Source: G963667425 sp963667425 [NCBI: bacterium] (GTDB taxonomy: Bacteria; UBP6; UBA1177). Taken from it: a stretch of 64,000 nucleotides of DNA. A program made the position numbers and the translations under genes. Positions 1-64,000 of the stretch are shown here, piece by piece; position 1 is the first letter of the stretch, and every line of letters begins with the position of its first letter. The notes under the pieces are model-generated. The model made no database searches. It was not told the DNA's origin and saw only the letters and a program-made list of their open reading frames with translations. The stretch lies in the NCBI GenBank assembly GCA_963667425.1, contig OY763407.1, forward strand, positions 372,001 to 436,000, given 5' to 3'.

Positions 1-99
1 GTCTATGAAATTGCGTGCTTCATATCCAAGATTATACGAAGCGGCAAGATGTTCATACTTAAGCGAACCCTGACCCGGAAACATCATAACAGTTTTCAT
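1..99 (-). CDS. fabD: Malonyl-CoA:ACP transacylase, N-terminus only (partial)
   Basis: The first 33 codons of a minus-strand gene that runs off the left edge. The product begins MKTVMMFPGQGS; the FPGQGS motif a few residues from the start is the signature of the FabD family, which moves malonyl groups from CoA to acyl carrier protein in fatty acid synthesis. The residue after the motif is Leu where most FabD proteins have Gln, which is a small departure. The ATG (complement of 97-99) follows a weak TAAGG ribosome site. Too little is present to exclude a FabD-like acyltransferase domain of another enzyme. Confidence 0.7.
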   Translation of the reverse strand, partial: MKTVMMFPGQGSLKYEHLAASYNLGYEARNFID

Positions 100-172
100 A
101 ACCAAACCTTAGGCATAAAAATATATTTCGAAGTATAAACAAAAATATGAAAAAAAAAATAAAAAAATCCTC

Positions 173-202
173 TTGACGAAAAAAGAAGCGGACTTATATA
201 AA
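173..202 (+). promoter_or_regulatory. Probable sigma-70 type promoter of the small heat-shock gene
   Basis: TTGACG at 173-178 is followed after 18 bases by TATAAA at 197-202 (TATATA at 195-200 with a 16-base spacer is an alternative). It lies about 40 bases before the hsp20 start. I saw no CIRCE inverted repeat. Confidence 0.55.
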
Positions 203-239
203 TTCGCGGTTATTGGTTGATTATTAAATGGAGGTAATC

Positions 240-671
240 ATGAAACTTATGAACTACGGAAAACCTTATGCACCGGCAAAAAATTACAGCTCCATTTTTG
301 GAGACATTTTCTCGGATTTCTTTAGTGATGCAATGACCAGATCAAATTCGGACTGGCCGAAAGTAGACATTGAAGAGAACGAAAAAGAGTACGTTTTCAA
401 TGTAGATCTTCCAGGAATAAAAAAAGAGGATGTTAACATTGAGCTTAATGGAGATGTTCTTGTAATTTCAGGTGAAAAGAAGGAGGAAAAAAGCGTTGAA
501 GAGCGTAAATATCACCTGAAAGAGAGTTTTTGCGGAACATTTAGGAGAAGCTTTAAAATGCCTGATGCTATTGATTCTGAAAAATCAGAAGCATCATTTG
601 AAAATGGCATATTAACTCTCAAAGTTCCAAAAAGTGATGCTTCGAAAACCAGGAAAATAGAAATAAAGTAA
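240..671 (+). CDS. hsp20: Small heat shock protein, Hsp20/alpha-crystallin family
   Basis: A 143-residue ATP-independent holdase chaperone that binds unfolding proteins in the cytoplasm. The alpha-crystallin domain spans about residues 38-135, with the conserved FENGILTLKVPK segment near its end and a C-terminal IEI (I-x-I) motif used for oligomer contacts. Length is typical. An in-frame ATG at 228 exists, but the sequence between it and 240 contains the GGAGGT ribosome site (230-235), so the ATG at 240 is the real start. It is a single-gene unit with its own promoter and a strong terminator. Confidence 0.92.
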   Translation: MKLMNYGKPYAPAKNYSSIFGDIFSDFFSDAMTRSNSDWPKVDIEENEKEYVFNVDLPGIKKEDVNIELNGDVLVISGEKKEEKSVEERKYHLKESFCGTFRRSFKMPDAIDSEKSEASFENGILTLKVPKSDASKTRKIEIK

Positions 672-692
672 TATTTGCCGAAAAAAGGTTAT

Positions 693-719
693 AAGGCGGG
701 TTTAATACCCGCCTTTTTT
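693..719 (+). terminator. Rho-independent terminator after hsp20
   Basis: Perfect 8-bp stem AAGGCGGG (693-700) and CCCGCCTT (708-715) with a 7-base loop, running into a T tract. Confidence 0.9.
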
Positions 720-984
720 GTTTTAATCAAGAGTATAAAATTAATAGTCTTTAAAAAAATAAAAATCTTTAAAATTTCAATATTTAAAACAAGTATTCTG
801 TACCTAGGCTTTAAGATTAAATAAAAATATTAAATTCATAGAATGAATTATTTTGTTAATGTTTAGTGTAGTGATTTTTTATATAGTTATTTATACTTTT
901 GTGCAATATTCTTTTTATTTAATATTTGTTTAACAATGTTTTTTTTATTGTAAAATCTTTTAATTCTTTTAATTTGGCAGTAGC
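720..984. other. AT-rich intergenic region without a recognisable gene
   Basis: About 265 bases of very AT-rich sequence between the hsp20 terminator and the promoter of the PilY1-like operon. I see no convincing ribosome site with a conserved-looking product on either strand and no RNA gene. Confidence 0.6.
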
Positions 985-1013
985 TTGATTTTTCTTCAAA
1001 ACTGGTATATACT
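985..1013 (+). promoter_or_regulatory. Candidate promoter of the PilY1-like operon
   Basis: TTGATT (985-990) and TATACT (1008-1013) are separated by 17 bases, giving a predicted start near 1020 and a leader of about 50 bases before the GTG at 1069. ACTGG at 1001-1005 and CCAGT at 1017-1021 form a short inverted repeat around the -10 and could be an operator. Confidence 0.4.
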
Positions 1014-1068
1014 TTGCCAGTATTATTGTGTAAAAAAGAAAATATATATATCTCAACGGAGGAAAGTC

Positions 1069-4000
1069 GTGAGAAAGTTGATGCTTTTTTTAGTGTTTTT
1101 ACTGCCGTTTTTTTTAATAAATTCGGCTGAACACGATCTTTATATGCGCAACACCGTTTCCCCAAATGTTATGTTTATGATTGACGTTTCAGGTTCAATG
1201 GCTCTGTCTGTTTGTGATGTTGGAGAACATGGCGCTTGTGGTGCCAGTGTTTACTATGGTTCAACTGGTGCTTCATGTACATGTACTATGGGTGGCATCA
1301 CATACACTGGTACATATAAAACAAGAATCGATTATATGCGTAATGCAATGTCAGTTGTTTTTAATTCCCTTATTCCTTACGGTATAAAAGCAAACGTGGG
1401 CTATTTCCCGGCAGCTAATGCAAAGGGAACAGGCTGGTTTTGGGCTGGGAAAAAATGGTATGGTGCCAGATTTATGAGTGAAGATTTTATAAAGCTTACA
1501 AATGATTCTGTTTATCAGTTTGTTGGTGTGAATTCTTCAGGTGGATATCTTAATTCCAGTGATCTTGATCCTCATGGAACAACTCCATCCGGAGACGCAC
1601 TTATAAAAGCGTATGATTATCTTTATAATAATAACGATGAGCTTTTGTCATGCAGGCAAAATATTCTTATTCTGATTACCGATGGTGTTCCGGTTGAGGA
1701 TAATCCTTCAAAATATATATGGCGTTTTGGTTCCGATTCTGATCACAACATGGCTCCTAGAACTTCCGGTAGTGGTGAGGTTAGAGATAGTAACTTTTTT
1801 GGTCTTTTTGGAAGTACAAAAATTTGTGATTCCGGCTGTAATGCAACAGATCCGTGCCTTTGTCCAGGTTATAGAAACAGCCTTCTTTCAAGAAGTGAAC
1901 TGAAATTTGATTGGGATTTTCACCTCATATTTCCTGCTATAGCGTGTTTGAGTTGGTACTATTCTCCTGGTTGTAAAAATGATCCACTTTCTCCTTGTAG
2001 TGGAGATTCCTGTAATACAAATGCGGCTCCAAGCGACAACTGCGATAATGCTCATCTTGGATGGGGTTGTGACAGTGATCCTGCTGAAACTGTAAGTTCT
2101 TGTAAGTATATAGCTTTTGATAGGCTTAGATATGGATACATGGACCAATGGCACTATTATGGCGATGGTTCAGATCCAGGTAATCCTGGCGCCAGTACCG
2201 GAGGTTGGCTTGGAACAATTATAAAAATTTTAGGCAATTTAGGTCAGAGACTTCTTGAGCTTTTTGGTGAAGGTGAATATTACCATCCGAATCCTTTGAA
2301 TCAGAGTCCAAATAATGCTGCCGGTATTGCATCTTTCGTATATGAAGGTAACCCTTATTTTAAAGATACAAATCAAACTATGGTATTTGATACTGATGGC
2401 ACCAGAAGTGATGGCACAATTATGCAGGGCTGTTCCAAAGCAAGACTTTATCATAACCTTGCCGGTTCAGGTGAAACAGAATCTGATTGTCCTGCTGGAA
2501 ATTGTCCAGGTAACAGAATAAGAATTTTTCCGATTTTCTTTCAGGATTACGATGCAAATACATCTTCTTCTGCATATAATTATGGTAAAGGACTTATTGA
2601 AAAAATAGCTAATGTAACAAATGGTACTTTTACAAATGCAAGTAACACGAATGATCTTGTTACCAGTGTTAAAAATGCGGTAATATCAAGCATCAATGAT
2701 GTTACAACATCTTCGGCACCGGGTGTTTCAGTAAGTACTGATGGTGTGACTCTTGGAAGTGATCTTTTCCTTCCTCTTTTTTATGTCCCTCCAAGAGAGC
2801 ATTGGTGGGGTACAATAGCCAAGGTTTCAATAGATGGTGAGAACGGCTATTTTGCCAGCACTGATTATGACAATGATGGAGTTGGTGATACTCTTACAAA
2901 AGATGATAATGGTCAATATATTATGAACACTCAGGTTAAAGAGAAGTTTGCATCTCTTTCTGCCGGAAGTGATAAATATTATAATGAGGCGGCAATTAAT
3001 GCTGTAGGTAAACCTGCCACAAGCCCTGCTGGTTTTTCTATAGGAAATGAAGTCCCTGTTAGAAAAGACATATATGATTCTACTGGCGGCTATAGAGTTG
3101 GCAAGGTTTTTTATGTCGAAGAGGATACGACAGCTGACACTTTAAGATCTATGACTATTTCTGATGATAAGGGAGTCGGAACGTTTATAAGAGGTTGTGA
3201 GGTTGGTCAGGTTTGTTCTCAAGCACAAATAAGACCTAATCCGCTTGGAGATTTTTGGCATTCTTCTCCTCAAATACTACGTTATCCTTTAGGTGTTACA
3301 GGAACAAATTATATGCTTGCAGGGAGTAATGCAGGTTTCCTTCATGTTTTTAATTCAACAACTGGAAGAGAAATTTCTCTTATAGTTCCTTCAGCTTCAT
3401 TATATGCTAAACATCTTGATTTAGGCTACTATAAAAATTATGGAAAAAGCGACCTTTATGGCGTTGATCTTAAAGTTGGAAGGATCTATTATCCAAATAA
3501 TCTTTATGGTTTTACAGAAGATTGGGTTTCAATTGGTTTCAGACGTGGAGGAAATGGTTATACTTTTATAAAATCGGATGATCTTTTCAATAGTACAATA
3601 GCAGGAAAATCTGTTGTAAGATGGAAAGGTTCAAGTGGTTTTTATCAATCATGGGCTACGCCTTCTTTAATGATTCATACAGCATCAAGCGCTATTGATG
3701 AAAAATTTGTTATAGCACCAAGTGGATATCATGAGTTCTTTGATACTGATATTGATAATACAGCTGATTTTACAGCTGCAACGACAACGAATCATTTCTT
3801 TTATGGTTCAATCTGGGATAACTCTACCGCTACAGGTGTAAGAGTTGTTAAATCAGATAGTAAAGCATATCCTGTTGTTGGTAAGATATATCCGTTTTAT
3901 TATGGTGCTCTGACAGCCGGAGATGCGGATGTTACAACAGTAGCTTCTCCTGAATATGGCGTTTTTTACTATACAGACATTGTTGGAAATGTGTTTACCA

Positions 4001-4221
4001 AATTTCATGGAGACAATCCTGAAAAGATCGTTGATTTTCCTGAACTTTCAAATCAAATACTTTCTGTAACGCCAAATAGACTTACTTTAAAGGTTTTTGG
4101 TTCTGCAAAACCTGTAAAAGTTGCAAGATATGGTGCAGCTGAATCGACTTCTACAACAGCTAGTGACAGGGAAATCTGGGTTTTTTATGGTACCGGTGAT
4201 ATTACCAGAGTAGTAAATTAA
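1069..4221 (+). CDS. PilY1/PilC-like exported protein: vWA domain plus most of the C-terminal propeller
   Basis: A 1050-residue protein resembling the PilY1 family, which sits at type IV pilus tips and acts in adhesion and pilus retraction control. Signal peptide about residues 1-20. A vWA domain starts at once, with the MIDAS motif DVSGS at 39-43 and DLDPHGTTPSGDAL further on. A DYDNDGVGD calcium-binding-like loop lies near 601. The PilY1-type propeller begins at GDFWHSSPQ (about 726) and continues through AGSNAGFLHVFNSTTG, but the protein stops just after FYGTGD, where PilY1 proteins normally continue with a last section. That missing section appears at the end of the next gene. The start is GTG 1069, six bases after GGAGG; upstream in-frame TTG 985 lacks a ribosome site and would spoil the signal peptide. 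Confidence 0.82.
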   Translation: MRKLMLFLVFLLPFFLINSAEHDLYMRNTVSPNVMFMIDVSGSMALSVCDVGEHGACGASVYYGSTGASCTCTMGGITYTGTYKTRIDYMRNAMSVVFNSLIPYGIKANVGYFPAANAKGTGWFWAGKKWYGARFMSEDFIKLTNDSVYQFVGVNSSGGYLNSSDLDPHGTTPSGDALIKAYDYLYNNNDELLSCRQNILILITDGVPVEDNPSKYIWRFGSDSDHNMAPRTSGSGEVRDSNFFGLFGSTKICDSGCNATDPCLCPGYRNSLLSRSELKFDWDFHLIFPAIACLSWYYSPGCKNDPLSPCSGDSCNTNAAPSDNCDNAHLGWGCDSDPAETVSSCKYIAFDRLRYGYMDQWHYYGDGSDPGNPGASTGGWLGTIIKILGNLGQRLLELFGEGEYYHPNPLNQSPNNAAGIASFVYEGNPYFKDTNQTMVFDTDGTRSDGTIMQGCSKARLYHNLAGSGETESDCPAGNCPGNRIRIFPIFFQDYDANTSSSAYNYGKGLIEKIANVTNGTFTNASNTNDLVTSVKNAVISSINDVTTSSAPGVSVSTDGVTLGSDLFLPLFYVPPREHWWGTIAKVSIDGENGYFASTDYDNDGVGDTLTKDDNGQYIMNTQVKEKFASLSAGSDKYYNEAAINAVGKPATSPAGFSIGNEVPVRKDIYDSTGGYRVGKVFYVEEDTTADTLRSMTISDDKGVGTFIRGCEVGQVCSQAQIRPNPLGDFWHSSPQILRYPLGVTGTNYMLAGSNAGFLHVFNSTTGREISLIVPSASLYAKHLDLGYYKNYGKSDLYGVDLKVGRIYYPNNLYGFTEDWVSIGFRRGGNGYTFIKSDDLFNSTIAGKSVVRWKGSSGFYQSWATPSLMIHTASSAIDEKFVIAPSGYHEFFDTDIDNTADFTAATTTNHFFYGSIWDNSTATGVRVVKSDSKAYPVVGKIYPFYYGALTAGDADVTTVASPEYGVFYYTDIVGNVFTKFHGDNPEKIVDFPELSNQILSVTPNRLTLKVFGSAKPVKVARYGAAESTSTTASDREIWVFYGTGDITRVVN

Positions 4222-4231
4222 GGAGAAGAAA

Positions 4232-7200
4232 ATGAATAAAATAATTCTAATTACACTTCTGGTTTTAACAGGAACATGGAATTTTCTGAAAGCTGATTGT
4301 TACAACTGTGGTCCAGGTAGAGATCACTGTAGTCAACAAAATCAGTCGTATACTTGCGGAAATGGTAGCGTACAGGAAAAGTATCATTATTACTGTTATG
4401 ATGATGCTTCTTGGAGTGGAAAAAAGAATGAAATTAATGGTGGTTATGTATACGAGAGTTGTGATACTGGCTCTTCAAATACAACATCTGCCTCATGTTA
4501 CTGTACTACTAAAACAAGCTGTTCTATGTGTAGCACCAGTTGTACAAATTTTACATGCTATCATTACTGTGGTGATGGTACCAATGATGCTTCTGAGACA
4601 TGTGATTATGCTAGTACTGCACCATATAACGTCAGTTCTTTTAATTGTAAATATGGTGATGCCAGTTGTTCAAACTCCTGTAATACAAATTGTAATGGCT
4701 GGACAGCTGGTACGGTAAGATATTGCGGTGATGGATCAGTTCAATCTTCTGGCAGTTATGGAAATGCTAGAGATGGTTATGCAACAGCTGCAGAAGCTTG
4801 TGATAAAAATGCTACCTCTTGTCAGTCTCTTTTTGGGTCGTCATACTATGCTGGATATAATGTAAATTGTCCTAATACAGGTTCAACTGGAGCAAGACCT
4901 GTAAGTGAATGCCAATGGCCTACTTCCACAACAGCTTCAGTTTGTCCAAAATGCGGAGATGGTTCAGTTAATGGTCCAAGTGGTGCTGAAAACTGTGATG
5001 GTTCAAATCTTAATGGAAAAAGTTGTACAAATTTTACAGTATCAAATTATTTTGGTGATACTGTGAATTATCATTCAGGAACTCTTTCATGTTCTTCATG
5101 TGATTTTGTAAAATCATCATGCAGGTATTGTGGCGATGGAATCTTTGATAGTTCTCGTGAGCAGTGTGAAAAAAAATCAGACGGAACCTTTATTGATGTT
5201 CCAAACTGTTCAACTAAAACTGTTACAAAGCCTGATGGAACAACAATGAATTACTACAGTACAAAATCTGCCACATGTACCCATGGTTGTGTTGAAGATT
5301 TTAGTGGGTGTGAGTATTGTGGTGATGGTGTAAAGAATGGCAGCGAAGAGTGTGATGATGGAAATGGTGACAATACTGATACATGTACTAATAATTGTAA
5401 AAACCAAATTTGTGGAGATGGTTTCAAAGGTCCAGGAGAAGAGTGTGATAACGGCGCTAATAACGGTGATGACAGAGCATGTACCTCTACCTGTAAATGG
5501 AATAAATGTGGTGATGGAAAAAGATGTACAAATGGAGATTGTTCTTCTTCACCTAATTTAAGTGGAACAGAAGCATGCGATGATGGAAATACTTCAAACA
5601 ATGATTCATGTCTTACTACATGTGTTGTTGCTACATGTCACGATAGCTATAGAAAAACGGCAAATTCTTCTATCTGGAATGGAACAGGTTCTCAGCCTGC
5701 CAATGAAGAGTGTGATGATGGTAACACAAGCAATGCTGATGGATGCGTAGGAACTTGTAAAGCTGCGACATGTCATGATGGTTATAGGAAAACGGCAAAT
5801 TCTTCAATCTGGAATGGTTCAGCAGCGCAGGTAGCCAATGAAGAATGTGATGACGGTAATACTGACAATAGTGATGCTTGTGTTGGGGCATGTAAAGCTG
5901 CTTACTGTGGTGACCCATATCAGAAAACGCATAATTCTACAATCTGGAATGGAGATGCAACAAATCAGCCGCCAAATGAGGCTTGTGACGAAGGTGCAGC
6001 TAACAGCTATACAGGTACCTGTACTCCTGAATGTGTAAAAACCGGATGTGGAGATAAATTTTATAATTCAGCTACAGAACAATGTGATGATGGTAATAGC
6101 GGCAACGACAATAGTTGTGTCGTTGTAGACTTAAATGGTGATGGAGTTCTTGAATGTAAATTTGCCCGTTGCGGTGACGGTTTTACAAAAACAAGTAATT
6201 CAGCAAACTATTTTTATTATGATGGGACAAATCATCCATGGACTTCAGACATAACTGCTCATCCTGCTAATGAAGAGTGTGATGATGGTGATTCAGCATT
6301 GAATAACAATTCTCGTTGTAAACCTGGCTGTATTGTAAATTATTGCGGTGATGGTTCTCCATGTACCGGTGCAAACTGTAGCACAGGGCTTTGTGCTGCG
6401 GTGAATAATACGTCGCATTGTTCAATGCTTGAAGAGTGCGATACCGGTTCAAATACAGTTAATTGTGTTGTCAACAATACTCATACAGGTCAGAAATGTA
6501 AAAATCCATACTGCGGTGACTTTTATACAAATAATACTGCCGGTATTTCTGAAGAGTGTGATAATGGAACAGCAAATTCTACTTCAGGAACATGTATGCC
6601 AGCAGGTACTTTTGAACGTAAGGATGGTGTTGCTACATCAATAAGAATCGATTGTGATAAAGCAAGGTGCGGTGACGGCTATACTCAATCAGGTGAAGAG
6701 TGTGATGATGGAAGTACAAGTAGCGATCATGATGAGTGTGTCGTTACTAATAGTTGTAAAAATGCATACTGTGGAGACGGATATATTTGGAATGAAAATG
6801 GTGGAACAGAAGAGTGTGATAACGGTGGTTATCCTAATGCTTCTACAGGAATTGATGATCCTGCTTTAACTGGTTATACATGTATTACTCATAACAAATT
6901 TGATTCATCTTTAAATTGTAAGCAGAATGTTTGTGGTGATGGTTATATCGGTGCAGGTGAAACTTGTGACAATGGAGAAGGTGGTGCCGCCCATGCTGAT
7001 CCAAGTGACCCTGCTGATATAGGAAACAGACTTGATGGTAAGTGTCTTCCTTCTGGAACACCTCACCCTGTTACCGGTTCTGATATTGGGTGTGGAAAGT
7101 TTGATCCTACAGAGAACTGTGGTGATGGTTATATCTGGGAAGATCATGAAGCATGTGATGACGGTAACAACGATGCAGATGATGGTTGTATTGCATGTGT

Positions 7201-8869
7201 GGTTGCAATTTGTGGTGATGGTTATGTGAAAACACATGATTCTTCAGTTTGGTATACTTCAACAAGTGGCTTACAGCCAGGTGATGAAGAGTGTGATTTT
7301 GCTAAATATGATTCAACAGGCAATCCTATAGGTAACAATGATGATCTTCCTGATGCTTGTAGAACAAATTGCCTTAATCCTAAGTGTGGAGATGGTGTAA
7401 GCGGTGATGCAAGATGGCAGGAAGCTACAACAAATCTTTCGGGAACAGGAAATGTTTGGGTGAAAGATATGGATAAATCTTCTTCAACATATGGAACGCT
7501 CATTTCTGTTGCAAGAACATCTGTTCATTCAGGTGATAGATATGCTGAAGATGATGGTAGTGGAACTGTTTCAAAAGAAACTTGTGATGATGGTAACTCT
7601 TTAAATACAGATAGCTGTACTAATGAATGTAATGATGCAGTTTGTGGTGATGGTTATGTTTGGAATGGTAGAGAAGAATGTGATGATGGTGCTGCAAATT
7701 CAGATACTGCTGTAAATGCCTGTCGTACAAATTGTGCTATGCCTTATTGTGGTGATGGTGTTACAGGTGATTATATGTGGCAGATGGCGGGAGAGAATTT
7801 AACTGACTCCGGAACTGTGTGGGTAAAAGATGACTCAACTGGTACACTCATTTCTAAAGATAAAAATACGATTCTTGCTGGTGAATGGTATATTGATGAT
7901 AATGGAGGCGTTCCTTTATCAGAAGAGTGTGATCCAAATAGTTCAAATAATGGAGTTCCACCTGCTGGAAAAAATAAATGTAGTCAGGATTGTAAATGGA
8001 TAGAGCATTGTGGTGATGATATTATTGATTCAGGTTCTCCATTTTATGAACTTTGTGATGGTAACTATACTGCATGTACAGCTCCAGATGTTCCAGGAAC
8101 TTGGGTAGCTGGAGCTGCAAAATGTAATAGCACCTGTAATGGCTGGAATACAGACGGATGTCTTAAAGAGTTTAAGAAAAATGAAGTTGTGGGTTTCAGA
8201 CATTTTTATTATGATTCCACTGATGTTGAATCAGGCTGGGCATCAAATGCACATCCATTAGCCAAAACAGATTTTGTCTCTATAGATCTTGACCTTAAAA
8301 AGACGACAGGGAATTACAGTAAGAGTGATGAAAATTACTGTAAATCAACTACTGGTATTGGTTCTTCATGCTATAGATATCCTGAAAGCGCGGAAGCTAT
8401 AACAAAGAGTGGTTGGCATTTCGAATTATGGCCTGATGAAATGATGGTCGGAAGTCCTGTTTACTACCTTGGAAAGATTTATTTTACGACTTATATAAAA
8501 TATCCTAAAGATATAACAGAAACAGAAACCTGTGATATGGAAGCAGAGGATACTATTGGTTGGTCATATTTGTGGGAAGTAAATGCTTTTAATGGTAAAG
8601 CAATATCAGGAAACATCTGGTGGAGAGATGATAGAGTTAAATCTTATCTTGGTAGAGGCATTGCTTCAGAACCAGTACTTGTAGGTGATTCACTTTTTGT
8701 TGGTTCTCCTGGTGACAAAAATGTAGGAACAGCTGATATGGATTGGGGTCCACATTATCAGCCATCTGATGATGGAATAGATCCACCAGCTCCTCCAAAA
8801 GTGCCGGGTCTTATAGGCTTTGACCTTTCAATAAAACCACTTAGAATCTTCTGGTGGAAAGTTGATTAA
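4232..8869 (+). CDS. Giant exported Cys-rich repeat protein ending in the PilY1 C-terminal section
   Basis: A 1545-residue protein with its own signal peptide (about 1-21, ending FLKA). Residues about 100-1300 hold roughly 23 repeats of the type CGDG-x(n)-E-x-CDDGN-x(4)-D-x-C-x(3)-C, the DUF4215/Myxococcus cysteine-rich repeat class, probably disulfide-bonded outside the cytoplasm. From about 1310 the repeats stop, and GWHFELWPDEMMVGSPVYY, GKIYFTTY and SYLWEVNAFNG match the closing part of PilY1 propellers. It starts 10 bases after the previous stop, behind AGGAGAAG, so the two are co-translated neighbours. Several repeats carry longer inserts containing a KTANSSIWNG motif (about 5650-5960 in DNA), evidence of internal duplication. 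The function is inferred to be extracellular, most likely pilus-associated adhesion. Confidence 0.8.
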   Translation: MNKIILITLLVLTGTWNFLKADCYNCGPGRDHCSQQNQSYTCGNGSVQEKYHYYCYDDASWSGKKNEINGGYVYESCDTGSSNTTSASCYCTTKTSCSMCSTSCTNFTCYHYCGDGTNDASETCDYASTAPYNVSSFNCKYGDASCSNSCNTNCNGWTAGTVRYCGDGSVQSSGSYGNARDGYATAAEACDKNATSCQSLFGSSYYAGYNVNCPNTGSTGARPVSECQWPTSTTASVCPKCGDGSVNGPSGAENCDGSNLNGKSCTNFTVSNYFGDTVNYHSGTLSCSSCDFVKSSCRYCGDGIFDSSREQCEKKSDGTFIDVPNCSTKTVTKPDGTTMNYYSTKSATCTHGCVEDFSGCEYCGDGVKNGSEECDDGNGDNTDTCTNNCKNQICGDGFKGPGEECDNGANNGDDRACTSTCKWNKCGDGKRCTNGDCSSSPNLSGTEACDDGNTSNNDSCLTTCVVATCHDSYRKTANSSIWNGTGSQPANEECDDGNTSNADGCVGTCKAATCHDGYRKTANSSIWNGSAAQVANEECDDGNTDNSDACVGACKAAYCGDPYQKTHNSTIWNGDATNQPPNEACDEGAANSYTGTCTPECVKTGCGDKFYNSATEQCDDGNSGNDNSCVVVDLNGDGVLECKFARCGDGFTKTSNSANYFYYDGTNHPWTSDITAHPANEECDDGDSALNNNSRCKPGCIVNYCGDGSPCTGANCSTGLCAAVNNTSHCSMLEECDTGSNTVNCVVNNTHTGQKCKNPYCGDFYTNNTAGISEECDNGTANSTSGTCMPAGTFERKDGVATSIRIDCDKARCGDGYTQSGEECDDGSTSSDHDECVVTNSCKNAYCGDGYIWNENGGTEECDNGGYPNASTGIDDPALTGYTCITHNKFDSSLNCKQNVCGDGYIGAGETCDNGEGGAAHADPSDPADIGNRLDGKCLPSGTPHPVTGSDIGCGKFDPTENCGDGYIWEDHEACDDGNNDADDGCIACVVAICGDGYVKTHDSSVWYTSTSGLQPGDEECDFAKYDSTGNPIGNNDDLPDACRTNCLNPKCGDGVSGDARWQEATTNLSGTGNVWVKDMDKSSSTYGTLISVARTSVHSGDRYAEDDGSGTVSKETCDDGNSLNTDSCTNECNDAVCGDGYVWNGREECDDGAANSDTAVNACRTNCAMPYCGDGVTGDYMWQMAGENLTDSGTVWVKDDSTGTLISKDKNTILAGEWYIDDNGGVPLSEECDPNSSNNGVPPAGKNKCSQDCKWIEHCGDDIIDSGSPFYELCDGNYTACTAPDVPGTWVAGAAKCNSTCNGWNTDGCLKEFKKNEVVGFRHFYYDSTDVESGWASNAHPLAKTDFVSIDLDLKKTTGNYSKSDENYCKSTTGIGSSCYRYPESAEAITKSGWHFELWPDEMMVGSPVYYLGKIYFTTYIKYPKDITETETCDMEAEDTIGWSYLWEVNAFNGKAISGNIWWRDDRVKSYLGRGIASEPVLVGDSLFVGSPGDKNVGTADMDWGPHYQPSDDGIDPPAPPKVPGLIGFDLSIKPLRIFWWKVD

Positions 8870-8896
8870 AATTTATTACAAAGTAAGAGGTCTTAA

Positions 8897-9268
8897 ATGA
8901 AGAAAGTTCTATTCTTATCTTTGCTTGTTTTGTCTTTTACTCTGTTTGCAGATAATAAACTTAGTAAGGAATTGATGTCTGCTAAAATGACTTTATCTGC
9001 ATGTGAAAAAATGGAATCGTGTGATTCAGGAACTTTAAATTGTAAGCTAAGAGCTTTACCTGACAAAATAACACCTGCTGATAGTTCTTGTTCAAAAATG
9101 TTTGAACAAGTTTCTGAATGTATTAATTCTATGAGTTGCAAAGATTTCAAAAATATTTTTGAAAAAATGAGTTCTTTTGATGATTATACAAAAGAAGCCG
9201 GTAAATGGCCAGCTTTTACTGGATGTAATGATTTAGGAATTAAATTTGTAAAGGAATGTATGAACTAG
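8897..9268 (+). CDS. Small secreted protein with eight cysteines, unknown function
   Basis: A 123-residue protein with a clear signal peptide (about residues 1-18, ending TLFA) and eight cysteines in the mature part, which suggests four disulfides. I recognise no family. It follows the Cys-rich PilY1-like gene by 27 bases with its own AGAGG ribosome site, so it is probably part of the same secreted operon. Its stop codon directly abuts the stop of the convergent gene on the other strand, with no terminator between them. Confidence 0.75.
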   Translation: MKKVLFLSLLVLSFTLFADNKLSKELMSAKMTLSACEKMESCDSGTLNCKLRALPDKITPADSSCSKMFEQVSECINSMSCKDFKNIFEKMSSFDDYTKEAGKWPAFTGCNDLGIKFVKECMN

Positions 9269-10258
9269 TTACTTTTCGAGTGCTATTTTTTTCCATGCTT
9301 TGGCAATTTCACCATTATCATAACAATTAAAAAATATTCTTTCTGAAAATTGATTCTCAAACCAGTAATATAATATATTTTCTGGTGTTTGAGTCTTTGT
9401 TTGCATAAGCCATGTTTTTGCTTTATTTATTGATTTATATGTATCTAAAGAGAGTTTTAATGTCATTATATTGGTGCTTGTCTCAATTATTGAATTATTC
9501 CAGCTTCCGTTTTCGTTTTGTGTTTCTACTAAGTAATTTAATACTTTTTCTATAGATTCTTTATATTTTTCTTTAAAAATGCTAAGTAGTCTTAAAGAAT
9601 AGTATGTTGAAATACCTGTTCCAGGAAACCATCTACTTTTCCAGTATTTACCCATTTCTGATGTACTGAGTATGTATAAAGAAGCTTTTTCTATAATGCT
9701 TTGATACCTTTCTTTATTGTTCATATAAAGCAAATATGCGATGTGAGCTGTTGTTTCGGTAGAACATCCATGCCAGTATGGTGCACGTCCATTATTTGCT
9801 AAAATAGTTGCAAAGCATCCATTTTCTTTATCATAATAATTTTGTACTATAGTCTCTAGGGCTTTATCTATTTTTTTGTTTTCTAATCTTAATGTTATTA
9901 AAGATTCTATTACGAGTGCGCTATCTTCAGCTGTTTCTCCATAACCATAACCATATTCCCAAAGATTGTTTTTTGTTGAGGCCATAGCTACTTTTTTTGC
10001 CAATGCTTTATCTTTTTCAGCTTGAGCAATGAGCGCATAATACGCAATATTTCCTTCTTCCATGAATTGCATAAATGAAGGTTTGTTGTCATCAATTTTA
10101 AATATTGAGCATTTAGTTAACATAATTTTATTATCAAACATTAACTTATAATCATAACTTTTAACCTGAGATTTTTTGTCAGATATCTCTTGATTGCAAG
10201 AAGAAATAATGCTTAATAGTAACAAAATACATATAATTATTGGTATATATTTATTCAT
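9269..10258 (-). CDS. Lipoprotein with an alpha/alpha-toroid (terpene cyclase/prenyltransferase-like) domain
   Basis: A 329-residue predicted lipoprotein: signal peptide and lipobox ISSC (Cys about residue 21). The rest is helical with repeats typical of alpha/alpha-toroid folds; TQNENGSWNNS resembles the QW motif of squalene-hopene cyclases, and TETTAHIAYLLY and TGISTYYSLRLLSI look like inner-helix segments. I do not see the DxDD catalytic motif of cyclases, so an enzymatic role is unproven. It overlaps the upstream FAD-oxidase gene by 8 bases, as last gene of a four-gene operon, and its product should be anchored on the periplasmic side. Confidence 0.65.
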   Translation of the reverse strand: MNKYIPIIICILLLLSIISSCNQEISDKKSQVKSYDYKLMFDNKIMLTKCSIFKIDDNKPSFMQFMEEGNIAYYALIAQAEKDKALAKKVAMASTKNNLWEYGYGYGETAEDSALVIESLITLRLENKKIDKALETIVQNYYDKENGCFATILANNGRAPYWHGCSTETTAHIAYLLYMNNKERYQSIIEKASLYILSTSEMGKYWKSRWFPGTGISTYYSLRLLSIFKEKYKESIEKVLNYLVETQNENGSWNNSIIETSTNIMTLKLSLDTYKSINKAKTWLMQTKTQTPENILYYWFENQFSERIFFNCYDNGEIAKAWKKIALEK

Positions 10259-11558
10259 TTTGATGAACCTCTAAATATTTTTTTACTTTTTTTGAAGCAA
10301 TAATCCCACTTTTGAAAGCAGGTTCTATTCCATATGGAATTTGCCAGTCATTCCAAAATGTGTAATCTCCAGCTAAGAAAACTCCTTTTATTGGCTCAAG
10401 TAAATCTTGAGTAAAAGTTATATATGGCTCTTGAGAAATTATTGTCCCTAGGTTTTTCCATACATATCCATCTTTATGTAAAATATTTTTTTCATCAAAA
10501 ATCCCAATATTCATAGTTTTTATTTCTTTTAGTACCAAATTTACATAATCTTCTGCTTTTAATGTAGGATTATTTGTTATAAAAGAATCTATAAAATATA
10601 TAGTGTAAATGAGTTTAGTTTTATCTTTAGAGAGATTCTGAAATATTGTATTAAAGCTTTGGTTTGGTGTAATTATATATTTAAATCGTTTTTGATTTTT
10701 GGTATTTACTATAATTGATACAACAGCTCCTTTTCCATATTTAATAGCTTTTAAAAATTGTTTCGTGGATGGCTTTATGTCTTTTATTATTTCAGAAGTT
10801 ATATATGAAGGTGTTGTTATTACTGCTGTTTTTGATTTAAGTTTTACTGTTTTGTTGTTTTTTATATATGTAGTTAAAATATAGTTTTCTTTTTGCTCAA
10901 CTGATAAAACTTTAGCCCCAGTAAGATATTTGTTATTTAATTCTTTTAGATAGGCATCAAGAAGTGTATTATTTCCATTTGGGTATTGAGCTGTTTTAAA
11001 TGTGAAAAAAGCGTCATTCATCCTAGCTTTAACATATTCATTCATTTTTCCAGGATGAATAATATTAAAAGCAGTTCTAATAATAGCTTGGCTATCATTG
11101 GTTAGTTTTGGTAATATTTCGCTTACTTGATTTTTTTCTGATAAATTTTTAAAAATATTCTGATCAGCTTGTGGCATTGAAGCTTTTATTGCATTAAACA
11201 TATTATCTTCAAGATAAAGATGATTTTTTGTGTAGCATCCAATTTTATCGTTTGTTTCTATTAACTCTTCAGAATTAAAATTTTCTGGTAATAATGATGA
11301 TGTATATCCAAAAAGTGCTCCAATTTCGTAGTTGGTTCCATTTATGTTTTTTGTCCATATTCTACCCCCTAATCTTTCTTCTTTTTCAAGGAGTATAATT
11401 TTTTTTTCTCTAAGTTCATACGCTGTTTTTATTCCTGAAATTCCACCACCAACAACAACAGTGTCATATATATCTTCTTGGTATTTTTGCTCTATAGTGT
11501 GTTTTTGACAGCTTACAAATATTATAAAAATAAAGAACCATAAGAATTTTAATTGCAT
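10251..11558 (-). CDS. FAD-dependent amine oxidase-like lipoprotein
   Basis: A 435-residue protein of the flavin monoamine oxidase/protoporphyrinogen oxidase/phytoene desaturase superfamily. After a 17-residue signal with lipobox FVSC comes the Rossmann motif VVVGGGISG (about 34-42) and the second FAD motif LLEKEERLGGRIW; the C-terminal FAD contact is in GVFLAGDYTFWNDW near residue 400. The signal peptide has no twin arginine, which is odd for a protein that normally binds FAD in the cytoplasm. It lies one base after the transferase-like gene and overlaps the toroid lipoprotein gene, so the three are surely co-expressed. The substrate is unknown. Confidence 0.8.
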   Translation of the reverse strand: MQLKFLWFFIFIIFVSCQKHTIEQKYQEDIYDTVVVGGGISGIKTAYELREKKIILLEKEERLGGRIWTKNINGTNYEIGALFGYTSSLLPENFNSEELIETNDKIGCYTKNHLYLEDNMFNAIKASMPQADQNIFKNLSEKNQVSEILPKLTNDSQAIIRTAFNIIHPGKMNEYVKARMNDAFFTFKTAQYPNGNNTLLDAYLKELNNKYLTGAKVLSVEQKENYILTTYIKNNKTVKLKSKTAVITTPSYITSEIIKDIKPSTKQFLKAIKYGKGAVVSIIVNTKNQKRFKYIITPNQSFNTIFQNLSKDKTKLIYTIYFIDSFITNNPTLKAEDYVNLVLKEIKTMNIGIFDEKNILHKDGYVWKNLGTIISQEPYITFTQDLLEPIKGVFLAGDYTFWNDWQIPYGIEPAFKSGIIASKKVKKYLEVHQNE

Positions 11559-11559
11559 T

Positions 11560-13602
11560 TTATATCCTTTTACGTTTTTTTATCATAATAATAAGAATTA
11601 TAAAATAAAGCATAGTTGATATAACTATTGGCATTGTTAGACCAAAAATTATTATAGATATGTAAAAAAGAAAAAAACCAATGGCAGATCCAAGAGTGTC
11701 TATTGCTAAAAACTTTGAGAAATATTTATTATTTGTAGTTTCAAATGTTTTTGGAAAAATTGCACCCATACATAATCCAATTGGAAAGATAGAAAATATT
11801 ATCCATATTTCTTTTGATAATATATTAAAACTGTACATATTTGATGACATAAATATTAGAAGGATGCTGGCAAGCGGTGTTAAAATAAGTAAAAGTTTTT
11901 TATTTAGTTTATTATAAATAATATTTCCTATAGCATTTGATATTATTAATGAACCAAGAGAAATGGCTGTTGTTTCAAGAAAACTGCCTAACCAAGATCT
12001 GTAAATATTTATTATAAAAAGTTCTATTAATATATAGGATATTCCTATTAATGGAAAATTTATAGAAGTAAAAAACTCTTCGGATTTAAAAATAAAAAAA
12101 GATAAGACTAAAATGCTTATTATTAAAGGCAAAAGAACCGGAATTATTTGTTCATACTTTTCGAAAAAGAGTAGTGGTCTTTTATCTGTGATTGCTTCTC
12201 TGGAGTTTATTTCATTTTGTGAAAAACTTATTTCTGTTACATCTTTTGTTTCAGGCAGGTTAACTGTCATAAACTTCTTCCATTTTTCTACCTGCATTTT
12301 ATTTTTAGAGGCAACTAAATATATAAAATTGAAATCTATTGCAGCATGAGCTGTTCCTTCCCATACTCTGTAGTAAGTTCCTTTGGGTAAGCTTTTTATT
12401 AGGCCTCTTGTTGAAGCCGTCTGACTTGTATGTAAAGCTATTAATATTCCGTTTTCTTTAAGCCTATCAAAAGTTTTTTGTACTCCTTCTTTTGTATAAA
12501 GATAGTGTTCCATACTAAAAAATAATCGATGAGAGAAACTAACTGTGAAATCTGTTCCTTCATAAATAATATTGTCAAATTTTTCTGTTGTTTCTTCTAA
12601 AAATGCGCGACCTTCTTCTGGGATAGTTTTAATTTTGTTATATATATTATTGTTGTATTTTGATAAAGATCCTTTCAATATATTTATAACATCAGGATCA
12701 AGCTCTACAGCTGTAATATTCGTGCTATTTGTCAGAGAAAGGAGTCCATGCCCTCCACCTGTTCCTATTACCAATGTATCACCATATACATTTTTATATG
12801 ATTTGTGCCTGAAATCAAAGTCTTCATTTGCCTTTGGGGATGTTACCCATTGTTGCTTACCATTATATATTCCGGCAAGTTTTCCATTATCAATCTCAAC
12901 AAAATCTATTCTTGAATATGGTGACCATTTTCCTGAAATGTATTTTTCAATTTTAATTCCATTCCACATTTCTAGAAAATTTTTATAATTAAGAGGAAAA
13001 AGTCTATCTGATATAAAACATGAAAATATTATTAATATTATTAATGTCTGTAAAGCATACTTTCTTATCATTAAAACGATTGGAATAAATGTGATAAGTA
13101 TCATTGGGGAAAATAAACCATTTGCTGTAAAAAGTTTATTAGTAAAAGAAAATCCTATGAAAAAAGCTATAGCATTTCCTGCAATAAGCCATTTTAGGAG
13201 TTTAAAATTTTTCTCAAGTGTTTGTTGAAAACATATTCCTGAAGCAGTACCTATTAAAATTGTAGGTAATGATATACTAATTAATGATATTGTTGAGAAT
13301 ATTGTGAAGTTTTCCGAAAACAAGGATTTAGAAACAAATAAAAATATAAGCAATAATGGAGAAATAGTTCCTGATAATAGGAATATACTTTTATAATATT
13401 TTGTGAATTTATTGGAAATAGCTAAACCGATACCTGAAAAAATAAAAGATATTGCTGTAATTAAGGATATGAGAAAAAGCATAAAAAAAGGTAAAACAAA
13501 AGGAAGTATTCTAATAGTTGTAACTTGAAAAATAGCATTTTCTAATGAAAAGAAAATGCTGCCTAAGAACCAAAAGTATGTGTCGTTTTTTAATCTTACC
13601 AT
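11560..13602 (-). CDS. Membrane protein with a central spermidine-synthase-like transferase domain
   Basis: A 680-residue protein: about six hydrophobic segments, then a soluble Rossmann methyltransferase/aminopropyltransferase domain (about 215-450), then about seven more segments ending in positive residues. VIGTGGGHG and AVELDPDVI are the SAM or decarboxy-SAM binding motifs. The spermidine synthase catalytic DSTD appears as EGTD, so the first Asp is Glu, and the Asp of GGGDGG is His. Normal spermidine synthesis is therefore doubtful; methyl or aminopropyl transfer to another amine, peptide or lipid is possible. It sits between a small membrane protein gene and the FAD-oxidase gene in a compact operon. 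Confidence 0.75.
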   Translation of the reverse strand: MVRLKNDTYFWFLGSIFFSLENAIFQVTTIRILPFVLPFFMLFLISLITAISFIFSGIGLAISNKFTKYYKSIFLLSGTISPLLLIFLFVSKSLFSENFTIFSTISLISISLPTILIGTASGICFQQTLEKNFKLLKWLIAGNAIAFFIGFSFTNKLFTANGLFSPMILITFIPIVLMIRKYALQTLIILIIFSCFISDRLFPLNYKNFLEMWNGIKIEKYISGKWSPYSRIDFVEIDNGKLAGIYNGKQQWVTSPKANEDFDFRHKSYKNVYGDTLVIGTGGGHGLLSLTNSTNITAVELDPDVINILKGSLSKYNNNIYNKIKTIPEEGRAFLEETTEKFDNIIYEGTDFTVSFSHRLFFSMEHYLYTKEGVQKTFDRLKENGILIALHTSQTASTRGLIKSLPKGTYYRVWEGTAHAAIDFNFIYLVASKNKMQVEKWKKFMTVNLPETKDVTEISFSQNEINSREAITDKRPLLFFEKYEQIIPVLLPLIISILVLSFFIFKSEEFFTSINFPLIGISYILIELFIINIYRSWLGSFLETTAISLGSLIISNAIGNIIYNKLNKKLLLILTPLASILLIFMSSNMYSFNILSKEIWIIFSIFPIGLCMGAIFPKTFETTNNKYFSKFLAIDTLGSAIGFFLFYISIIIFGLTMPIVISTMLYFIILIIMIKKRKRI

Positions 13603-13642
13603 TTATTTTTTCTCAGAGCATAATAAAATAATATAAGTTTCA

Positions 13643-14569
13643 TCAATAAAATAATAGACGTATAAGAATACCAAAGCTAAGAACAGAAAAAACAGTAACG
13701 AATTTTTTTATGGATTTATCTTTATTAAATTTAAGTGTTGTTATCAAAAAAGCATATAAAATAGGGTGAAAAATCAATAAAATTCTATCTGGAATGAATA
13801 AGTTTGTAAAAAACATTTGTATAAAGACGAAAAGGATTGAGAATGAAAAGAAAAAGAGTGTATGATTTTGTTTGGGTTTTAGAAAAATTAGAATTTCTTT
13901 TAAGAATAGAATTGTAATAGAAATGAGTGCTGCTCCAAAATAGATTAAAGCAAATGTTTTTTGTGTACTAAAAGATGTTTTTATAAATATTAATGCGTAC
14001 TCTGGATAATGTGGCGCAAAAATTACTGTTCCAGCTAACATCATTAAAGATAGATAGCATGTTATAGCTGTAAAAATACTTAAGAATACTTTCTTTGATA
14101 TAGTATAGGAAAAAATAGCAATTGATAAAGTAATGATTATGAGTTCAAAGGAAATAGGTTTGTTTATATTAGAAAAGAGTTGAAATGTTAATATGCCTAA
14201 AAGATATCTTGGCTCTTTTGCACTTATATAGTTTATTTCTAAATCAGCACCACCAGTTATTACTAAATTAGCTACAATAGGAATGAGAATTACAGGTGCA
14301 CAGAATGATATCCACCACAATTTATTGGGATGTATTTTTAATACATATCTAAAGTTGATTAAAAACATTGAAATAACAAAAACATACCAGTAATGATGAT
14401 GAAATATAAGATCATATTTATCACTTCCAAATCCTGTGAAGCAATTTTCTGAAAAAAATCGAACAGTTGTTGTTGCTGTAAAGATAATGTAGGCAATAAT
14501 AAATTTAGTTCCGATTTCTTTTTTATCTATTTTTAAATAAGCATTTCTTATATTTTTAACTAAACTCAA
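13643..14569 (-). CDS. Polytopic membrane protein, unknown function
   Basis: A 308-residue protein with roughly eight or nine membrane segments and a His-rich FHHHYWYVF stretch near residue 56. I recognise no family. The start is TTG (complement of 14567-14569) behind GAGGAATAAT, which is an acceptable ribosome site. It is the first gene of the minus-strand operon that continues with the transferase, FAD-oxidase and toroid lipoprotein genes, 40 bases upstream of the next. The upstream space to the AAA-ATPase gene is only 58 bases and very AT-rich. Confidence 0.65.
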   Translation of the reverse strand: MSLVKNIRNAYLKIDKKEIGTKFIIAYIIFTATTTVRFFSENCFTGFGSDKYDLIFHHHYWYVFVISMFLINFRYVLKIHPNKLWWISFCAPVILIPIVANLVITGGADLEINYISAKEPRYLLGILTFQLFSNINKPISFELIIITLSIAIFSYTISKKVFLSIFTAITCYLSLMMLAGTVIFAPHYPEYALIFIKTSFSTQKTFALIYFGAALISITILFLKEILIFLKPKQNHTLFFFSFSILFVFIQMFFTNLFIPDRILLIFHPILYAFLITTLKFNKDKSIKKFVTVFSVLSFGILIRLLFY

Positions 14570-14627
14570 AATTATTCCTCTAAATATTTATATATAGATA
14601 TATTTTTTTATTAATAAATGCAATATT

Positions 14628-16358
14628 CTATTCTACTTCCCCGATAAATTCGCACTCTTTGGCTGAGCAGATGACAATAAGCTTTTTAACATGGCAGGTT
14701 ATCTTCTGGCTTTTTGCATATCTTTCAAGCTGGGCGGCAGCTTTTTCCTTAAGCGTTTCAAGCGGCTCGGTTTCACCTGCTTTTCTGTGTTTAACTTCGA
14801 TTAAGTATTCATATTTAGTGAGATCTGTAACTGCATAATTCTTTTGAAGGAATATATCAGCATAGCCGTGATTCATTTCAGGTTCACTTTCGACAAAATA
14901 AAGTTTTGTGATGTTAAAGTAGGCAAGAAGAAACATTTTTATCCCTTCTTCACGATAGATGAAATCTCTTATTGATGATGCTTCATAAAACTTATCTAAA
15001 ATATAGGTCATAAGCTTTGTCCACTCACCTTTAAATGCCATATTTATGAACTCTTTGCTTAAAAAGTCGGTATTTATGTTAAGTTCGTCATATCTTCCCT
15101 TTAGTGCTTCACGGATATATTCAAAGTGCATCTGTTTAACCGTTTCATTCGGCACATTCATGACGTAGTGGTTTGCAAATACATGTTCTTTTATCGTGAG
15201 AAGTCCGAGATAATAAAGAAATGACTTAAATTTACTGTGCTCTATTATATCTGAAAGTGCAAAACTGCTTACAAGATCCGTCTCCGTCTCTTTTTTATCC
15301 AGAAGTTCAGTGAGTATTGAGAAGTTTCCATTTAACTTTTTATCCTGAAGAATCAGAAACTTAAGTTTACCGAAGTCTGTTCGGACATTGGGATCTATAA
15401 GCTCTCCAGGAAAGGATTTTTCTGTAAGATAGTTATTAAGAAAATAAAGTATCATGTCTGAGTTATAGATTTTCTCAGCTGCTTTTGAAAATAAGTAATT
15501 GTCATAGTTTATTTTAAGTGTTTCAAGAATTTTTGCTCTTTCCTCTTCTTTTACTGCTCCTTCCGATATGTAATAATCGACCATTTCCTTAACTTCTTCA
15601 GTTGTAAAGCCTATCATTGAGTTAAATGGAATTTTTGTTGAAATATTGTCGCCCATATTGAAGCCGCTTGTTACATCACTTAAAACCAGCGGAGATACTC
15701 CTGTTACAAAGAGTCTTTCAACAGTTCTTGTCTCGGTTGCATTCTTTACAGCGGCAAAGAAACTTCGGAGGAATCCGCCGCCGTGAGTTAAATCCTGATA
15801 GGAACCTTTACCATGATGAATCAGAATGTTATTTGCAAAGTTGTCATATTCATCGATTAAAAGGTAATAACTTAAAGATTTTCTGTTCATGAGTTTGATA
15901 AAATAACCAAGAAGGTCAGTTGCATTGTCAGTTTCGTTGTAATCTTTCCTAAACTGCTCTAATCCTCCAGTCATGTCATGGTAAAAAGAGTAAAAATCGC
16001 CAACAGTGTTATAAATATTTTTGTTAAATGAACTCTCAATTTCTTTCATCGTTCCATTTGTCGGAATTCCTGAAAAATTAAGCTTTAAGATTGGAAAAGT
16101 GTTCCTAAGCGGAGTCGGATTTTTACCAATGTAGGTATCTTTAAAGAGTTCTTCAAACTTATCTTTTTTATTTATATCGTAATAGTGTTCAAGCATTGAG
16201 ATGAAAAGAGATTTCCCGAATCTTCTCGGACGGAGAAAGAATATAAATTTACCATTATTGTTTTCCAGTTTCTCAATATATTCGGTTTTATCTATGAAAT
16301 AGTAATTTCCTTCTCTCAAATCTTCAAAATTTGCAATGCCGTATGGAATCTTTTTCAT
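14628..16358 (-). CDS. AAA-ATPase-like/PD-(D/E)XK nuclease family protein (PF09820 + PF08011 type)
   Basis: A 576-residue protein of the family beginning MKKIPYGIANFEDLR. The N-terminal ATPase domain has RPRRFGKS at 43-50 (P-loop region) and the Walker B-like LLIDEYDNF near 170. The C-terminal part carries PD-(D/E)XK nuclease features: GYADIFL followed by YEYLIEVKHRK, giving the D...ExK catalytic set. The family often occurs in many copies in anaerobes and is suspected to be mobile or defence-related, but its biochemical role is unknown. Its codons look slightly richer in G and C than those of the operon downstream. It is preceded by a near-consensus promoter of its own. Confidence 0.85.
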   Translation of the reverse strand: MKKIPYGIANFEDLREGNYYFIDKTEYIEKLENNNGKFIFFLRPRRFGKSLFISMLEHYYDINKKDKFEELFKDTYIGKNPTPLRNTFPILKLNFSGIPTNGTMKEIESSFNKNIYNTVGDFYSFYHDMTGGLEQFRKDYNETDNATDLLGYFIKLMNRKSLSYYLLIDEYDNFANNILIHHGKGSYQDLTHGGGFLRSFFAAVKNATETRTVERLFVTGVSPLVLSDVTSGFNMGDNISTKIPFNSMIGFTTEEVKEMVDYYISEGAVKEEERAKILETLKINYDNYLFSKAAEKIYNSDMILYFLNNYLTEKSFPGELIDPNVRTDFGKLKFLILQDKKLNGNFSILTELLDKKETETDLVSSFALSDIIEHSKFKSFLYYLGLLTIKEHVFANHYVMNVPNETVKQMHFEYIREALKGRYDELNINTDFLSKEFINMAFKGEWTKLMTYILDKFYEASSIRDFIYREEGIKMFLLAYFNITKLYFVESEPEMNHGYADIFLQKNYAVTDLTKYEYLIEVKHRKAGETEPLETLKEKAAAQLERYAKSQKITCHVKKLIVICSAKECEFIGEVE

Positions 16359-16386
16359 TACCGCCTCACTTAAATTAAGTTAAATG

Positions 16387-16414
16387 ATTATAACGTTTAT
16401 TGTTGGGATGTCAA
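16387..16414 (-). promoter_or_regulatory. Consensus sigma-70 promoter of the AAA-ATPase gene
   Basis: On the minus strand TTGACA (complement of 16409-16414) and TATAAT (complement of 16387-16392) are separated by 16 bases. Both hexamers are perfect. The predicted start lies about 20 bases before the ATG. Confidence 0.75.
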
Positions 16415-16441
16415 AATGGAGGATATATTTCTATTTCCCGA

Positions 16442-16469
16442 TTGCTAATTTTTTCTTATTCCTTATAAT
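16442..16469 (+). promoter_or_regulatory. Promoter of the psuK-psuG-uvrB operon
   Basis: TTGCTA (16442-16447), 16-base spacer, TATAAT (16464-16469); predicted start near 16476, about 30 bases before psuK. Confidence 0.6.
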
Positions 16470-16506
16470 AAACGTCAGCTTTTTTGTAGCGGGGTATTTT
16501 TAAAAA

Positions 16507-17409
16507 ATGAATAATATAGGTAAAGTCGTTTCGATAGGCGGAGCGAATATTGATAGAAAGGGAATTTGTGAAAATATAGTCAAAGGTAGTTCAACTCCAG
16601 TAAGTTTCTTTTATTCTTTTGGTGGTGTTGCAAGAAACGTTGCGGTTAATCTTGCACGAACTGGTACAAATGTGTCTCTTATAACTTTTGTTGGCAATGA
16701 CAATGATGGCAGTGCTATTTTAAATGATGCTGAAAAAGAGGGTGTGGATACGTCTTTTTCTGTAAAAATAAAAGGAGAGAAAACCGGAAATTATACTGCA
16801 ATTCTTAATGGTTTGGGTGAAATGGAGTTCGCTTTTGCAGATATGAATATTTATGATGAGGTAACAAAGGATACTATTGCAGATCGGGAAGATATTATAA
16901 AAAAAGCATCAATAGTTTTTGCAGACTGTAATCTTTCTGAAGGTGTTTTAAATGAAATTTCAACTATATGCAGTAAAAACAATATAGAGTTTGTTGTTGA
17001 TCTTGTTTCTATTGCTAAAAGTTCAAGAGTTAAAAATCTAACTGGTAATATTTACACATTAATATGTAATTATGATGAGGCTTCTGCTCTTGCAGAAACT
17101 AACGGTTCTATGGAAGATGTTGCATTAAAACTTCTTGCATCAGGTATTAAAAATGTTGTAATTACAATGGGAAGTAAGGGCGTTTTCTTTTCAAACGGAA
17201 TAGAAAAAGGGACAATACCTGCGGAAGTAACAAAGGTTATTGATGTAACTGGTGCCGGAGATGCTATGATTTCAGGCATAATTTATGGGCTTATGCGTGG
17301 CACTTCTTTTGAGAAGGCTGTTCGTTATGGCATTAAAGCGGCATCTGTTACTATAGCTTCCAAGTTTACGGTTGCTGATGAAATGAGTCATGAAATATTT
17401 GATAATTAA
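16507..17409 (+). CDS. psuK: PfkB-family kinase, probable pseudouridine kinase
   Basis: A 300-residue cytoplasmic sugar kinase of the PfkB/ribokinase family. The N-terminal VSIGGANIDRKG and FGGVARNVAVNLAR are family motifs, and DVTGAGDAM near 245-253 holds the anion hole and catalytic Asp. PfkB kinases differ in substrate, but this one lies 9 bases before psuG, so phosphorylation of pseudouridine to pseudouridine 5'-phosphate is the likely reaction, in breakdown of modified nucleosides from RNA. Length fits the family. Confidence 0.85.
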   Translation: MNNIGKVVSIGGANIDRKGICENIVKGSSTPVSFFYSFGGVARNVAVNLARTGTNVSLITFVGNDNDGSAILNDAEKEGVDTSFSVKIKGEKTGNYTAILNGLGEMEFAFADMNIYDEVTKDTIADREDIIKKASIVFADCNLSEGVLNEISTICSKNNIEFVVDLVSIAKSSRVKNLTGNIYTLICNYDEASALAETNGSMEDVALKLLASGIKNVVITMGSKGVFFSNGIEKGTIPAEVTKVIDVTGAGDAMISGIIYGLMRGTSFEKAVRYGIKAASVTIASKFTVADEMSHEIFDN

Positions 17410-17418
17410 GGGGTAAAC

Positions 17419-18348
17419 ATGAACAATATTAAGGATCTTTCTTCTTTTATATCTCTTTCTCCTGAAGTAAAGAAAGCTTTTGAAGATAAAAAGGCTGTTG
17501 TAGCTCTTGAATCTACAATAATTTCTCACGGGATGCCTTATCCTCAAAATCTTGAAACTGCAATGGCTGTTGAAAATATAATTAGAGAAAAAGGTGCAGT
17601 TCCGGCAACTATAGGAATTATAAACGGCATAATAAAAATAGGGCTTACGGATGAGGAACTTGAATATTTTGCAAGTGCAAAGGATGTTATGAAAGTTTCA
17701 CGAAGAGATTTTCCTTATGTTGTTTCAATGAAAAAAAATGGTGCTACAACTGTTGCTGCAACAATGATTGCTGCTTCAATGGCTGGTATTAATGTTTTTG
17801 TAACTGGCGGAATTGGCGGAGTTCATAGAAATGCTGAAGAGACTTTTGATATTTCCGCAGATCTTACAGAACTTATGAATACAAATGTTGCTGTTGTATG
17901 TGCCGGTGTAAAAAGTATTCTTGATATAGCAAAAACTCTTGAATATCTTGAAACTGGCGGAGTTCCTGTTTTTGGCTATCAAACTGATGATTTTCCTGCT
18001 TTTTATACAAGAAAAAGCGTTTTTGGTGTCGATTACAGAGTAAATTCTCCTGCTGATACTGCAAAAATGCTTAAAATCAAGTGGGATTTAGGATTAAACG
18101 GCGGTGTTGTCATTGCAAATCCTGTTAAAGAAGACGATGAAATGGGAAGTGAAATCGATTTTTTTATTGAAAAGGCTTTAAAAGAGGCTGATAAGCTTGG
18201 TATAAAAGGGAAAAACATAACTCCTTTTCTTCTTGGCAAGATAAAAGATTTAACTTCAGGTAGAAGTCTTGAAACCAATATTGCTCTTGTAAAACATAAT
18301 GCGGAAGTTGGTGCTGAAATAGCAGTCGCATTGAATGATTTGTGTTAG
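17419..18348 (+). CDS. psuG: Pseudouridine-5'-phosphate glycosidase
   Basis: A 309-residue enzyme that splits the C-C glycosidic bond of pseudouridine 5'-phosphate to uracil and ribose 5-phosphate. [17 protein letters not shown] at about 28-44, [15 protein letters not shown], and [10 protein letters not shown] near 132 are strongly conserved in PsuG. The start ATG follows AAGGGGT. It is paired with psuK and followed 12 bases later by uvrB in the same direction. Confidence 0.95.
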
Positions 18349-18360
18349 AAGGAAGTCTTA

Positions 18361-20334
18361 ATGTCTCTTTTTAAATTAACTTCATCTTTTGATCCGGCCG
18401 GTGATCAGCCTAAATCAATAGAAAGAATAACAGACAATTTTTTAAATGGCTCCAGAAGAGAGCTTATGCTTGGTGCAACTGGAACCGGAAAAACGTTTGT
18501 AATGGCAAACATTATAAAAAATCTGGGAATTCCTACACTTGTTCTTGCTCATAATAAAACTCTTGCAGGTCAGCTTTATGGTGAATTTAAACAGTTTTTC
18601 CCTGAAAACAAAGTTGGTTATTTTATTTCTTATTACGATTATTATCAGCCTGAAGCTTATATTCCTACAACTGATACTTATATAGAAAAAGATGCTTCCA
18701 GAAATGATGATATTGATAGAATGCGTCATGTTGCAACTTCATCGCTTATTGAAGGCGGTGATTGTGTAATTGTTGCGTCAGTGAGTTGTATATATGGTAT
18801 CGGCAGCCCTGAAACTTACAGTAAAATGAGTGTTCCGGTTTATACAGGTCAGGTTTTTCCCATAAATGAATTTGCAAAAGCTCTTACTGAAATCCAATAT
18901 GAAAGAACTCCTTTTGATTTGAGCAGAGGTAAATTCAGAGTTCGAGGCGATGTTGTTGAAATTATGCCTGCAACAGCGGAAAAAGAAGGGATAAGAATAG
19001 AATGGTTTGATGATGATGTTCAGGAAATATCGTTCATTGACACCGTAACAGGCAAAAAGATAAGAAATCTGAATCAGGTAAAGATTTTTCCTTCAAGTCA
19101 CTATGTTGCCGAAAAGGAGACTCAAATAAGAACTGTTGAAATGGCTCTTGCAGAAATGGAAAATGTTGTTAAAAGATTTAAGAAAGAAAATAAACTGATT
19201 GAAGCTCAGAGAATCGAAGAGCGTGTAAGAAGAGATATGGCAATGCTTGAATCAACCGGTTACTGCTCAGGTATTGAAAATTACAGCCGTTTTTTAACAG
19301 GGCGTAATCCTGGCGAAGCTCCTCCAACTTTGATAGATTATTTTGGAAAGGAATTTCTTCTTATTGTTGATGAAAGTCATGTTACGCTTCCGCAGGTAAG
19401 AGCAATGTATAATGGTGACAGAAGCAGAAAAGAGACTTTAGTCAATTTTGGTTTCAGACTTCCGTCAGCTCTGGATAACAGACCTCTTAAATTTGATGAA
19501 TTTGAATCCAGAATTGATAAAGTGCTTTTTGTTTCTGCAACTCCCGCGGCGTATGAAAAAGATACAACAAAAGAAATTATAGAACTTATCAACCGTCCGA
19601 CAGGTCTTCTTGATCCGGCTGTAACGATAATGCCGGCAAAACATCAGGTAGATTCAATGTTTGATGAAATCAAAAAGGAAATTGCAGCCGGTGGTAAAGT
19701 TCTTGTAACAGCACTCACAAAAAAGATGGCAGAAGATGTTGCTGATTTCCTTTCTGAAAGAGGTGTGAGGTCTAAATATCTCCATTCAGATATAGACTCT
19801 ATCGAACGGCTTAAAATAATTATGGAGCTTAGAAAATCTGTGTTTGATGTTCTGGTTGGGGTAAATCTTTTAAGGGAAGGTCTTGATATTCCTGAAGTCT
19901 CACTTGTAGCTGTTTTAGATGCAGATAAGGAAGGCTTTCTAAGGTCTACACAATCTCTTATTCAGACAATGGGAAGAGCTGCAAGAAATGAAAAGGGCAG
20001 GGTAATTCTGTTTGCTGATAAAATTACAGACAGCATGAAAAATGCTGTGGGAGAGACGGAAAGAAGACGTAAAATACAGTCAGAATTTAATACTTTGCAC
20101 GGAATAACTCCAAAATCAATTTCCGGTAAAGCTATTCTTGAGATTGATGTATATCTTCCTGATAAAGGAGATAAAAAGAAGAAAAATAAAGCAGATAAAT
20201 CTTCGATTATGGAAAAAATTGCTAAACTTGAACAGCAGATGCTTAAAGCTTCAACTTCATGGGATTTTGAAACTGCTGCAATGATAAGAGATAAGATTTT
20301 TGAGTATAAAGCTGAAATTACAGATAAAAAATGA
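18361..20334 (+). CDS. uvrB: UvrABC excision nuclease subunit B
   Basis: A 657-residue helicase-like protein that verifies DNA damage delivered by UvrA and recruits UvrC in nucleotide excision repair. Walker A GATGTGKT at 38-45, the beta-hairpin YYDYYQPEAYIP near 92-103, the Walker B region IVDESH near 338, helicase motif VGVNLLREGLDIPEVSL, and a C-terminal UVR motif (about 620-655) are all present. Full length. It is the last gene of the psuK-psuG-uvrB unit; its stop is only two bases from the convergent stop of the lamin-tail lipoprotein gene. Confidence 0.97.
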   Translation: MSLFKLTSSFDPAGDQPKSIERITDNFLNGSRRELMLGATGTGKTFVMANIIKNLGIPTLVLAHNKTLAGQLYGEFKQFFPENKVGYFISYYDYYQPEAYIPTTDTYIEKDASRNDDIDRMRHVATSSLIEGGDCVIVASVSCIYGIGSPETYSKMSVPVYTGQVFPINEFAKALTEIQYERTPFDLSRGKFRVRGDVVEIMPATAEKEGIRIEWFDDDVQEISFIDTVTGKKIRNLNQVKIFPSSHYVAEKETQIRTVEMALAEMENVVKRFKKENKLIEAQRIEERVRRDMAMLESTGYCSGIENYSRFLTGRNPGEAPPTLIDYFGKEFLLIVDESHVTLPQVRAMYNGDRSRKETLVNFGFRLPSALDNRPLKFDEFESRIDKVLFVSATPAAYEKDTTKEIIELINRPTGLLDPAVTIMPAKHQVDSMFDEIKKEIAAGGKVLVTALTKKMAEDVADFLSERGVRSKYLHSDIDSIERLKIIMELRKSVFDVLVGVNLLREGLDIPEVSLVAVLDADKEGFLRSTQSLIQTMGRAARNEKGRVILFADKITDSMKNAVGETERRRKIQSEFNTLHGITPKSISGKAILEIDVYLPDKGDKKKKNKADKSSIMEKIAKLEQQMLKASTSWDFETAAMIRDKIFEYKAEITDKK

Positions 20335-20336
20335 GT

Positions 20337-21602
20337 TTATTGATTTGCAGTGTTTTTGGTCGGAGTTGTAATTATTGAGAATGTTCCTGTTCCATCAGGT
20401 ATTCTTCCCCACGAATTAGGTGCTGCCACGGCTTCTGTCCATTCAGTTTCATCAATTAAATTTTCTGATGTATCATAAAGACGTACTTTATCTCCATTTT
20501 TTCCAAGACCGAAAGTAAAACCGGCATCTTCGGTATCGGCTTTCTCAAAAACAACGTAAGCTCCGGCAGGAATATTTGTTGAAGGTATTGTCCAACTGTT
20601 TGCATCATCATCATCTTTAAGTATCCAACCGGTTATATCAACAGCTTCTGTTCCAATGTTTTTAAGTTCAACCCAGTCTGGGTCTGTTTCACTGTCTGCA
20701 ACAACTTCATTAATTACTATAGGCGGTGGTGTCGTTACAACATCTGTGTCACTTTGTTCTTCATCGGAAATTATTTCATCTGAATCCACTGTTTCATCAG
20801 TGTCTGCAATAATATCTTCGTCAGTTACCTCTTCTTCGTCAACTATTACATCGTCATCATTTTCTTCAAGAATACTGTTTTCACTTCCTTTTGTAGGGTT
20901 GTTAATTATTGTGAAATCTCCTGTTCCATCAGGAATTCTTCCCCAGCTTGTACCTTCCTCCATCTCTGTATTCCAGCTTGTATTTGCTGTAAATGCGCTG
21001 TCTTTGCTTGTTATTACAACACTGTCTTCAGATTTTGAAAGTCCAAATGTAAATCCGTTTTCTCCTGTTTCATCTTTCCCGAATACAATGTATTTGCCAG
21101 CAGCAACTGTTGTTCCTTCAGGAATAGTCCAGGCATTTTCCGCATCACTATCAGAAATTATCCATCCTGAAATATCAACTGTTGCATTGCTGATATTTTT
21201 CAGTTCCACCCAGTCTTCCTCACCATCCAGAGGATTTGCAACTACTTCGTTTATGACTATTACTGTTTCTGTCTGTGGAGTATCTTCATCTGTTTCTGCG
21301 TCAGTGATTTCATCTGCATCATTTTCATCATCGGTAGGAATTATATCACTGTCTTCTGTAATTACACCGGAGCAGTTTTCTGTGGTAATTTCGGTACAGT
21401 CTGATGAGCATGTAAGTGTACCTTCAGAAAATTCATAATCGACACATGTTTTGGATGCAAATTCTTGTCCGTCACAAACTTCACCGCTGTCTATCTGACC
21501 ATTTCCGCAAAGTTTATCATTTCCAGCATTATTATTGCTGTCCGAACAGCTTGTAACTATGAATGCAAAAGCTGTAAACAATAAAAACAAAATCTTTTTC
21601 AT
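20337..21602 (-). CDS. Lipoprotein with a Cys-rich repeat and two lamin-tail domains
   Basis: A 421-residue surface or periplasmic lipoprotein with lipobox VTSC (Cys 19). A single Cys-rich CGNGQIDSGEVCDG unit follows, similar to those in the large repeat protein at 4.2-8.9 kb. Two lamin-tail (LTD) beta domains, each beginning VINEVVA and containing DWVELKNI, DISGWI and SWGRIPDGTG, are separated by linkers almost entirely of Asp, Glu, Thr and Ser. LTD domains in bacteria occur on exported proteins and nucleases; no catalytic domain is present here. It is 11 bases downstream of the porin-like gene and possibly in its operon. Confidence 0.85.
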   Translation of the reverse strand: MKKILFLLFTAFAFIVTSCSDSNNNAGNDKLCGNGQIDSGEVCDGQEFASKTCVDYEFSEGTLTCSSDCTEITTENCSGVITEDSDIIPTDDENDADEITDAETDEDTPQTETVIVINEVVANPLDGEEDWVELKNISNATVDISGWIISDSDAENAWTIPEGTTVAAGKYIVFGKDETGENGFTFGLSKSEDSVVITSKDSAFTANTSWNTEMEEGTSWGRIPDGTGDFTIINNPTKGSENSILEENDDDVIVDEEEVTDEDIIADTDETVDSDEIISDEEQSDTDVVTTPPPIVINEVVADSETDPDWVELKNIGTEAVDITGWILKDDDDANSWTIPSTNIPAGAYVVFEKADTEDAGFTFGLGKNGDKVRLYDTSENLIDETEWTEAVAAPNSWGRIPDGTGTFSIITTPTKNTANQ

Positions 21603-21613
21603 TTTAACTCTCC

Positions 21614-22684
21614 TTAGTTGAATTTATAATCAAAACCAAAACTTAAATTAACTGATATCCTGTCTTCATCAAATATATTGCCTCCTCCAGGTAATGTTCC
21701 ATAATTTTCTTCGGCATCAATTTTACTATAACTTAAATATAAGCGTAAGATGCTTTCCTCTATTTTCATAATATCTACATAAAAGGCAGCTGTGATTTCT
21801 TTCATCCCTGCATTATGCCATGCTGAATCATCAAGTATTGAGTCGTATCTTGAAAAAATACCGATACAATCTTTCCAAATATCTCCTCCTGCCCAAATTC
21901 CAAGTGCATGAATCTTTCTCTCACTTATTCCTCCAAATCCATCTGCCATGCTGTATTCAATACCTGTATTAATATTGTATGTTCTCATTTTCCATCCAAT
22001 CATTCCTGAAAAAGCACTGTTTTTAGCAGAATCAAAACCTATGGAACCATTTCTGTAATTTCCTGATAGCATAATTAGATTGTTTTCTGTTTTTAATGGT
22101 ATCGATGAAATCATTAATGATAGATTTTTTCCATTATTGCGTTCTATTTCATTGTATCCTTCACCATTGGAAAGCATTAATGTGAGTGATATCCGTTTGT
22201 CAAAAAAAGATACGGCTGCGCTTACTCCTGCATCAGATGTGACATATATTTCACTTTTTTCAGCAAAACTTTTTTTTAATCCATCATATTCATAAATTGA
22301 TTCTATGCTTGCAATATAAGGTTCAGGAATAATGCCTGCTTTAGCTTCAATATTTACAAAAGAAAAATCTTTGTTTAAAAAGCCGTAAGCATTTTTTACT
22401 CTTAGTAAAATGGAGTTTCCATCAATTCCTGAATTGCTTGCTGCTGTGCCGCTTCTTACAGCTTCAAATGTTATTTTGCCTCCAAAATATGATAAATATG
22501 AAGCCTTAAATGAAAGCTCTGCCCGTTTTAAGAAAAATTCGTTTGTATTTTTTTCGTCAGTTATATGATAATCGAATCCGGCATCAATATATCCTTCCGA
22601 AGAGAGCTTAAGATTTTGTTCATTAGCATATAAACAGGCTGTAAGACATGAAAAAACTGTTATTATAAGAAATTTTTTTATCAT
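21614..22684 (-). CDS. Outer-membrane porin-like beta-barrel protein
   Basis: A 356-residue protein with a signal peptide (about 1-20, ending CLYA) and alternating hydrophobic strands throughout. GYIDAGFDY, FFLKRAELSFKASYL and the final SVNLSFGFDYKFN resemble phosphate-selective porin O/P-like barrels, which form passive channels in the outer membrane. Assignment is by pattern, since porin sequences diverge quickly. It overlaps the upstream DUF2252 lipoprotein gene by four bases (ATGA), so the two are translationally coupled. Confidence 0.65.
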   Translation of the reverse strand: MIKKFLIITVFSCLTACLYANEQNLKLSSEGYIDAGFDYHITDEKNTNEFFLKRAELSFKASYLSYFGGKITFEAVRSGTAASNSGIDGNSILLRVKNAYGFLNKDFSFVNIEAKAGIIPEPYIASIESIYEYDGLKKSFAEKSEIYVTSDAGVSAAVSFFDKRISLTLMLSNGEGYNEIERNNGKNLSLMISSIPLKTENNLIMLSGNYRNGSIGFDSAKNSAFSGMIGWKMRTYNINTGIEYSMADGFGGISERKIHALGIWAGGDIWKDCIGIFSRYDSILDDSAWHNAGMKEITAAFYVDIMKIEESILRLYLSYSKIDAEENYGTLPGGGNIFDEDRISVNLSFGFDYKFN

Positions 22685-24033
22685 AGATGATCTCCGTTAT
22701 TATAGTTCCATCCAAGTAAAGGCCCTTGTTCTTCTATTATTTCATTGAATAGTTCATAATCTTCTATTGTCTGATATCCATACAATATAGCAAACTCTGT
22801 AATTTCATTTTCAAGTTTTTCTTCATTTCCTGATGCCATTTTTTTTACTATATCTTCTCCTTTCTCTCCTGTAATAGATTCTCCTCTTTTTTCCATATTG
22901 CACATAAGATTGCCTGCAAATTCTGCATATTGTTTTAATGTTGTATAGTTCCATGCTTTATCCGGCAGACTGCCATCTATAAAATCTATTCCCTGTTCGT
23001 AATATGTAAATTGCTGAATTTTATAACACAAAGAATCATAGCAAATGCTTTGCGGAAAAGATGACTTAGAAAGTCCAAGAAGTGTTTTTTGAAAAAATTC
23101 AAGTCTCTCTCCATTCGTTTTAAATCTGTTTTTATAAAAAGGCTTCTGGTAGTTAAATGAAATTCCATCTCTGACTTCTTTTACATCAAATATTATGTCA
23201 TCATCCTGAGATATTGATGGACCTTCTGTTAGTATGAGATATCTTTTTAAAGGGATGCTTGATACACCTTTTCCTATGATTCTGCCGGAAGATTTGATAT
23301 TGCCGTAAATTTTTAATTTTTCTGAAATATCTTTAAGAATAAATTTTTCATCGCTTTGAAGTCTTAAAATCTCTTTATCACTTATTTTTCCAAACAACAG
23401 TTTTCTATATCCATTGTTTATATATGTATATTTCTTAAGTTCTTTTTTTTCTGCACCTTCTTCATAAGCTTCTTTTTCTTTATCTTTTACAACAATAGAG
23501 TAGGGTTCTATGTTATTTGAATTTTCAGTACTTTTTATCCAACTCCTAATAAAAGCTGACACTATTTCTTTTGTTTCATTTTCATTTAATTCCATCATTG
23601 AAGCTGCAATATATAGTGAAACAGCAAATCTTCGTAAATCTGATATAAGAGGACCATAATTTGAACTGTCAAAATCATTAAAGTCAACAGTAATGTTACC
23701 ATTTTTTAAAATTGTTCCGATATTTTCCATATGGGGATCACCTATCAGCATAAGTGATGGAGCTTTTTCAAGAAATGCTGTTTCAGGTATTACAATATCT
23801 TTTCCATCTAGCTGGTCTGCCATGAAAAGAGCAAGTGAACCCCGCATAAAATAATATGGATTTTCAGACATCTTTATAAATTTGGCTTCAGCTTTTTTCT
23901 TATCTCTTAATAGAAATATTTCATTATCCTTAAGTAGTATGTTTCTGATAAACTCTTTTCGTGAATTTTCACTACTGCATGATAAAGTCAAAAATAGCAG
24001 CATTAAAACTAAATAAAATCTTTCTTTCTTCAT
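22681..24033 (-). CDS. DUF2252 family protein with a lipoprotein signal
   Basis: A 450-residue protein of the DUF2252 family, which has a kinase-like fold. LMLIGDPHMENIGTI (about 101) and TVDFNDFDSSNYGPLISDLRR are the family's catalytic-like motifs. Unusually it begins with a hydrophobic signal and lipobox (LTLSC, Cys 19), so the domain should be outside the cytoplasm, where ATP is scarce. It is first in the operon with the porin-like protein. The substrate is unknown. Confidence 0.75.
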   Translation of the reverse strand: MKKERFYLVLMLLFLTLSCSSENSRKEFIRNILLKDNEIFLLRDKKKAEAKFIKMSENPYYFMRGSLALFMADQLDGKDIVIPETAFLEKAPSLMLIGDPHMENIGTILKNGNITVDFNDFDSSNYGPLISDLRRFAVSLYIAASMMELNENETKEIVSAFIRSWIKSTENSNNIEPYSIVVKDKEKEAYEEGAEKKELKKYTYINNGYRKLLFGKISDKEILRLQSDEKFILKDISEKLKIYGNIKSSGRIIGKGVSSIPLKRYLILTEGPSISQDDDIIFDVKEVRDGISFNYQKPFYKNRFKTNGERLEFFQKTLLGLSKSSFPQSICYDSLCYKIQQFTYYEQGIDFIDGSLPDKAWNYTTLKQYAEFAGNLMCNMEKRGESITGEKGEDIVKKMASGNEEKLENEITEFAILYGYQTIEDYELFNEIIEEQGPLLGWNYNNGDHL

Positions 24034-24214
24034 TCATGCCTCCATAATTCGCATAGAATATATGAAACTATTTTCAGAAATTTATGAGAGAAAAATTAAT
24101 ATTTGATTTTATTTCAAGTTAAGAAGATATAAAAAATTAATATTTATAGACTTGAAAATACTTGTTTTATGATTATTTCTTATATCGACATATTTTATGG
24201 AGGAATGTTGAATT

Positions 24215-25054
24215 ATGGCTAATTTTTTTAAAAGTGCTTTTTTAATGACGTTGATGATAGGCCTTCTTGTTGTAATTGGGCAGCTTGTTGGTGGAACTCA
24301 GGGCGCAGTTATGTTTTTTGTTATAGGCATGGTTCTTAATTTTGGCAGTTTTCTTTTTTCTGACAAAATCGTTATAAAAATGTATCGTGGATACGAACCT
24401 GATTATAACAGATACGCATGGCTTTACGATATGATAAAGGAACTTGCCGAAAGAGCAGAGTTTCCTGTTACCCCGAAGCTTTACATTGTTCCTATGGAAA
24501 CTCCTAATGCTTTTGCTACAGGGCGTTCGCCTTCAAGATCTGCTGTCGCTGTGACTGAAGGGATTCTTCAGATGCTTTCAAAAGATGAGCTTGCAGGTGT
24601 TATTGCTCATGAACTTGGGCATATAAAACACAGAGATACTTTGATTGCAACAATAGCAGCTTCAATTGCAAGTGCTATAATGTGGATAACTTATTTTGCA
24701 AGAATAACCGCAATTTTTGGAGATGACGATGATAGTCCAGTCGGTCTTGTAGGTGTTATTCTTGTTTCCGTTTTCGGATCCGTTGCAGCAACAATAATTC
24801 AACTTGCAATTTCAAGATCAAGAGAATATCTGGCAGATGATTTCAGTGCTAAAATTATTGGAAATGGAAGAAGTTTATCAAATGCGCTTTTAAAACTTCA
24901 TGGATACAGACCAAATAGAAACAGTGTAAATGAAATATCTCCTGCAACAAGTCATCTTTTTATTGCTCCTTCAAGATTTGCAAAAGGCCTTTCATCGCTT
25001 TTTTCAACGCATCCATCTCTTGAAGAGAGACTTGAAAATCTTTCAAAATTTTAG
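24215..25054 (+). CDS. htpX: Membrane zinc metalloprotease HtpX
   Basis: A 279-residue M48-family inner-membrane protease that degrades damaged membrane proteins. Two N-terminal membrane segments (about 7-45), zinc motif HELGH at 132-136, two further membrane segments and the third zinc ligand in SREYLADD (about 206). Length is standard. Its GGAGG ribosome site (24199-24203) is 11 bases from the ATG, a little far; intervening ATG and TTG codons are out of frame. It is a single gene, convergent with the chemoreceptor genes. Confidence 0.95.
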   Translation: MANFFKSAFLMTLMIGLLVVIGQLVGGTQGAVMFFVIGMVLNFGSFLFSDKIVIKMYRGYEPDYNRYAWLYDMIKELAERAEFPVTPKLYIVPMETPNAFATGRSPSRSAVAVTEGILQMLSKDELAGVIAHELGHIKHRDTLIATIAASIASAIMWITYFARITAIFGDDDDSPVGLVGVILVSVFGSVAATIIQLAISRSREYLADDFSAKIIGNGRSLSNALLKLHGYRPNRNSVNEISPATSHLFIAPSRFAKGLSSLFSTHPSLEERLENLSKF

Positions 25055-25105
25055 TTTTAATATAATTTTTTAAATTAAGCTTTTTTCTAAAAAGAATCTG
25101 ATATT

Positions 25106-28100
25106 TTAATCAAGATCAATTATATCTTTAGGTGAATGTGCTACAAATTTATGTTCGTTCTGAGAAGAATGATGTCTGATAGCTGAAGAGGAATTTCTTC
25201 TGTCAAAAGATTTTGAGGCATTTCTTATTTTGAATCTGCTTACCATTTCACGAAGTGTGGCTGCCTGACTGCTGAGCTCTTCAGATGCCGCTGCACTCTC
25301 TTCCGCACTTGCAGTATTCTGCTGTGTTACCTGTTCAACCTGATTTAGACCTACATTTATCTGTGAAACGCCCTGAGCCTGCTCATTAGATGCGGCAGCT
25401 ATTTCTCCTACAATATCACTTACTTTTGTGATAAGTGTAACTATCTGGGAAAGCACTTCGTTTGTCTGTTGAGACATGTTTGCTCCGGTATTTGATTTTA
25501 AGACAGCATTTTCAATCATTTCTCCTGTTTCTTTGGCAGCTTTTGCACTTCTTGCAGCAAGATTTCTTACTTCTTCTGCAACAACTGCAAAGCCTTTTCC
25601 GTGTGTTCCTGCTCTTGCTGCTTCAACTGCTGCGTTAAGCGCAAGAAGATTTGTCTGGAAGGCTATTTCGTCAATAACTTTTATGATTTTTGATATTTCG
25701 TTACTTGAAGACTGAATCTCTTTCATAGCAGAGAGAAGCTCTCCCATCTGTTTTGTCCCTTTGTCGGCAGCTTTCATTGCTTCGTCAGAGATTATATTTG
25801 ACTGGGATGCATTTTGAGCATTTACTTTTGTCTGGCTGGCGATCTCTTTCATTGAACTTGAAATTTCCTCAAGACTGGATGCCTGTTCTGTTGCTCCCTG
25901 TGAAAGCATTTGTGAAGCATTTGCAACCTGAGCTGAGCCGTTTGAAACCTGATCTGTTGTCATGCTTACTTCGGAAAGAATTTGATTAATGGCGGATATG
26001 GTATTGTTGAGAGTGGTTTTTAGTGTTAAGAATATACCGTTATAATTTCCTTTTATTTCGTTTCTCAAGTCTCCTGATTCCATTTCTTTAAGTATATCAA
26101 CAACTTCAGATAATGGTTCAATAATTGTTCCAACAGCTTTATTGAGTCCTGTAAATATTTCTCTGTAGGCACCGTTTACAGATGCTTCATCAAGATTTAT
26201 TTTAGAAAGCTCACCTTCGGCGGAATAATCCGCAAATTCGTTTACACCTTTGATAAGTCTTTTAAGTGACTGAATCATTGTAATAAATGCCGGAACAAGT
26301 TTATCTTCTTTTGAGCGTTTTCCGACTTTCTGAAGTGTTTCAAGGTCAGAGAGATCACCTTCCGATATTCTTACTACAATGTTCTGAACATTTACGAGTC
26401 TTGCAATAACATCATTTGCGGCATTCTGTATGTCGTTATAAACTCCTTTATGTTCACCTTTAACCTCTTCTGTATAATTGTTCACTGAAACCTGTTTGAG
26501 AATTCTGGCACCTTCTTCAAGTCCCTGAAGAGCTTTTACAGCATCATTGATATTTGTTTTTATCTTATCAAAATCGCCTTTGTATTCTTTTGTAACAGGC
26601 TGAGGTATTTCACCTTTTGATACTTTATCAAAGTATCCTGCCGTCATTTTTAAGGGTTCGACAAGAGTATCTATTAAAGTATTTATGTTGATAACAAGTT
26701 TTGCCCAGTCTCCTTTGAATTTTGATCCGTCTCCTCTGTCATTCAGATTTCCGTTGTTTATACTTCCTGAAACTCTTGAAATGCCTGTTATTATTAAAGA
26801 TATGTTGTTTATAAGTGTGTTGATGCTGCTTTTTATTTTATTGAAATCACCGTTATATTCATCTGTTATTGCTGGTGGCATATCTCCCTCAGATATTCTT
26901 TCAATATATTCCAATACAGTATTTATTGGACGGACAAAAGTATCTAAGATTTGATTAACATCTTGAATTATAATTCTGAAATCTGGCGCAACAGTTTCTG
27001 AATTTCCTCTGTAATTAAGTTCACCATTTTTGACAGATTCTGATATAGCTATAAAACCGTCACTCATTAAATTAATGTTTCGTTTGAGATTTTTTGTTAT
27101 AAAAAACATTACTGTAACAATAAAAATTATTGTAATAATGCTTAATATTATGAATTGATTAACAAAGACGTATGCTGATGCCATAGCTTTTTTCATTGGA
27201 ATGGAAATTCCCACAAACCAGCTAGTTTCAGTTTTTCCAATTTTAAAAGGTACAAATGAAATATGCATATCTTCATTTTTTTCTTCAGATTTTATATTAA
27301 CAAAAAAAGTTTCTCCTTTTTTTATTAACGAGATAACGTCTTTTGTTTTGAATGTGCTGTTGACTTCATTTATTGTTTTTCCTACAGCATTATTATCAGG
27401 ATGATAAACTATAGTTCCGTTGTTTGCGGCAAGAAGAGCGTATCCTGTATCATAAGGTTTGATTTCAGATATTATTGATTTTATTATATCCATAGCAATA
27501 TCAACACCTGCAACACCTAATATTTCTCCGTTATTGTTTTTTATTGGAACAGCAATGCTCACAACAGTTGTTTCAATTCCATTGACAGGGTAGGTTATCG
27601 GTTCCAGTATTTCTTCTTTTTTGTTTCTTTTTGCCCTGTTATAATATTCACCTGTAGATTCTGTGGAGTCATAATCTACACATGCTTCAAGATGAACTCC
27701 ACCAACTCTGTTCCAGTATGGAACAAATCTTCCTTTGCTGTCGTTTCCGTTAATATTAATAAATTCTGAATCTTTACCATCAAAGGCATTTGGTTCCCAG
27801 ACTGTCCATACGCCAAGGAATTCAGGATTGTTTTCTAAATTATATTTCAGTATGTTGTTAAATGCTTCTCGTGAAATATTTCCTTGTTGGAGTAATCCTG
27901 ATGCTGTAGCAGAAATATCTCTTGCCAGATGAAGAGGTTTTTCAAAATACGATTTGACTTCATTTGAATATCTATATCCTGTCTCAGATGCATTTTTATA
28001 TGCATCTTCTTTTTTTGCTTCAAATAAAGAACTTGCAGTAAAAAAAACGAATAAAAATAAACAGACAACCAATGTGCTTACTGAATACGTAAACATTTTT

Positions 28101-28114
28101 GTAGAAAGTTTCAT
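25106..28114 (-). CDS. Methyl-accepting chemotaxis protein with dCache sensor (copy 1)
   Basis: A 1002-residue transmembrane chemoreceptor. First membrane segment about 10-30, a periplasmic double-Cache sensor (about 35-305; [16 protein letters not shown] and [17 protein letters not shown] are Cache-type), second membrane segment about 318-340, then a long chain of HAMP-like repeats with the recurring EYNGDF.KIK..IN motif, and the signalling domain with [21 protein letters not shown]. From about residue 426 to the end it is almost identical to the neighbouring receptor, while the sensor differs, so the pair should feed different stimuli into the same kinase. No CheR-binding pentapeptide is evident at the C-terminus. 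Confidence 0.93.
25110..26836. repeat. 1.73 kb direct repeat, copy 1 (3' part of chemoreceptor 1)
   Basis: Matches 28292-30018 at a constant offset of 3182 bases. I count seven mismatches, all in the first 700 bases, and none in the remaining 1 kb. The repeat begins within the last codons and ends abruptly inside a HAMP-like segment. Confidence 0.95.
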
Positions 28115-28287
28115 TTTGCTGCTCCTTAATAAATCATATCGGTTTTTTTGGAATACTATTAATACTTAATTTTATTTTTATTTTCATCTTGTAAAAAAAT
28201 CTCCATAGATGAAAAATAGAATTTTATTCTAGCGTTATATATTGAAATAATCAATTTTAATGAATCGATTTATTGTTTTTTGATTAA

Positions 28288-31200
28288 TCAGTCAAGATCA
28301 ATTATATCTTTAGGTGAATGTGCTACAAATTTATGTTCGTTCTGAGAAGAATGATGTCTGATACCTGAAGAGGAACTTCTTCTGTCAAAAGATTTTGAGG
28401 CATTTCTTATTTTGAATCTGCTTACCATTTCACGAAGTGTGGCTGCCTGACTGCTGAGCTCTTCAGATGCCGCTGCACTCTCTTCCGCACTTGCAGTATT
28501 CTGCTGTGTTACCTGTTCAACCTGATTTAGACCTACATTTATCTGTGAAACGCCCTGAGCCTGCTCATTAGATGCGGCAGCTATTTCTCCTACAATATCA
28601 CTTACTTTTGTAATAAGTGTAACTATCTGGGAAAGCACTTCGTTTGTCTGTTGAGACATGTTTGCTCCGGTATTTGATTTTAAGACAGCATTTTCAATCA
28701 TTTCTCCTGTTTCTTTGGCAGCTTTTGCGCTTCTTGCCGCAAGATTTCTCACTTCTTCTGCAACAACTGCAAAGCCTTTTCCGTGTGTTCCTGCTCTTGC
28801 TGCTTCAACTGCTGCGTTAAGCGCAAGAAGATTTGTCTGGAAGGCTATTTCGTCAATAACTTTTATGATTTTTGATATTTCGTTACTTGAAGACTGAATC
28901 TCTTTCATAGCAGAGAGAAGCTCTCCCATCTGTTTTGTCCCTTTGTCGGCAGCTTTCATTGCTTCGTCAGAGATTGTATTTGACTGGGATGCATTTTGAG
29001 CATTTACTTTTGTCTGGCTGGCGATCTCTTTCATTGAACTTGAAATTTCCTCAAGACTGGATGCCTGTTCTGTTGCTCCCTGTGAAAGCATTTGTGAAGC
29101 ATTTGCAACCTGAGCTGAGCCGTTTGAAACCTGATCTGTTGTCATGCTTACTTCGGAAAGAATTTGATTAATGGCGGATATGGTATTGTTGAGAGTGGTT
29201 TTTAGTGTTAAGAATATACCGTTATAATTTCCTTTTATTTCGTTTCTCAAGTCTCCTGATTCCATTTCTTTAAGTATATCAACAACTTCAGATAATGGTT
29301 CAATAATTGTTCCAACAGCTTTATTGAGTCCTGTAAATATTTCTCTGTAGGCACCGTTTACAGATGCTTCATCAAGATTTATTTTAGAAAGCTCACCTTC
29401 GGCGGAATAATCCGCAAATTCGTTTACACCTTTGATAAGTCTTTTAAGTGACTGAATCATTGTAATAAATGCCGGAACAAGTTTATCTTCTTTTGAGCGT
29501 TTTCCGACTTTCTGAAGTGTTTCAAGGTCAGAGAGATCACCTTCCGATATTCTTACTACAATGTTCTGAACATTTACGAGTCTTGCAATAACATCATTTG
29601 CGGCATTCTGTATGTCGTTATAAACTCCTTTATGTTCACCTTTAACCTCTTCTGTATAATTGTTCACTGAAACCTGTTTGAGAATTCTGGCACCTTCTTC
29701 AAGTCCCTGAAGAGCTTTTACAGCATCATTGATATTTGTTTTTATCTTATCAAAATCGCCTTTGTATTCTTTTGTAACAGGCTGAGGTATTTCACCTTTT
29801 GATACTTTATCAAAGTATCCTGCCGTCATTTTTAAGGGTTCGACAAGAGTATCTATTAAAGTATTTATGTTGATAACAAGTTTTGCCCAGTCTCCTTTGA
29901 ATTTTGATCCGTCTCCTCTGTCATTCAGATTTCCGTTGTTTATACTTCCTGAAACTCTTGAAATGCCTGTTATTATTAAAGATATGTTGTTTATAAGTGT
30001 GTTGATGCTGCTTTTTATCTCATTAAAATCACCATTATAGTTTTCTGTTATTTTCTCAGGAATATTTCCTTCTGCTATATTTTTTATATATGAAGATGCC
30101 ATATTAAGAGGTTTTTCATAAGCATCCATTATGTTGTTGAATCCCTCTATAAGAGGTCTGAATTCTGGGGTTACAGTTTCAGTATCTGCTCTTTTGCCGA
30201 GTTTGCCATTAACAATATTCTCTGTAAGAGATATAATTGTGTTTTTTATTGTGTTTATTATTCCTGATATGTTTTTTGATATTAAATAAAGAACAAAGCC
30301 AATTATAAAAACAGATATGAGAGCCAGTATAAAAGCAAAATTCCTCATTTCTTTTACATCTTTCATGATTTCATCGACTGGTATTACTACTGCAACAGAC
30401 CATGGTGTTTCTGTTGAAGAAATTGTGACAGGTGAATATACAAGCTTTGAAAGCGCATTTGTTGCGAGAGATTTTTTCTCAAAAGTATATGTTTTTCCTG
30501 TTTTTACGGCGTCAAGAAGTTCTTTCTGAATTTCAGGTGTATCATCACCGACAATTCTTCCAAGAAGTTCCTTTTTTTTGTGTGCGACTCTTGCTCCGGT
30601 ATTTGAAACTAAAATAGCATATCCACCCATAGGTTTAAATTCATTTGTTATTTTGTTAAGGTATGCAAGATCTATGTCTATTCCTACTTCTGCAACATAT
30701 TGACCATTAGCGAAAACAGGAACCATAATACTTGTCATCAGTATTTTTTGTGACTCATCTCCTGAATAACTGTCAAAATAAGGATCCATAATTATTTCTT
30801 TTTTGGCTGTTAACATTGACTGATAATAGTCTTCTTTCGCCAGATCTTCTTCATTTGTAGGGAAACCTTCTATGTTGTTATTGTTCCAGTTAAATCCCGG
30901 AGTAAATCTTCCTGTTTCGTTATTATATTCGTTTTTCTGCACATTTATGTCATTATTGTCCAGTGCATTCTTTTCCCAAACAGACCATACACTTAAAAAC
31001 TGCTTGTTCTTTTTCAGAATTCCTTTTAGTACATTAGCATATTCAGCTCTTGAAATAACATTATTTTCTTTCATAGCTGAAAATGTTTCAGCTATGGTTT
31101 TAGCAGACTGCATTGTTTTACTGAGTTCTTCCTGAATTTTTGCTGCATATTCCATAGATATTGATTCTGCATTAGCATCAACAGCTTTTTTTTGAAGAGT

Positions 31201-31305
31201 TGTTGATTCATAGGAAAGAATTGAAATGATAAAGAAAATAGCTATGAAATTAATAGCAAGAACAGAAATAAGAAGTTTGGTTCCAATTTTCATGTTTTTA
31301 AACAT
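28288..31305 (-). CDS. Methyl-accepting chemotaxis protein with dCache sensor (copy 2)
   Basis: A 1005-residue chemoreceptor with the same architecture as its downstream neighbour: membrane segment about 10-30, Cache-type periplasmic sensor (about 35-310, with [18 protein letters not shown]), second membrane segment about 322-344, HAMP-like repeats and a methyl-accepting signalling domain. From about residue 429 to the end only three residues differ from copy 1 (Thr/Ile, Ser/Asn, Gly/Ala). The ATG follows GGAGGCATC, a strong ribosome site. It is 173 bases upstream of copy 1 on the same strand, a tandem pair. Confidence 0.93.
28292..30018. repeat. 1.73 kb direct repeat, copy 2 (3' part of chemoreceptor 2)
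   Basis: Second copy of the repeat described for 25110-26836. Flanking sequences on both sides (intergenic region and sensor half) are unrelated between copies. Confidence 0.95.
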
Positions 31306-31351
31306 GATGCCTCCATGATTTATTAAAAATACTTTTAATTTTAGTGTCTTG

Positions 31352-31403
31352 TTTTTAAATAATCAATAAAAATAATCTGTTATTTTTATTGATTATTTAA
31401 AAA
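31352..31403. repeat. Perfect 24-bp inverted repeat with 4-base loop
   Basis: Left arm 31352-31375 and right arm 31380-31403 are exact reverse complements around TCTG. It lies between divergent genes (chemoreceptor 2 and the GNAT gene), so it is not placed as a terminator of either. The arms are almost pure A+T. An operator, cruciform or terminator for RNA crossing the divergent region are possible roles. Confidence 0.85.
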
Positions 31404-31461
31404 TGATGTATTGGAATTTTTTTTTATATTTATGAGTGTTTTTTGTAAATATATGATTTTT

Positions 31462-31489
31462 TTGAAAAAAATAAAAAAATCATTATAAT
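31462..31489 (+). promoter_or_regulatory. Promoter for the GNAT-racemase operon
   Basis: TTGAAA (31462-31467), 16-base spacer, TATAAT (31484-31489), giving a start near 31496 and a leader of about 140 bases. The leader contains an unused AGGAGG (31524-31529) and a weak hairpin followed by T8 near 31543-31580. Confidence 0.55.
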
Positions 31490-31635
31490 CAAAAATCTAT
31501 GTTCATTTTATTGATGGTATTATAGGAGGAATTAATTATTCTAAAAAAGATCCTTTAAAGTCGTAAAATCTCTTTTTTTTGTTTATTTGTTTTCAGTGTT
31601 GTGAAGAACTTAAAATTTTTAGGAGGAAGATATTG

Positions 31636-32073
31636 GTGAAGATTGAACTATTTAATTCAATGAATGTTTTAAATGAAGAAAGTAAAACTGTTTTAGTAGA
31701 TTTTCTCTATAAACATCTTGAAAAGTATGGTGATCCAAAACAGGATATTTTAAAAGCAATAGATTATGCCTTTGCTTTAAATGAAGCTTATGGCGGTTTT
31801 GTTCTTGAAGCTGTGGAAGGAACTTCAATTGTTGGTGCTGTGGTAGTTAATAAAACAGGAATGAAGGATTATATCCCTGAAAACATTCTTGTTTATATTG
31901 CTGTTGATAAAAGTTACAGGGGAAAAGGGATTGGTAAAATGCTTATGCAAAAAGCTATTGATAATGCTGAAGGAAATATTGCTCTTCATGTAGAACCGGA
32001 TAATCCTGCCAGATTTCTTTATGAAAAAACCGGCTTTACTTCAAAATATTTAGAAATGCGTTTAATAAAATAA
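31636..32073 (+). CDS. GNAT family N-acetyltransferase
   Basis: A 146-residue acetyltransferase. The acetyl-CoA binding loop YRGKGIGKM lies at about 94-102 and the C-terminal NPARFLYEKTGF is the usual closing motif. The acceptor is unknown. The start is not ATG: AGGAGG at 31621-31626 is followed by TTG 31633 and GTG 31636; I prefer GTG, giving MKIELFNS. It is 9 bases before the racemase gene, so it may act on an amino acid or its product, but that is inference. Confidence 0.82.
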   Translation: MKIELFNSMNVLNEESKTVLVDFLYKHLEKYGDPKQDILKAIDYAFALNEAYGGFVLEAVEGTSIVGAVVVNKTGMKDYIPENILVYIAVDKSYRGKGIGKMLMQKAIDNAEGNIALHVEPDNPARFLYEKTGFTSKYLEMRLIK

Positions 32074-32082
32074 GGACGATTA

Positions 32083-33153
32083 ATGGCTTTTATTATACTG
32101 GATAGAAAAAAACTGAAATCTAATTTTAATTTTCTTAATAAAATTTTTAAAAAACATAGTATTGAATGGTCTATTGTTACAAAACTTCTATGTGGATATA
32201 AAGAGTATCTCAGTGAAGTTTTGTCTTTAGGTATAAAACAGGTTTGTGATTCAAGAATTTCCAACCTTAGGATTATAAAAGCAATTAATCCGAATCTGGA
32301 AACAGTATATATTAAACCTCCAGCTAAAAGATCTGTGGCAAATGTGGTTAAATATGCCGATATAAGTATGAATACAGAGATAGATACTATAAAAATGATT
32401 TCGAGTGAAGCTGTAAAGCAGAAAAAATTTCATAAAATAATTATAATGATAGAGCTTGGTGAGCTTAGAGAAGGGGTTATGAGAGATAATCTTGTCAGAT
32501 TTTATGAACAGGTATTCAGCCTTCCAAATATCGAAATTATAGGAATAGGAGCTAATCTCTCCTGTTTATACGGAGTTCTTCCAAATCAGGATAAACTTAT
32601 ACAACTAAGTCTTTACAAACAGCTTATAGAAGTTAAATTTGATAAGAAAATTACATATGTATCAGGCGGATCTTCTGTAACTATACCCTTAGTTCTGAAA
32701 AAAGTAATACCAAAAGGAATTAATCATTTTAGAGTCGGAGAAACTCTGTTTCTCGGCACTGATGTATATAACAATACAGTATTAAAAGGGATGAACTATG
32801 ATGTTTTTACTTTTTTTACGGAAATTATTGAGCTCATAGAGAAACCTGTCGTTCCTAATGGAGAATTTGGAACAAATGTTGAAGGTCATTCCTTTGATTT
32901 TGATGAAGGGATGATAGGTAAAAAATCATATAGAGCGATAATTGATGTTGGACTTCTTGATGTTGATGTTTCACATCTTACCCCTGTTGACAGCAATATA
33001 AAATTTGCAGGAGCCAGTTCTGATATGATAGTTGTAGATATAGGTGAAAATGAAAAATCATATAAAGTAGGAGATTTGCTGGAATTTAAAATGGATTATA
33101 TGGGAATTCTCAGAATACTTAATTCCAAATATGTGGAGAAAAAGATAAAATAA
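32083..33153 (+). CDS. PLP-dependent amino acid racemase (ornithine racemase-like, alanine racemase fold)
   Basis: A 356-residue fold-type III PLP enzyme. The PLP lysine is in SIVTKLLCG (Lys 34), matching the V-x-K-x-x-CG pattern of ornithine racemase and the COG3457 group. SGGSSVTIPLV near 200 and the FRVGETLFLGTD segment fit the phosphate-binding part of the barrel. It should interconvert L and D forms of an amino acid; the exact substrate is not readable. It is translated with the GNAT gene just upstream. Confidence 0.8.
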   Translation: MAFIILDRKKLKSNFNFLNKIFKKHSIEWSIVTKLLCGYKEYLSEVLSLGIKQVCDSRISNLRIIKAINPNLETVYIKPPAKRSVANVVKYADISMNTEIDTIKMISSEAVKQKKFHKIIIMIELGELREGVMRDNLVRFYEQVFSLPNIEIIGIGANLSCLYGVLPNQDKLIQLSLYKQLIEVKFDKKITYVSGGSSVTIPLVLKKVIPKGINHFRVGETLFLGTDVYNNTVLKGMNYDVFTFFTEIIELIEKPVVPNGEFGTNVEGHSFDFDEGMIGKKSYRAIIDVGLLDVDVSHLTPVDSNIKFAGASSDMIVVDIGENEKSYKVGDLLEFKMDYMGILRILNSKYVEKKIK

Positions 33154-33299
33154 ATATTTTGCTTTATTAATAACTTATACAATAGAAAAATGATATTGAT
33201 CCTAAGTTTTTATCTGTAAAAACAATTTCCTTGCATATTTATAACTATTGTTTATTCTAGTTTGTTTTAAATAATTTTTGTTGTTTGCAGGTACTTTTT

Positions 33300-35459
33300 A
33301 TGTTGCTTCTTAATAAGATATCCAAAAATAGAAACATTTTTTTCTGGGCGATATTTATAATTATTTATTTGTGGTTTGTTTTTACTTCTCTTTTTGGAAT
33401 AGGCAGCTATTGGGCTTGGGGGCATAATGGTTGTAATGGAGCCGCCTTTTATAATGCCGCCAGAAATTCTGTTAATTTTGGAATTCTTGGTCAGGCAATA
33501 TATCATACAAGTACTACAGCTCCTGTTAATTTGTATACTCATCATCCTTTACTTGTTCATTTTCATTTAATAATAATATATTATCTCTTTGGTAATCCTG
33601 AATGGGCAGGAAGGTTGGTGCCGGCTTTTTATAGCATGATGGTGCCGTTAATGCTTTTTTATCTTGTCTGGAAAAACTCGGATAAGTACAAAGCTCTTTT
33701 ATCCATATTTGTTTATGCTTTAATTCCTTTAAATATAATTTTTGCAAACATGATAGATCATGAACAGGGTTCAATTTTCTGGATGCTGTTTCTTGTTTAT
33801 AATTATATTGAATGGTTTAAGAATGGTACACGAAAAAATTTTGTATGCACTTTAATTGGCGCAACTTTAGCACTTCAATTTGATTGGGCAGGTTATTATC
33901 TCTCTTTTTTTCTTGCAGTTCATGCTTTTGTATATTCCATTTATGAAAATTATAAACAGGGGAAAATTCTTATCTGGAACAAAAAATTTGTCTGGGTTAT
34001 TGTTTTTTCAGTTATAGTTTTGGTAAATGCTTTAGCTTTCTTTGCCTGGATATATTATCAGGTGGGGAATTTTAATGATATGATAGGAATATATAGACAT
34101 AGAAGTGGTTTTAGCGGTAATTATCTTGACCATTATCTAAGGATTTTTGATTTGCATGGCAAATTACTGGTCATTCTATATTTGTTATGGATCCCATATT
34201 TTTTTATTAAGCTTTTTCTTAAAAAAATATCATGGATAGATTTTATTGCTCTGCTTTTTTTAGGATGTCAGATTATCCATTCTGTTGTTTTTAAAAATGC
34301 TGGTTATGTCCACAGTTACTGGATATATTATGCAGGAATTTTTATTGCAGTAGGCATTGCATCAATGTTATACGATATTTTTTGTGTTATTAGTAAAAAA
34401 GTTGCAAATGTAACTTTACGAAATTTCATAATGATATTTTTCTCCTTTTTACTGCTGATTGTTTTTTCTGTTCAGTTATTTTTTGTATGGGATAGGTTGA
34501 TATGGGCTTTTAAATTTGGACATGCTGCCTATGTCCAGCCGATGTATGATACTTTTAATGAAGTTTCATGGGCAAGGGATTTGGGAGAAAAATTTAAAAG
34601 AGGTGAAACTTACTATTTTGTTCATAATAGCGTAAAAAAATTTAGAATAGAGTTTTCTTATTATATTTATTCGCCATTTGAGAAGATAAAAGATATTAAT
34701 GTTCTGAATTTAAAAACAAAACTTAAAAAAGAGAAAAATAATCTTTTAATTTTGGATTACAGAAATCTTTCTTCAGTTGAAAAAATTAATATAAATAAAT
34801 TATCTTTAAATCATAAAATATATTTATGGGATAATCGTTTTATTGCTGTTGATTTAAAATCGGATAAACAGGAATTTGTTGCATATAAAAGTGAAAAGGA
34901 ACATGCTTCCGTTTTTAGAAAATGGCTTGTCAATCCTATTCATCCTGAAAAAGTAATATGGCATTTATATGAAGAACTTAATCCTGTTTTTAAAAACGTA
35001 TCTTTGAGTGATGATAATGAATATTTTACGCCTGCCGGCGGCTCTGGTGGTGGAGATTACAAAATTATTTTTGATAAGAAAGATACTATTACTTCTGTAG
35101 AGGCTGGAACATTAAATACAGCTATTCAGTATATTAAAATATTTAAACAGAATCCTGATAATAAAGTTGTACCTGAAATTATAGGTAAGAGTGTTAAAGG
35201 TGATTCTGTAAAACTGCTTAAATGTGATCAGGATGACAAAATTGTTGGAATACAGGGATTTGCAACCAGTTTCCTTACAAATTTTTCACTTATATGTCAG
35301 AATAAAGATACTTTAAAATATTATAATTCTGACTCTGTAGGAAAAAGATTAGGCACAAATTTTAAACAGCAGTGTTCTGATAAATATTTTCTGAATGGTT
35401 TTTGGGGAATGGACGGAGCGCTTGTTGATTCTATTGGTATAATTTGTTCAAAAGATTAA
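33300..35459 (+). CDS. GT-C family membrane glycosyltransferase (GT39-like) with C-terminal lectin-like domain
   Basis: A 719-residue protein. Residues 1-420 have about ten membrane segments and the GT-C pattern of polyprenyl-phosphate-sugar-dependent transferases; YTHHPLLVHFHL and NPEWAGRLVPAFYS resemble the ArnT/PMT family first loop and second helix. The soluble C-terminal part contains PAGGSGGGDYKI, KIVGIQGFAT and DGALVDSIGIIC, reminiscent of a jacalin-like beta-prism. The start ATG 33300 is preferred over an upstream TTG because CAGGT lies about 8 bases before it. With the next two genes it forms a surface glycosylation set: GT2 makes the lipid-linked sugar, GtrA moves it, this enzyme transfers it. 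Confidence 0.75.
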   Translation: MLLLNKISKNRNIFFWAIFIIIYLWFVFTSLFGIGSYWAWGHNGCNGAAFYNAARNSVNFGILGQAIYHTSTTAPVNLYTHHPLLVHFHLIIIYYLFGNPEWAGRLVPAFYSMMVPLMLFYLVWKNSDKYKALLSIFVYALIPLNIIFANMIDHEQGSIFWMLFLVYNYIEWFKNGTRKNFVCTLIGATLALQFDWAGYYLSFFLAVHAFVYSIYENYKQGKILIWNKKFVWVIVFSVIVLVNALAFFAWIYYQVGNFNDMIGIYRHRSGFSGNYLDHYLRIFDLHGKLLVILYLLWIPYFFIKLFLKKISWIDFIALLFLGCQIIHSVVFKNAGYVHSYWIYYAGIFIAVGIASMLYDIFCVISKKVANVTLRNFIMIFFSFLLLIVFSVQLFFVWDRLIWAFKFGHAAYVQPMYDTFNEVSWARDLGEKFKRGETYYFVHNSVKKFRIEFSYYIYSPFEKIKDINVLNLKTKLKKEKNNLLILDYRNLSSVEKININKLSLNHKIYLWDNRFIAVDLKSDKQEFVAYKSEKEHASVFRKWLVNPIHPEKVIWHLYEELNPVFKNVSLSDDNEYFTPAGGSGGGDYKIIFDKKDTITSVEAGTLNTAIQYIKIFKQNPDNKVVPEIIGKSVKGDSVKLLKCDQDDKIVGIQGFATSFLTNFSLICQNKDTLKYYNSDSVGKRLGTNFKQQCSDKYFLNGFWGMDGALVDSIGIICSKD

Positions 35460-35469
35460 AGGTGTTATG

Positions 35470-36201
35470 ATGAAACAGCTTTCACTGGTTGTCCCTGCTT
35501 ATAATGAAGAAAAAAGACTTCCATCAACACTTGATGCGCTGGTTTCATATATGCAGGAACATTTTAATTCTTTTGAAATCGTTGTTGTTAATGATGGAAG
35601 CACTGATAATACACTATCAGTAATAAATGGTTATGCTGATAAATACGATTTTGTTGTTCCTGTAAATCTTACAGTAAATGAAGGTAAAGGAGCTGCTATA
35701 AAAAATGGTGTATTTAAAAGTAGCGGTGAATACATACTTTTTATTGATGCTGATTTGTCATATGCACTTGAGAATATTGATAAATCATATCGCTATATAA
35801 AAGAAAAAAATGATATTGTTATTGGTGCAAGAGACCTTTTTAAAAAAGATTCCAGACATAGTTACTCTATAATAAGAAGGCTTCTTTCTTTTTCTTTTAA
35901 TTTTCTTGTAGAAACTATGCTTCATTTGGGTATAAAAGATACTCAGTGCGGTTTTAAGATGTTTAATGCTGTAGTTGCCAGACAACTTTTTAAACATGTT
36001 TCAATCAAACGTTTCGGTTTTGATGTGGAAGTTCTTTTTTTAGCTAAAAAAATGAATTTTAAAATATTTAGATTTCCTATTGAAATGATTCCAAGAGAAA
36101 ACAGCTCAGTTTCTGTTATAAAAGACAGCTTCAGAATGTTAAAAGATATTTTCAGAATAAAAGTTAATTATATCAAAGGTAAATATTCAGATAGTCTTTG
36201 A
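35470..36201 (+). CDS. Polyprenyl/dolichyl-phosphate sugar synthase-like GT2 glycosyltransferase
   Basis: A 243-residue GT-A enzyme resembling dolichyl-phosphate beta-glucosyltransferase (ALG5) and DPM1. LVVPAYNEEKRLP at the N-terminus, VVNDGSTDNT, NEGKGAAIKNG, the DAD metal-binding motif in FIDADLS and DTQCGFKMF are all family hallmarks. It should load a sugar from a nucleotide donor onto polyprenyl phosphate at the cytoplasmic face. ATG codons at 35467 and 35470 are adjacent; the second has better spacing from AAAGGTG. It ends overlapping the convergent gtrA-like gene by 15 bases. Confidence 0.88.
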   Translation: MKQLSLVVPAYNEEKRLPSTLDALVSYMQEHFNSFEIVVVNDGSTDNTLSVINGYADKYDFVVPVNLTVNEGKGAAIKNGVFKSSGEYILFIDADLSYALENIDKSYRYIKEKNDIVIGARDLFKKDSRHSYSIIRRLLSFSFNFLVETMLHLGIKDTQCGFKMFNAVVARQLFKHVSIKRFGFDVEVLFLAKKMNFKIFRFPIEMIPRENSSVSVIKDSFRMLKDIFRIKVNYIKGKYSDSL

Positions 36202-36639
36202 TTTCCTTTCTCTAAAAATTATTTTTTTCTGAATAATAAAATTAACAGGATAAAGAAGAGCCTGAAAAACCAGCATAAGCAGAGCTCTGTTTATATCAGT
36301 ATGAGATGATGCAATGTTTATCATAAAAGCTAAAATATAGGCTACAACTATAACCTGAATTATGTATAATGGAATACTCATTTTTATGTCATTTTTTGAT
36401 TTAAATGCAAATTTCTTTATGAGTATAAAGTTGATTAAAAGAGAAAGACCTCTTCCTCCGTAAATACTTAAATATGTCCTATAATTATTGTCCGGTACAA
36501 AAAATTTTAAAATAAAATAAAATAAAATAATAAATGTAAGATAGTCAACAAGCGCTGTAATTACTGTTGCGGAGATATGCCTTAAAAAAATAACTGATCC
36601 ATGCATTGATCTTGTAAAGTTTTTACAAAAATTCTTCAT
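36187..36639 (-). CDS. GtrA-like small membrane protein
   Basis: A 150-residue protein with four membrane segments, matching the GtrA family thought to flip polyprenyl-phosphate-linked sugars across the inner membrane. FLRHISATVITALVDYLTF and the closing FIIQKKIIFRE fit the family ends. The ribosome site before the ATG is weak; Met 12 is an alternative start. Its stop lies inside the convergent GT2 gene, consistent with a shared pathway though on opposite strands. Confidence 0.82.
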   Translation of the reverse strand: MKNFCKNFTRSMHGSVIFLRHISATVITALVDYLTFIILFYFILKFFVPDNNYRTYLSIYGGRGLSLLINFILIKKFAFKSKNDIKMSIPLYIIQVIVVAYILAFMINIASSHTDINRALLMLVFQALLYPVNFIIQKKIIFRERKSKTI

Positions 36640-36685
36640 ACAAACAAAAATTTCTTAAATAATAAAATCCTTAGCCTTTAATAAA

Positions 36686-36731
36686 GCTTTTTTCATTAAC
36701 GTTAAGCCATCACTTTACATTAATGAAAAGC
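36686..36731. repeat. Imperfect inverted repeat between gtrA-like and ankyrin genes
   Basis: GCTTTTTTCATTAA (36686-36699) pairs with TTAATGAAAAGC (36720-36731) apart from two extra T. The palindrome TTAACGTTAA (36696-36705) overlaps the left arm. It could be an operator for the minus-strand gtrA-like gene or a terminator remnant; no role is established. Confidence 0.4.
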
Positions 36732-36815
36732 AATCATATTTAAAGTTTCTGTTTTTGCAAGCTAACTGGAATAGTATATTTCAAATTGGTTTTATTATTT
36801 TAACAAAGCACTGAA

Positions 36816-38432
36816 TTAAAGATTCTCCAAGGCGCCAGCATTTATTAGTATGTCAACTATCTGATAGTTCCCTGTGGCTTTTGCTCTTGTAAGCGCAGTT
36901 CTACCGGATTTATCTTTTTTATTTAATCTGGCACCTTTTTGTATAAGCATTTCTACTAATTTTGCATGACCTTTTCCTGATGCCAGAATAAGAGGAGTAT
37001 TTTTGTCTTTGTCTGCTTTATTCGGATCTGCTCCAAGTTCAACTAATTTTATTGCAGTTTCCTGATCAGATTTAGCAGCAAGATATGTAAGAGGAGTTTC
37101 GCCTTTTTCGTTTTTAATGTTTATATCAGCTCCTGCCGAAATAAGCGTCTGAATTATTGTTGTTTGATTATATATTACTGCATACCAGACAGGGGTTAGT
37201 TGGTTTTTATCTTTTTTATTGAGCTTTATTTCTCTCTGAATCATCTGGTTTACGATTTCTTCATGACCATTTTTACAGGCAAACTCCATTATGTCATCTA
37301 TTTCGGTCTGTTTGATGGTTTTAGCGTTGATTGAAAGCAGTTTTGTCACAATGTCAGGATGATTGTTTTTTACTGCAAATGAAAGTGCAGATTCAAGATT
37401 CGTATCTCTTCTATCAAAGTCGGCACCATTTTCAAGCAATGTGTCAAAAATTTCCATGTTGCCATTTATTGCGGCACGCATAAGCGGCGTTTTTCCGCTG
37501 CTGTCGGAACGATTTACATCCCCTCCGTTCATTATAATAAAACTCACCATCTCTTTATGCCCGTTTGATACTGCCAGAGCTAAAGGTGTTTCCCCTTTGT
37601 TGTTCTGAATACTGATTCTTGGTGAATATGGCATAAGCAGTTCTGCTATTTTTATATTGCCTGATGCAGCCGCTGCAAGAAAAGGCGAGTTTCCGTTCTT
37701 GTCTTCAATATTTACTTTGGCACCTTTATAAAGAAGTTCTGTAACTACCTGTAAAAGATTCTTTTCTGCTGCTATCTGAAGAGGCGTTTCTCCTTTTTCA
37801 TTTGGAATATCACTGTTTTTATCGTAGCTTAAAATCATCCAGACAAAGTCGAGCTCATTTTCTTTTAAAGATTTTGTAAGCGGCGTTTCGCCGTTTTTTG
37901 TTAAGTTGAAATCCTGATTTAAAGCAGCAAGAGCAGGTATCATCCAATAAAATTTATTATTTATTGATTCCCATACAGGACTTGTTTTGTAAAAATCACT
38001 TAAAGATTTTCCTGAAAATGATACTGTATAATAAAGCATCTCTTCGTCACCTATGGATATGGCCCGAGTAGCAATAGTTTTTGCATCATCGAAAGCTATT
38101 ATGCCTCCTTTTTGAAATATTATTGCTGCAATATTAAAAGCTCTTCTTTCAAGAGAATATTTTATCGGGTAGTTATTTTCTGCATTTTTTATATTAATAT
38201 CTGCACCACGAGCAATTAAAAAAGCTGAAAGAGGTTCATTGTCTGCATCTATAGCATAGAAGATCATTGTTTTGCCGTCTTCATAAACGTGATTTACATC
38301 TATGGTAGGATCTGAAAGAGATTCCAGTTTAGTTTGATCATTATTCATTATGCCTTTTTTAATTTGTTCAAATTCTGATGCTGACAAATTAAACATTGTT
38401 AACAGTGTGATAAGCAGTAGCAGTTTTCTCAT
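36816..38432 (-). CDS. Exported ankyrin-repeat protein
   Basis: A 538-residue protein with a signal peptide (about 1-19, ending NLSA) followed by 11 to 13 ankyrin repeats; typical units read TPLALAVSNGHKEMVSFII and TPLMRAAINGNMEIFDTLL. No catalytic domain is visible, so it is probably a periplasmic protein-binding scaffold. The ATG follows GGAG and overlaps the stop of the small membrane protein gene by four bases, so the two are coupled and may interact. Confidence 0.9.
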   Translation of the reverse strand: MRKLLLLITLLTMFNLSASEFEQIKKGIMNNDQTKLESLSDPTIDVNHVYEDGKTMIFYAIDADNEPLSAFLIARGADINIKNAENNYPIKYSLERRAFNIAAIIFQKGGIIAFDDAKTIATRAISIGDEEMLYYTVSFSGKSLSDFYKTSPVWESINNKFYWMIPALAALNQDFNLTKNGETPLTKSLKENELDFVWMILSYDKNSDIPNEKGETPLQIAAEKNLLQVVTELLYKGAKVNIEDKNGNSPFLAAAASGNIKIAELLMPYSPRISIQNNKGETPLALAVSNGHKEMVSFIIMNGGDVNRSDSSGKTPLMRAAINGNMEIFDTLLENGADFDRRDTNLESALSFAVKNNHPDIVTKLLSINAKTIKQTEIDDIMEFACKNGHEEIVNQMIQREIKLNKKDKNQLTPVWYAVIYNQTTIIQTLISAGADINIKNEKGETPLTYLAAKSDQETAIKLVELGADPNKADKDKNTPLILASGKGHAKLVEMLIQKGARLNKKDKSGRTALTRAKATGNYQIVDILINAGALENL

Positions 38433-38680
38433 TTATTTTCCAGCTCCTTAAGTCTGTTTTTTATCTCTTCTTCCTGTTTTTTTACCATGTCATCAAGCTG
38501 TTTTTTGACTGCCTGAGGATCGCTGTTTATTTTATGTAAATCGATGTTTCCAGCTTCTTTACTTATAGATTTAGGTATTTCCAGACTATCCTCGGTAATT
38601 TTTTTATTCATGGTTGTGAGTTTGTATACAATAAACAATGAAATAAGAAGGCTTAAGATTAAAAGTAATGATCTTTTCAT
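38429..38680 (-). CDS. Small membrane-anchored protein with a charged C-terminal helix
   Basis: An 83-residue protein: one N-terminal membrane segment (about 4-22) and a charged, probably coiled-coil tail (about 53-83, KKQLDDMVKKQEEEIKNRLK). I recognise no family. The ATG is preceded by GGGGTG. It is first in a two-gene unit with the ankyrin protein and overlaps it by ATGA. Confidence 0.7.
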   Translation of the reverse strand: MKRSLLLILSLLISLFIVYKLTTMNKKITEDSLEIPKSISKEAGNIDLHKINSDPQAVKKQLDDMVKKQEEEIKNRLKELENK

Positions 38681-38850
38681 GCCAGCACCCCTGAAAATTA
38701 ACGGGAATATGTTATATAAACATACTTATTATTGCAATGTTTTTTATAAATAATCAATTGAACTGAAAGGTTGAACGTCATTTTATAAAGTTTTAGAAAA
38801 AGAATCCTAAAAAGGGAAAATAATTTGTAATTTCGATTATTAACCAGTAA

Positions 38851-38856
38851 TATAAT
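38851..38856 (+). promoter_or_regulatory. -10 element of the hydrogenase operon promoter
   Basis: A perfect TATAAT at 38851-38856 with no good -35 at normal distance (TTGTAA at 38825 is 20 bases away), suggesting an activator-dependent or regulated promoter. Predicted start about 38863. Confidence 0.5.
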
Positions 38857-38864
38857 AGGGACTT

Positions 38865-38884
38865 GCTGTGATTGGAATCACAGC
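38865..38884. promoter_or_regulatory. Candidate Rex or CRP/FNR-type operator of the hydrogenase operon
   Basis: Perfect 9-bp arms GCTGTGATT and AATCACAGC around GG; the core is TGTGA-N6-TCACA. Both Rex (NADH/NAD+ sensor) and CRP/FNR proteins use this core and spacing. Position at or just after the predicted transcription start suits a repressor, and the NADH-linked hydrogenase genes downstream favour Rex. Confidence 0.6.
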
Positions 38885-38911
38885 TGTTTCATAAAAATTT
38901 TGGTGAGTGTT

Positions 38912-39256
38912 ATGAAAACAAAAGAAATAGTTAAGCTTCTTAATGCCAGAGTTGTTTGCGGAGAAAATCTTCTGGATAGAGAAATAGAGATGGCCTTTGC
39001 TTCCGACCTTATGAGCGATGTTCTTACCACACCTTTTGATGATGGTCTTCTTATAACCGGACTTGCAAATCTTCAGGCTATAAGAACTGCTGAAATGATG
39101 GATGTTTTTACAATAGTTTTTGCAAGGCGTAAAAAAGTTAGCGATGAAATGATAAAGCTTGCAGAAGAAAATGACATGATTCTTATAGAAAGTGATTATT
39201 CGGTTTTCAGAATTGCGGGAGTTTTATTCTCAAATGGTTTGAAACCTGTTTATTAA
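38912..39256 (+). CDS. DRTGG-domain protein, hydrogenase operon accessory
   Basis: A 114-residue cytoplasmic protein resembling the DRTGG domain (PF07085), a small alpha/beta module of unknown function common in [FeFe]-hydrogenase operons of Thermotogae and Clostridia. FASDLMSDVLTTPFDDGLLITG is the conserved core. It starts at ATG 38912 behind GGTGAG and is the first gene of the operon, downstream of the palindromic operator. A second DRTGG protein is encoded at 41075. Confidence 0.8.
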   Translation: MKTKEIVKLLNARVVCGENLLDREIEMAFASDLMSDVLTTPFDDGLLITGLANLQAIRTAEMMDVFTIVFARRKKVSDEMIKLAEENDMILIESDYSVFRIAGVLFSNGLKPVY

Positions 39257-39274
39257 AATATTTATGGATTTTCA

Positions 39275-39694
39275 ATGAAGTTAGAATATTTCATAGAAGG
39301 TGGCGATTTTCTTAATGCAGGCAATGCTTCAAGCAGTATTAAGAAAGTTTTAAAACGTCTTAATGTTTCTTCAAACATATTAAAAAGATTAGTTGTTGCC
39401 CTTTATGAAGCTGAAGTGAATATTGCAGCACATGCTTATAAAGGCTGGATAGATGTTGATATTTCTTCAGAAAAAATTCTTATAGAGCTTAAAGATGAAG
39501 GACCTGGAATTCCTGATATAAACCTTGCTATGCAGCAGGGTTACTCAACTGCTTCACCTGAAGTTAGGGAAATGGGCTTCGGTGCAGGTATGGGACTTCC
39601 GAATATAAAAGCGAATGCGGATGATCTTGTTATTGAGAGTGAAGTTGGTGTGGGAACACGTCTTCTTATTACTTTTTATTTAAGTGGTAACTAG
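39275..39694 (+). CDS. RsbW/anti-sigma-type ATPase (HATPase_c), hydrogenase operon accessory
   Basis: A 139-residue single-domain GHKL ATPase. The N box is in YEAEVNIAAHAYKG, the G1 box in KDEGPGIPD and the G2 box in GFGAGMGLPNIKANAD, all as in serine-kinase anti-sigma factors such as RsbW. No phosphoacceptor His domain is present. In hydrogenase operons of this kind it presumably takes part in regulation of or assembly around the neighbouring H-cluster-like protein, which starts 2 bases later. Confidence 0.85.
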   Translation: MKLEYFIEGGDFLNAGNASSSIKKVLKRLNVSSNILKRLVVALYEAEVNIAAHAYKGWIDVDISSEKILIELKDEGPGIPDINLAMQQGYSTASPEVREMGFGAGMGLPNIKANADDLVIESEVGVGTRLLITFYLSGN

Positions 39695-39696
39695 AT

Positions 39697-41088
39697 ATGG
39701 TTAGAGGAAAAGCTTTTTTTCATCATGCTTTAAAAGTTGTGAGGGAAAAATGTATTGGCTGTACTCACTGTATGGATGTCTGTCCAACTGATGCAGTTCG
39801 TATAAGAGGTGGTAAGGCATATGTTAATCCTGATAGGTGTATAGATTGTGGCAGGTGTGTAAACGCCTGCCCTTATAATGCTATAATTGTTGAACAGGAT
39901 GATTTTGGTCATATTTTTGATTTTAAATATAGAGTTGCATTGGTTCCTTCCGTACTTTTAGGTCAGTTTAATGATAAAACAGGAAGCTGTGCTATTTTTA
40001 AAGGGCTTCATAATGTAGGTTTTACTCATGTTTATGAAGTAGATGCCATGGCTCCTATTGTTGAAAAAGCTTATGCTGAATATGAAAAGAGAGACGATGT
40101 TGAACTTCCAATAATATCTTCTTTCTGTCCGGCAATTGTAAGGCTTATTCAAGTGCGTTTTCCTTCTTTAGTAAAAAATATTGCTCTTGTCAAACCTCCT
40201 ATAGATTTTGCGGCAATTCATTGTCGTAATATTATTGAGAAAGCTGGCGCATCTCCATCTGAAATTGGTGTTTTTTACATAACCCCATGTGCTGCAAAGA
40301 TTGCTGCTGTAAAAAGTCCGGTTGGAGAGGAGAAATCTTTTGTAAATGGTGTTATAAATATGGATTTTATATATAACAAAATATACAGCCATGTTATGCT
40401 TGATAACAAGGGAGATAAATCCGAACCATGTCTTACAATAAACAGCCGTTATGTTAAATGGAGCTTGACTAACGGAGAATGTAAAAACAGAGATTCTCAT
40501 GCACTCGCTGTTGATGGTGTTAAAAATGTTATTGAAATTTTAGATCAGCTTGAAAATGATAAGCTTGATAACATAAATTTCCTTGAACTTAGAGCCTGTG
40601 ATGAAAGTTGCGCAGGCGGTGTTTTAGTTCCTGGCAACAGATTCCTTACGGTAAGACGCCTTTCCGAAAGAGCCGAAATTCCTCTTTGTGATGTCAGGAA
40701 AATGCCTAAAGGTGAAGAATCCTGTAAAAACTGCTATCTTTTCAGTGAAACAGATGAATCTTACCTTCTGAAAAATTCCGGTCTTGGTAAAATGGAACCA
40801 AGATCAATGCTTTCTTTAGATGATGATATGTCTGAAGCTTTAAAAAAAATGGAGTATGTTGAAGTAATAATGCAGATTCTTCCAAATGTGGACTGCGGTA
40901 TGTGCGGAACGCCCAGCTGTCTTTCTCTTGCCGAAGATATAGTAAGAGGAATTGCTGATATAGATCAGTGTATTTTTATGAAAATAAATTCAACATCTAA
41001 AAACGGAGATATTGAATCTTTATGTGATTCCGTGCGAAATGTATGGGGACGCATAAATAATGATGGAGAAGAAAATGAAAGTGAGTAG
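39697..41088 (+). CDS. [FeFe]-hydrogenase-like iron-sulfur protein, probably sensory or electron-transfer
   Basis: A 463-residue protein. Two [4Fe-4S] ferredoxin motifs at the N-terminus (KCIGCTHCMDVCP, RCIDCGRCVNACP), then an H-cluster-like domain, then a four-Cys FeS domain NVDCGMCGTPSC (PF04060 type, about 399-410). The four cluster cysteines of hydrogenase are kept: SSFCPA, TPCAAK and ACDESCAGG. The proton-relay Cys of TSCCP is replaced by Phe, and the ends of the other motifs are changed, so fast hydrogen turnover is unlikely. This fits the accessory hydrogenase-like proteins found next to bifurcating hydrogenases. Confidence 0.82.
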   Translation: MVRGKAFFHHALKVVREKCIGCTHCMDVCPTDAVRIRGGKAYVNPDRCIDCGRCVNACPYNAIIVEQDDFGHIFDFKYRVALVPSVLLGQFNDKTGSCAIFKGLHNVGFTHVYEVDAMAPIVEKAYAEYEKRDDVELPIISSFCPAIVRLIQVRFPSLVKNIALVKPPIDFAAIHCRNIIEKAGASPSEIGVFYITPCAAKIAAVKSPVGEEKSFVNGVINMDFIYNKIYSHVMLDNKGDKSEPCLTINSRYVKWSLTNGECKNRDSHALAVDGVKNVIEILDQLENDKLDNINFLELRACDESCAGGVLVPGNRFLTVRRLSERAEIPLCDVRKMPKGEESCKNCYLFSETDESYLLKNSGLGKMEPRSMLSLDDDMSEALKKMEYVEVIMQILPNVDCGMCGTPSCLSLAEDIVRGIADIDQCIFMKINSTSKNGDIESLCDSVRNVWGRINNDGEENESE

Positions 41089-41410
41089 TCTTGTTGAGAA
41101 GCTTGGTCTTAAAATATTCACAAAAACTGTAACTCTGGAAAGGAATATTACCGGAGGTTATACAGGTGATCTTCTTAGTGATGTTATGGGTTCATCTAAA
41201 GATGGCAATATTCTTATTACAATTCAGTCTCATAAAAATGTAATGGCAATAGCCTCATTAAAGGAGCTTTCCGCTGTTTTACTTGTAAAAGGGATAGAAC
41301 CTGAGCCGGAAATGCTTGAAAAAGCTGAAGAAGAAGAAATAGCTGTACTTGGTTGCAATAAAGCTGCATTTGAAATTTCGGCTGAGGTATATAACCTTAT
41401 AAATGAATAG
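41075..41410 (+). CDS. Second DRTGG-domain protein of the hydrogenase operon
   Basis: A 111-residue protein with the DRTGG-like core ITGGYTGDLLSDVMGSSKDG. It starts at ATG 41075 behind GGAGAAG, inside the last 14 bases of the preceding gene; an earlier ATG at 41060 would include the ribosome site. It overlaps the next gene by 8 bases. Function unknown, as for the first DRTGG gene. Confidence 0.8.
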   Translation: MKVSSLVEKLGLKIFTKTVTLERNITGGYTGDLLSDVMGSSKDGNILITIQSHKNVMAIASLKELSAVLLVKGIEPEPEMLEKAEEEEIAVLGCNKAAFEISAEVYNLINE

Positions 41411-42143
41411 CTATAGAGCCGACTTACATATTCATACGCTTCTTTCTCCATGCGGCTCTCTTGAAATGAGTCCGGAGAACATACTTGGAGCTGCCGCTGA
41501 AAAAGCAATAGACATAATAGGTATAGCTGACCATAATTCCACAAGACAATCTGTCGTGATTCGCAAAATGGCTGAAAAATACGGGATATTTGTTCTTTGC
41601 GGAGCTGAAGTCTGTACTAAGGAAGAAATTCACTGCCTTGCTTTTTTTGAAAATGATTCAAAACTTGATGAATTTCAAAAATATCTTGATTCCAACATCA
41701 TTAAGATTCCTAATAAACCTGAGAAGTTCGGATACCAGGTAGTTGTTGATGAAGAGGAAAACATCGTTTATGAAGAAGAAAATCTTCTTATAGCCTCTCT
41801 TGACAAATCAATAGAAGAAGTGGAATTAAAAGTGCACTCCTTAGGTGGTATATTTATTCCGGCACATATAAATAAAACAGTAAACAGTATTATCGGACAG
41901 CTTGGTTTTTTTCCCGATGATCTTAATGTTGATGCTGTAGAAATATCAAGACACATTACAAAAGAAAGGTTTGTAAATGAAAATCCATGGTCTATAGGAT
42001 ATACATTTACAACATCAAGTGATGCCCACATTCCGGAAGATGTTGGTACTGCTTATTCTGTTTTTAAAATGGTAAACAGAAGTTTCACAGAAATAAAAAA
42101 AGCTCTTAAATTTGAAGAAGGAAGACTGGTGGAGACAAAATGA
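41403..42143 (+). CDS. PHP-domain metal-dependent phosphoesterase, hydrogenase operon
   Basis: A 246-residue PHP-family protein. The metal motifs DLHIHTLLSPCG near the start, GIADHNS (about 39-45), PAHINK and SSDAHIPED toward the end are complete, so hydrolase activity is plausible. Its substrate is unknown. PHP genes occupy this place in bifurcating-hydrogenase operons of Thermotoga and Clostridia. It shares four bases with the next gene. Confidence 0.88.
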   Translation: MNSYRADLHIHTLLSPCGSLEMSPENILGAAAEKAIDIIGIADHNSTRQSVVIRKMAEKYGIFVLCGAEVCTKEEIHCLAFFENDSKLDEFQKYLDSNIIKIPNKPEKFGYQVVVDEEENIVYEEENLLIASLDKSIEEVELKVHSLGGIFIPAHINKTVNSIIGQLGFFPDDLNVDAVEISRHITKERFVNENPWSIGYTFTTSSDAHIPEDVGTAYSVFKMVNRSFTEIKKALKFEEGRLVETK

Positions 42144-42685
42144 AAGAACTTTCCCTGCATATTCTTGACATTCTGCAAAATTCGGTTAGAGCTAAGGCAA
42201 CAAAGATTGAACTTAATATAGAAGAAAATACTGAAACAAATTTTTATATGATAGAAATTGTCGATAACGGAACTGGAATGAGTAAAGAGCTCCTTGAAAG
42301 AGTTGTAGACCCTTTTGTAACATCAAGGACCACCAGAAAGGTTGGTTTAGGAATTCCTCTTTTTAAACAGACAGCAGAACAGTCCGGAGGGAGACTTGAA
42401 ATAGAATCCGAACTTGGAGTCGGAACAAAAATAAAAGCGTTTTTTCTTCACAATAATATTGACAGACCGGTACTTGGTGGTGTAGCTTCTGTTTTGGTAT
42501 CGACTGCTGCATCCTATCCTGATATTGAGTTTGTGTATACACATACCAGAAACGGGGTATCGTATACATTTGACACGAAAGAGGTAAAAGATGCGCTGGA
42601 TGGTGTTCCAATTGGTTCACCTAATGTTATTAAGTATTTGATTGAAATGATAAATGAAAATCTTAAAGAGATTAAGGTAGAATAA
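42140..42685 (+). CDS. GHKL ATPase (histidine-kinase-like ATPase domain), hydrogenase operon
   Basis: A 181-residue protein with an HATPase_c domain: HILDILQNSVRAKA (N box), EIVDNGTGMS (G1) and KVGLGIPLFKQTAEQSGG (G2). There is no sensor or dimerisation-phosphoacceptor part. The last 60 residues are a separate small region, SVLVSTAASYPDIEFVYTH, with no family I know. It is the last accessory gene before the catalytic subunits and is separated from hydC by 31 bases containing a strong GAGGAGG. Confidence 0.85.
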   Translation: MKELSLHILDILQNSVRAKATKIELNIEENTETNFYMIEIVDNGTGMSKELLERVVDPFVTSRTTRKVGLGIPLFKQTAEQSGGRLEIESELGVGTKIKAFFLHNNIDRPVLGGVASVLVSTAASYPDIEFVYTHTRNGVSYTFDTKEVKDALDGVPIGSPNVIKYLIEMINENLKEIKVE

Positions 42686-42716
42686 GTTTTCTTTTATAGT
42701 TGAGGAGGCTATATAA

Positions 42717-43202
42717 ATGGCAAAGGCAAAGATTAAAATTGATGGTCAGCACTTGAAAGATATTAAGGAAATCTGTAAGTCTTTCAATAATGACAAGGGT
42801 GAACTTATCAATGTTCTCCATAAGACTCAGGGAAAATTAGGTTATTTACCTCCTGAAGCTCAGATGGTAATTGCTGATGAGCTTAAAATTCCTGTCGCTA
42901 AAGTTTACGGTGTAGTTACTTTCTATTCTTTCTTTACTATGACTCCAAAAGGAAAGCATCCAATTGCAATATGTCTTGGAACTGCATGTTATGTAAGAGG
43001 AGCTGAAAACATAGTAACTGAATTCAGCAGACTTCTTGGAATCAATGTCGGCGAAACAACACCAGATGGTCTTTTTTCTCTTGACTGTTTAAGATGTGTA
43101 GGCGCATGCGGTCTCGCTCCGGTTGTTCTCGTTGGAGAAAAAGTTTACGGTCGTGTTACAACAGACCAGGTAAAGCATATTATTGAAGATTATAGAAAAT
43201 AA
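42717..43202 (+). CDS. hydC: NADH-dependent [FeFe] hydrogenase, NuoE-like [2Fe-2S] subunit
   Basis: A 161-residue thioredoxin-like ferredoxin homologous to NuoE and HydC/HndA. Four cluster cysteines appear in CLGTACYVRG and SLDCLRCVGACG, and VYGVVTFYSFF is a strong family motif. It passes electrons between the flavin subunit and the hydrogenase subunit. From here to 47210 the third codon positions are visibly richer in C and the genes have strong ribosome sites, which points to high expression. Confidence 0.92.
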   Translation: MAKAKIKIDGQHLKDIKEICKSFNNDKGELINVLHKTQGKLGYLPPEAQMVIADELKIPVAKVYGVVTFYSFFTMTPKGKHPIAICLGTACYVRGAENIVTEFSRLLGINVGETTPDGLFSLDCLRCVGACGLAPVVLVGEKVYGRVTTDQVKHIIEDYRK

Positions 43203-43217
43203 CTGGAGGTCATTATT

Positions 43218-43613
43218 ATGTCAAAAATAAAATCTCTTGCAGATCTCAAAAAAATGAGTTCCGAATTCAAATCAAAAGTTGACCTTAGAGAAAAAGGTGA
43301 CACCATAGACAAACTTGTCCAGATAAAAGTTGCAATGGCAACATGCGGAATAGCTTCAGGCGCAAAGGAAGTTATGGACTTCTTTATAGACGAGCTTGAT
43401 AAAAACGGTATCAGCGGCGTTGTAACTCAGACCGGATGTATGGGATACTGCTATGCAGAACCTACGATCGAAGTTACAGTTCCCGGAAAAGATCCAATAG
43501 TTTTCGGATACGTTAATATTGATAAAGCCCGTGAAATACTCGACAAGTATATAAAGAACGGAGAGCTTGTTGAAGGAATTATTCCTGTAAATTATGAAAC
43601 AGTTGACAAGTAA
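43218..43613 (+). CDS. [2Fe-2S] thioredoxin-like ferredoxin, HndB-like hydrogenase subunit
   Basis: A 131-residue protein with a thioredoxin-like [2Fe-2S] domain: ATCGIASGA and TQTGCMGYCYAEP contribute the cysteines. It matches the HndB-type small subunit of NADP-reducing or bifurcating hydrogenases. It lies between hydC and hydB with 15-base gaps and ribosome sites, so it is made in step with the complex. Confidence 0.87.
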   Translation: MSKIKSLADLKKMSSEFKSKVDLREKGDTIDKLVQIKVAMATCGIASGAKEVMDFFIDELDKNGISGVVTQTGCMGYCYAEPTIEVTVPGKDPIVFGYVNIDKAREILDKYIKNGELVEGIIPVNYETVDK

Positions 43614-43628
43614 GCTAAGGAGTTCGGA

Positions 43629-45419
43629 ATGGCTAAATATAAAATGCATATCCTTGTTTGTGGCGGAACGGGTTGCAAAGCATCAAACAGCGGTGGAATC
43701 GCCAAAAGATTTGAAGAAGTTCTCAAGGAAAGAGGTCTTGAAGACGTTCAGGTCATAACTACCGGTTGTTTCGGTTTCTGTGAAAAAGGACCTATTGTTA
43801 AAATACTTCCAGATAATACCTTTTATGTAGAAGTAAAAGAATCAGATGTTGAAACTATAATTGAAGAACACATCGTTAAAGGAAGAAAAGTTACAAAACT
43901 TCTCTTTACAGATCCAAAATCTGAAAAACACATAGAAGATTCAAAACATATGGGTTTCTACAAAAAGCAAATGAGAATTGCACTCAGAAACTGTGGTTTT
44001 ATAGATCCTGAGAACATAGATGAAGCAATAGCAAGAGATGCTTATGCTGCTCTTGGACAGGTTCTCAACCATATGACTCCTGAATCAACAATTGAAGAAG
44101 TTAAGAAATCAGGTCTCCGCGGAAGAGGCGGCGGCGGATTCCCAACCGGACTCAAATGGTTCTTTGCAAGCAAAAACAAAGCAGACCAGAAATATGTTGT
44201 ATGTAATGCAGATGAAGGCGACCCAGGTGCATTCATGGACAGATCTATCCTTGAAGGAGATCCACATTCAGTTCTTGAAGCAATGGCAATATGCGGATAC
44301 TGTATAGGTGCAGACAAAGGTCTCATATACATCAGAGCAGAATATCCACTTGCAATTGAAAGACTTAAAATAGCAATCAAACAGGCAAGAGAATACGGTC
44401 TTTTAGGCAGTGACATCATGGGCAGCGGTTTCAATTTTGATATCGAGCTCAGATATGGTGCAGGAGCATTCGTTTGCGGTGAAGAAACAGCTCTTATTCA
44501 CTCGATGGAAGGTGAAAGAGGCGAGCCTACAGTTAAACCTCCATTCCCCGCAGAAAAAGGTTATATGGGCAAACCGACAAACGTAAACAACGTTGAAACA
44601 TTTGCCAACATTCCTCCAATAATACTTAAAGGAGCAGAATGGTTCAGCAGCATAGGAACAGAAAAGTCAAAAGGAACAAAAGTTTTTGCACTCGCAGGAA
44701 AAGTAAACAACGTTGGTCTTATAGAAGTTCCTATGGGAATAACACTCCGTGAAGTTATTTTTGAAATAGGCGGAGGAATCAAAGGTGGAAAAGCATTTAA
44801 AGCTGTTCAGACAGGAGGACCTTCAGGCGGATGTCTTACAGCTAAACATCTTGATACTCCTATCGATTATGATAACCTCATTGCAGCCGGATCAATGATG
44901 GGATCAGGCGGAATGATCGTTATGGATGAAGACAACTGCATGGTTTCCATTGCAAAATTCTACCTTGACTTCACAGTTGAAGAATCATGTGGAAAATGTA
45001 CACCATGTCGTGTAGGAAACAAGAGACTTTATGAGCTTCTTGACAAAATAACAAAAGGCAAAGGAACAATGGAAGACATTGATCAGCTTAAAAACCTTGC
45101 AAACGTTATTAAAGATACAGCTCTCTGTGGACTTGGTCAGACAGCACCAAATCCGGTTCTTTCAACAATAGACAATTTCTACGATGAATACGTTGCCCAC
45201 GTTAAAGATAAAAAATGTCCATCCGGTGAATGCAAAGCTCTCTTAAACTACGTTATAAATCCTGATAAGTGTATTGGCTGTACAGCATGCGCAAGAGTTT
45301 GTCCAGTAGGAGCAATAACAGGAACAGTAAAGAAACCACATGTTATTGATCAGAGCAAATGTATCAAATGCGGTGCATGTATGGAAAAATGTAAATTCAA
45401 TGCTATTAGTAAAATGTAG
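43629..45419 (+). CDS. hydB: NADH-dependent [FeFe] hydrogenase, NuoF-like flavoprotein subunit
   Basis: A 596-residue subunit that binds FMN and NADH. Order: N-terminal thioredoxin-like [2Fe-2S] domain (CGGTGCKASN, TTGCFGFC), NuoF core with the glycine-rich NADH/FMN site GLRGRGGGGFPTGLKW (about 159), the [4Fe-4S] site ESCGKCTPCRVG (about 454), and two C-terminal [4Fe-4S] ferredoxin motifs (CIGCTACARVCP, CIKCGACMEKC). This is the HydB/HndC layout of bifurcating hydrogenases, where NADH and ferredoxin oxidation are coupled to hydrogen formation. Confidence 0.95.
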   Translation: MAKYKMHILVCGGTGCKASNSGGIAKRFEEVLKERGLEDVQVITTGCFGFCEKGPIVKILPDNTFYVEVKESDVETIIEEHIVKGRKVTKLLFTDPKSEKHIEDSKHMGFYKKQMRIALRNCGFIDPENIDEAIARDAYAALGQVLNHMTPESTIEEVKKSGLRGRGGGGFPTGLKWFFASKNKADQKYVVCNADEGDPGAFMDRSILEGDPHSVLEAMAICGYCIGADKGLIYIRAEYPLAIERLKIAIKQAREYGLLGSDIMGSGFNFDIELRYGAGAFVCGEETALIHSMEGERGEPTVKPPFPAEKGYMGKPTNVNNVETFANIPPIILKGAEWFSSIGTEKSKGTKVFALAGKVNNVGLIEVPMGITLREVIFEIGGGIKGGKAFKAVQTGGPSGGCLTAKHLDTPIDYDNLIAAGSMMGSGGMIVMDEDNCMVSIAKFYLDFTVEESCGKCTPCRVGNKRLYELLDKITKGKGTMEDIDQLKNLANVIKDTALCGLGQTAPNPVLSTIDNFYDEYVAHVKDKKCPSGECKALLNYVINPDKCIGCTACARVCPVGAITGTVKKPHVIDQSKCIKCGACMEKCKFNAISKM

Positions 45420-45434
45420 GCTAGGGAGAATACA

Positions 45435-47210
45435 ATGGATATGATAAAACTTACAATAGACGGTAAAAACGTTGAGGTAGCAAAAGGAACTACCGTTCTT
45501 GAGGCCGCCCATTCCGTAGGAATAAAAATACCTACACTTTGCCATATGAATCTTGGAGATCTTAAATTTGTAAATAAATCTGCATCATGTCGTATATGCG
45601 TTGTAGAAATAGAAGGAAGAAGAAACCTTGCACCTGCATGTTCAACAGATGTTACAGAAGGAATGTTTATAAAAACACACTCAATAAGAGTTCTCAATGC
45701 AAGAAAGACGGTTCTTGAACTTCTTCTTTCAGACCATCCGAAAGATTGTCTTGTATGTAAAAAATCAGGAAACTGTGAACTTCAGGACCTTGCACAGGAT
45801 TTCGGTATAAGAGAAATACCATTCGATGCGAACTGTGCTGTAAGCACATACAGAAAAGACACATCTCCATCCATAATAAGAGATATGGACAAATGTGTAA
45901 TGTGCAGACGCTGCGAAACAATGTGTAATGAAGTACAGACAGTTGGTGCACTCTCAGGAATCAACAGAGGATTTGACAGTGTTGTAGCAACAGCATTTGA
46001 AATGAATCTTGAAGATTCTCCATGTACATTCTGCGGACAGTGCGTTGCAGTATGTCCGGTAGGAGCTCTTACAGAAGTTGACCACACATGGAAAGTTATT
46101 CAGGCAATAGCAGACCCTAAGAAGACAGTTCTCGTACAGACAGCTCCTGCAGTAAGAGTTGCACTCGGCGAAGAGTTCGGTATGGAACCAGGAACAATAG
46201 TAACAGGCAAAATGGCAGCAGCACTCAGAAAACTCGGATTCAACTATGTATTTGATACCGACTTCGCAGCTGACCTTACAATAATGGAAGAAGGAACAGA
46301 ATTCCTTGACAGACTTACACGCCATCTTAACGGAGACAAGAATGTAAAACTTCCAATACTCACATCATGCTGTCCGGCATGGGTAAACTTCTTTGAATAC
46401 AACTTCCCAGAACTCAAAGATATCCCATCAACAGCACGCTCGCCACAGCAGATGTTCGGACCAATCGCAAAAACATACTTTGCGGACAAACTCGGAATAA
46501 AAAGAGAAGACATGGTTGTCGTATCAGTTATGCCATGCGTAGCCAAAAAATACGAATGTACAAGACCTGAATTCTCAGTTAATGGTAATCCTGACGTTGA
46601 CTACTCAATAACGACAAGAGAACTTGCGCACCTTATAAAAGTTGCAAACATCGATTTCAACATGCTTGAAGATGAAGATTTCGACAGACCTCTCGGAGAA
46701 TCAACAGGAGCCGCAGTTATTTTCGGAGCAACAGGCGGAGTTATTGAAGCAGCAGTAAGAACAGCATACGAAGTTCATACAGGCAAAACACTTGACAACG
46801 TTGACTTCAAACAAATCCGTGGAATGGAAGGACTCCGTGAAGCAACAGTTGACATAGACGGACTTGAACTTAAAATTGGAATCGCACACGGACTTGGAAA
46901 TGCAAGAAAACTTCTTGAATGCATAGAATCAGGAGTATGTGACTACCATGCAATAGAAATCATGGCATGTCCAGGCGGATGTATCGGTGGAGCAGGACAG
47001 CCATATCATCATGGTGACTGTGAAATTCTCAAAAAGAGAACAGAAGCAATCTACCGTGAAGACGAAGGCAAACCAGTAAGAAAATCTCATGAAAACCCAT
47101 ACATAAAAGAACTTTATGAGAACTTTCTTGGAAAACCGCTTAGTGAGAAATCACACCACCTTCTTCATACTCACTACTTCGACAAGAAAGAAGTTATCGA
47201 AACAGAGTAA
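45435..47210 (+). CDS. hydA: [FeFe] hydrogenase catalytic subunit
   Basis: A 591-residue enzyme. N-terminal plant-type [2Fe-2S] domain (CHMNLG...CRICVVE), His-ligated [4Fe-4S] segment DHPKDCLVCKKSGNCEL, two [4Fe-4S] motifs (CVMCRRCETMC, CTFCGQCVAVCP), and the H-cluster domain with all three signatures: TSCCPAW (about 310), MPCVAKKYE (about 367) and MACPGGCIGGAGQP (about 510). The proton-relay Cys is present, so it should be active. This is a trimeric, group A3-like enzyme. It needs maturases HydEFG, which are not in this window. It ends the operon and is followed by a terminator. Confidence 0.96.
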   Translation: MDMIKLTIDGKNVEVAKGTTVLEAAHSVGIKIPTLCHMNLGDLKFVNKSASCRICVVEIEGRRNLAPACSTDVTEGMFIKTHSIRVLNARKTVLELLLSDHPKDCLVCKKSGNCELQDLAQDFGIREIPFDANCAVSTYRKDTSPSIIRDMDKCVMCRRCETMCNEVQTVGALSGINRGFDSVVATAFEMNLEDSPCTFCGQCVAVCPVGALTEVDHTWKVIQAIADPKKTVLVQTAPAVRVALGEEFGMEPGTIVTGKMAAALRKLGFNYVFDTDFAADLTIMEEGTEFLDRLTRHLNGDKNVKLPILTSCCPAWVNFFEYNFPELKDIPSTARSPQQMFGPIAKTYFADKLGIKREDMVVVSVMPCVAKKYECTRPEFSVNGNPDVDYSITTRELAHLIKVANIDFNMLEDEDFDRPLGESTGAAVIFGATGGVIEAAVRTAYEVHTGKTLDNVDFKQIRGMEGLREATVDIDGLELKIGIAHGLGNARKLLECIESGVCDYHAIEIMACPGGCIGGAGQPYHHGDCEILKKRTEAIYREDEGKPVRKSHENPYIKELYENFLGKPLSEKSHHLLHTHYFDKKEVIETE

Positions 47211-47232
47211 ACCAGGTTTACATAGTTTTTTA

Positions 47233-47260
47233 AGACCCCGCTAGCCGGGGTCTTTTTTTT
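47233..47260 (+). terminator. Rho-independent terminator of the hydrogenase operon
   Basis: AAGACCCCG (47233-47241) pairs with CGGGGTCTT across a four-base loop, followed by a run of T. A strong GC-rich hairpin in AT-rich surroundings. Confidence 0.93.
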
Positions 47261-47328
47261 AGCTGACAAAGTAACAGTAGTTTTATAAGTTACTATTATA
47301 TTTGCAGGAAGATAACGGTTTAATGAGT

Positions 47329-47460
47329 TTACTTGACTGGGATTATTACGAGGAATGCTTCTTCACCTTCTGTAGTTGAGTTTCCATCAAGATTTCCATA
47401 GGTATAACCTGTAAGATAAATATTATTATTTAAGATTAAGCCTCCTTTACAACATCTTCT
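47329..47460 (-). pseudogene. Decayed C-terminal fragment of an SBBP beta-propeller repeat protein
   Basis: Read on the minus strand, this stretch encodes about 43 residues ending in a stop, including NNIYLTGYTYGNLDGNSTTE and EEAFLVIIPVK. The YLTGYTYGNLDGN pattern is the seven-bladed beta-propeller (SBBP) repeat found in large secreted proteins. There is no start codon or ribosome site, and an in-frame stop lies just upstream (about 47464-47466). It is therefore a remnant, perhaps left by deletion or rearrangement between the hydrogenase operon and ssrA. The rest of the 47261-47573 gap holds two small hairpins (47469-47487, 47547-47563). Confidence 0.7.
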
Positions 47461-47573
47461 ACATTAGTGTAAGTTGGCTTAACTTACGGTCCACTTTTTT
47501 TCTTAAGGGTTCACTAGATGTTACACTTAGTTACCCATTCAATTACATGCTCAGAATGAGCATCGTTCAGGAT

Positions 47574-47926
47574 TGGTGGAGACGGCGGGAATCGAACCCG
47601 CGTCCAGCAAAGATTCAAATAAGCTTTCTACATGCTTAGTCTGATCTTATAGGTCTTTATCCTTTGTTCTACGTTCTCAGACGTGTTTTGAACAGGATGC
47701 AGTCTGTAATCTTAGCCTTTACTGCCAGACGATCAGTAAAAGAGCGCCCTCCTGTCTTAACGTCCTTGCCGTTCCGGAGGAAAAACGGGTCAGACGGTAG
47801 CATTAAGCTGCTACTAACAATTCGTTATCTGCGTTTCAACAGATTTTGCCGTTTATTAAAGTGGCCAACGGCGTCCACTGCATGCTTACTTATCCTAGCC
47901 TAAACTGTCGAAGCCATGTCGTCCCC
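47574..47926 (-). ncRNA. ssrA: Transfer-messenger RNA (tmRNA)
   Basis: A 353-base RNA that rescues stalled ribosomes. On the minus strand it begins GGGGACGACATGGCTTCGAC and ends with a tRNA-like T arm (GGTTCGATTCC) and an encoded CCA at 47574-47576. Acceptor ends pair: GGGGAC at the 5' end with GTCTCC near the 3' end. The tag-coding segment is the complement of 47803-47832 and encodes ADNELLVAA followed by TAA, with the usual hydrophobic LVAA-type end recognised by ClpXP. One-piece form, not the split alpha-proteobacterial or cyanobacterial type. Confidence 0.96.
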
Positions 47927-47950
47927 AACTGTCAAAGATCTTAAGCAAGA

Positions 47951-47978
47951 AATATACTTCGGTTTTTGATTTTGTCAA
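47951..47978 (-). promoter_or_regulatory. Promoter of ssrA
   Basis: Minus-strand TTGACA (complement of 47973-47978), 16-base spacer, TATATT (complement of 47951-47956). The predicted start is about 18 bases before the mature 5' end, leaving a short leader for RNase P to remove. Confidence 0.75.
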
Positions 47979-48089
47979 TTTGTTTTTTGCTTGTGAACTG
48001 TTTTAATTGCTTTTGAAAGTAGTTTGGTTTTTAGAAATTTGAAGCAAATTGTAAAGGTTTAAATCTTTTATAAAAACACTCTTTTTTTC

Positions 48090-48117
48090 TTGCTTTTGAT
48101 ATTGTGTAGGGTAAAAT
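48090..48117 (+). promoter_or_regulatory. Candidate promoter of the division and cell wall cluster
   Basis: TTGCTT (48090-48095), 16-base spacer, TAAAAT (48112-48117). Predicted start near 48123, which is downstream of the ATG at 48116 and supports a later mraZ start. Confidence 0.4.
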
Positions 48118-48152
48118 GTGGAGTATTTGTTATATAAAGTGGTTTATTGTGG
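48118..48152 (+). promoter_or_regulatory. Possible MraZ-binding GTGG repeats
   Basis: GTGG occurs at 48118, 48139 and 48149, spaced 21 and 10 bases, that is on one face of the helix. MraZ proteins bind short direct repeats containing TGG(G)/GTGG at about 10-base intervals in their own promoter region, so these may be autoregulatory boxes. Confidence 0.35.
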
Positions 48153-48631
48153 AAAAAAAGACGACGTTTCATGGCAGAAATTATTATAAAATTGATATTA
48201 AGGGTCGTCTCCCTTTTCCTGCGCAATGGTTTGAACCTCTTAATTTGAGGTTTGGAGAATCTCTTATTGTAGCCAGGGGTCTTTCTCACGATTCAAGGTA
48301 TCTTGAACTTTATTCTCCTTCAGGCTGGGCTGAAAAAATGGCTGATATTGAAGGTGCTTTTCCTGAGGGTGAGCTTAAAAGCAAAATTGTCCGCTGGTAT
48401 GTTTCAACTGCTGAATCTGTGGATCTTGACACTCAGAACAGAATAAGACTTCCTAAGCATCTTGCTGATTATGGAAAAGTTGATAAGGATGTTGTTCTTC
48501 TTGGCTGTGTGGATCGGATAGAGATTTGGGCTAAAGAACTTCTTGATGAAGTTGATACTCCAAGCAAGGATGATTTTGATCAGATTTTTGCTCTTCTTAA
48601 TGGTTATAAGGAAAAAAAGAACGATTTTTAA
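48149..48631 (+). CDS. mraZ: Transcriptional regulator MraZ
   Basis: A 160-residue AbrB-fold protein of the MraZ family, the regulator that opens division and cell wall clusters. The two family half-sites are seen as IDIKGRLPFPAQW (about 17-29) and LDTQNRIRLPKHL (about 99-111). The start is uncertain: GTG 48149 (VEKKTTFHG) is preferred because the likely transcription start falls after the ATG at 48116, and AAGTGG lies at a usable distance. It is 15 bases before rsmH. Confidence 0.85.
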   Translation: MEKKTTFHGRNYYKIDIKGRLPFPAQWFEPLNLRFGESLIVARGLSHDSRYLELYSPSGWAEKMADIEGAFPEGELKSKIVRWYVSTAESVDLDTQNRIRLPKHLADYGKVDKDVVLLGCVDRIEIWAKELLDEVDTPSKDDFDQIFALLNGYKEKKNDF

Positions 48632-48646
48632 TTTTATTGAGGGTTT

Positions 48647-49540
48647 ATGTTTAGTCATCTTCCTGTAATGCCTAACGAGGTTCTGGATTTACTTTCTGTT
48701 GAAAATCCATTTCTTTATGTTGATTTTACTTCTGGTGGCGGCGGACATGCAGAGCTTTTCTTTAATAAGTATCCGAATATGAGACTTCTTCTGCTTGATA
48801 GGGATGAAGATGCTATAGTTCACCTTAAAAATAAGTTTGCCGGTGAAAATAGGGTTATTGTAGCCCATTATGCTTCTTCGGAGCTTGAAAAGGTTTTGTT
48901 TTTAACAAAAAACAGAGGTGCAGATATTATTCTTGGAGATCTTGGAGTCAGTTCATATCAGTTTGATGAGGGTGAAAGAGGTTTTTCTTTCCGCTTTGAT
49001 GCTTTCATGGATATGAGAATGGATAGAACTAAAGGTTTTACAGCTGTTGAAATGCTTAAAGATATTGATGAAAAAGAACTTGTATGGGTTTTAAGTAACT
49101 ATGGTGAAGAGAGGGAATCTAAAAGAGTTGCCGCTCTTTTAAAAAAACTTGCTGCTGAAGGTGAGACTTCAACTGTTAAGTTTGCTGAGGAGATTGTTAA
49201 AATAAAAAAGCATTCGAAATCTAAAATTCATCCTGCTACTCAGGTTTTTCAGGCGTTGAGAATTGCTGTTAACGGTGAGATGGAGGAGCTCGACAAAATG
49301 CTTGAAAGTGGTTTTGAAAAGCTTATGCCTTGTGGAAAAATGGGGTTTATAACTTTTCATTCTCTTGAAGATAGAAAGGTTAAACGTTTTTTTCAGTCTC
49401 TCAGAGAAGGTGATCCGCTGACTGGACAGCCTTTGAATGATATCAATATCTTAAAGGCTATTTCTCCTTCTGATGAGGAATGCAGGGAAAATCCAAGGTC
49501 CAGAAGCGCAAAGCTTAGAGTTGTAAAGAAATTAAGTTAA
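48647..49540 (+). CDS. rsmH: 16S rRNA (cytosine1402-N4)-methyltransferase
   Basis: A 297-residue SAM-dependent methyltransferase (MraW). HLPVMPNEVLDLL at the start, DFTSGGGGHAELF (SAM motif I, about 26), ADIILGDLGVSSYQFDEGERGFSF and the C-terminal SRSAKLRVVKK are diagnostic. It modifies the ribosomal P-site base C1402. Second gene of the cluster, as usual. Confidence 0.97.
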   Translation: MFSHLPVMPNEVLDLLSVENPFLYVDFTSGGGGHAELFFNKYPNMRLLLLDRDEDAIVHLKNKFAGENRVIVAHYASSELEKVLFLTKNRGADIILGDLGVSSYQFDEGERGFSFRFDAFMDMRMDRTKGFTAVEMLKDIDEKELVWVLSNYGEERESKRVAALLKKLAAEGETSTVKFAEEIVKIKKHSKSKIHPATQVFQALRIAVNGEMEELDKMLESGFEKLMPCGKMGFITFHSLEDRKVKRFFQSLREGDPLTGQPLNDINILKAISPSDEECRENPRSRSAKLRVVKKLS

Positions 49541-49563
49541 TAATATATAAAAAGGGGGACGTT

Positions 49564-49923
49564 ATGGCAGGTTTTGTCGGGGTAAGAGGCAATGTCGGAA
49601 GCAGGACTGGTGAAGGTCGTTTTTTTGTTCTTAGAAAGGCAAGAGTCAGACTTGAAGCTCTTTTTTCACTGGAAATAATAGCTTTTTCTGTGGCTTTGCT
49701 GCTTATTATGTTTTTTATGTTTTTAAATGCCTATACAAAATCTGTTGTTCACAGTCAGTCCATAACTATAAGAGAAAAAATAGATTCAAACAGAGAACTT
49801 AATCTTATGAAAAAAGATTATGAAAGCTCTTATATAGAAAAGATTTCTCCTGCAGCTCTCATGAAAAAAGCAGAAAATGAGGATTTCAAGGTTGCTTCAA
49901 AAGAAAAGATATTGTCCTTCTAA
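49564..49923 (+). CDS. ftsL: FtsL-like cell division membrane protein
   Basis: A 119-residue bitopic protein with a cytoplasmic N-terminus, one membrane segment (about 38-58, IIAFSVALLLIMFFMF) and a short periplasmic heptad-like region. Sequence conservation in FtsL is low, so the call rests on size, topology and position between rsmH and ftsI. It would bridge FtsB/FtsQ and the FtsW-FtsI synthase. The ATG follows a strong AAGGGGG. Confidence 0.75.
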   Translation: MAGFVGVRGNVGSRTGEGRFFVLRKARVRLEALFSLEIIAFSVALLLIMFFMFLNAYTKSVVHSQSITIREKIDSNRELNLMKKDYESSYIEKISPAALMKKAENEDFKVASKEKILSF

Positions 49924-49937
49924 AAAGAAGGTAGTAA

Positions 49938-52085
49938 ATGAGCTTAGAATACAGAAGTGAGAAAATCTGGATAGTTATATTTTCTGTTGTTTGTTTTGTC
50001 TGCATTTCTGTTCTTGTTTACAGGCTTTATTTTTTTCAAATAAGTAAGCATGAAGAGCTTGGTAAATATGCAAGAGAAACCAGTGTCGTAAAGGTTGTAA
50101 AAGGTAAAAGAGGAACTATTTACGATAGAAATGGTGAAATCTTTGCTATGTCTGAGCCTAAAGTTGATGTGGCTGTGGATCCTGTTGTCATGAAACATAA
50201 AGATGACATGTCTGATATTCTTTCTGAAATTGTTGACAGAGATAAAAAGGAAATACGTAAGATTTTTGATAAAAAAGGTCATTTTTTCTACATAAAAAAA
50301 GATATAAATTACAAAGCAGCCAAGAATTTTAAGGATAAGAGAGATTCGTTTGTTAATGAAATCAGAAATCTGAGAGAAGACAAAGCTTTTCGTAAATATT
50401 TGAAGATTGTTAAAAATGGTGTTGATAAAAATACCGAAATTCCTGGCATTGATATTGAATCCATGAGTAAAAAATATTTCAGATATGAATATTTAAAGGA
50501 AATTATTGATGATTTCAGGCTGGTTATCCTTATTGACGGTTATAAAAGAGCTTATCCTCAAAAAGAGATGCTTGCTAATGTTTTAGGTTTTGTAAGAAAA
50601 TCTGATGATAAAGGTCTCGAAGGTCTTGAAATGTCTTTTGATGACTATCTTAAAGGAAAGGAAAGAGAAGTCAGACGTTTTAGAGTGCCTAAAAAAGGCG
50701 CTGCTGCAATTGAAATTGAGAAGGAACTTGAAGATAGTTCAGGTTATGACCTTTATACAACTATAGATTCCCGTATTCAGCTGGTTGCTGAAGAAGAGAT
50801 ATCAAAAATGGTTAAAAAAACTAAAGCTATCTGGGGCGGTGTCGTTATTATGGACCCTTCTAATGGTCAGATTCTTGCTATGGCAAATTATCCGACTTTT
50901 GACCCCGCAAGATATAGTAAATTTTCCCCTAAAGAGCGGCGAAATTATTCTGTAGGCAATCTTTTTGAGCCTGGTTCAACTATGAAGATTTTTTCAATTC
51001 TTGCTGCTATGAATGAAGGTCTTGTAAAAGATAACGAGCTTTTTAGCGGTCATAATGGTCGTTTTAATTACGGAAAACGCTGGATTAGAGATCATAAGTT
51101 TATTCCGTGGATGACTGTAAGAGATATTGTTGTAAATTCAAGTAATATTGGTACTGTTCAGATAGTTGACAGGCTTGATTCTCCTAAACTTTTCGACTAC
51201 TTTGAAAAATTTGGCTTTAATGGTAAAACTGAGGTTAAAATACCAGGTGAATCTTACCGTCCAATAAGATCATACAAAAAATGGTATCCTATTGATAAAG
51301 CTAACTTGAGTTTTGGTCAGGGGCTTTCTGTAAATATGCTTCATATGGTGAGAGCTCTTTCAACACTTGTAAATGGCGGTTATCTGTGGCATCCTACAAT
51401 TGTTGATAAGATTGTTGACACAAGCAGTTCGAAAATAGTCTATCAGAAAATTCCTGAGCCGGTTAAATTAAATCTTTCAAATGATATTTCACGTAAAATG
51501 GTGAGTATGCTTGAAGATGTTGTTGAAAATGGTACAGGAAAAGCGGCAGGAATAAAAGGTGTTTCTGTAATGGGTAAGACTGGAACATCTCAAAAATATG
51601 ATGCATCTATAAGAAAATACAGCTGGAATGATGTTGTCTGTTCTTTTCTGGGAGCTGTCCCTTCAGAAAACCCTAAAATGGTTATGATGGTTGTTGTTGA
51701 TCAGCCTGAAGGTCATGAGTTTGGCAGTACAACAGCTGCACCTGTTTTTGGTAATATTGCTAAAAGAGTTCTTCCAATGATGGGAATTTATCTTGAAAGT
51801 GGAGAAAACCTTTCCGTTTCTCTTCCTGAAATGGAAATGGATGATCTCAGTGAACATATTTCAGAAAATGAAGATGGAACATCGAAGCCTTTTGATCTTG
51901 TTCCTGTTCCTAAATTTACAGGTTTAAAGGTTAGTGATGCTGTTGTGGCTGCTAACAAATCAGGACTTGAAATAACTTTGGTAGGTTCAGGCGAAGATAT
52001 AATAAAATCTCAGTATCCTGATGCAGGAGATAAGGTTTTATATGGAACTTCCGTTACTATTGAAATTGAAGAGAAGGGGGATTAA
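49938..52085 (+). CDS. ftsI: Septal peptidoglycan transpeptidase (penicillin-binding protein) with PASTA domain
   Basis: A 715-residue class B penicillin-binding protein. Membrane anchor about 11-30, dimerisation region with VKGKRGTIYDRNG (about 54), transpeptidase domain with the active-site serine in GSTMK (Ser 347, Lys 350), SSN motif in VVNSSNIGT and KTG in GKTGTSQ (about 547). A C-terminal PASTA domain (about 652-713, VPKFTGLKVSDAVVAA) is present, a feature of FtsI/SpoVD forms in Gram-positive bacteria and several diderm phyla but not of E. coli FtsI. It works with FtsW, encoded 5 kb downstream. Confidence 0.94.
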   Translation: MSLEYRSEKIWIVIFSVVCFVCISVLVYRLYFFQISKHEELGKYARETSVVKVVKGKRGTIYDRNGEIFAMSEPKVDVAVDPVVMKHKDDMSDILSEIVDRDKKEIRKIFDKKGHFFYIKKDINYKAAKNFKDKRDSFVNEIRNLREDKAFRKYLKIVKNGVDKNTEIPGIDIESMSKKYFRYEYLKEIIDDFRLVILIDGYKRAYPQKEMLANVLGFVRKSDDKGLEGLEMSFDDYLKGKEREVRRFRVPKKGAAAIEIEKELEDSSGYDLYTTIDSRIQLVAEEEISKMVKKTKAIWGGVVIMDPSNGQILAMANYPTFDPARYSKFSPKERRNYSVGNLFEPGSTMKIFSILAAMNEGLVKDNELFSGHNGRFNYGKRWIRDHKFIPWMTVRDIVVNSSNIGTVQIVDRLDSPKLFDYFEKFGFNGKTEVKIPGESYRPIRSYKKWYPIDKANLSFGQGLSVNMLHMVRALSTLVNGGYLWHPTIVDKIVDTSSSKIVYQKIPEPVKLNLSNDISRKMVSMLEDVVENGTGKAAGIKGVSVMGKTGTSQKYDASIRKYSWNDVVCSFLGAVPSENPKMVMMVVVDQPEGHEFGSTTAAPVFGNIAKRVLPMMGIYLESGENLSVSLPEMEMDDLSEHISENEDGTSKPFDLVPVPKFTGLKVSDAVVAANKSGLEITLVGSGEDIIKSQYPDAGDKVLYGTSVTIEIEEKGD

Positions 52086-53543
52086 TTGAAGCTCAGTGAT
52101 ATTTTAAAAATTCTTAAAGATGAGCTTTATGATTTTAAGGAATTAACTGAAGACATTGAGATTAATAAAGCTACCGTTTCATCTCTTTCTGTTGATAAAA
52201 CAGCTCTCTTTTTTGCTGTAAAAGGGTCAAACAGGGATGGACATGATTTTATAGATGATGTTTTTGCAAAAGGTGTTCCTGCTGTTATTGGTGAGAAGGC
52301 GCTTGATATTTCGAATTATTATCGTGTCAAAGATGTCCGCAAAGCTGCTGCCAAGATTATGCCTGAAATTTATGGAAATCCTCAGAAAAAAATGAGTTTT
52401 ATAGGCATTACTGGAACTAATGGAAAGACAACCACTTCTTATATAATGGATCATATTCTTGGAAGCGAAATAAAAACAGGTCTTATCGGAACTGTTCAGT
52501 ATAAATTTGCAGATAAAATAGTTAAGGCTCCGAATACTACACCATTTATATGGGATTGGTATGATCTGCTTTACAATATGAATATAAGCGGAGTAAAAAC
52601 CGTTGTCTCCGAAATCAGCTCTCATGCTCTGGCTCAGGACAGAATTAAAGGAACAATGTTTGATGTTGCTGTTTTTACTAATTTTACAAGAGATCATATT
52701 GATTTTCATGAAAATGAGGAGAATTATTTTTCTGCCAAGAAAAAGCTTTTTACCAGTTATTTTAAAGAGTCAGGATTTGCAGTTATAAATATTGATGATG
52801 CAAAAGGCTGTGAACTTTTGGAGAGTCTTAAAGGAAAAAAGTGTATTACTTATTCAATGAAAAAAAATAATGCAGACCTTCATGTAGTTTCATATGATTA
52901 TAATCTTGAAGGTTCTGAAGGTATTTTGAATTTTAAGGGAAAAGAATATCCTTTTAAGTTCAGACTCCCCGGAGAGTTCAATATTTATAATATGATGGCA
53001 GCTATTCTTGCAGTTACTCCGTTTATTTCATTTAAAAAAGCTTTAAAGCTAGCAGGAGAAAAGGTTTTTGTGCCCGGAAGACTTGAAAAGGTCGGAGAGA
53101 AAGGACGTTTTTATATTGATTATGCGCATACACCTGATGCTCTTGAAAATGTTATTAAAACTCTTATTCCTCTAAAAATGGGGGGAAAGATAATAACAGT
53201 TTTTGGTGCAGGCGGAGACAGGGACAAAGGTAAAAGACCTTTAATGGGAAAAATTGCGAGTGAATTAAGTGATTTTATTATTGTTACCGATGATAATCCA
53301 AGAACTGAAAATCCTGATATGATAATAAAAGATATATTGTCCGGCATTGATACAAATGATATTTGTGTCGAGCGGGATAGAAAAAGTGCTATAGCAAAGG
53401 CTGTGAAAATTTCCAGAAAGAATGATATTGTTCTTGTTGCCGGTAAAGGTCATGAGGACTACCAGATTATTGGAACAGTTAAACATCATTTTTCAGACAG
53501 AGAAACAATATTGGAACTGCTTGGAGAAAATAATGATAAGTAG
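52086..53543 (+). CDS. murE: UDP-MurNAc-tripeptide synthetase (MurE)
   Basis: A 485-residue Mur ligase that adds the third amino acid of the stem peptide. ATP site GITGTNGKTTTSY (about 112-124). The DNPR motif in TDDNPRTENP (about 402) is the signature of meso-diaminopimelate specificity, so the wall is probably DAP-type. The start is TTG, directly after the ftsI stop region, with AAGGGGG at good distance. Overlaps murF by 11 bases. Confidence 0.95.
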   Translation: MKLSDILKILKDELYDFKELTEDIEINKATVSSLSVDKTALFFAVKGSNRDGHDFIDDVFAKGVPAVIGEKALDISNYYRVKDVRKAAAKIMPEIYGNPQKKMSFIGITGTNGKTTTSYIMDHILGSEIKTGLIGTVQYKFADKIVKAPNTTPFIWDWYDLLYNMNISGVKTVVSEISSHALAQDRIKGTMFDVAVFTNFTRDHIDFHENEENYFSAKKKLFTSYFKESGFAVINIDDAKGCELLESLKGKKCITYSMKKNNADLHVVSYDYNLEGSEGILNFKGKEYPFKFRLPGEFNIYNMMAAILAVTPFISFKKALKLAGEKVFVPGRLEKVGEKGRFYIDYAHTPDALENVIKTLIPLKMGGKIITVFGAGGDRDKGKRPLMGKIASELSDFIIVTDDNPRTENPDMIIKDILSGIDTNDICVERDRKSAIAKAVKISRKNDIVLVAGKGHEDYQIIGTVKHHFSDRETILELLGENNDK

Positions 53544-54786
53544 TCTTACAATAAATATTGCTCTTAAAAAATGCGGAGCTGAAAAGTTCTTTTCTCCTGT
53601 ACTTGTAGGAAAAGTTGTAATTGACAGCAGAAAAGCGGAAAAGGGCGATCTGTTTCTTGCTTTTAAAGGTGAAAAAGCTGATGGTCACTCTTTTGTTCAG
53701 AAAATGGTTGAGAATGGTATTTACTGCGTAGGAACAGAAGATATTGATAATGAAAAATATTTTAAAATAGATGATGTTTCAGTTTTTCTTTCTGTTCTTG
53801 CAGTTCAATATAGAGATGTAATAAAATCAAAAATAATAGCTCTGACAGGCTCAAGCGGTAAAACTACAACTAGAAATTTTATAGTTCAGGCTCTTAAACC
53901 TTCTTTAAAATCAATTCATTCAACAAGCGGGAATCTTAACAACGACCTTGGGCTTCCTGTAACACTGCTTTCAAAACCGCTTTATGCTGATTTTACTGTT
54001 CTTGAAATGGGAATGAATCATAGCGGTGAGATTGCTGAGCTTGTAAAAATAGCAAAACCGGAAATGGTTTTAATTACCAATATAGGTTTTGCGCATATTG
54101 GAAATTTTAATTCCAGAGATGAACTTGCAGATGCCAAGCTTGAAATTTTTGAATATTCAAATGGCACTTTATACGGACATTTAAATGATAATTATATAAA
54201 AAAATGGGTCAGAAGACATCCAGAAAGGAGGTTTGTGAATATGGATGATAAAATTCTCAATTTGAAAGGTGATTTTCCTGAGTATGTTATAGAAAATGCG
54301 AATGCGGCTATTACGGTTGCTTCTGACAATGGTATTAATCCTGAAAAGTCTTTAAACAATATTGATATGTCTGAAAAGCTTCCTCTGCGTGGTGAAACTG
54401 TTATTATTGGTTCAAGAATTTTTGTTGTCGATTGTTACAATGCAAATCCTGATTCAATGAAAAAATCTCTTACAGGGTTTATTTCAAAATATAATAACGG
54501 AATTCCAATACTTGGCGAGATGGGAGAGCTTGGAAGTTTTTCACCTCTTTTTCATCTTGAAATCATGGAAATGCTGAACTCAATGAGGATACTGGATCGT
54601 ACACTCTTTTTTGGTGACGGGTTTAAAAAAGTTTTGGAAAATGTTTCTTTCGACGGTATAACAGTGCGTGTTTTTGATGATCTGGAGGAGCTCGTTTCAT
54701 CTATCCCGACAGTTGGTGAGTTTCTTCTTAAAGGTTCCAGAAGTAATCGTCTGGAAAGGATGCTGGATCTTGTAAAGGGGGTTTAA
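53533..54786 (+). CDS. murF: UDP-MurNAc-tripeptide:D-Ala-D-Ala ligase (MurF)
   Basis: A 417-residue Mur ligase joining D-Ala-D-Ala to the tripeptide. VVIDSRKAEKGDLFLAFKGEKADGH (first part read as VVIDSRKAEKGDLF) is the N-terminal substrate site, ALTGSSGKTTT the ATP loop, and EMGMNHSGEIAEL and YNANPDSMKKSL are MurF hallmarks. The start ATG 53533 overlaps the end of murE, behind GGAGAAA; longer upstream readings would lie within murE. The stop directly abuts the mraY start. Confidence 0.94.
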   Translation: MISSLTINIALKKCGAEKFFSPVLVGKVVIDSRKAEKGDLFLAFKGEKADGHSFVQKMVENGIYCVGTEDIDNEKYFKIDDVSVFLSVLAVQYRDVIKSKIIALTGSSGKTTTRNFIVQALKPSLKSIHSTSGNLNNDLGLPVTLLSKPLYADFTVLEMGMNHSGEIAELVKIAKPEMVLITNIGFAHIGNFNSRDELADAKLEIFEYSNGTLYGHLNDNYIKKWVRRHPERRFVNMDDKILNLKGDFPEYVIENANAAITVASDNGINPEKSLNNIDMSEKLPLRGETVIIGSRIFVVDCYNANPDSMKKSLTGFISKYNNGIPILGEMGELGSFSPLFHLEIMEMLNSMRILDRTLFFGDGFKKVLENVSFDGITVRVFDDLEELVSSIPTVGEFLLKGSRSNRLERMLDLVKGV

Positions 54787-55866
54787 ATGTTTTTTTATCT
54801 CAGCTGGCTTGCTGAAAAAGGTTTTCCTTCTCTTAATGTACTTAACTATATAACCTTTAGAACTTTTATGGCTGTTCTGACATCGTTTTTTATCTCCCTT
54901 TTTCTTTACCCTAAATTTATCAGACATCTTAAAAAGATAAAAGCTGAACAAAGTATAAGAATTGACGGACCTTCAACGCATCTTGCTAAAGTAGGAACGC
55001 CATCATTCGGTGGTATACTTATTATTGGTTCTTTGTTGCTGAATGTACTTCTTTGGAGTGATTTTATATTTAATCCATATGTTTTTGTAATGACACTTCT
55101 TATTATCCTTTTCGGATTAATAGGATTTAGTGATGATTATCTTAAAATGACAAAGAAAAACTCAAAAGGGTTAAGCGGAAAGAAGAAATTGTTTTTTCAA
55201 CTTCTTTTTTCAGGTATTTTCATGACAGTTCTTTATGCGAGAGGCGATTATTCAACACTTCTTATGGTTCCTATATTTAAAAATGCTGCATTTGATATAG
55301 GCATTTTTTATATTCCTTTTGGAATGCTTGTAATTACTGCTACTTCCAATGCACTTAATCTTACTGACGGTATTGATGGACTTGCTATAGTTCCAACTAT
55401 TGTATCGACAGCTCTTTTAGGAACTCTGCTTTATCTTGTCGGACACTCTGCTCTTGCGAACTATCTTCATCTTTTCTATATAGCTGATGCAGGTGAACTT
55501 TCAGTTGTTGCAGGAGCAGTTATAGGTGCTTCTCTTGCTTTTCTGTGGTATAATGCACATCCTGCTGAAATTTTTATGGGAGATACTGGTTCCCTTACTT
55601 TGGGAGCTATCATTGGCGCTTTTACTATAATAACTAAAACAGAATTCTTATCTATAGTTTTTAATGGTATTTTTGTTGCTGAAGCACTTTCTGTAATTTT
55701 TCAGGTTGGCTCTTTTAAACTTACCGGTAAAAGAATTTTCAGAATGGCTCCGCTTCATCATCATTTTGAAGTCGGTGGCCTTAAAGAGACAAAAGTAGCT
55801 ATGAGATTCTGGATAGTTGCAATACTTCTTGCTATTATTTCAATTGCAATGGTCAAGGTGAGGTAA
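54787..55866 (+). CDS. mraY: Phospho-N-acetylmuramoyl-pentapeptide transferase
   Basis: A 359-residue inner-membrane enzyme with about ten membrane segments that makes lipid I. GTPSFGGI at about 73, FSDDYLKMTKKNSKGLS with the Asp pair, NLTDGIDGLA (about 194) and EIFMGDTGSL, then MAPLHHHFE near 321 are all canonical. Behind AAGGGGG with no gap from murF. Confidence 0.97.
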   Translation: MFFYLSWLAEKGFPSLNVLNYITFRTFMAVLTSFFISLFLYPKFIRHLKKIKAEQSIRIDGPSTHLAKVGTPSFGGILIIGSLLLNVLLWSDFIFNPYVFVMTLLIILFGLIGFSDDYLKMTKKNSKGLSGKKKLFFQLLFSGIFMTVLYARGDYSTLLMVPIFKNAAFDIGIFYIPFGMLVITATSNALNLTDGIDGLAIVPTIVSTALLGTLLYLVGHSALANYLHLFYIADAGELSVVAGAVIGASLAFLWYNAHPAEIFMGDTGSLTLGAIIGAFTIITKTEFLSIVFNGIFVAEALSVIFQVGSFKLTGKRIFRMAPLHHHFEVGGLKETKVAMRFWIVAILLAIISIAMVKVR

Positions 55867-55872
55867 AAAATC

Positions 55873-57162
55873 ATGAAATGTGTTGTTCTTGGGCTTGGAA
55901 AATCGGGAATTGCAGCAATCTCTTTTCTGGAAGAGAAAGATTATGATGTTTATGTTTATGATGATAATGAGTTCAAGCTTAGTGAATATGGTGATAGATT
56001 TAATTTTATAAAAAAACCGGAAATGCCTGAAGGTTCATCTCTTTTAGTTATCAGTCCTGGTGTTTCAAGAACGCATCCGCTTTATATTGATGCTCTTGAA
56101 AAAGAGATTGATATTGCTGGCGAACTTGAAGTGGCTGCAAGATATATTGAACATGCAAAAGTTGTTGCCGTTACAGGTACAAATGGTAAAAGTACAACAG
56201 TTACTCTTGCTTATGAGATTCTTAAAGCTTCAGGTTATAAGGTTTTTCTTTGTGGAAACATTGGTGTTCCTGTTCTTTCTGAAAATTTTGATGAATATGA
56301 TTTTCTCGTTATAGAGCTAAGTAGTTTTCAGCTTGAAACTCTCAAATCCTTAAAAGTTGATACAGCTGCCGTTTTAAATATTACACCTGACCATCTCGAC
56401 AGATATGATTCTTTCGAAGAATACGGTGCGGTAAAGCTTTCTCTTTTTGATCTGGTTAAAAAAGATGGGCGCTTTGTTATTCCTTCGGATAAATCTCTGA
56501 TTCCAGGATTTGATACTGATGCAGAAAAGGATGTAAAAAGATTTTCATGGAATGAGAAGAGTGATGTTTTATATGAAAAGGGCTTTATAAAAACTTCTTT
56601 AGGTGATGTTAAAATTAAGGGAACAACTCTTGATGTTCCCCATAATATAGAGAACTTTATGGCAGCATTTCTTTTAACTGAACCTTTTATAAAAGATATT
56701 GAATGTTTAAACAGTGCTGTTGCAAGCTTTTCCGCTCTGCCTCACAGAACTACTTTTGTCGATGAAATTAATGGTGTAAGATTTGTTGATGACAGCAAAG
56801 CTACAAATGTTGGTGCTGTTGAAAAATCTCTTGCCGGTTTTGCACCTGATTCAGTTATTCTGATTCTTGGCGGCGTTGATAAAGGTGGCAGTTATATGCC
56901 TCTTGCATCTCTGATAAAAGAAAAATGCAGAATGATTCTTCTTATTGGTGATGCCGCCCCTATTATTAAAAAGGAGCTTGATGGTATTGTTCCAATTTTT
57001 GAATGCGGCTACGATATGCGTCTATGTGTAAATAAAGGTTATGAACTTGCGGAAAAGGGTAATACAGTTCTACTTTCACCTGCATGTTCAAGTTATGATA
57101 TGTATCCGAATTATGGTGCAAGAGGAAATGATTTTTGTGAAAAGGTAAAAGAGCTTAGATGA
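55873..57162 (+). CDS. murD: UDP-MurNAc-L-alanine:D-glutamate ligase (MurD)
   Basis: A 429-residue cytoplasmic Mur ligase. N-terminal Rossmann-like GLGKSGIAA (7-15), ATP loop VTGTNGKSTT (about 101-110), LNITPDHLDRYDSFEEY, and FVDDSKATNVGA with the conserved Lys region near 302-311. It adds D-Glu to UDP-MurNAc-L-Ala. Overlaps ftsW by four bases. Confidence 0.96.
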   Translation: MKCVVLGLGKSGIAAISFLEEKDYDVYVYDDNEFKLSEYGDRFNFIKKPEMPEGSSLLVISPGVSRTHPLYIDALEKEIDIAGELEVAARYIEHAKVVAVTGTNGKSTTVTLAYEILKASGYKVFLCGNIGVPVLSENFDEYDFLVIELSSFQLETLKSLKVDTAAVLNITPDHLDRYDSFEEYGAVKLSLFDLVKKDGRFVIPSDKSLIPGFDTDAEKDVKRFSWNEKSDVLYEKGFIKTSLGDVKIKGTTLDVPHNIENFMAAFLLTEPFIKDIECLNSAVASFSALPHRTTFVDEINGVRFVDDSKATNVGAVEKSLAGFAPDSVILILGGVDKGGSYMPLASLIKEKCRMILLIGDAAPIIKKELDGIVPIFECGYDMRLCVNKGYELAEKGNTVLLSPACSSYDMYPNYGARGNDFCEKVKELR

Positions 57163-58277
57163 GGGAATTATCTTACGGAAACAGTAAAAAGAAATTATTA
57201 AAAATATATTTTGCTGTATTTTTCTCTCTCGTTGTTCTTGGCACGGCAATGGTATTTAATATACGAATATTTAAAGCAGCTTCCCCGGATTCTAGTTTTT
57301 TAAAACTCTCTTTTTCTCTTATGAAAAACATAGTAATTGCTGCCGGTGCTTTTCTTTTTGCCTATACTGTTGAGCTTAATGCTATTAAAGATAAATTAAA
57401 GTACGGTGTTCTGGCTGTTATTCCATTACTGGCTATGGTTTTTCTTTTTGGTACTGAAGTTAATGGTTCCAAAAGATGGCTCAATCTAGGGTTTTTTATG
57501 CTTCAGCCTTCTGAAATAGCAAAACTTCTTGTTATTTTCTATCTTGCTACTGTTATCTGTAACAAAGATGACAGAATAAAGGTTCTTAAAGAGGTTTTCT
57601 GGCCTCTTTCAATGGTAAGTTTTATCTGTCTTCTTATTGGAATTGAAGATATGGGAACAAGCCTTATTATATTTACGATTTCAATAATGATGCTTATGAT
57701 TGGCGGAATGAATAAAAAAGTAGTTGGTATATTTATACTTGTCGGTGCTATTCTTTTCTCTCTTCTTCTTTTTACTTCTCCTTACAGAATGGCAAGAATC
57801 AAAGCTTTTATGGATCCATGGGCTGACAGACAGGCTAAAGGTTATCAACAGGTTGAATCTCAAATAGCTTTGGGACGTGGAGGTATTGTCGGAGTAGGTT
57901 TTGGCAACAGTGAGCGAAAAATAAATTATCTTCCTGAGGCAAGCACCGATTTTATATTTGCAATAATAGGTGAGGAATTTGGCTTTGTAGGTTCTGTTGC
58001 TGTGATTTTGCTTTTTACGCTAATGTTTATTATAGGCGTCTATTTTGCCTTTACATCAGGAGACCGTTTTAATCTGCTTCTAATTTCAGGTTTCGTCTTT
58101 TTGCTAATGCTTCAGGCAATAATCAATATAGCTGTTGTAACATCAACATTGCCAAACAAAGGTGTGCCTCTTCCTTTTATCAGTTATGGTGGTTCAGCTC
58201 TCTTAACCTATTCAATGATGGTGGGTTTTATAATGAACGCAGTGCTTTCGGATAATGCTCCAAGATTAAGATTTTAA
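57159..58277 (+). CDS. ftsW: Septal peptidoglycan polymerase FtsW (SEDS family)
   Basis: A 372-residue SEDS-family membrane protein with about ten segments, the lipid II glycosyltransferase of the septum. EVNGSKRWLNLGFFMLQPSEIAKL (core GSKRWLN...QPSE), YQQVESQIALGRGG, PEASTDFIFAIIGEEFGF and the final PLPFISYGGSAL are diagnostic. It pairs with the PASTA-containing FtsI. Fourteen residues of charged N-terminus precede the first membrane segment. Confidence 0.96.
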   Translation: MRELSYGNSKKKLLKIYFAVFFSLVVLGTAMVFNIRIFKAASPDSSFLKLSFSLMKNIVIAAGAFLFAYTVELNAIKDKLKYGVLAVIPLLAMVFLFGTEVNGSKRWLNLGFFMLQPSEIAKLLVIFYLATVICNKDDRIKVLKEVFWPLSMVSFICLLIGIEDMGTSLIIFTISIMMLMIGGMNKKVVGIFILVGAILFSLLLFTSPYRMARIKAFMDPWADRQAKGYQQVESQIALGRGGIVGVGFGNSERKINYLPEASTDFIFAIIGEEFGFVGSVAVILLFTLMFIIGVYFAFTSGDRFNLLLISGFVFLLMLQAIINIAVVTSTLPNKGVPLPFISYGGSALLTYSMMVGFIMNAVLSDNAPRLRF

Positions 58278-58288
58278 AGGAGTTTATA

Positions 58289-59368
58289 ATGAAAAATATT
58301 ATAGTTGCGGGTGGAAAAAGCGGAGGTCATCTTTTTCCGGGAATAGCTGTTGCTGTTAAACTTAGAGAAAAGGAATACAATGTTGTTTTTGCCGGTTCAA
58401 AAGGCGGGCTTGAAGAAAAAGTTCTTCCTGACTATAATTTTCCGCTTGAAATAATAAAAGTGAAAGGTTTAAAAGGCAAATCTCTTATTGATACTTTAAA
58501 AAACCTCCTGATTCTTCCAAAAGCTCTTTTTCAGTCAATGGCTTTGATAAAAAAACATGATACTGATGCTGTTATTTCTCTTGGCGGTTTTGCAGCCGGT
58601 CCTGTAGCTCTGGCAGCAAAAATAAAAGGCAAAAAAGTTTTTATTATGGAGCAGAATTCTATTCCCGGCATTACAAATAAAATCGTTTCAAAGTTTGCTT
58701 TTAAAGTTTACGGTTCATTTGAAGATGATAAAGGTTTTTTCAAAAAAGACAGGTTTCTTTTAACTGGGAATCCTCTTAGAAAAGAGCTTTTAAATGCCGA
58801 GGCAAAAGATTTTGGTACTGATAAAAAAATAATTTCCATTTTTGGAGGAAGTCAGGGAGCTTCTTCTGTAAATACTCTTGTTATGAATATGATAAAAAAA
58901 TACCCTGATATAACAAGCAAATATTTTTTCTTTCATCAGACTGGAGCTAGAGATCGGGCTGAAGTTGAACTTTTTTACAGTGAAAACAATGTTAAAGGTG
59001 TTGTTACTGATTTTACAAAAGAAATCGGAGCCATCTATAAGGCTAGCGATATAATAATTTGCAGAGCTGGCGCTACAACTATTTTTGAACTTAAAGCTCT
59101 TGGAAAACCTGCGATATATATCCCTTTTCCATATGCTGCCGATAATCATCAGTATTTTAATGCTGCTTCAATTGTAAGAAGGGGCATGGGACTTATGGTT
59201 GAAGAAGGTGACAGAAGCGATTCAACTGTAAAAAAACTTTTCCTTTCTATTGAGGAGATGGAAAAGAATATGAAGAAATTTCTTGATGTATGTCAGGAGA
59301 ACATGGAAAATAATGCGGCTGATATGATTGTTGACGATATAATTGATAATACTGGAGTCTCAAAATGA
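58289..59368 (+). CDS. murG: UDP-GlcNAc:lipid I GlcNAc transferase (MurG)
   Basis: A 359-residue GT-B enzyme at the cytoplasmic membrane face that makes lipid II. The G-loop AGGKSGGHLFPGIAVA (7-22), LGGFAAGPVALAA, EQNSIPGITNK, GGSQGASSVN and the UDP site CRAGATTIFEL near 254 are clear. AAAGGAG precedes the ATG. Overlaps murC by four bases. Confidence 0.96.
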   Translation: MKNIIVAGGKSGGHLFPGIAVAVKLREKEYNVVFAGSKGGLEEKVLPDYNFPLEIIKVKGLKGKSLIDTLKNLLILPKALFQSMALIKKHDTDAVISLGGFAAGPVALAAKIKGKKVFIMEQNSIPGITNKIVSKFAFKVYGSFEDDKGFFKKDRFLLTGNPLRKELLNAEAKDFGTDKKIISIFGGSQGASSVNTLVMNMIKKYPDITSKYFFFHQTGARDRAEVELFYSENNVKGVVTDFTKEIGAIYKASDIIICRAGATTIFELKALGKPAIYIPFPYAADNHQYFNAASIVRRGMGLMVEEGDRSDSTVKKLFLSIEEMEKNMKKFLDVCQENMENNAADMIVDDIIDNTGVSK

Positions 59369-60729
59369 AAATTCATTTTGCCGGCATAGGTGGCTGCGGT
59401 GTGAGCGGACTTGCTCTTATTGCAAAATCTATGGGGCATGATGTTTCAGGCTGTGATATTGCTGAAACCTCATATTCTAAAATGGTTAAGAAAAAAGGTG
59501 TTGATGTTGTTAAAGGGCACGATTCATCTCATCTGGAAGATGTTGATATGCTTGTTTATTCAAATGCCTTTGATAAAAATGAGCCTGAGTTTAAGGTGGC
59601 TCTCGAAAAAGGCATAGAAATGCACAAAAGAGGTGATTTTTTAGCTGCTTTAATAAATTCAAAAGGTTTTATTGGTGTTGCAGGAAGTCATGGCAAAACA
59701 TCAGTTACATGGCTTATTTATCATATATTAAAGCATTTCGGACTTAATCCGAGTGTTTATGCCGGCGGGAAATGTAATGGTGAAACAACTGTTATAGATG
59801 GTTTGCCGTGGATTGCTGAACTTGATGAAAGTGATGGAACAATTTTTTCCGCTTTTCCTGAAATACTTGCCCTTAATAATCTTGAACATGAACATGCCGA
59901 TTTTTATCCTACAGAAAATGTAATGCTCAGATCATTTGAACAGTATCTGTTCAAATTAAGGCAAAATGGAGCAGATTTTGTAATAGGTCATGGTTATAAA
60001 CTTAGTGATGTTCTTATAAATGAGTTTGACGCATCTTCTTTTCCGTCAAAAGATGAAATCGAGCTTGGAATTTCTATAAATGACGGCGAGTTTGATCTTA
60101 TATCGGATGGAAAGGAATGGTCTCTTTTTGATGGCGTGTTTGAATATTATGCAGGAAATTATCATGATCCTTACTACATCATACAAAACAGGCTTTCTGC
60201 TCTCATAGCTTCAATAAAATGGGCAAGAAAACACAATGTTGCAATTGTTCCTTATGATAATGATTTCTGGGAAAAAATTCCAGGAGTTGACAGACGTTTT
60301 CAGAAAATAGGAACATTTAAAAATGCTTTCCTTATTGATGATTATGGTCATCATCCTTCGGAAGTTTTTGCTGCGGTTACAAATGCCTCCATACAGTATG
60401 GTAAAAATTATCTTTTAGTTTTTCAGGCACATAGAACTACAAGATTTTCTGCATTTTATGAGCAGTTTAAAACTGTGCTTGAAAATGTTCCGAGACTTGT
60501 CATTATGCCTGTTTATACCGCAGGAGAAAAAGAAAAAGGAAAGACGGCAAAAGAGCTTTTTGAAGAGCTGAAAGAGAAAAGAGATAATATTTTTTATTGT
60601 GAAAAATTTGATGAGATAAAATCTCTTATAATAAAGATTGCAGAAAATGAAAAATTAAAGGCTGTTATAACTGTAGGTGCAGGTAATGTTAATGAACTTT
60701 TTGAAAAACTGAAGGAAGATGAAGTATAA
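59365..60729 (+). CDS. murC: UDP-N-acetylmuramate:L-alanine ligase (MurC)
   Basis: A 454-residue Mur ligase adding the first amino acid. HFAGIGGCGVSGLA at the start, ATP loop VAGSHGKTSVT (about 109), AELDESDGTIF, VDRRFQKIG, DDYGHHPSE and FQAHRTTRF are MurC/Mpl motifs. The segment NLEHEHADFYP departs from the usual MurC form (N-x-x-x-DH-x-D-x-Y) and leans slightly towards Mpl, but the position after murG and before murB and the rest of the motifs support MurC. Overlaps murB by 11 bases. Confidence 0.9.
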   Translation: MKIHFAGIGGCGVSGLALIAKSMGHDVSGCDIAETSYSKMVKKKGVDVVKGHDSSHLEDVDMLVYSNAFDKNEPEFKVALEKGIEMHKRGDFLAALINSKGFIGVAGSHGKTSVTWLIYHILKHFGLNPSVYAGGKCNGETTVIDGLPWIAELDESDGTIFSAFPEILALNNLEHEHADFYPTENVMLRSFEQYLFKLRQNGADFVIGHGYKLSDVLINEFDASSFPSKDEIELGISINDGEFDLISDGKEWSLFDGVFEYYAGNYHDPYYIIQNRLSALIASIKWARKHNVAIVPYDNDFWEKIPGVDRRFQKIGTFKNAFLIDDYGHHPSEVFAAVTNASIQYGKNYLLVFQAHRTTRFSAFYEQFKTVLENVPRLVIMPVYTAGEKEKGKTAKELFEELKEKRDNIFYCEKFDEIKSLIIKIAENEKLKAVITVGAGNVNELFEKLKEDEV

Positions 60730-61582
60730 AAAAAATGCCGAAATATCAGGTAAACTGACAATAAGAAGTTCTGATGCTGCTGGTGATGTTTTTATTCCTG
60801 ACAGTGTTGATGATATTGTAATGTTTACATACAATGAGAGTTCTTTTGAGATTCTTGCAGGCGGTTCAAATATTATTGCAGGTAAAATAGAAAAGCCCCT
60901 GCTGTATCTTGGGCATTTTGGAGGTTCAAGCGTAACCGAAGATGAAGATGATGAACATGTAATAGTTTACCTCGCTTCTGGAATAAGAATTTCAGATCTT
61001 TTAAATTACTGCATAAATAATGGCTTTTCAGGTCTTGAATTTATGGCTGGAATTCCAGGTACAATAGGTGGTGCTGTTTACGGTAATGCTTCTGTGAACG
61101 GTCGTTCATGGAGTGAGTCTGTAATTTCGCTTCTTTATGCAAAAAAGGGTGAGGTTTACGAAATGATTCCTCTTTACGGATACAGAACTTTGATAAATAA
61201 ACCTAAAGATAATTTTGTTATTCTTTCTGTCAAGGCAAGGCTTAAAAAGAGTACGACAGAAGCTGTAAGAGCATCAGTCAATGAATATCTTAAAAAAAGG
61301 ATAAAGATAAAATGGCCTTCAGCCGGCTCTGTTTTTAAGAATCCTGCAAATGATTTTGCTGGTAGACTTATCGAAGCTGCCGAGCTTAAAGGTTATAATG
61401 TAAATGATGCCTATATTTATGAAGAACATGCAAATATTTTTGTAAATAAGGGTGAAGCATCTTTTAATGATTTCGTTTATTTAAGGGATATAGCTATAGA
61501 AAAAGTTAAGGATTTTTCAGGAATAATTCTTGAGCCTGAAGTTCGTTTTATGGGAAAAGAGCAGGAGGTTTACCATGCTTGA
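60719..61582 (+). CDS. murB: UDP-N-acetylenolpyruvoylglucosamine reductase (MurB)
   Basis: A 287-residue FAD-dependent reductase producing UDP-MurNAc. LAGGSNIIAG is the FAD loop, GLEFMAGIPGTIGGAVYGNA (core FMAGIPGTIGGAV) the second FAD region, AGSVFKNP the active-site Ser segment, and LEPEVRFMG the closing Glu motif. Size and lack of the long insertion match the type II enzyme of Bacillus rather than the E. coli type. It starts inside the end of murC, behind GAAGGA. Confidence 0.93.
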   Translation: MKYKKNAEISGKLTIRSSDAAGDVFIPDSVDDIVMFTYNESSFEILAGGSNIIAGKIEKPLLYLGHFGGSSVTEDEDDEHVIVYLASGIRISDLLNYCINNGFSGLEFMAGIPGTIGGAVYGNASVNGRSWSESVISLLYAKKGEVYEMIPLYGYRTLINKPKDNFVILSVKARLKKSTTEAVRASVNEYLKKRIKIKWPSAGSVFKNPANDFAGRLIEAAELKGYNVNDAYIYEEHANIFVNKGEASFNDFVYLRDIAIEKVKDFSGIILEPEVRFMGKEQEVYHA

Positions 61583-62477
61583 TAAAAATATAAAAATAGC
61601 TGTTCTGATGGGTGGTCTTTCTGATGAAAGAGAGGTCAGTTTCGAAACCGGGCGTAATGTTGTAAAATCTCTTAAAGATGGCGGATATTTAAATGTTTTT
61701 GAAATTGATATGGGAAGAGATGTTGCTGAAGTTCTCAAAAATATAACTCCTGATGTCGTTTTTAATGCTCTTCATGGAAATTACGGTGAAGATGGAGATA
61801 TTCAGGGTGTTCTTGAGATTCTTGGAATTCCATATACAGGTTCAAAAGTTACAGCTTCGGCTCTTGGAATGGATAAGGTTCTTACAAAGACAATAATGCA
61901 GGCTATAGGAATTCCTGTTGCTTCAGGAATTATTTTTAATATGGAAAATGGAATCGATGAAACTGTTAAATATCCATTTTTTCTTAAAGATGCTGTTAAT
62001 GGTTCAAGCTGTGGTGTCTGGAAGATTAAGAGTGAATCAGAACTGGAAAATATTAGAAAAAAACTTGACTCTCATAAGAGATATATAGCTGAAAATTGTT
62101 TTGTGGGAAGAGAAATTCAGGTTGCAGTTCTTAATGGCAAAGTTATTGGTGATGTTGAGATTGTGCCTGCCGGAGAATTTTATGATTATGAAGCAAAATA
62201 TCTTAGTGACAAGACAAAATATATAATAGATCCGGTTTATAATGAGGAAATAAAAGAAAAACTTTTTGAGGATTCGGAAAAACTTTACAGTTTTATGGGT
62301 TGTAAAGGTGCTGTTAGAATAGATTATATGGTAAATGATACTAGCTATATTGCTCTTGAGATAAATACTCTTCCAGGTATGACTTCACATTCTCTTCTTC
62401 CAATGATTTGTAAAGGAAAGGGGATTTCATATTTAAGACTTGTTGAAATGCTTATTGAAGAGGCACTTTCTATATGA
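61575..62477 (+). CDS. ddl: D-alanine:D-alanine ligase
   Basis: A 300-residue ATP-grasp enzyme making the D-Ala-D-Ala used by MurF. VLMGGLSDEREVSFETGRNV opens the protein (core GGLSDEREVS), LHGNYGEDGDIQGVLE and GSKVTASALGMDK follow, and EINTLPGMTSHSLLP is the C-terminal metal and D-Ala site. The start ATG 61575 lies behind a perfect AGGAGGT (61563-61569) in the last bases of murB; upstream in-frame starts would lie inside murB and lack a site. Confidence 0.95.
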   Translation: MLDKNIKIAVLMGGLSDEREVSFETGRNVVKSLKDGGYLNVFEIDMGRDVAEVLKNITPDVVFNALHGNYGEDGDIQGVLEILGIPYTGSKVTASALGMDKVLTKTIMQAIGIPVASGIIFNMENGIDETVKYPFFLKDAVNGSSCGVWKIKSESELENIRKKLDSHKRYIAENCFVGREIQVAVLNGKVIGDVEIVPAGEFYDYEAKYLSDKTKYIIDPVYNEEIKEKLFEDSEKLYSFMGCKGAVRIDYMVNDTSYIALEINTLPGMTSHSLLPMICKGKGISYLRLVEMLIEEALSI

Positions 62478-63292
62478 ATAAAGTTAAGGCGGTATTTAAA
62501 GGAATATTCAGTTTTATAGTGATATATCTGATGGTGTTCCTTTTTTCTTCCGCCTTTGTTGGTGCTGAAGCTGCAATTCATGGGCTTAAAAATATTAAGG
62601 ATTTTTTTGTTTATCCTGCAAATGTTTCTATAAACGGAATCGATAAACTTGATAGAGAGGCAATACTTGTCATTACAGGGCTTGACAAGGCAAAAAGTTA
62701 TTTTGATATATCTGCTGAAGACGTAGATTCTTCTATAAGATTAAATACGTGGGTTAAAAACTGTCAGGTTAGGATGATTTTTCCTGATAAAGTTGAGATA
62801 TTTATTGAGGAATATAAGCCTGAAATCATAGTTACAGGTGAAGATTCGGAAGGTGAATCTTTTCTGATGTTTGCTGATAGTGAAGGAGTGCTCTTTAAAA
62901 AGCCGTTTTTTAACGAAATTAGGGATGATTTACCGTTTTTATACATCGATAAAACTTGGGCTCTGGGTTTAGAAGGAAGAAAACACATAAAAGATGCTAT
63001 AAAAATCATATCAATTTGGAAAAAAAATAAAAATACTTGTGTTCTCAAAAGTATTCGATATGATACTGTGGATGGTTACAGCGCTAACTGCACTTTTTCT
63101 AAAATGGGTGATGCAGGTGTTTCTCTTGGATTTACTCATGGGGATAAGGATATCGCCATTAAAAGAGATAAGTTCTTTAATGCTGTTAAAGGACTTGCTG
63201 AAAAAAATATATGGGCCAGGGAATTTTCTTTCAGTTCTGCTGAAGGTGGTGGCGAGATAGTTGTGAGCGGAGCTGTTCATTTGAAAGATTAG
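62474..63292 (+). CDS. ftsQ: Cell division protein FtsQ/DivIB
   Basis: A 272-residue bitopic division protein: one membrane segment (about 12-32) then a periplasmic POTRA domain (about 50-115; VSINGIDKLDREAILVITGL and the following VKNCQVRMIFPDKVEIFIEE) and the FtsQ beta domain. It scaffolds FtsL/FtsB and the septal synthase. Overlaps ddl by four bases and is followed 8 bases later by ftsA. Confidence 0.88.
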   Translation: MNKVKAVFKGIFSFIVIYLMVFLFSSAFVGAEAAIHGLKNIKDFFVYPANVSINGIDKLDREAILVITGLDKAKSYFDISAEDVDSSIRLNTWVKNCQVRMIFPDKVEIFIEEYKPEIIVTGEDSEGESFLMFADSEGVLFKKPFFNEIRDDLPFLYIDKTWALGLEGRKHIKDAIKIISIWKKNKNTCVLKSIRYDTVDGYSANCTFSKMGDAGVSLGFTHGDKDIAIKRDKFFNAVKGLAEKNIWAREFSFSSAEGGGEIVVSGAVHLKD

Positions 63293-63300
63293 GGGGACGA

Positions 63301-64000
63301 ATGCCTCGAGGCGATAGTTTTATAAGTGTACTTGATGTTGGAACAAATAAAGTTACTACTCTTGTTGCATCTATGAATGCTTCAGGAGAAATCGAGTTCA
63401 TAGGTAAAGGCGTATCTGCCAATGATAAGGGAATGATAGCTGGTTCCGTTGTCAATATGGAGGCTACAAAAAATTCAATAATAAAATCCATAAAAGAAGC
63501 TGAAAAAGTTGGAGATATCTCTATCCGTAATGTTATTGTAGGAATAAGCGGAGAGCATATTTCTTCCCAGAACAGTCACGGTGTTGTGACTGTAAAAGGT
63601 AAGGAAGTTACACAGTTTGATATTGATAAGGTTATTGAACAGGCAAAAAATATAATTCTTGCTTCAGATAGACAAATCATCGGTGTTGAAGTTGCCGGTT
63701 TTATTGTTGACGATCAGGAAGGAATAAAAAATCCTAAAGGAATGGCAGGAAAGCGCCTGGAGACAAAAGTTCACATAATAACCGCCAGCAGCGCAATGAT
63801 GCAGAACCTTTTAAGATGTGTTGAGGATGCTGGTGTTGATGTTGCGGCTGTTGCTGTAAATAGTTTGTGTTCTGGTCTTGCTGTTCTTGAGGAAGATGAA
63901 AAACAGCTTGGTGTTGCACTTATAGATATAGGCAAAGGAACTTCGGATATTACTGTTTATGTTAAAGGGAATCCTGTACTTACTGCTGTTGTTCCTATGG
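63301..64000 (+). CDS. ftsA: Cell division protein FtsA (partial, runs off the right end)
   Basis: The first 233 residues of an actin-like ATPase that anchors FtsZ to the membrane. FISVLDVGTNKVTTLVA is the phosphate 1 motif, GISGEHISSQNSHGVV belongs to the 1C subdomain typical of FtsA, and VALIDIGKGTSDITVY is phosphate 2. ATG 63301 follows a strong AGGGGGA. The reading frame is open to the end of the window; ftsZ would be expected next. Confidence 0.95.
   Translation, partial: MPRGDSFISVLDVGTNKVTTLVASMNASGEIEFIGKGVSANDKGMIAGSVVNMEATKNSIIKSIKEAEKVGDISIRNVIVGISGEHISSQNSHGVVTVKGKEVTQFDIDKVIEQAKNIILASDRQIIGVEVAGFIVDDQEGIKNPKGMAGKRLETKVHIITASSAMMQNLLRCVEDAGVDVAAVAVNSLCSGLAVLEEDEKQLGVALIDIGKGTSDITVYVKGNPVLTAVVPM

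What the first reader, a model, noticed from the sequence alone, without database searches (positions are those of the whole stretch)
1069..8869. PilY1 propeller split between two exported proteins, the second carrying a 23-unit Cys-rich array
The first protein has a vWA domain and PilY1 propeller but stops right after FYGTGD, where PilY1 proteins normally have one more section. That section (GSPVYYLGKIYFTTY, SYLWEVNAFNG) is found at the end of the second protein, behind about 1300 residues of DUF4215-type Cys repeats. The second gene has its own ribosome site and signal peptide, so this is a designed split, not a simple frameshift. I infer that the two chains complete one propeller outside the cell, presenting the Cys-rich stalk at a pilus tip.
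Basis: partly seen in the sequence, partly recalled or inferred. Interest (0 to 1): 0.75.

Follow-up and report, generated by a model that had tools for sequence, protein, structure and literature searches.

The report
PilY1 pilus-tip protein split in two
A protein that normally sits at the tip of bacterial grappling fibres is here encoded as two separately exported chains, the second carrying a long cysteine-rich stalk ahead of the missing last piece, so the two chains may have to click together outside the cell to make one working part.

Summary
P1 (1069-4221) is a vWA + PilY1-type protein that stops just after FYGTGD. P2 (4232-8869) has its own ribosome site, signal peptide, 23 CGD/CHD cysteine units and, at its end, the PilY1 section that P1 lacks. 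With a profile of two intact PilY1 proteins of one relative, P2's only significant match is the last section (positions 1151-1302), while P1 matches earlier parts. P2's tail scores 34.3 bits against 7.6 for the best of 1000 shuffles. In 16 of 16 assessable PilY1 genes of relatives, propeller and last section share one frame. No split copy was found in 28 held genomes, so the case rests on one locus. That the chains complete one propeller in trans is the best reading (about 0.6), not shown: single-sequence models failed (pLDDT 30) and no co-fold could be run. A pilus-tip location is unproven: no pilin-type motif in the window. New context: in 11 of 16 class loci (a twelfth cut short) a separate cysteine-rich gene follows intact PilY1.

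The parts
693..715 (+). terminator-like hairpin after the hsp20 gene, separating it from the P1-P2 unit
   Evidence: 9-pair stem followed by T-rich tail (number of such sites in the region, 4, is as expected by chance, 4.4, so weak)
1058..1062 (+). ribosome-binding site of P1 (GGAGG)
   Evidence: read in sequence
1069..4221 (+). P1: exported vWA + PilY1-type protein lacking the last propeller section (1050 aa, GTG start)
1069..1128 (+). P1 signal peptide (MRKLMLFLVFLLPFFLINSA)
   Evidence: read in sequence; cleavage site inferred, no program run
1153..1698 (+). P1 vWA-like region with MIDAS DxSxS (1183), GTTPSGDAL (1576) and ITDG (1675)
   Evidence: motif scan; hhalign to G028 vWA region E 3.7e-8; NF033757 E 1.8e-8 but far below its cut-off; Pfam VWA below cut-off
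3229..4218 (+). P1 PilY1-type propeller part, from LGDFWHSSP to FYGTGDITRVVN; by eye four blades and the first two strands of a fifth
   Evidence: blade count is inference
4220..4225 (+). ribosome-binding site of P2 (AAGGAG), overlapping the P1 stop codon
4232..8869 (+). P2: exported Cys-rich array ending in the PilY1 last section (1545 aa)
4232..4294 (+). P2 signal peptide (MNKIILITLLVLTGTWNFLKA)
   Evidence: read in sequence; cleavage site inferred, no program run
4355..8161 (+). Cys-rich array: 24 units by C[GH][DN], 23 of them CGD/CHD, DUF4215 / TIGR02232 type
8243..8866 (+). PilY1 last section (profile match covers 8243-8719; blastp and MAFFT would begin it earlier, at 8147 or before): FVSIDLDLKKTTG, SGWHFELW...GSPVYYLGKIYFTTY, SYLWEVNAFNG, LGRGIASEPVLVGDSLFVGSP, RIFWWKVD
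8897..9268 (+). P3: small exported Cys-containing protein (123 aa), 27 bases after P2, likely same transcript; no family over cut-off, no clear relative in 28 genomes

Best explanation
P1 and P2 are the two halves of one PilY1 protein, made as separate exported chains, probably from one transcript. The cut lies inside the propeller, probably between the strand ending FYGTGD (P1) and the strand that follows it (P2, about residue 1348). P1 gives the vWA domain and the first blades; P2 gives the rest of the cut blade and about two more, carried at the end of a disulphide-rich array. Shown: the division of the homology between the chains, adjacency, separate start and (by eye) signal peptide. Inferred: that the two chains meet outside the inner membrane and complete one seven-bladed propeller, as Sec13 and Seh1 (propellers lacking a blade) are completed by partner proteins, so that the array is held as a stalk beside the vWA domain. 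Most likely origin, also inferred: a gene for a secreted Cys-rich protein was inserted into, or recombined with, the loop after FYGTGD of a PilY1 gene.
For: Profile of the intact G028 pair (search of two proteins): P1 matches positions 29-126, 247-361 and 796-829, and without significance 1136-1150 (FYGTGD strand); P2's only significant match is 1151-1302 (i-Evalue 1.5e-11). P2 tail 34.3 bits versus best 7.6 in 1000 shuffles; P1 propeller 15.7 versus 2.8 in 1000 shuffles with the all-relatives profile. hhalign P2 tail versus G028 PilY1 95.5%, E 1.3e-8. One of the two G028 proteins was scanned and is itself over the Pfam PilY1 and VWA cut-offs. 16 of 16 assessable relatives keep the last section in cis. 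Spacing of 10 bases with the P2 ribosome site overlapping P1's stop suits translational coupling. In class relatives a separate Cys-rich gene follows intact PilY1, an independent link between the two kinds of partner. GC content alike in P1, array and tail (0.377, 0.391, 0.377), so no sign of a recent foreign insertion. In P. aeruginosa the propeller spans about 640-1150 with seven blades (PMC11891296, passages seen), so the last section is part of the propeller there. Precedent for completion by a partner: Sec13/Seh1 (PMC8907234, passages seen).
Against: One locus only; no second split copy in 28 held genomes of the phylum, and the P1 search also missed the remote PilY1 genes that are there, so it could find close copies only. 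No structure: single-sequence models had pLDDT 29.6 and 30.4. The tail is not matched by the profile of class PilY1 proteins (hhalign 0.2%; no hit; -4.3 bits with the mixed profile), so its homology rests on three sequences of two genomes. The break is not sharply placed: blastp and MAFFT lay P2 from residue 1306 or before on G028 residues that precede YLGTGD (1128 there), so P2 might repeat part of the cut blade; MAFFT also put P1's FYGTGD in another register. A tail profile does not find 3HX6 in the PDB at E up to 10. P1's propeller has no Pfam PilY1 hit. No pilin-type motif in the window. The calcium motif occurs in P1 only at residue 599, before the propeller. The arrays closest to P2's belong to proteins not next to a PilY1 (L164, L165, L166), which weakens the link to the giant Cys-rich genes.
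Confidence: 0.6

Rival explanations
1. The P2 tail is an independent folding unit (about two propeller-like blades) that anchors the Cys-rich array to something else, or pairs with itself, and P1 folds as a shorter propeller without it.
For: Blades V-VII of PilY1 are irregular (PMC11891296, passages), so a shortened propeller is conceivable; the tail has repeated strand patterns of its own (by eye); if P2's homology starts at residue 1306 or before, it would hold more than the missing half of the cut blade.
Against: P1 ends between two strands, not at a blade boundary by eye; adjacency and division of the homology over two neighbouring chains would then be coincidence.
Confidence: 0.2
2. A broken PilY1: insertion of a Cys-rich gene destroyed the protein and both halves are relics.
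For: No other species with the split among those held; P1 and P2 are diverged from intact relatives (20-28% identity).
Against: Both frames are open over 1050 and 1545 codons, each with ribosome site and signal peptide by eye; the tail keeps conserved positions of the family (27 columns invariant in four sequences).
Confidence: 0.1
3. An artefact or a joined product: assembly error in the repeats, or a ribosomal frameshift that makes one chain.
For: The array is repetitive, and a +1 shift at the P1 stop would enter P2's frame (read).
Against: A joined chain would carry P2's signal peptide inside it; an assembly error would need two precise junctions, one of them creating a ribosome site, start codon and signal peptide 10 bases after a stop; I saw no slippery site by eye.
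Confidence: 0.04
4. P2's tail completes another PilY1-type protein encoded elsewhere in the genome, not P1.
For: No whole genome is held, so other PilY1 genes cannot be excluded; class relatives have a PilY1 in a minor pilin operon.
Against: P1 and P2 are neighbours, P1 lacks what P2 has, and P2's tail is not of the class type.
Confidence: 0.06

Closest known systems
PilY1 / T4P_PilY1 (PF05567; P. aeruginosa PilY1, structure 3HX6)
   Same: Order of propeller motifs (HSSP, GSNxGxLHxF, FRRGGxGY, YYTDxxGNxF, FYGTG) in P1 and of the last section in P2; vWA at the N-terminus; profile of six relatives plus P1 hits 3HX6 at 2e-25.
   Different: Propeller divided over two exported chains; 1300-residue Cys-rich array before the last section; calcium motif only before the propeller; no minor pilins seen in the window.
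Intact vWA-PilY1 pair of genome G028 (L138, 1285 and 1326 aa)
   Same: Same domain order and closest tail.
   Different: One chain, no array; lies about 7 kb from Flp/Tad pilus genes.
Class-type PilY1 operon with giant Cys-rich gene (L140, L142, L144-L151, L154; cut short in L153)
   Same: PilY1 and a Cys-rich exported protein encoded together.
   Different: PilY1 intact, about 2100 aa; Cys-rich protein separate, 2.4-3.1 kb downstream, in a minor pilin operon.
DUF4215 (PF13948) / TIGR02232 Cys-rich repeats
   Same: Repeat units of P2.
   Different: Fused to a PilY1 section.
Sec13/Seh1 with Nup145C/Nup85 (eukaryotic, incomplete propellers completed by a partner)
   Same: Proposed working principle (PMC8907234, passages).
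   Different: No homology claimed; there one blade is given, here about two and a half by my count.
PilY1 gene pairs of M. macrosporus and S. cellulosum
   Same: Two adjacent genes for one PilY1 (PMC13190605, section 2.5 part 1 read).
   Different: There judged annotation errors by the authors; no array described in what I read; in M. macrosporus the cut separates the DUF4114 and propeller domains.

Membership tests
PilY1 (PF05567) | PilY1 propeller domain by profile | tested here: inconclusive
   P1 has no direct Pfam hit; linked through relatives: blastp 1.5e-7, hhalign 93%
PilY1 (PF05567) | Propeller complete in one chain | tested here: not met
   Last section absent from P1, present in P2
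PilY1 (PF05567) | Last section after FGTG present in the gene unit | tested here: met
   P2 1338-1496 matches profile 1151-1302; 34.3 bits versus 7.6 best shuffle; G028/G030 type only
PilY1 (PF05567) | N-terminal vWA with MIDAS (common, not universal) | tested here: met
   DVSGS at 1183, T loop 1576, ITDG 1675; hhalign E 3.7e-8 to the G028 vWA region; below Pfam cut-off
PilY1 (PF05567) | Calcium motif Dx(D/N)xDGxxD in blade IV (common, not universal) | tested here: not met
   Only occurrence in P1 is at residue 599, before the propeller
PilY1 (PF05567) | Type I signal peptide | tested here: inconclusive
   Clear by eye for both chains; no signal-peptide program run
PilY1 (PF05567) | Genes with minor pilins (usual) | tested here: inconclusive
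   No pilin-type motif in six frames of the window, but P1 begins 1.1 kb from the window's edge, so genes upstream are unseen
PilY1 (PF05567) | Location at pilus tip, role in pilus assembly | not testable with these tools
   -
DUF4215 repeat protein (PF13948) | Repeat units over the curated cut-off | tested here: met
   54.2 bits, cut-off 27, 10 stretches
Propeller completed in trans (Sec13 type principle) | Physical docking of the two chains | not tested

The most novel reading that the evidence does not exclude
A bacterial surface beta-propeller cut in the middle of a blade is rebuilt outside the cell from two separately exported chains, and this non-covalent join is what couples a long disulphide-rich stalk to a vWA adhesin, possibly as a releasable or force-sensitive joint at a pilus tip; in related species a stalk-like protein is a separate partner encoded behind an intact PilY1.
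Probability: 0.45. Interest if true: 0.75.

Novelty: new variant of a known kind. Interest (0 to 1): 0.5.

Why it matters
If the chains do join, it would be a natural PilY1 propeller split within a blade and assembled after export, giving a test of where the propeller tolerates cuts, and a way by which bacteria attach very large Cys-rich proteins to an adhesin without making one huge chain. It also points to a possible partner of PilY1: the giant Cys-rich proteins encoded behind intact PilY1 genes in the same class. Searches (PilY1 with DUF4215; DUF4215) returned no paper; in the listed part of searches I saw no report of either (titles and abstract starts only, apart from the papers cited; most subscription papers are not held).

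Tried and rejected
Direct search for P1 in genome contigs gave no relative; tblastn of P1 in plasmids none. P1 by protein search gave nothing in 2, 25 and 28 genomes (nested sets), so relatives were reached by the Pfam PilY1 family and by P2. Viral contigs: P2 hit one small DUF4215-like protein on a contig that has an integrase-like frame by eye, not pursued; a propeller alignment matched 18 stretches, none confirmed. P2 tail in PDB: best E 1 alone and 0.049 as a four-row profile, to unrelated proteins. Structure models of P1's propeller and P2's tail from single sequences had pLDDT about 30 and were not searched further. P3: matches up to E 1 in 18 of 28 genomes, best 0.004 and that one over the signal peptide, not taken as relatives. 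Considered and rejected: frameshift or assembly artefact (see rivals). The likeness of P1 to CglB (33.8 bits, cut-off 200) was taken as general vWA likeness.

Full report
What was checked. P1 runs from GTG 1069 (GGAGG at 1058-1062) to 4221 and P2 from ATG 4232 to 8869, with P2's AAGGAG at 4220-4225 lying over P1's stop codon. P0001 in my calls begins at 1075, two residues in. Both chains begin with a hydrophobic signal peptide by eye. Pfam sees DUF4215 in P2 and NCBIfam the myxo_disulf_rpt repeat. Neither library sees PilY1 in P1 or P2.

Where the window comes from. No genome is held for it. A hydrogenase subunit led to two genomes (a capped list of 80 from at least 586; chosen with the help of neighbouring genes) whose UvrB is 66-67% identical. 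In the phylum of these (28 genomes held) UvrB matched in 23 at the strict cut-off used: 63-69% in 21 of the 25 genomes of G002's class, 52-53% in G028 and G030. So the window belongs in or near that class. I could not name the class; record titles call the two genomes uncultured Spirochaetales bacterium (L003) and Bacterium (L006).

PilY1 in the relatives. The Pfam PilY1 family matches in 18 of 28 genomes, 19 matches, 4 of them over the curated cut-off in 3 genomes. I fetched long stretches for 17 of the 18 genomes (not G004), holding 18 of the 19 matches, and one of G030. In 16 the propeller and the last section are in one frame: two in G028 (1285 and 1326 aa, ending FKEIF) and 14 of the class type (ending WYELY; one of these, L154, lacks its start at a contig end). 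Two could not be judged: L155 runs off its contig and L152 departs from its near-twin L153 close to the contig end.

Homology of the two halves. A profile of the two intact G028 proteins matches P1 at positions 29-126, 247-361 and 796-829 and, without significance (-3.3 bits), 1136-1150, the FYGTGD strand; P2's only significant match is 1151-1302 (29.5 bits, i-Evalue 1.5e-11 in a search of two proteins), 1150-1302 and 34.3 bits when the tail is searched alone. In the control, with 1000 shuffles each and 87 frames of the window of at least 100 codons (plus-strand frames starting between 1000 and 9000 were left out; one of the 87 is the longer frame that holds P1), P2's tail stood against 7.6 bits for the best shuffle; P1's propeller scored 8.1, 9.1 and 15.7 with three profiles, against 4.8, -1.4 and 2.8; no frame other than P1's scored above 1.3. 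hhalign agrees: class PilY1 profile versus P1 93%, E 2.9e-7, covering about the first half of the propeller; G028 profile versus P1 only its vWA part, E 3.7e-8; G028 profile versus P2 tail 95.5%, E 1.3e-8. Against: the class profile does not see P2's tail (no hit), so the tail is of the G028/G030 type. Searching the phylum with a tail alignment found the two G028 genes, one in G030 cut by a contig end, and one chance hit (the three genuine ones are rows of the alignment itself). The protein search of P1 in the phylum was empty although remote PilY1 genes are there, so it shows only that no close copy is held.

Where the cut lies. In the intact G028 protein the counterpart of FYGTGD (YLGTGDSNIHDLAKDEGKNTLYAIKDS, from residue 1128) leads at once to the next strand. 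In P1 the chain stops at FYGTGDITRVVN; in P2 the profile puts the next strand at about TDFVSIDLDLKKTTG (residues 1346-1360). On this reading the array sits in a loop between two strands. This register is not certain: blastp begins the P2 match at residue 1306, opposite G028 residue 1086, and MAFFT also lays P2's earlier residues opposite the stretch before YLGTGD, so P2 may repeat part of the cut blade; and MAFFT placed P1's FYGTGD elsewhere, while paired it with YLGTGD. Counting blades by eye gives four and a half in P1 and two and a half in P2, seven in all, the number known for P. aeruginosa PilY1, whose propeller spans about residues 640-1150 (PMC11891296, passages). This count is inference. 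The profile of six relatives with P1 matches 3HX6 at 2e-25 through positions 25-188, the first blades; its alignments of the later part, among them SGW of the last section, are below significance (about -1 bit), and a profile of the tail alone does not find 3HX6.

Context. P3 (8897-9268) follows P2 by 27 bases; beyond it lies a convergent gene. No pilin-type motif occurs in the window, but the unit begins 1.1 kb from the window's edge. In the class, intact PilY1 lies in a minor pilin operon (pilin-type starts by eye) and is followed at 2.4-3.1 kb by a Cys-rich exported protein: 11 of 16 loci by a rule of at least 4% Cys over at least 150 aa; a twelfth (L153) has the start of one with 3.1% Cys, cut by the contig end; the other four have less than 2 kb left. 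Five of these genes followed further code for 3648-4499 aa with 201-313 Cys, one (L160) running off the stretch fetched. They share repeat likeness with P2's array (best E 1e-11, L160), but proteins that are not next to a PilY1 are closer (L164, 5e-23; L166, 1e-20; L165, 1e-16), so this may be no more than common repeat make-up. Still, a PilY1 followed by a Cys-rich exported protein is a pattern of the class, and in the window two such parts are welded at the PilY1 tail. The intact G028 pair, the closest in type, is not in a minor pilin operon by eye but lies on the same contig as Flp/Tad pilus genes about 7 kb away (RcpC/CpaB and two T2SSF proteins), so the pilus of this PilY1 type might be of the Tad kind.

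How it may work. In M. xanthus PilY1.3 is proposed to sit at the pilus tip, its conserved C-terminal part towards the pilus and its vWA at the far end (PMC7541494, passages); PilX is predicted to pair with PilY1 by strand complementation (PMC13190605, section 2.2 read). If P2's tail completes P1's propeller, the array would leave the propeller as a stalk beside the vWA domain. Completion of a propeller by a partner is known from Sec13 and Seh1 (PMC8907234, passages). Nothing here shows docking.

What is in print. PMC13190605 (abstract, sections 2.1, 2.2, 2.5 part 1 of 2 and Discussion read; passages) describes PilY1 diversity in Myxococcota, with rising Cys content in some clades, and two cases of adjacent PilY1 gene fragments that the authors take for annotation errors. 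Searches (PilY1 with DUF4215; DUF4215) found no paper. Searches (12 of 136 listed, none of those 12 holding PilY1; 4 papers listed) showed no split PilY1 with a Cys array; for these I saw listings only.

Verdict. A real and unusual division of a known protein, a new variant of a known kind, with a plausible but untested mechanism and a single example. Interest 0.5; it would rise if the same split were found in other species or a co-fold closed the ring.

Noticed in passing
L140, L142, L144-L151, L154 (and cut short L153); L157-L161: Minor pilin operons with intact PilY1 of about 2100 residues are followed by a giant Cys-rich exported protein (3648-4499 aa in the five followed), a possible partner of PilY1.
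   Followed up: partly
L138:3862-7719 and L138:8336-12316; L162:4482-8442: Two intact vWA-PilY1 genes in tandem, 60% identical, in genome G028, about 7 kb from Flp/Tad pilus genes (RcpC/CpaB, two T2SSF proteins, an FHA protein).
   Followed up: partly
window 8897-9268: P3, a small exported Cys-containing protein directly behind P2, with no family over cut-off.
   Followed up: partly
window 25106-28114 and 28288-31305: Two tandem chemoreceptor-type genes (by eye): last 600 residues 587 of 600 identical, first 350 hardly alike without gaps (25 of 350).
   Followed up: no
window 20337-21602: Lipoprotein-like protein with a Cys-rich start like the array units by eye, acidic linkers and two lamin tail domains.
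   Followed up: no
L152:8600-8707: PilY1 of G007 is nearly identical to that of G008 (2051 of 2135 positions) but its last residues differ close to the contig end, probably an assembly fault.
   Followed up: no
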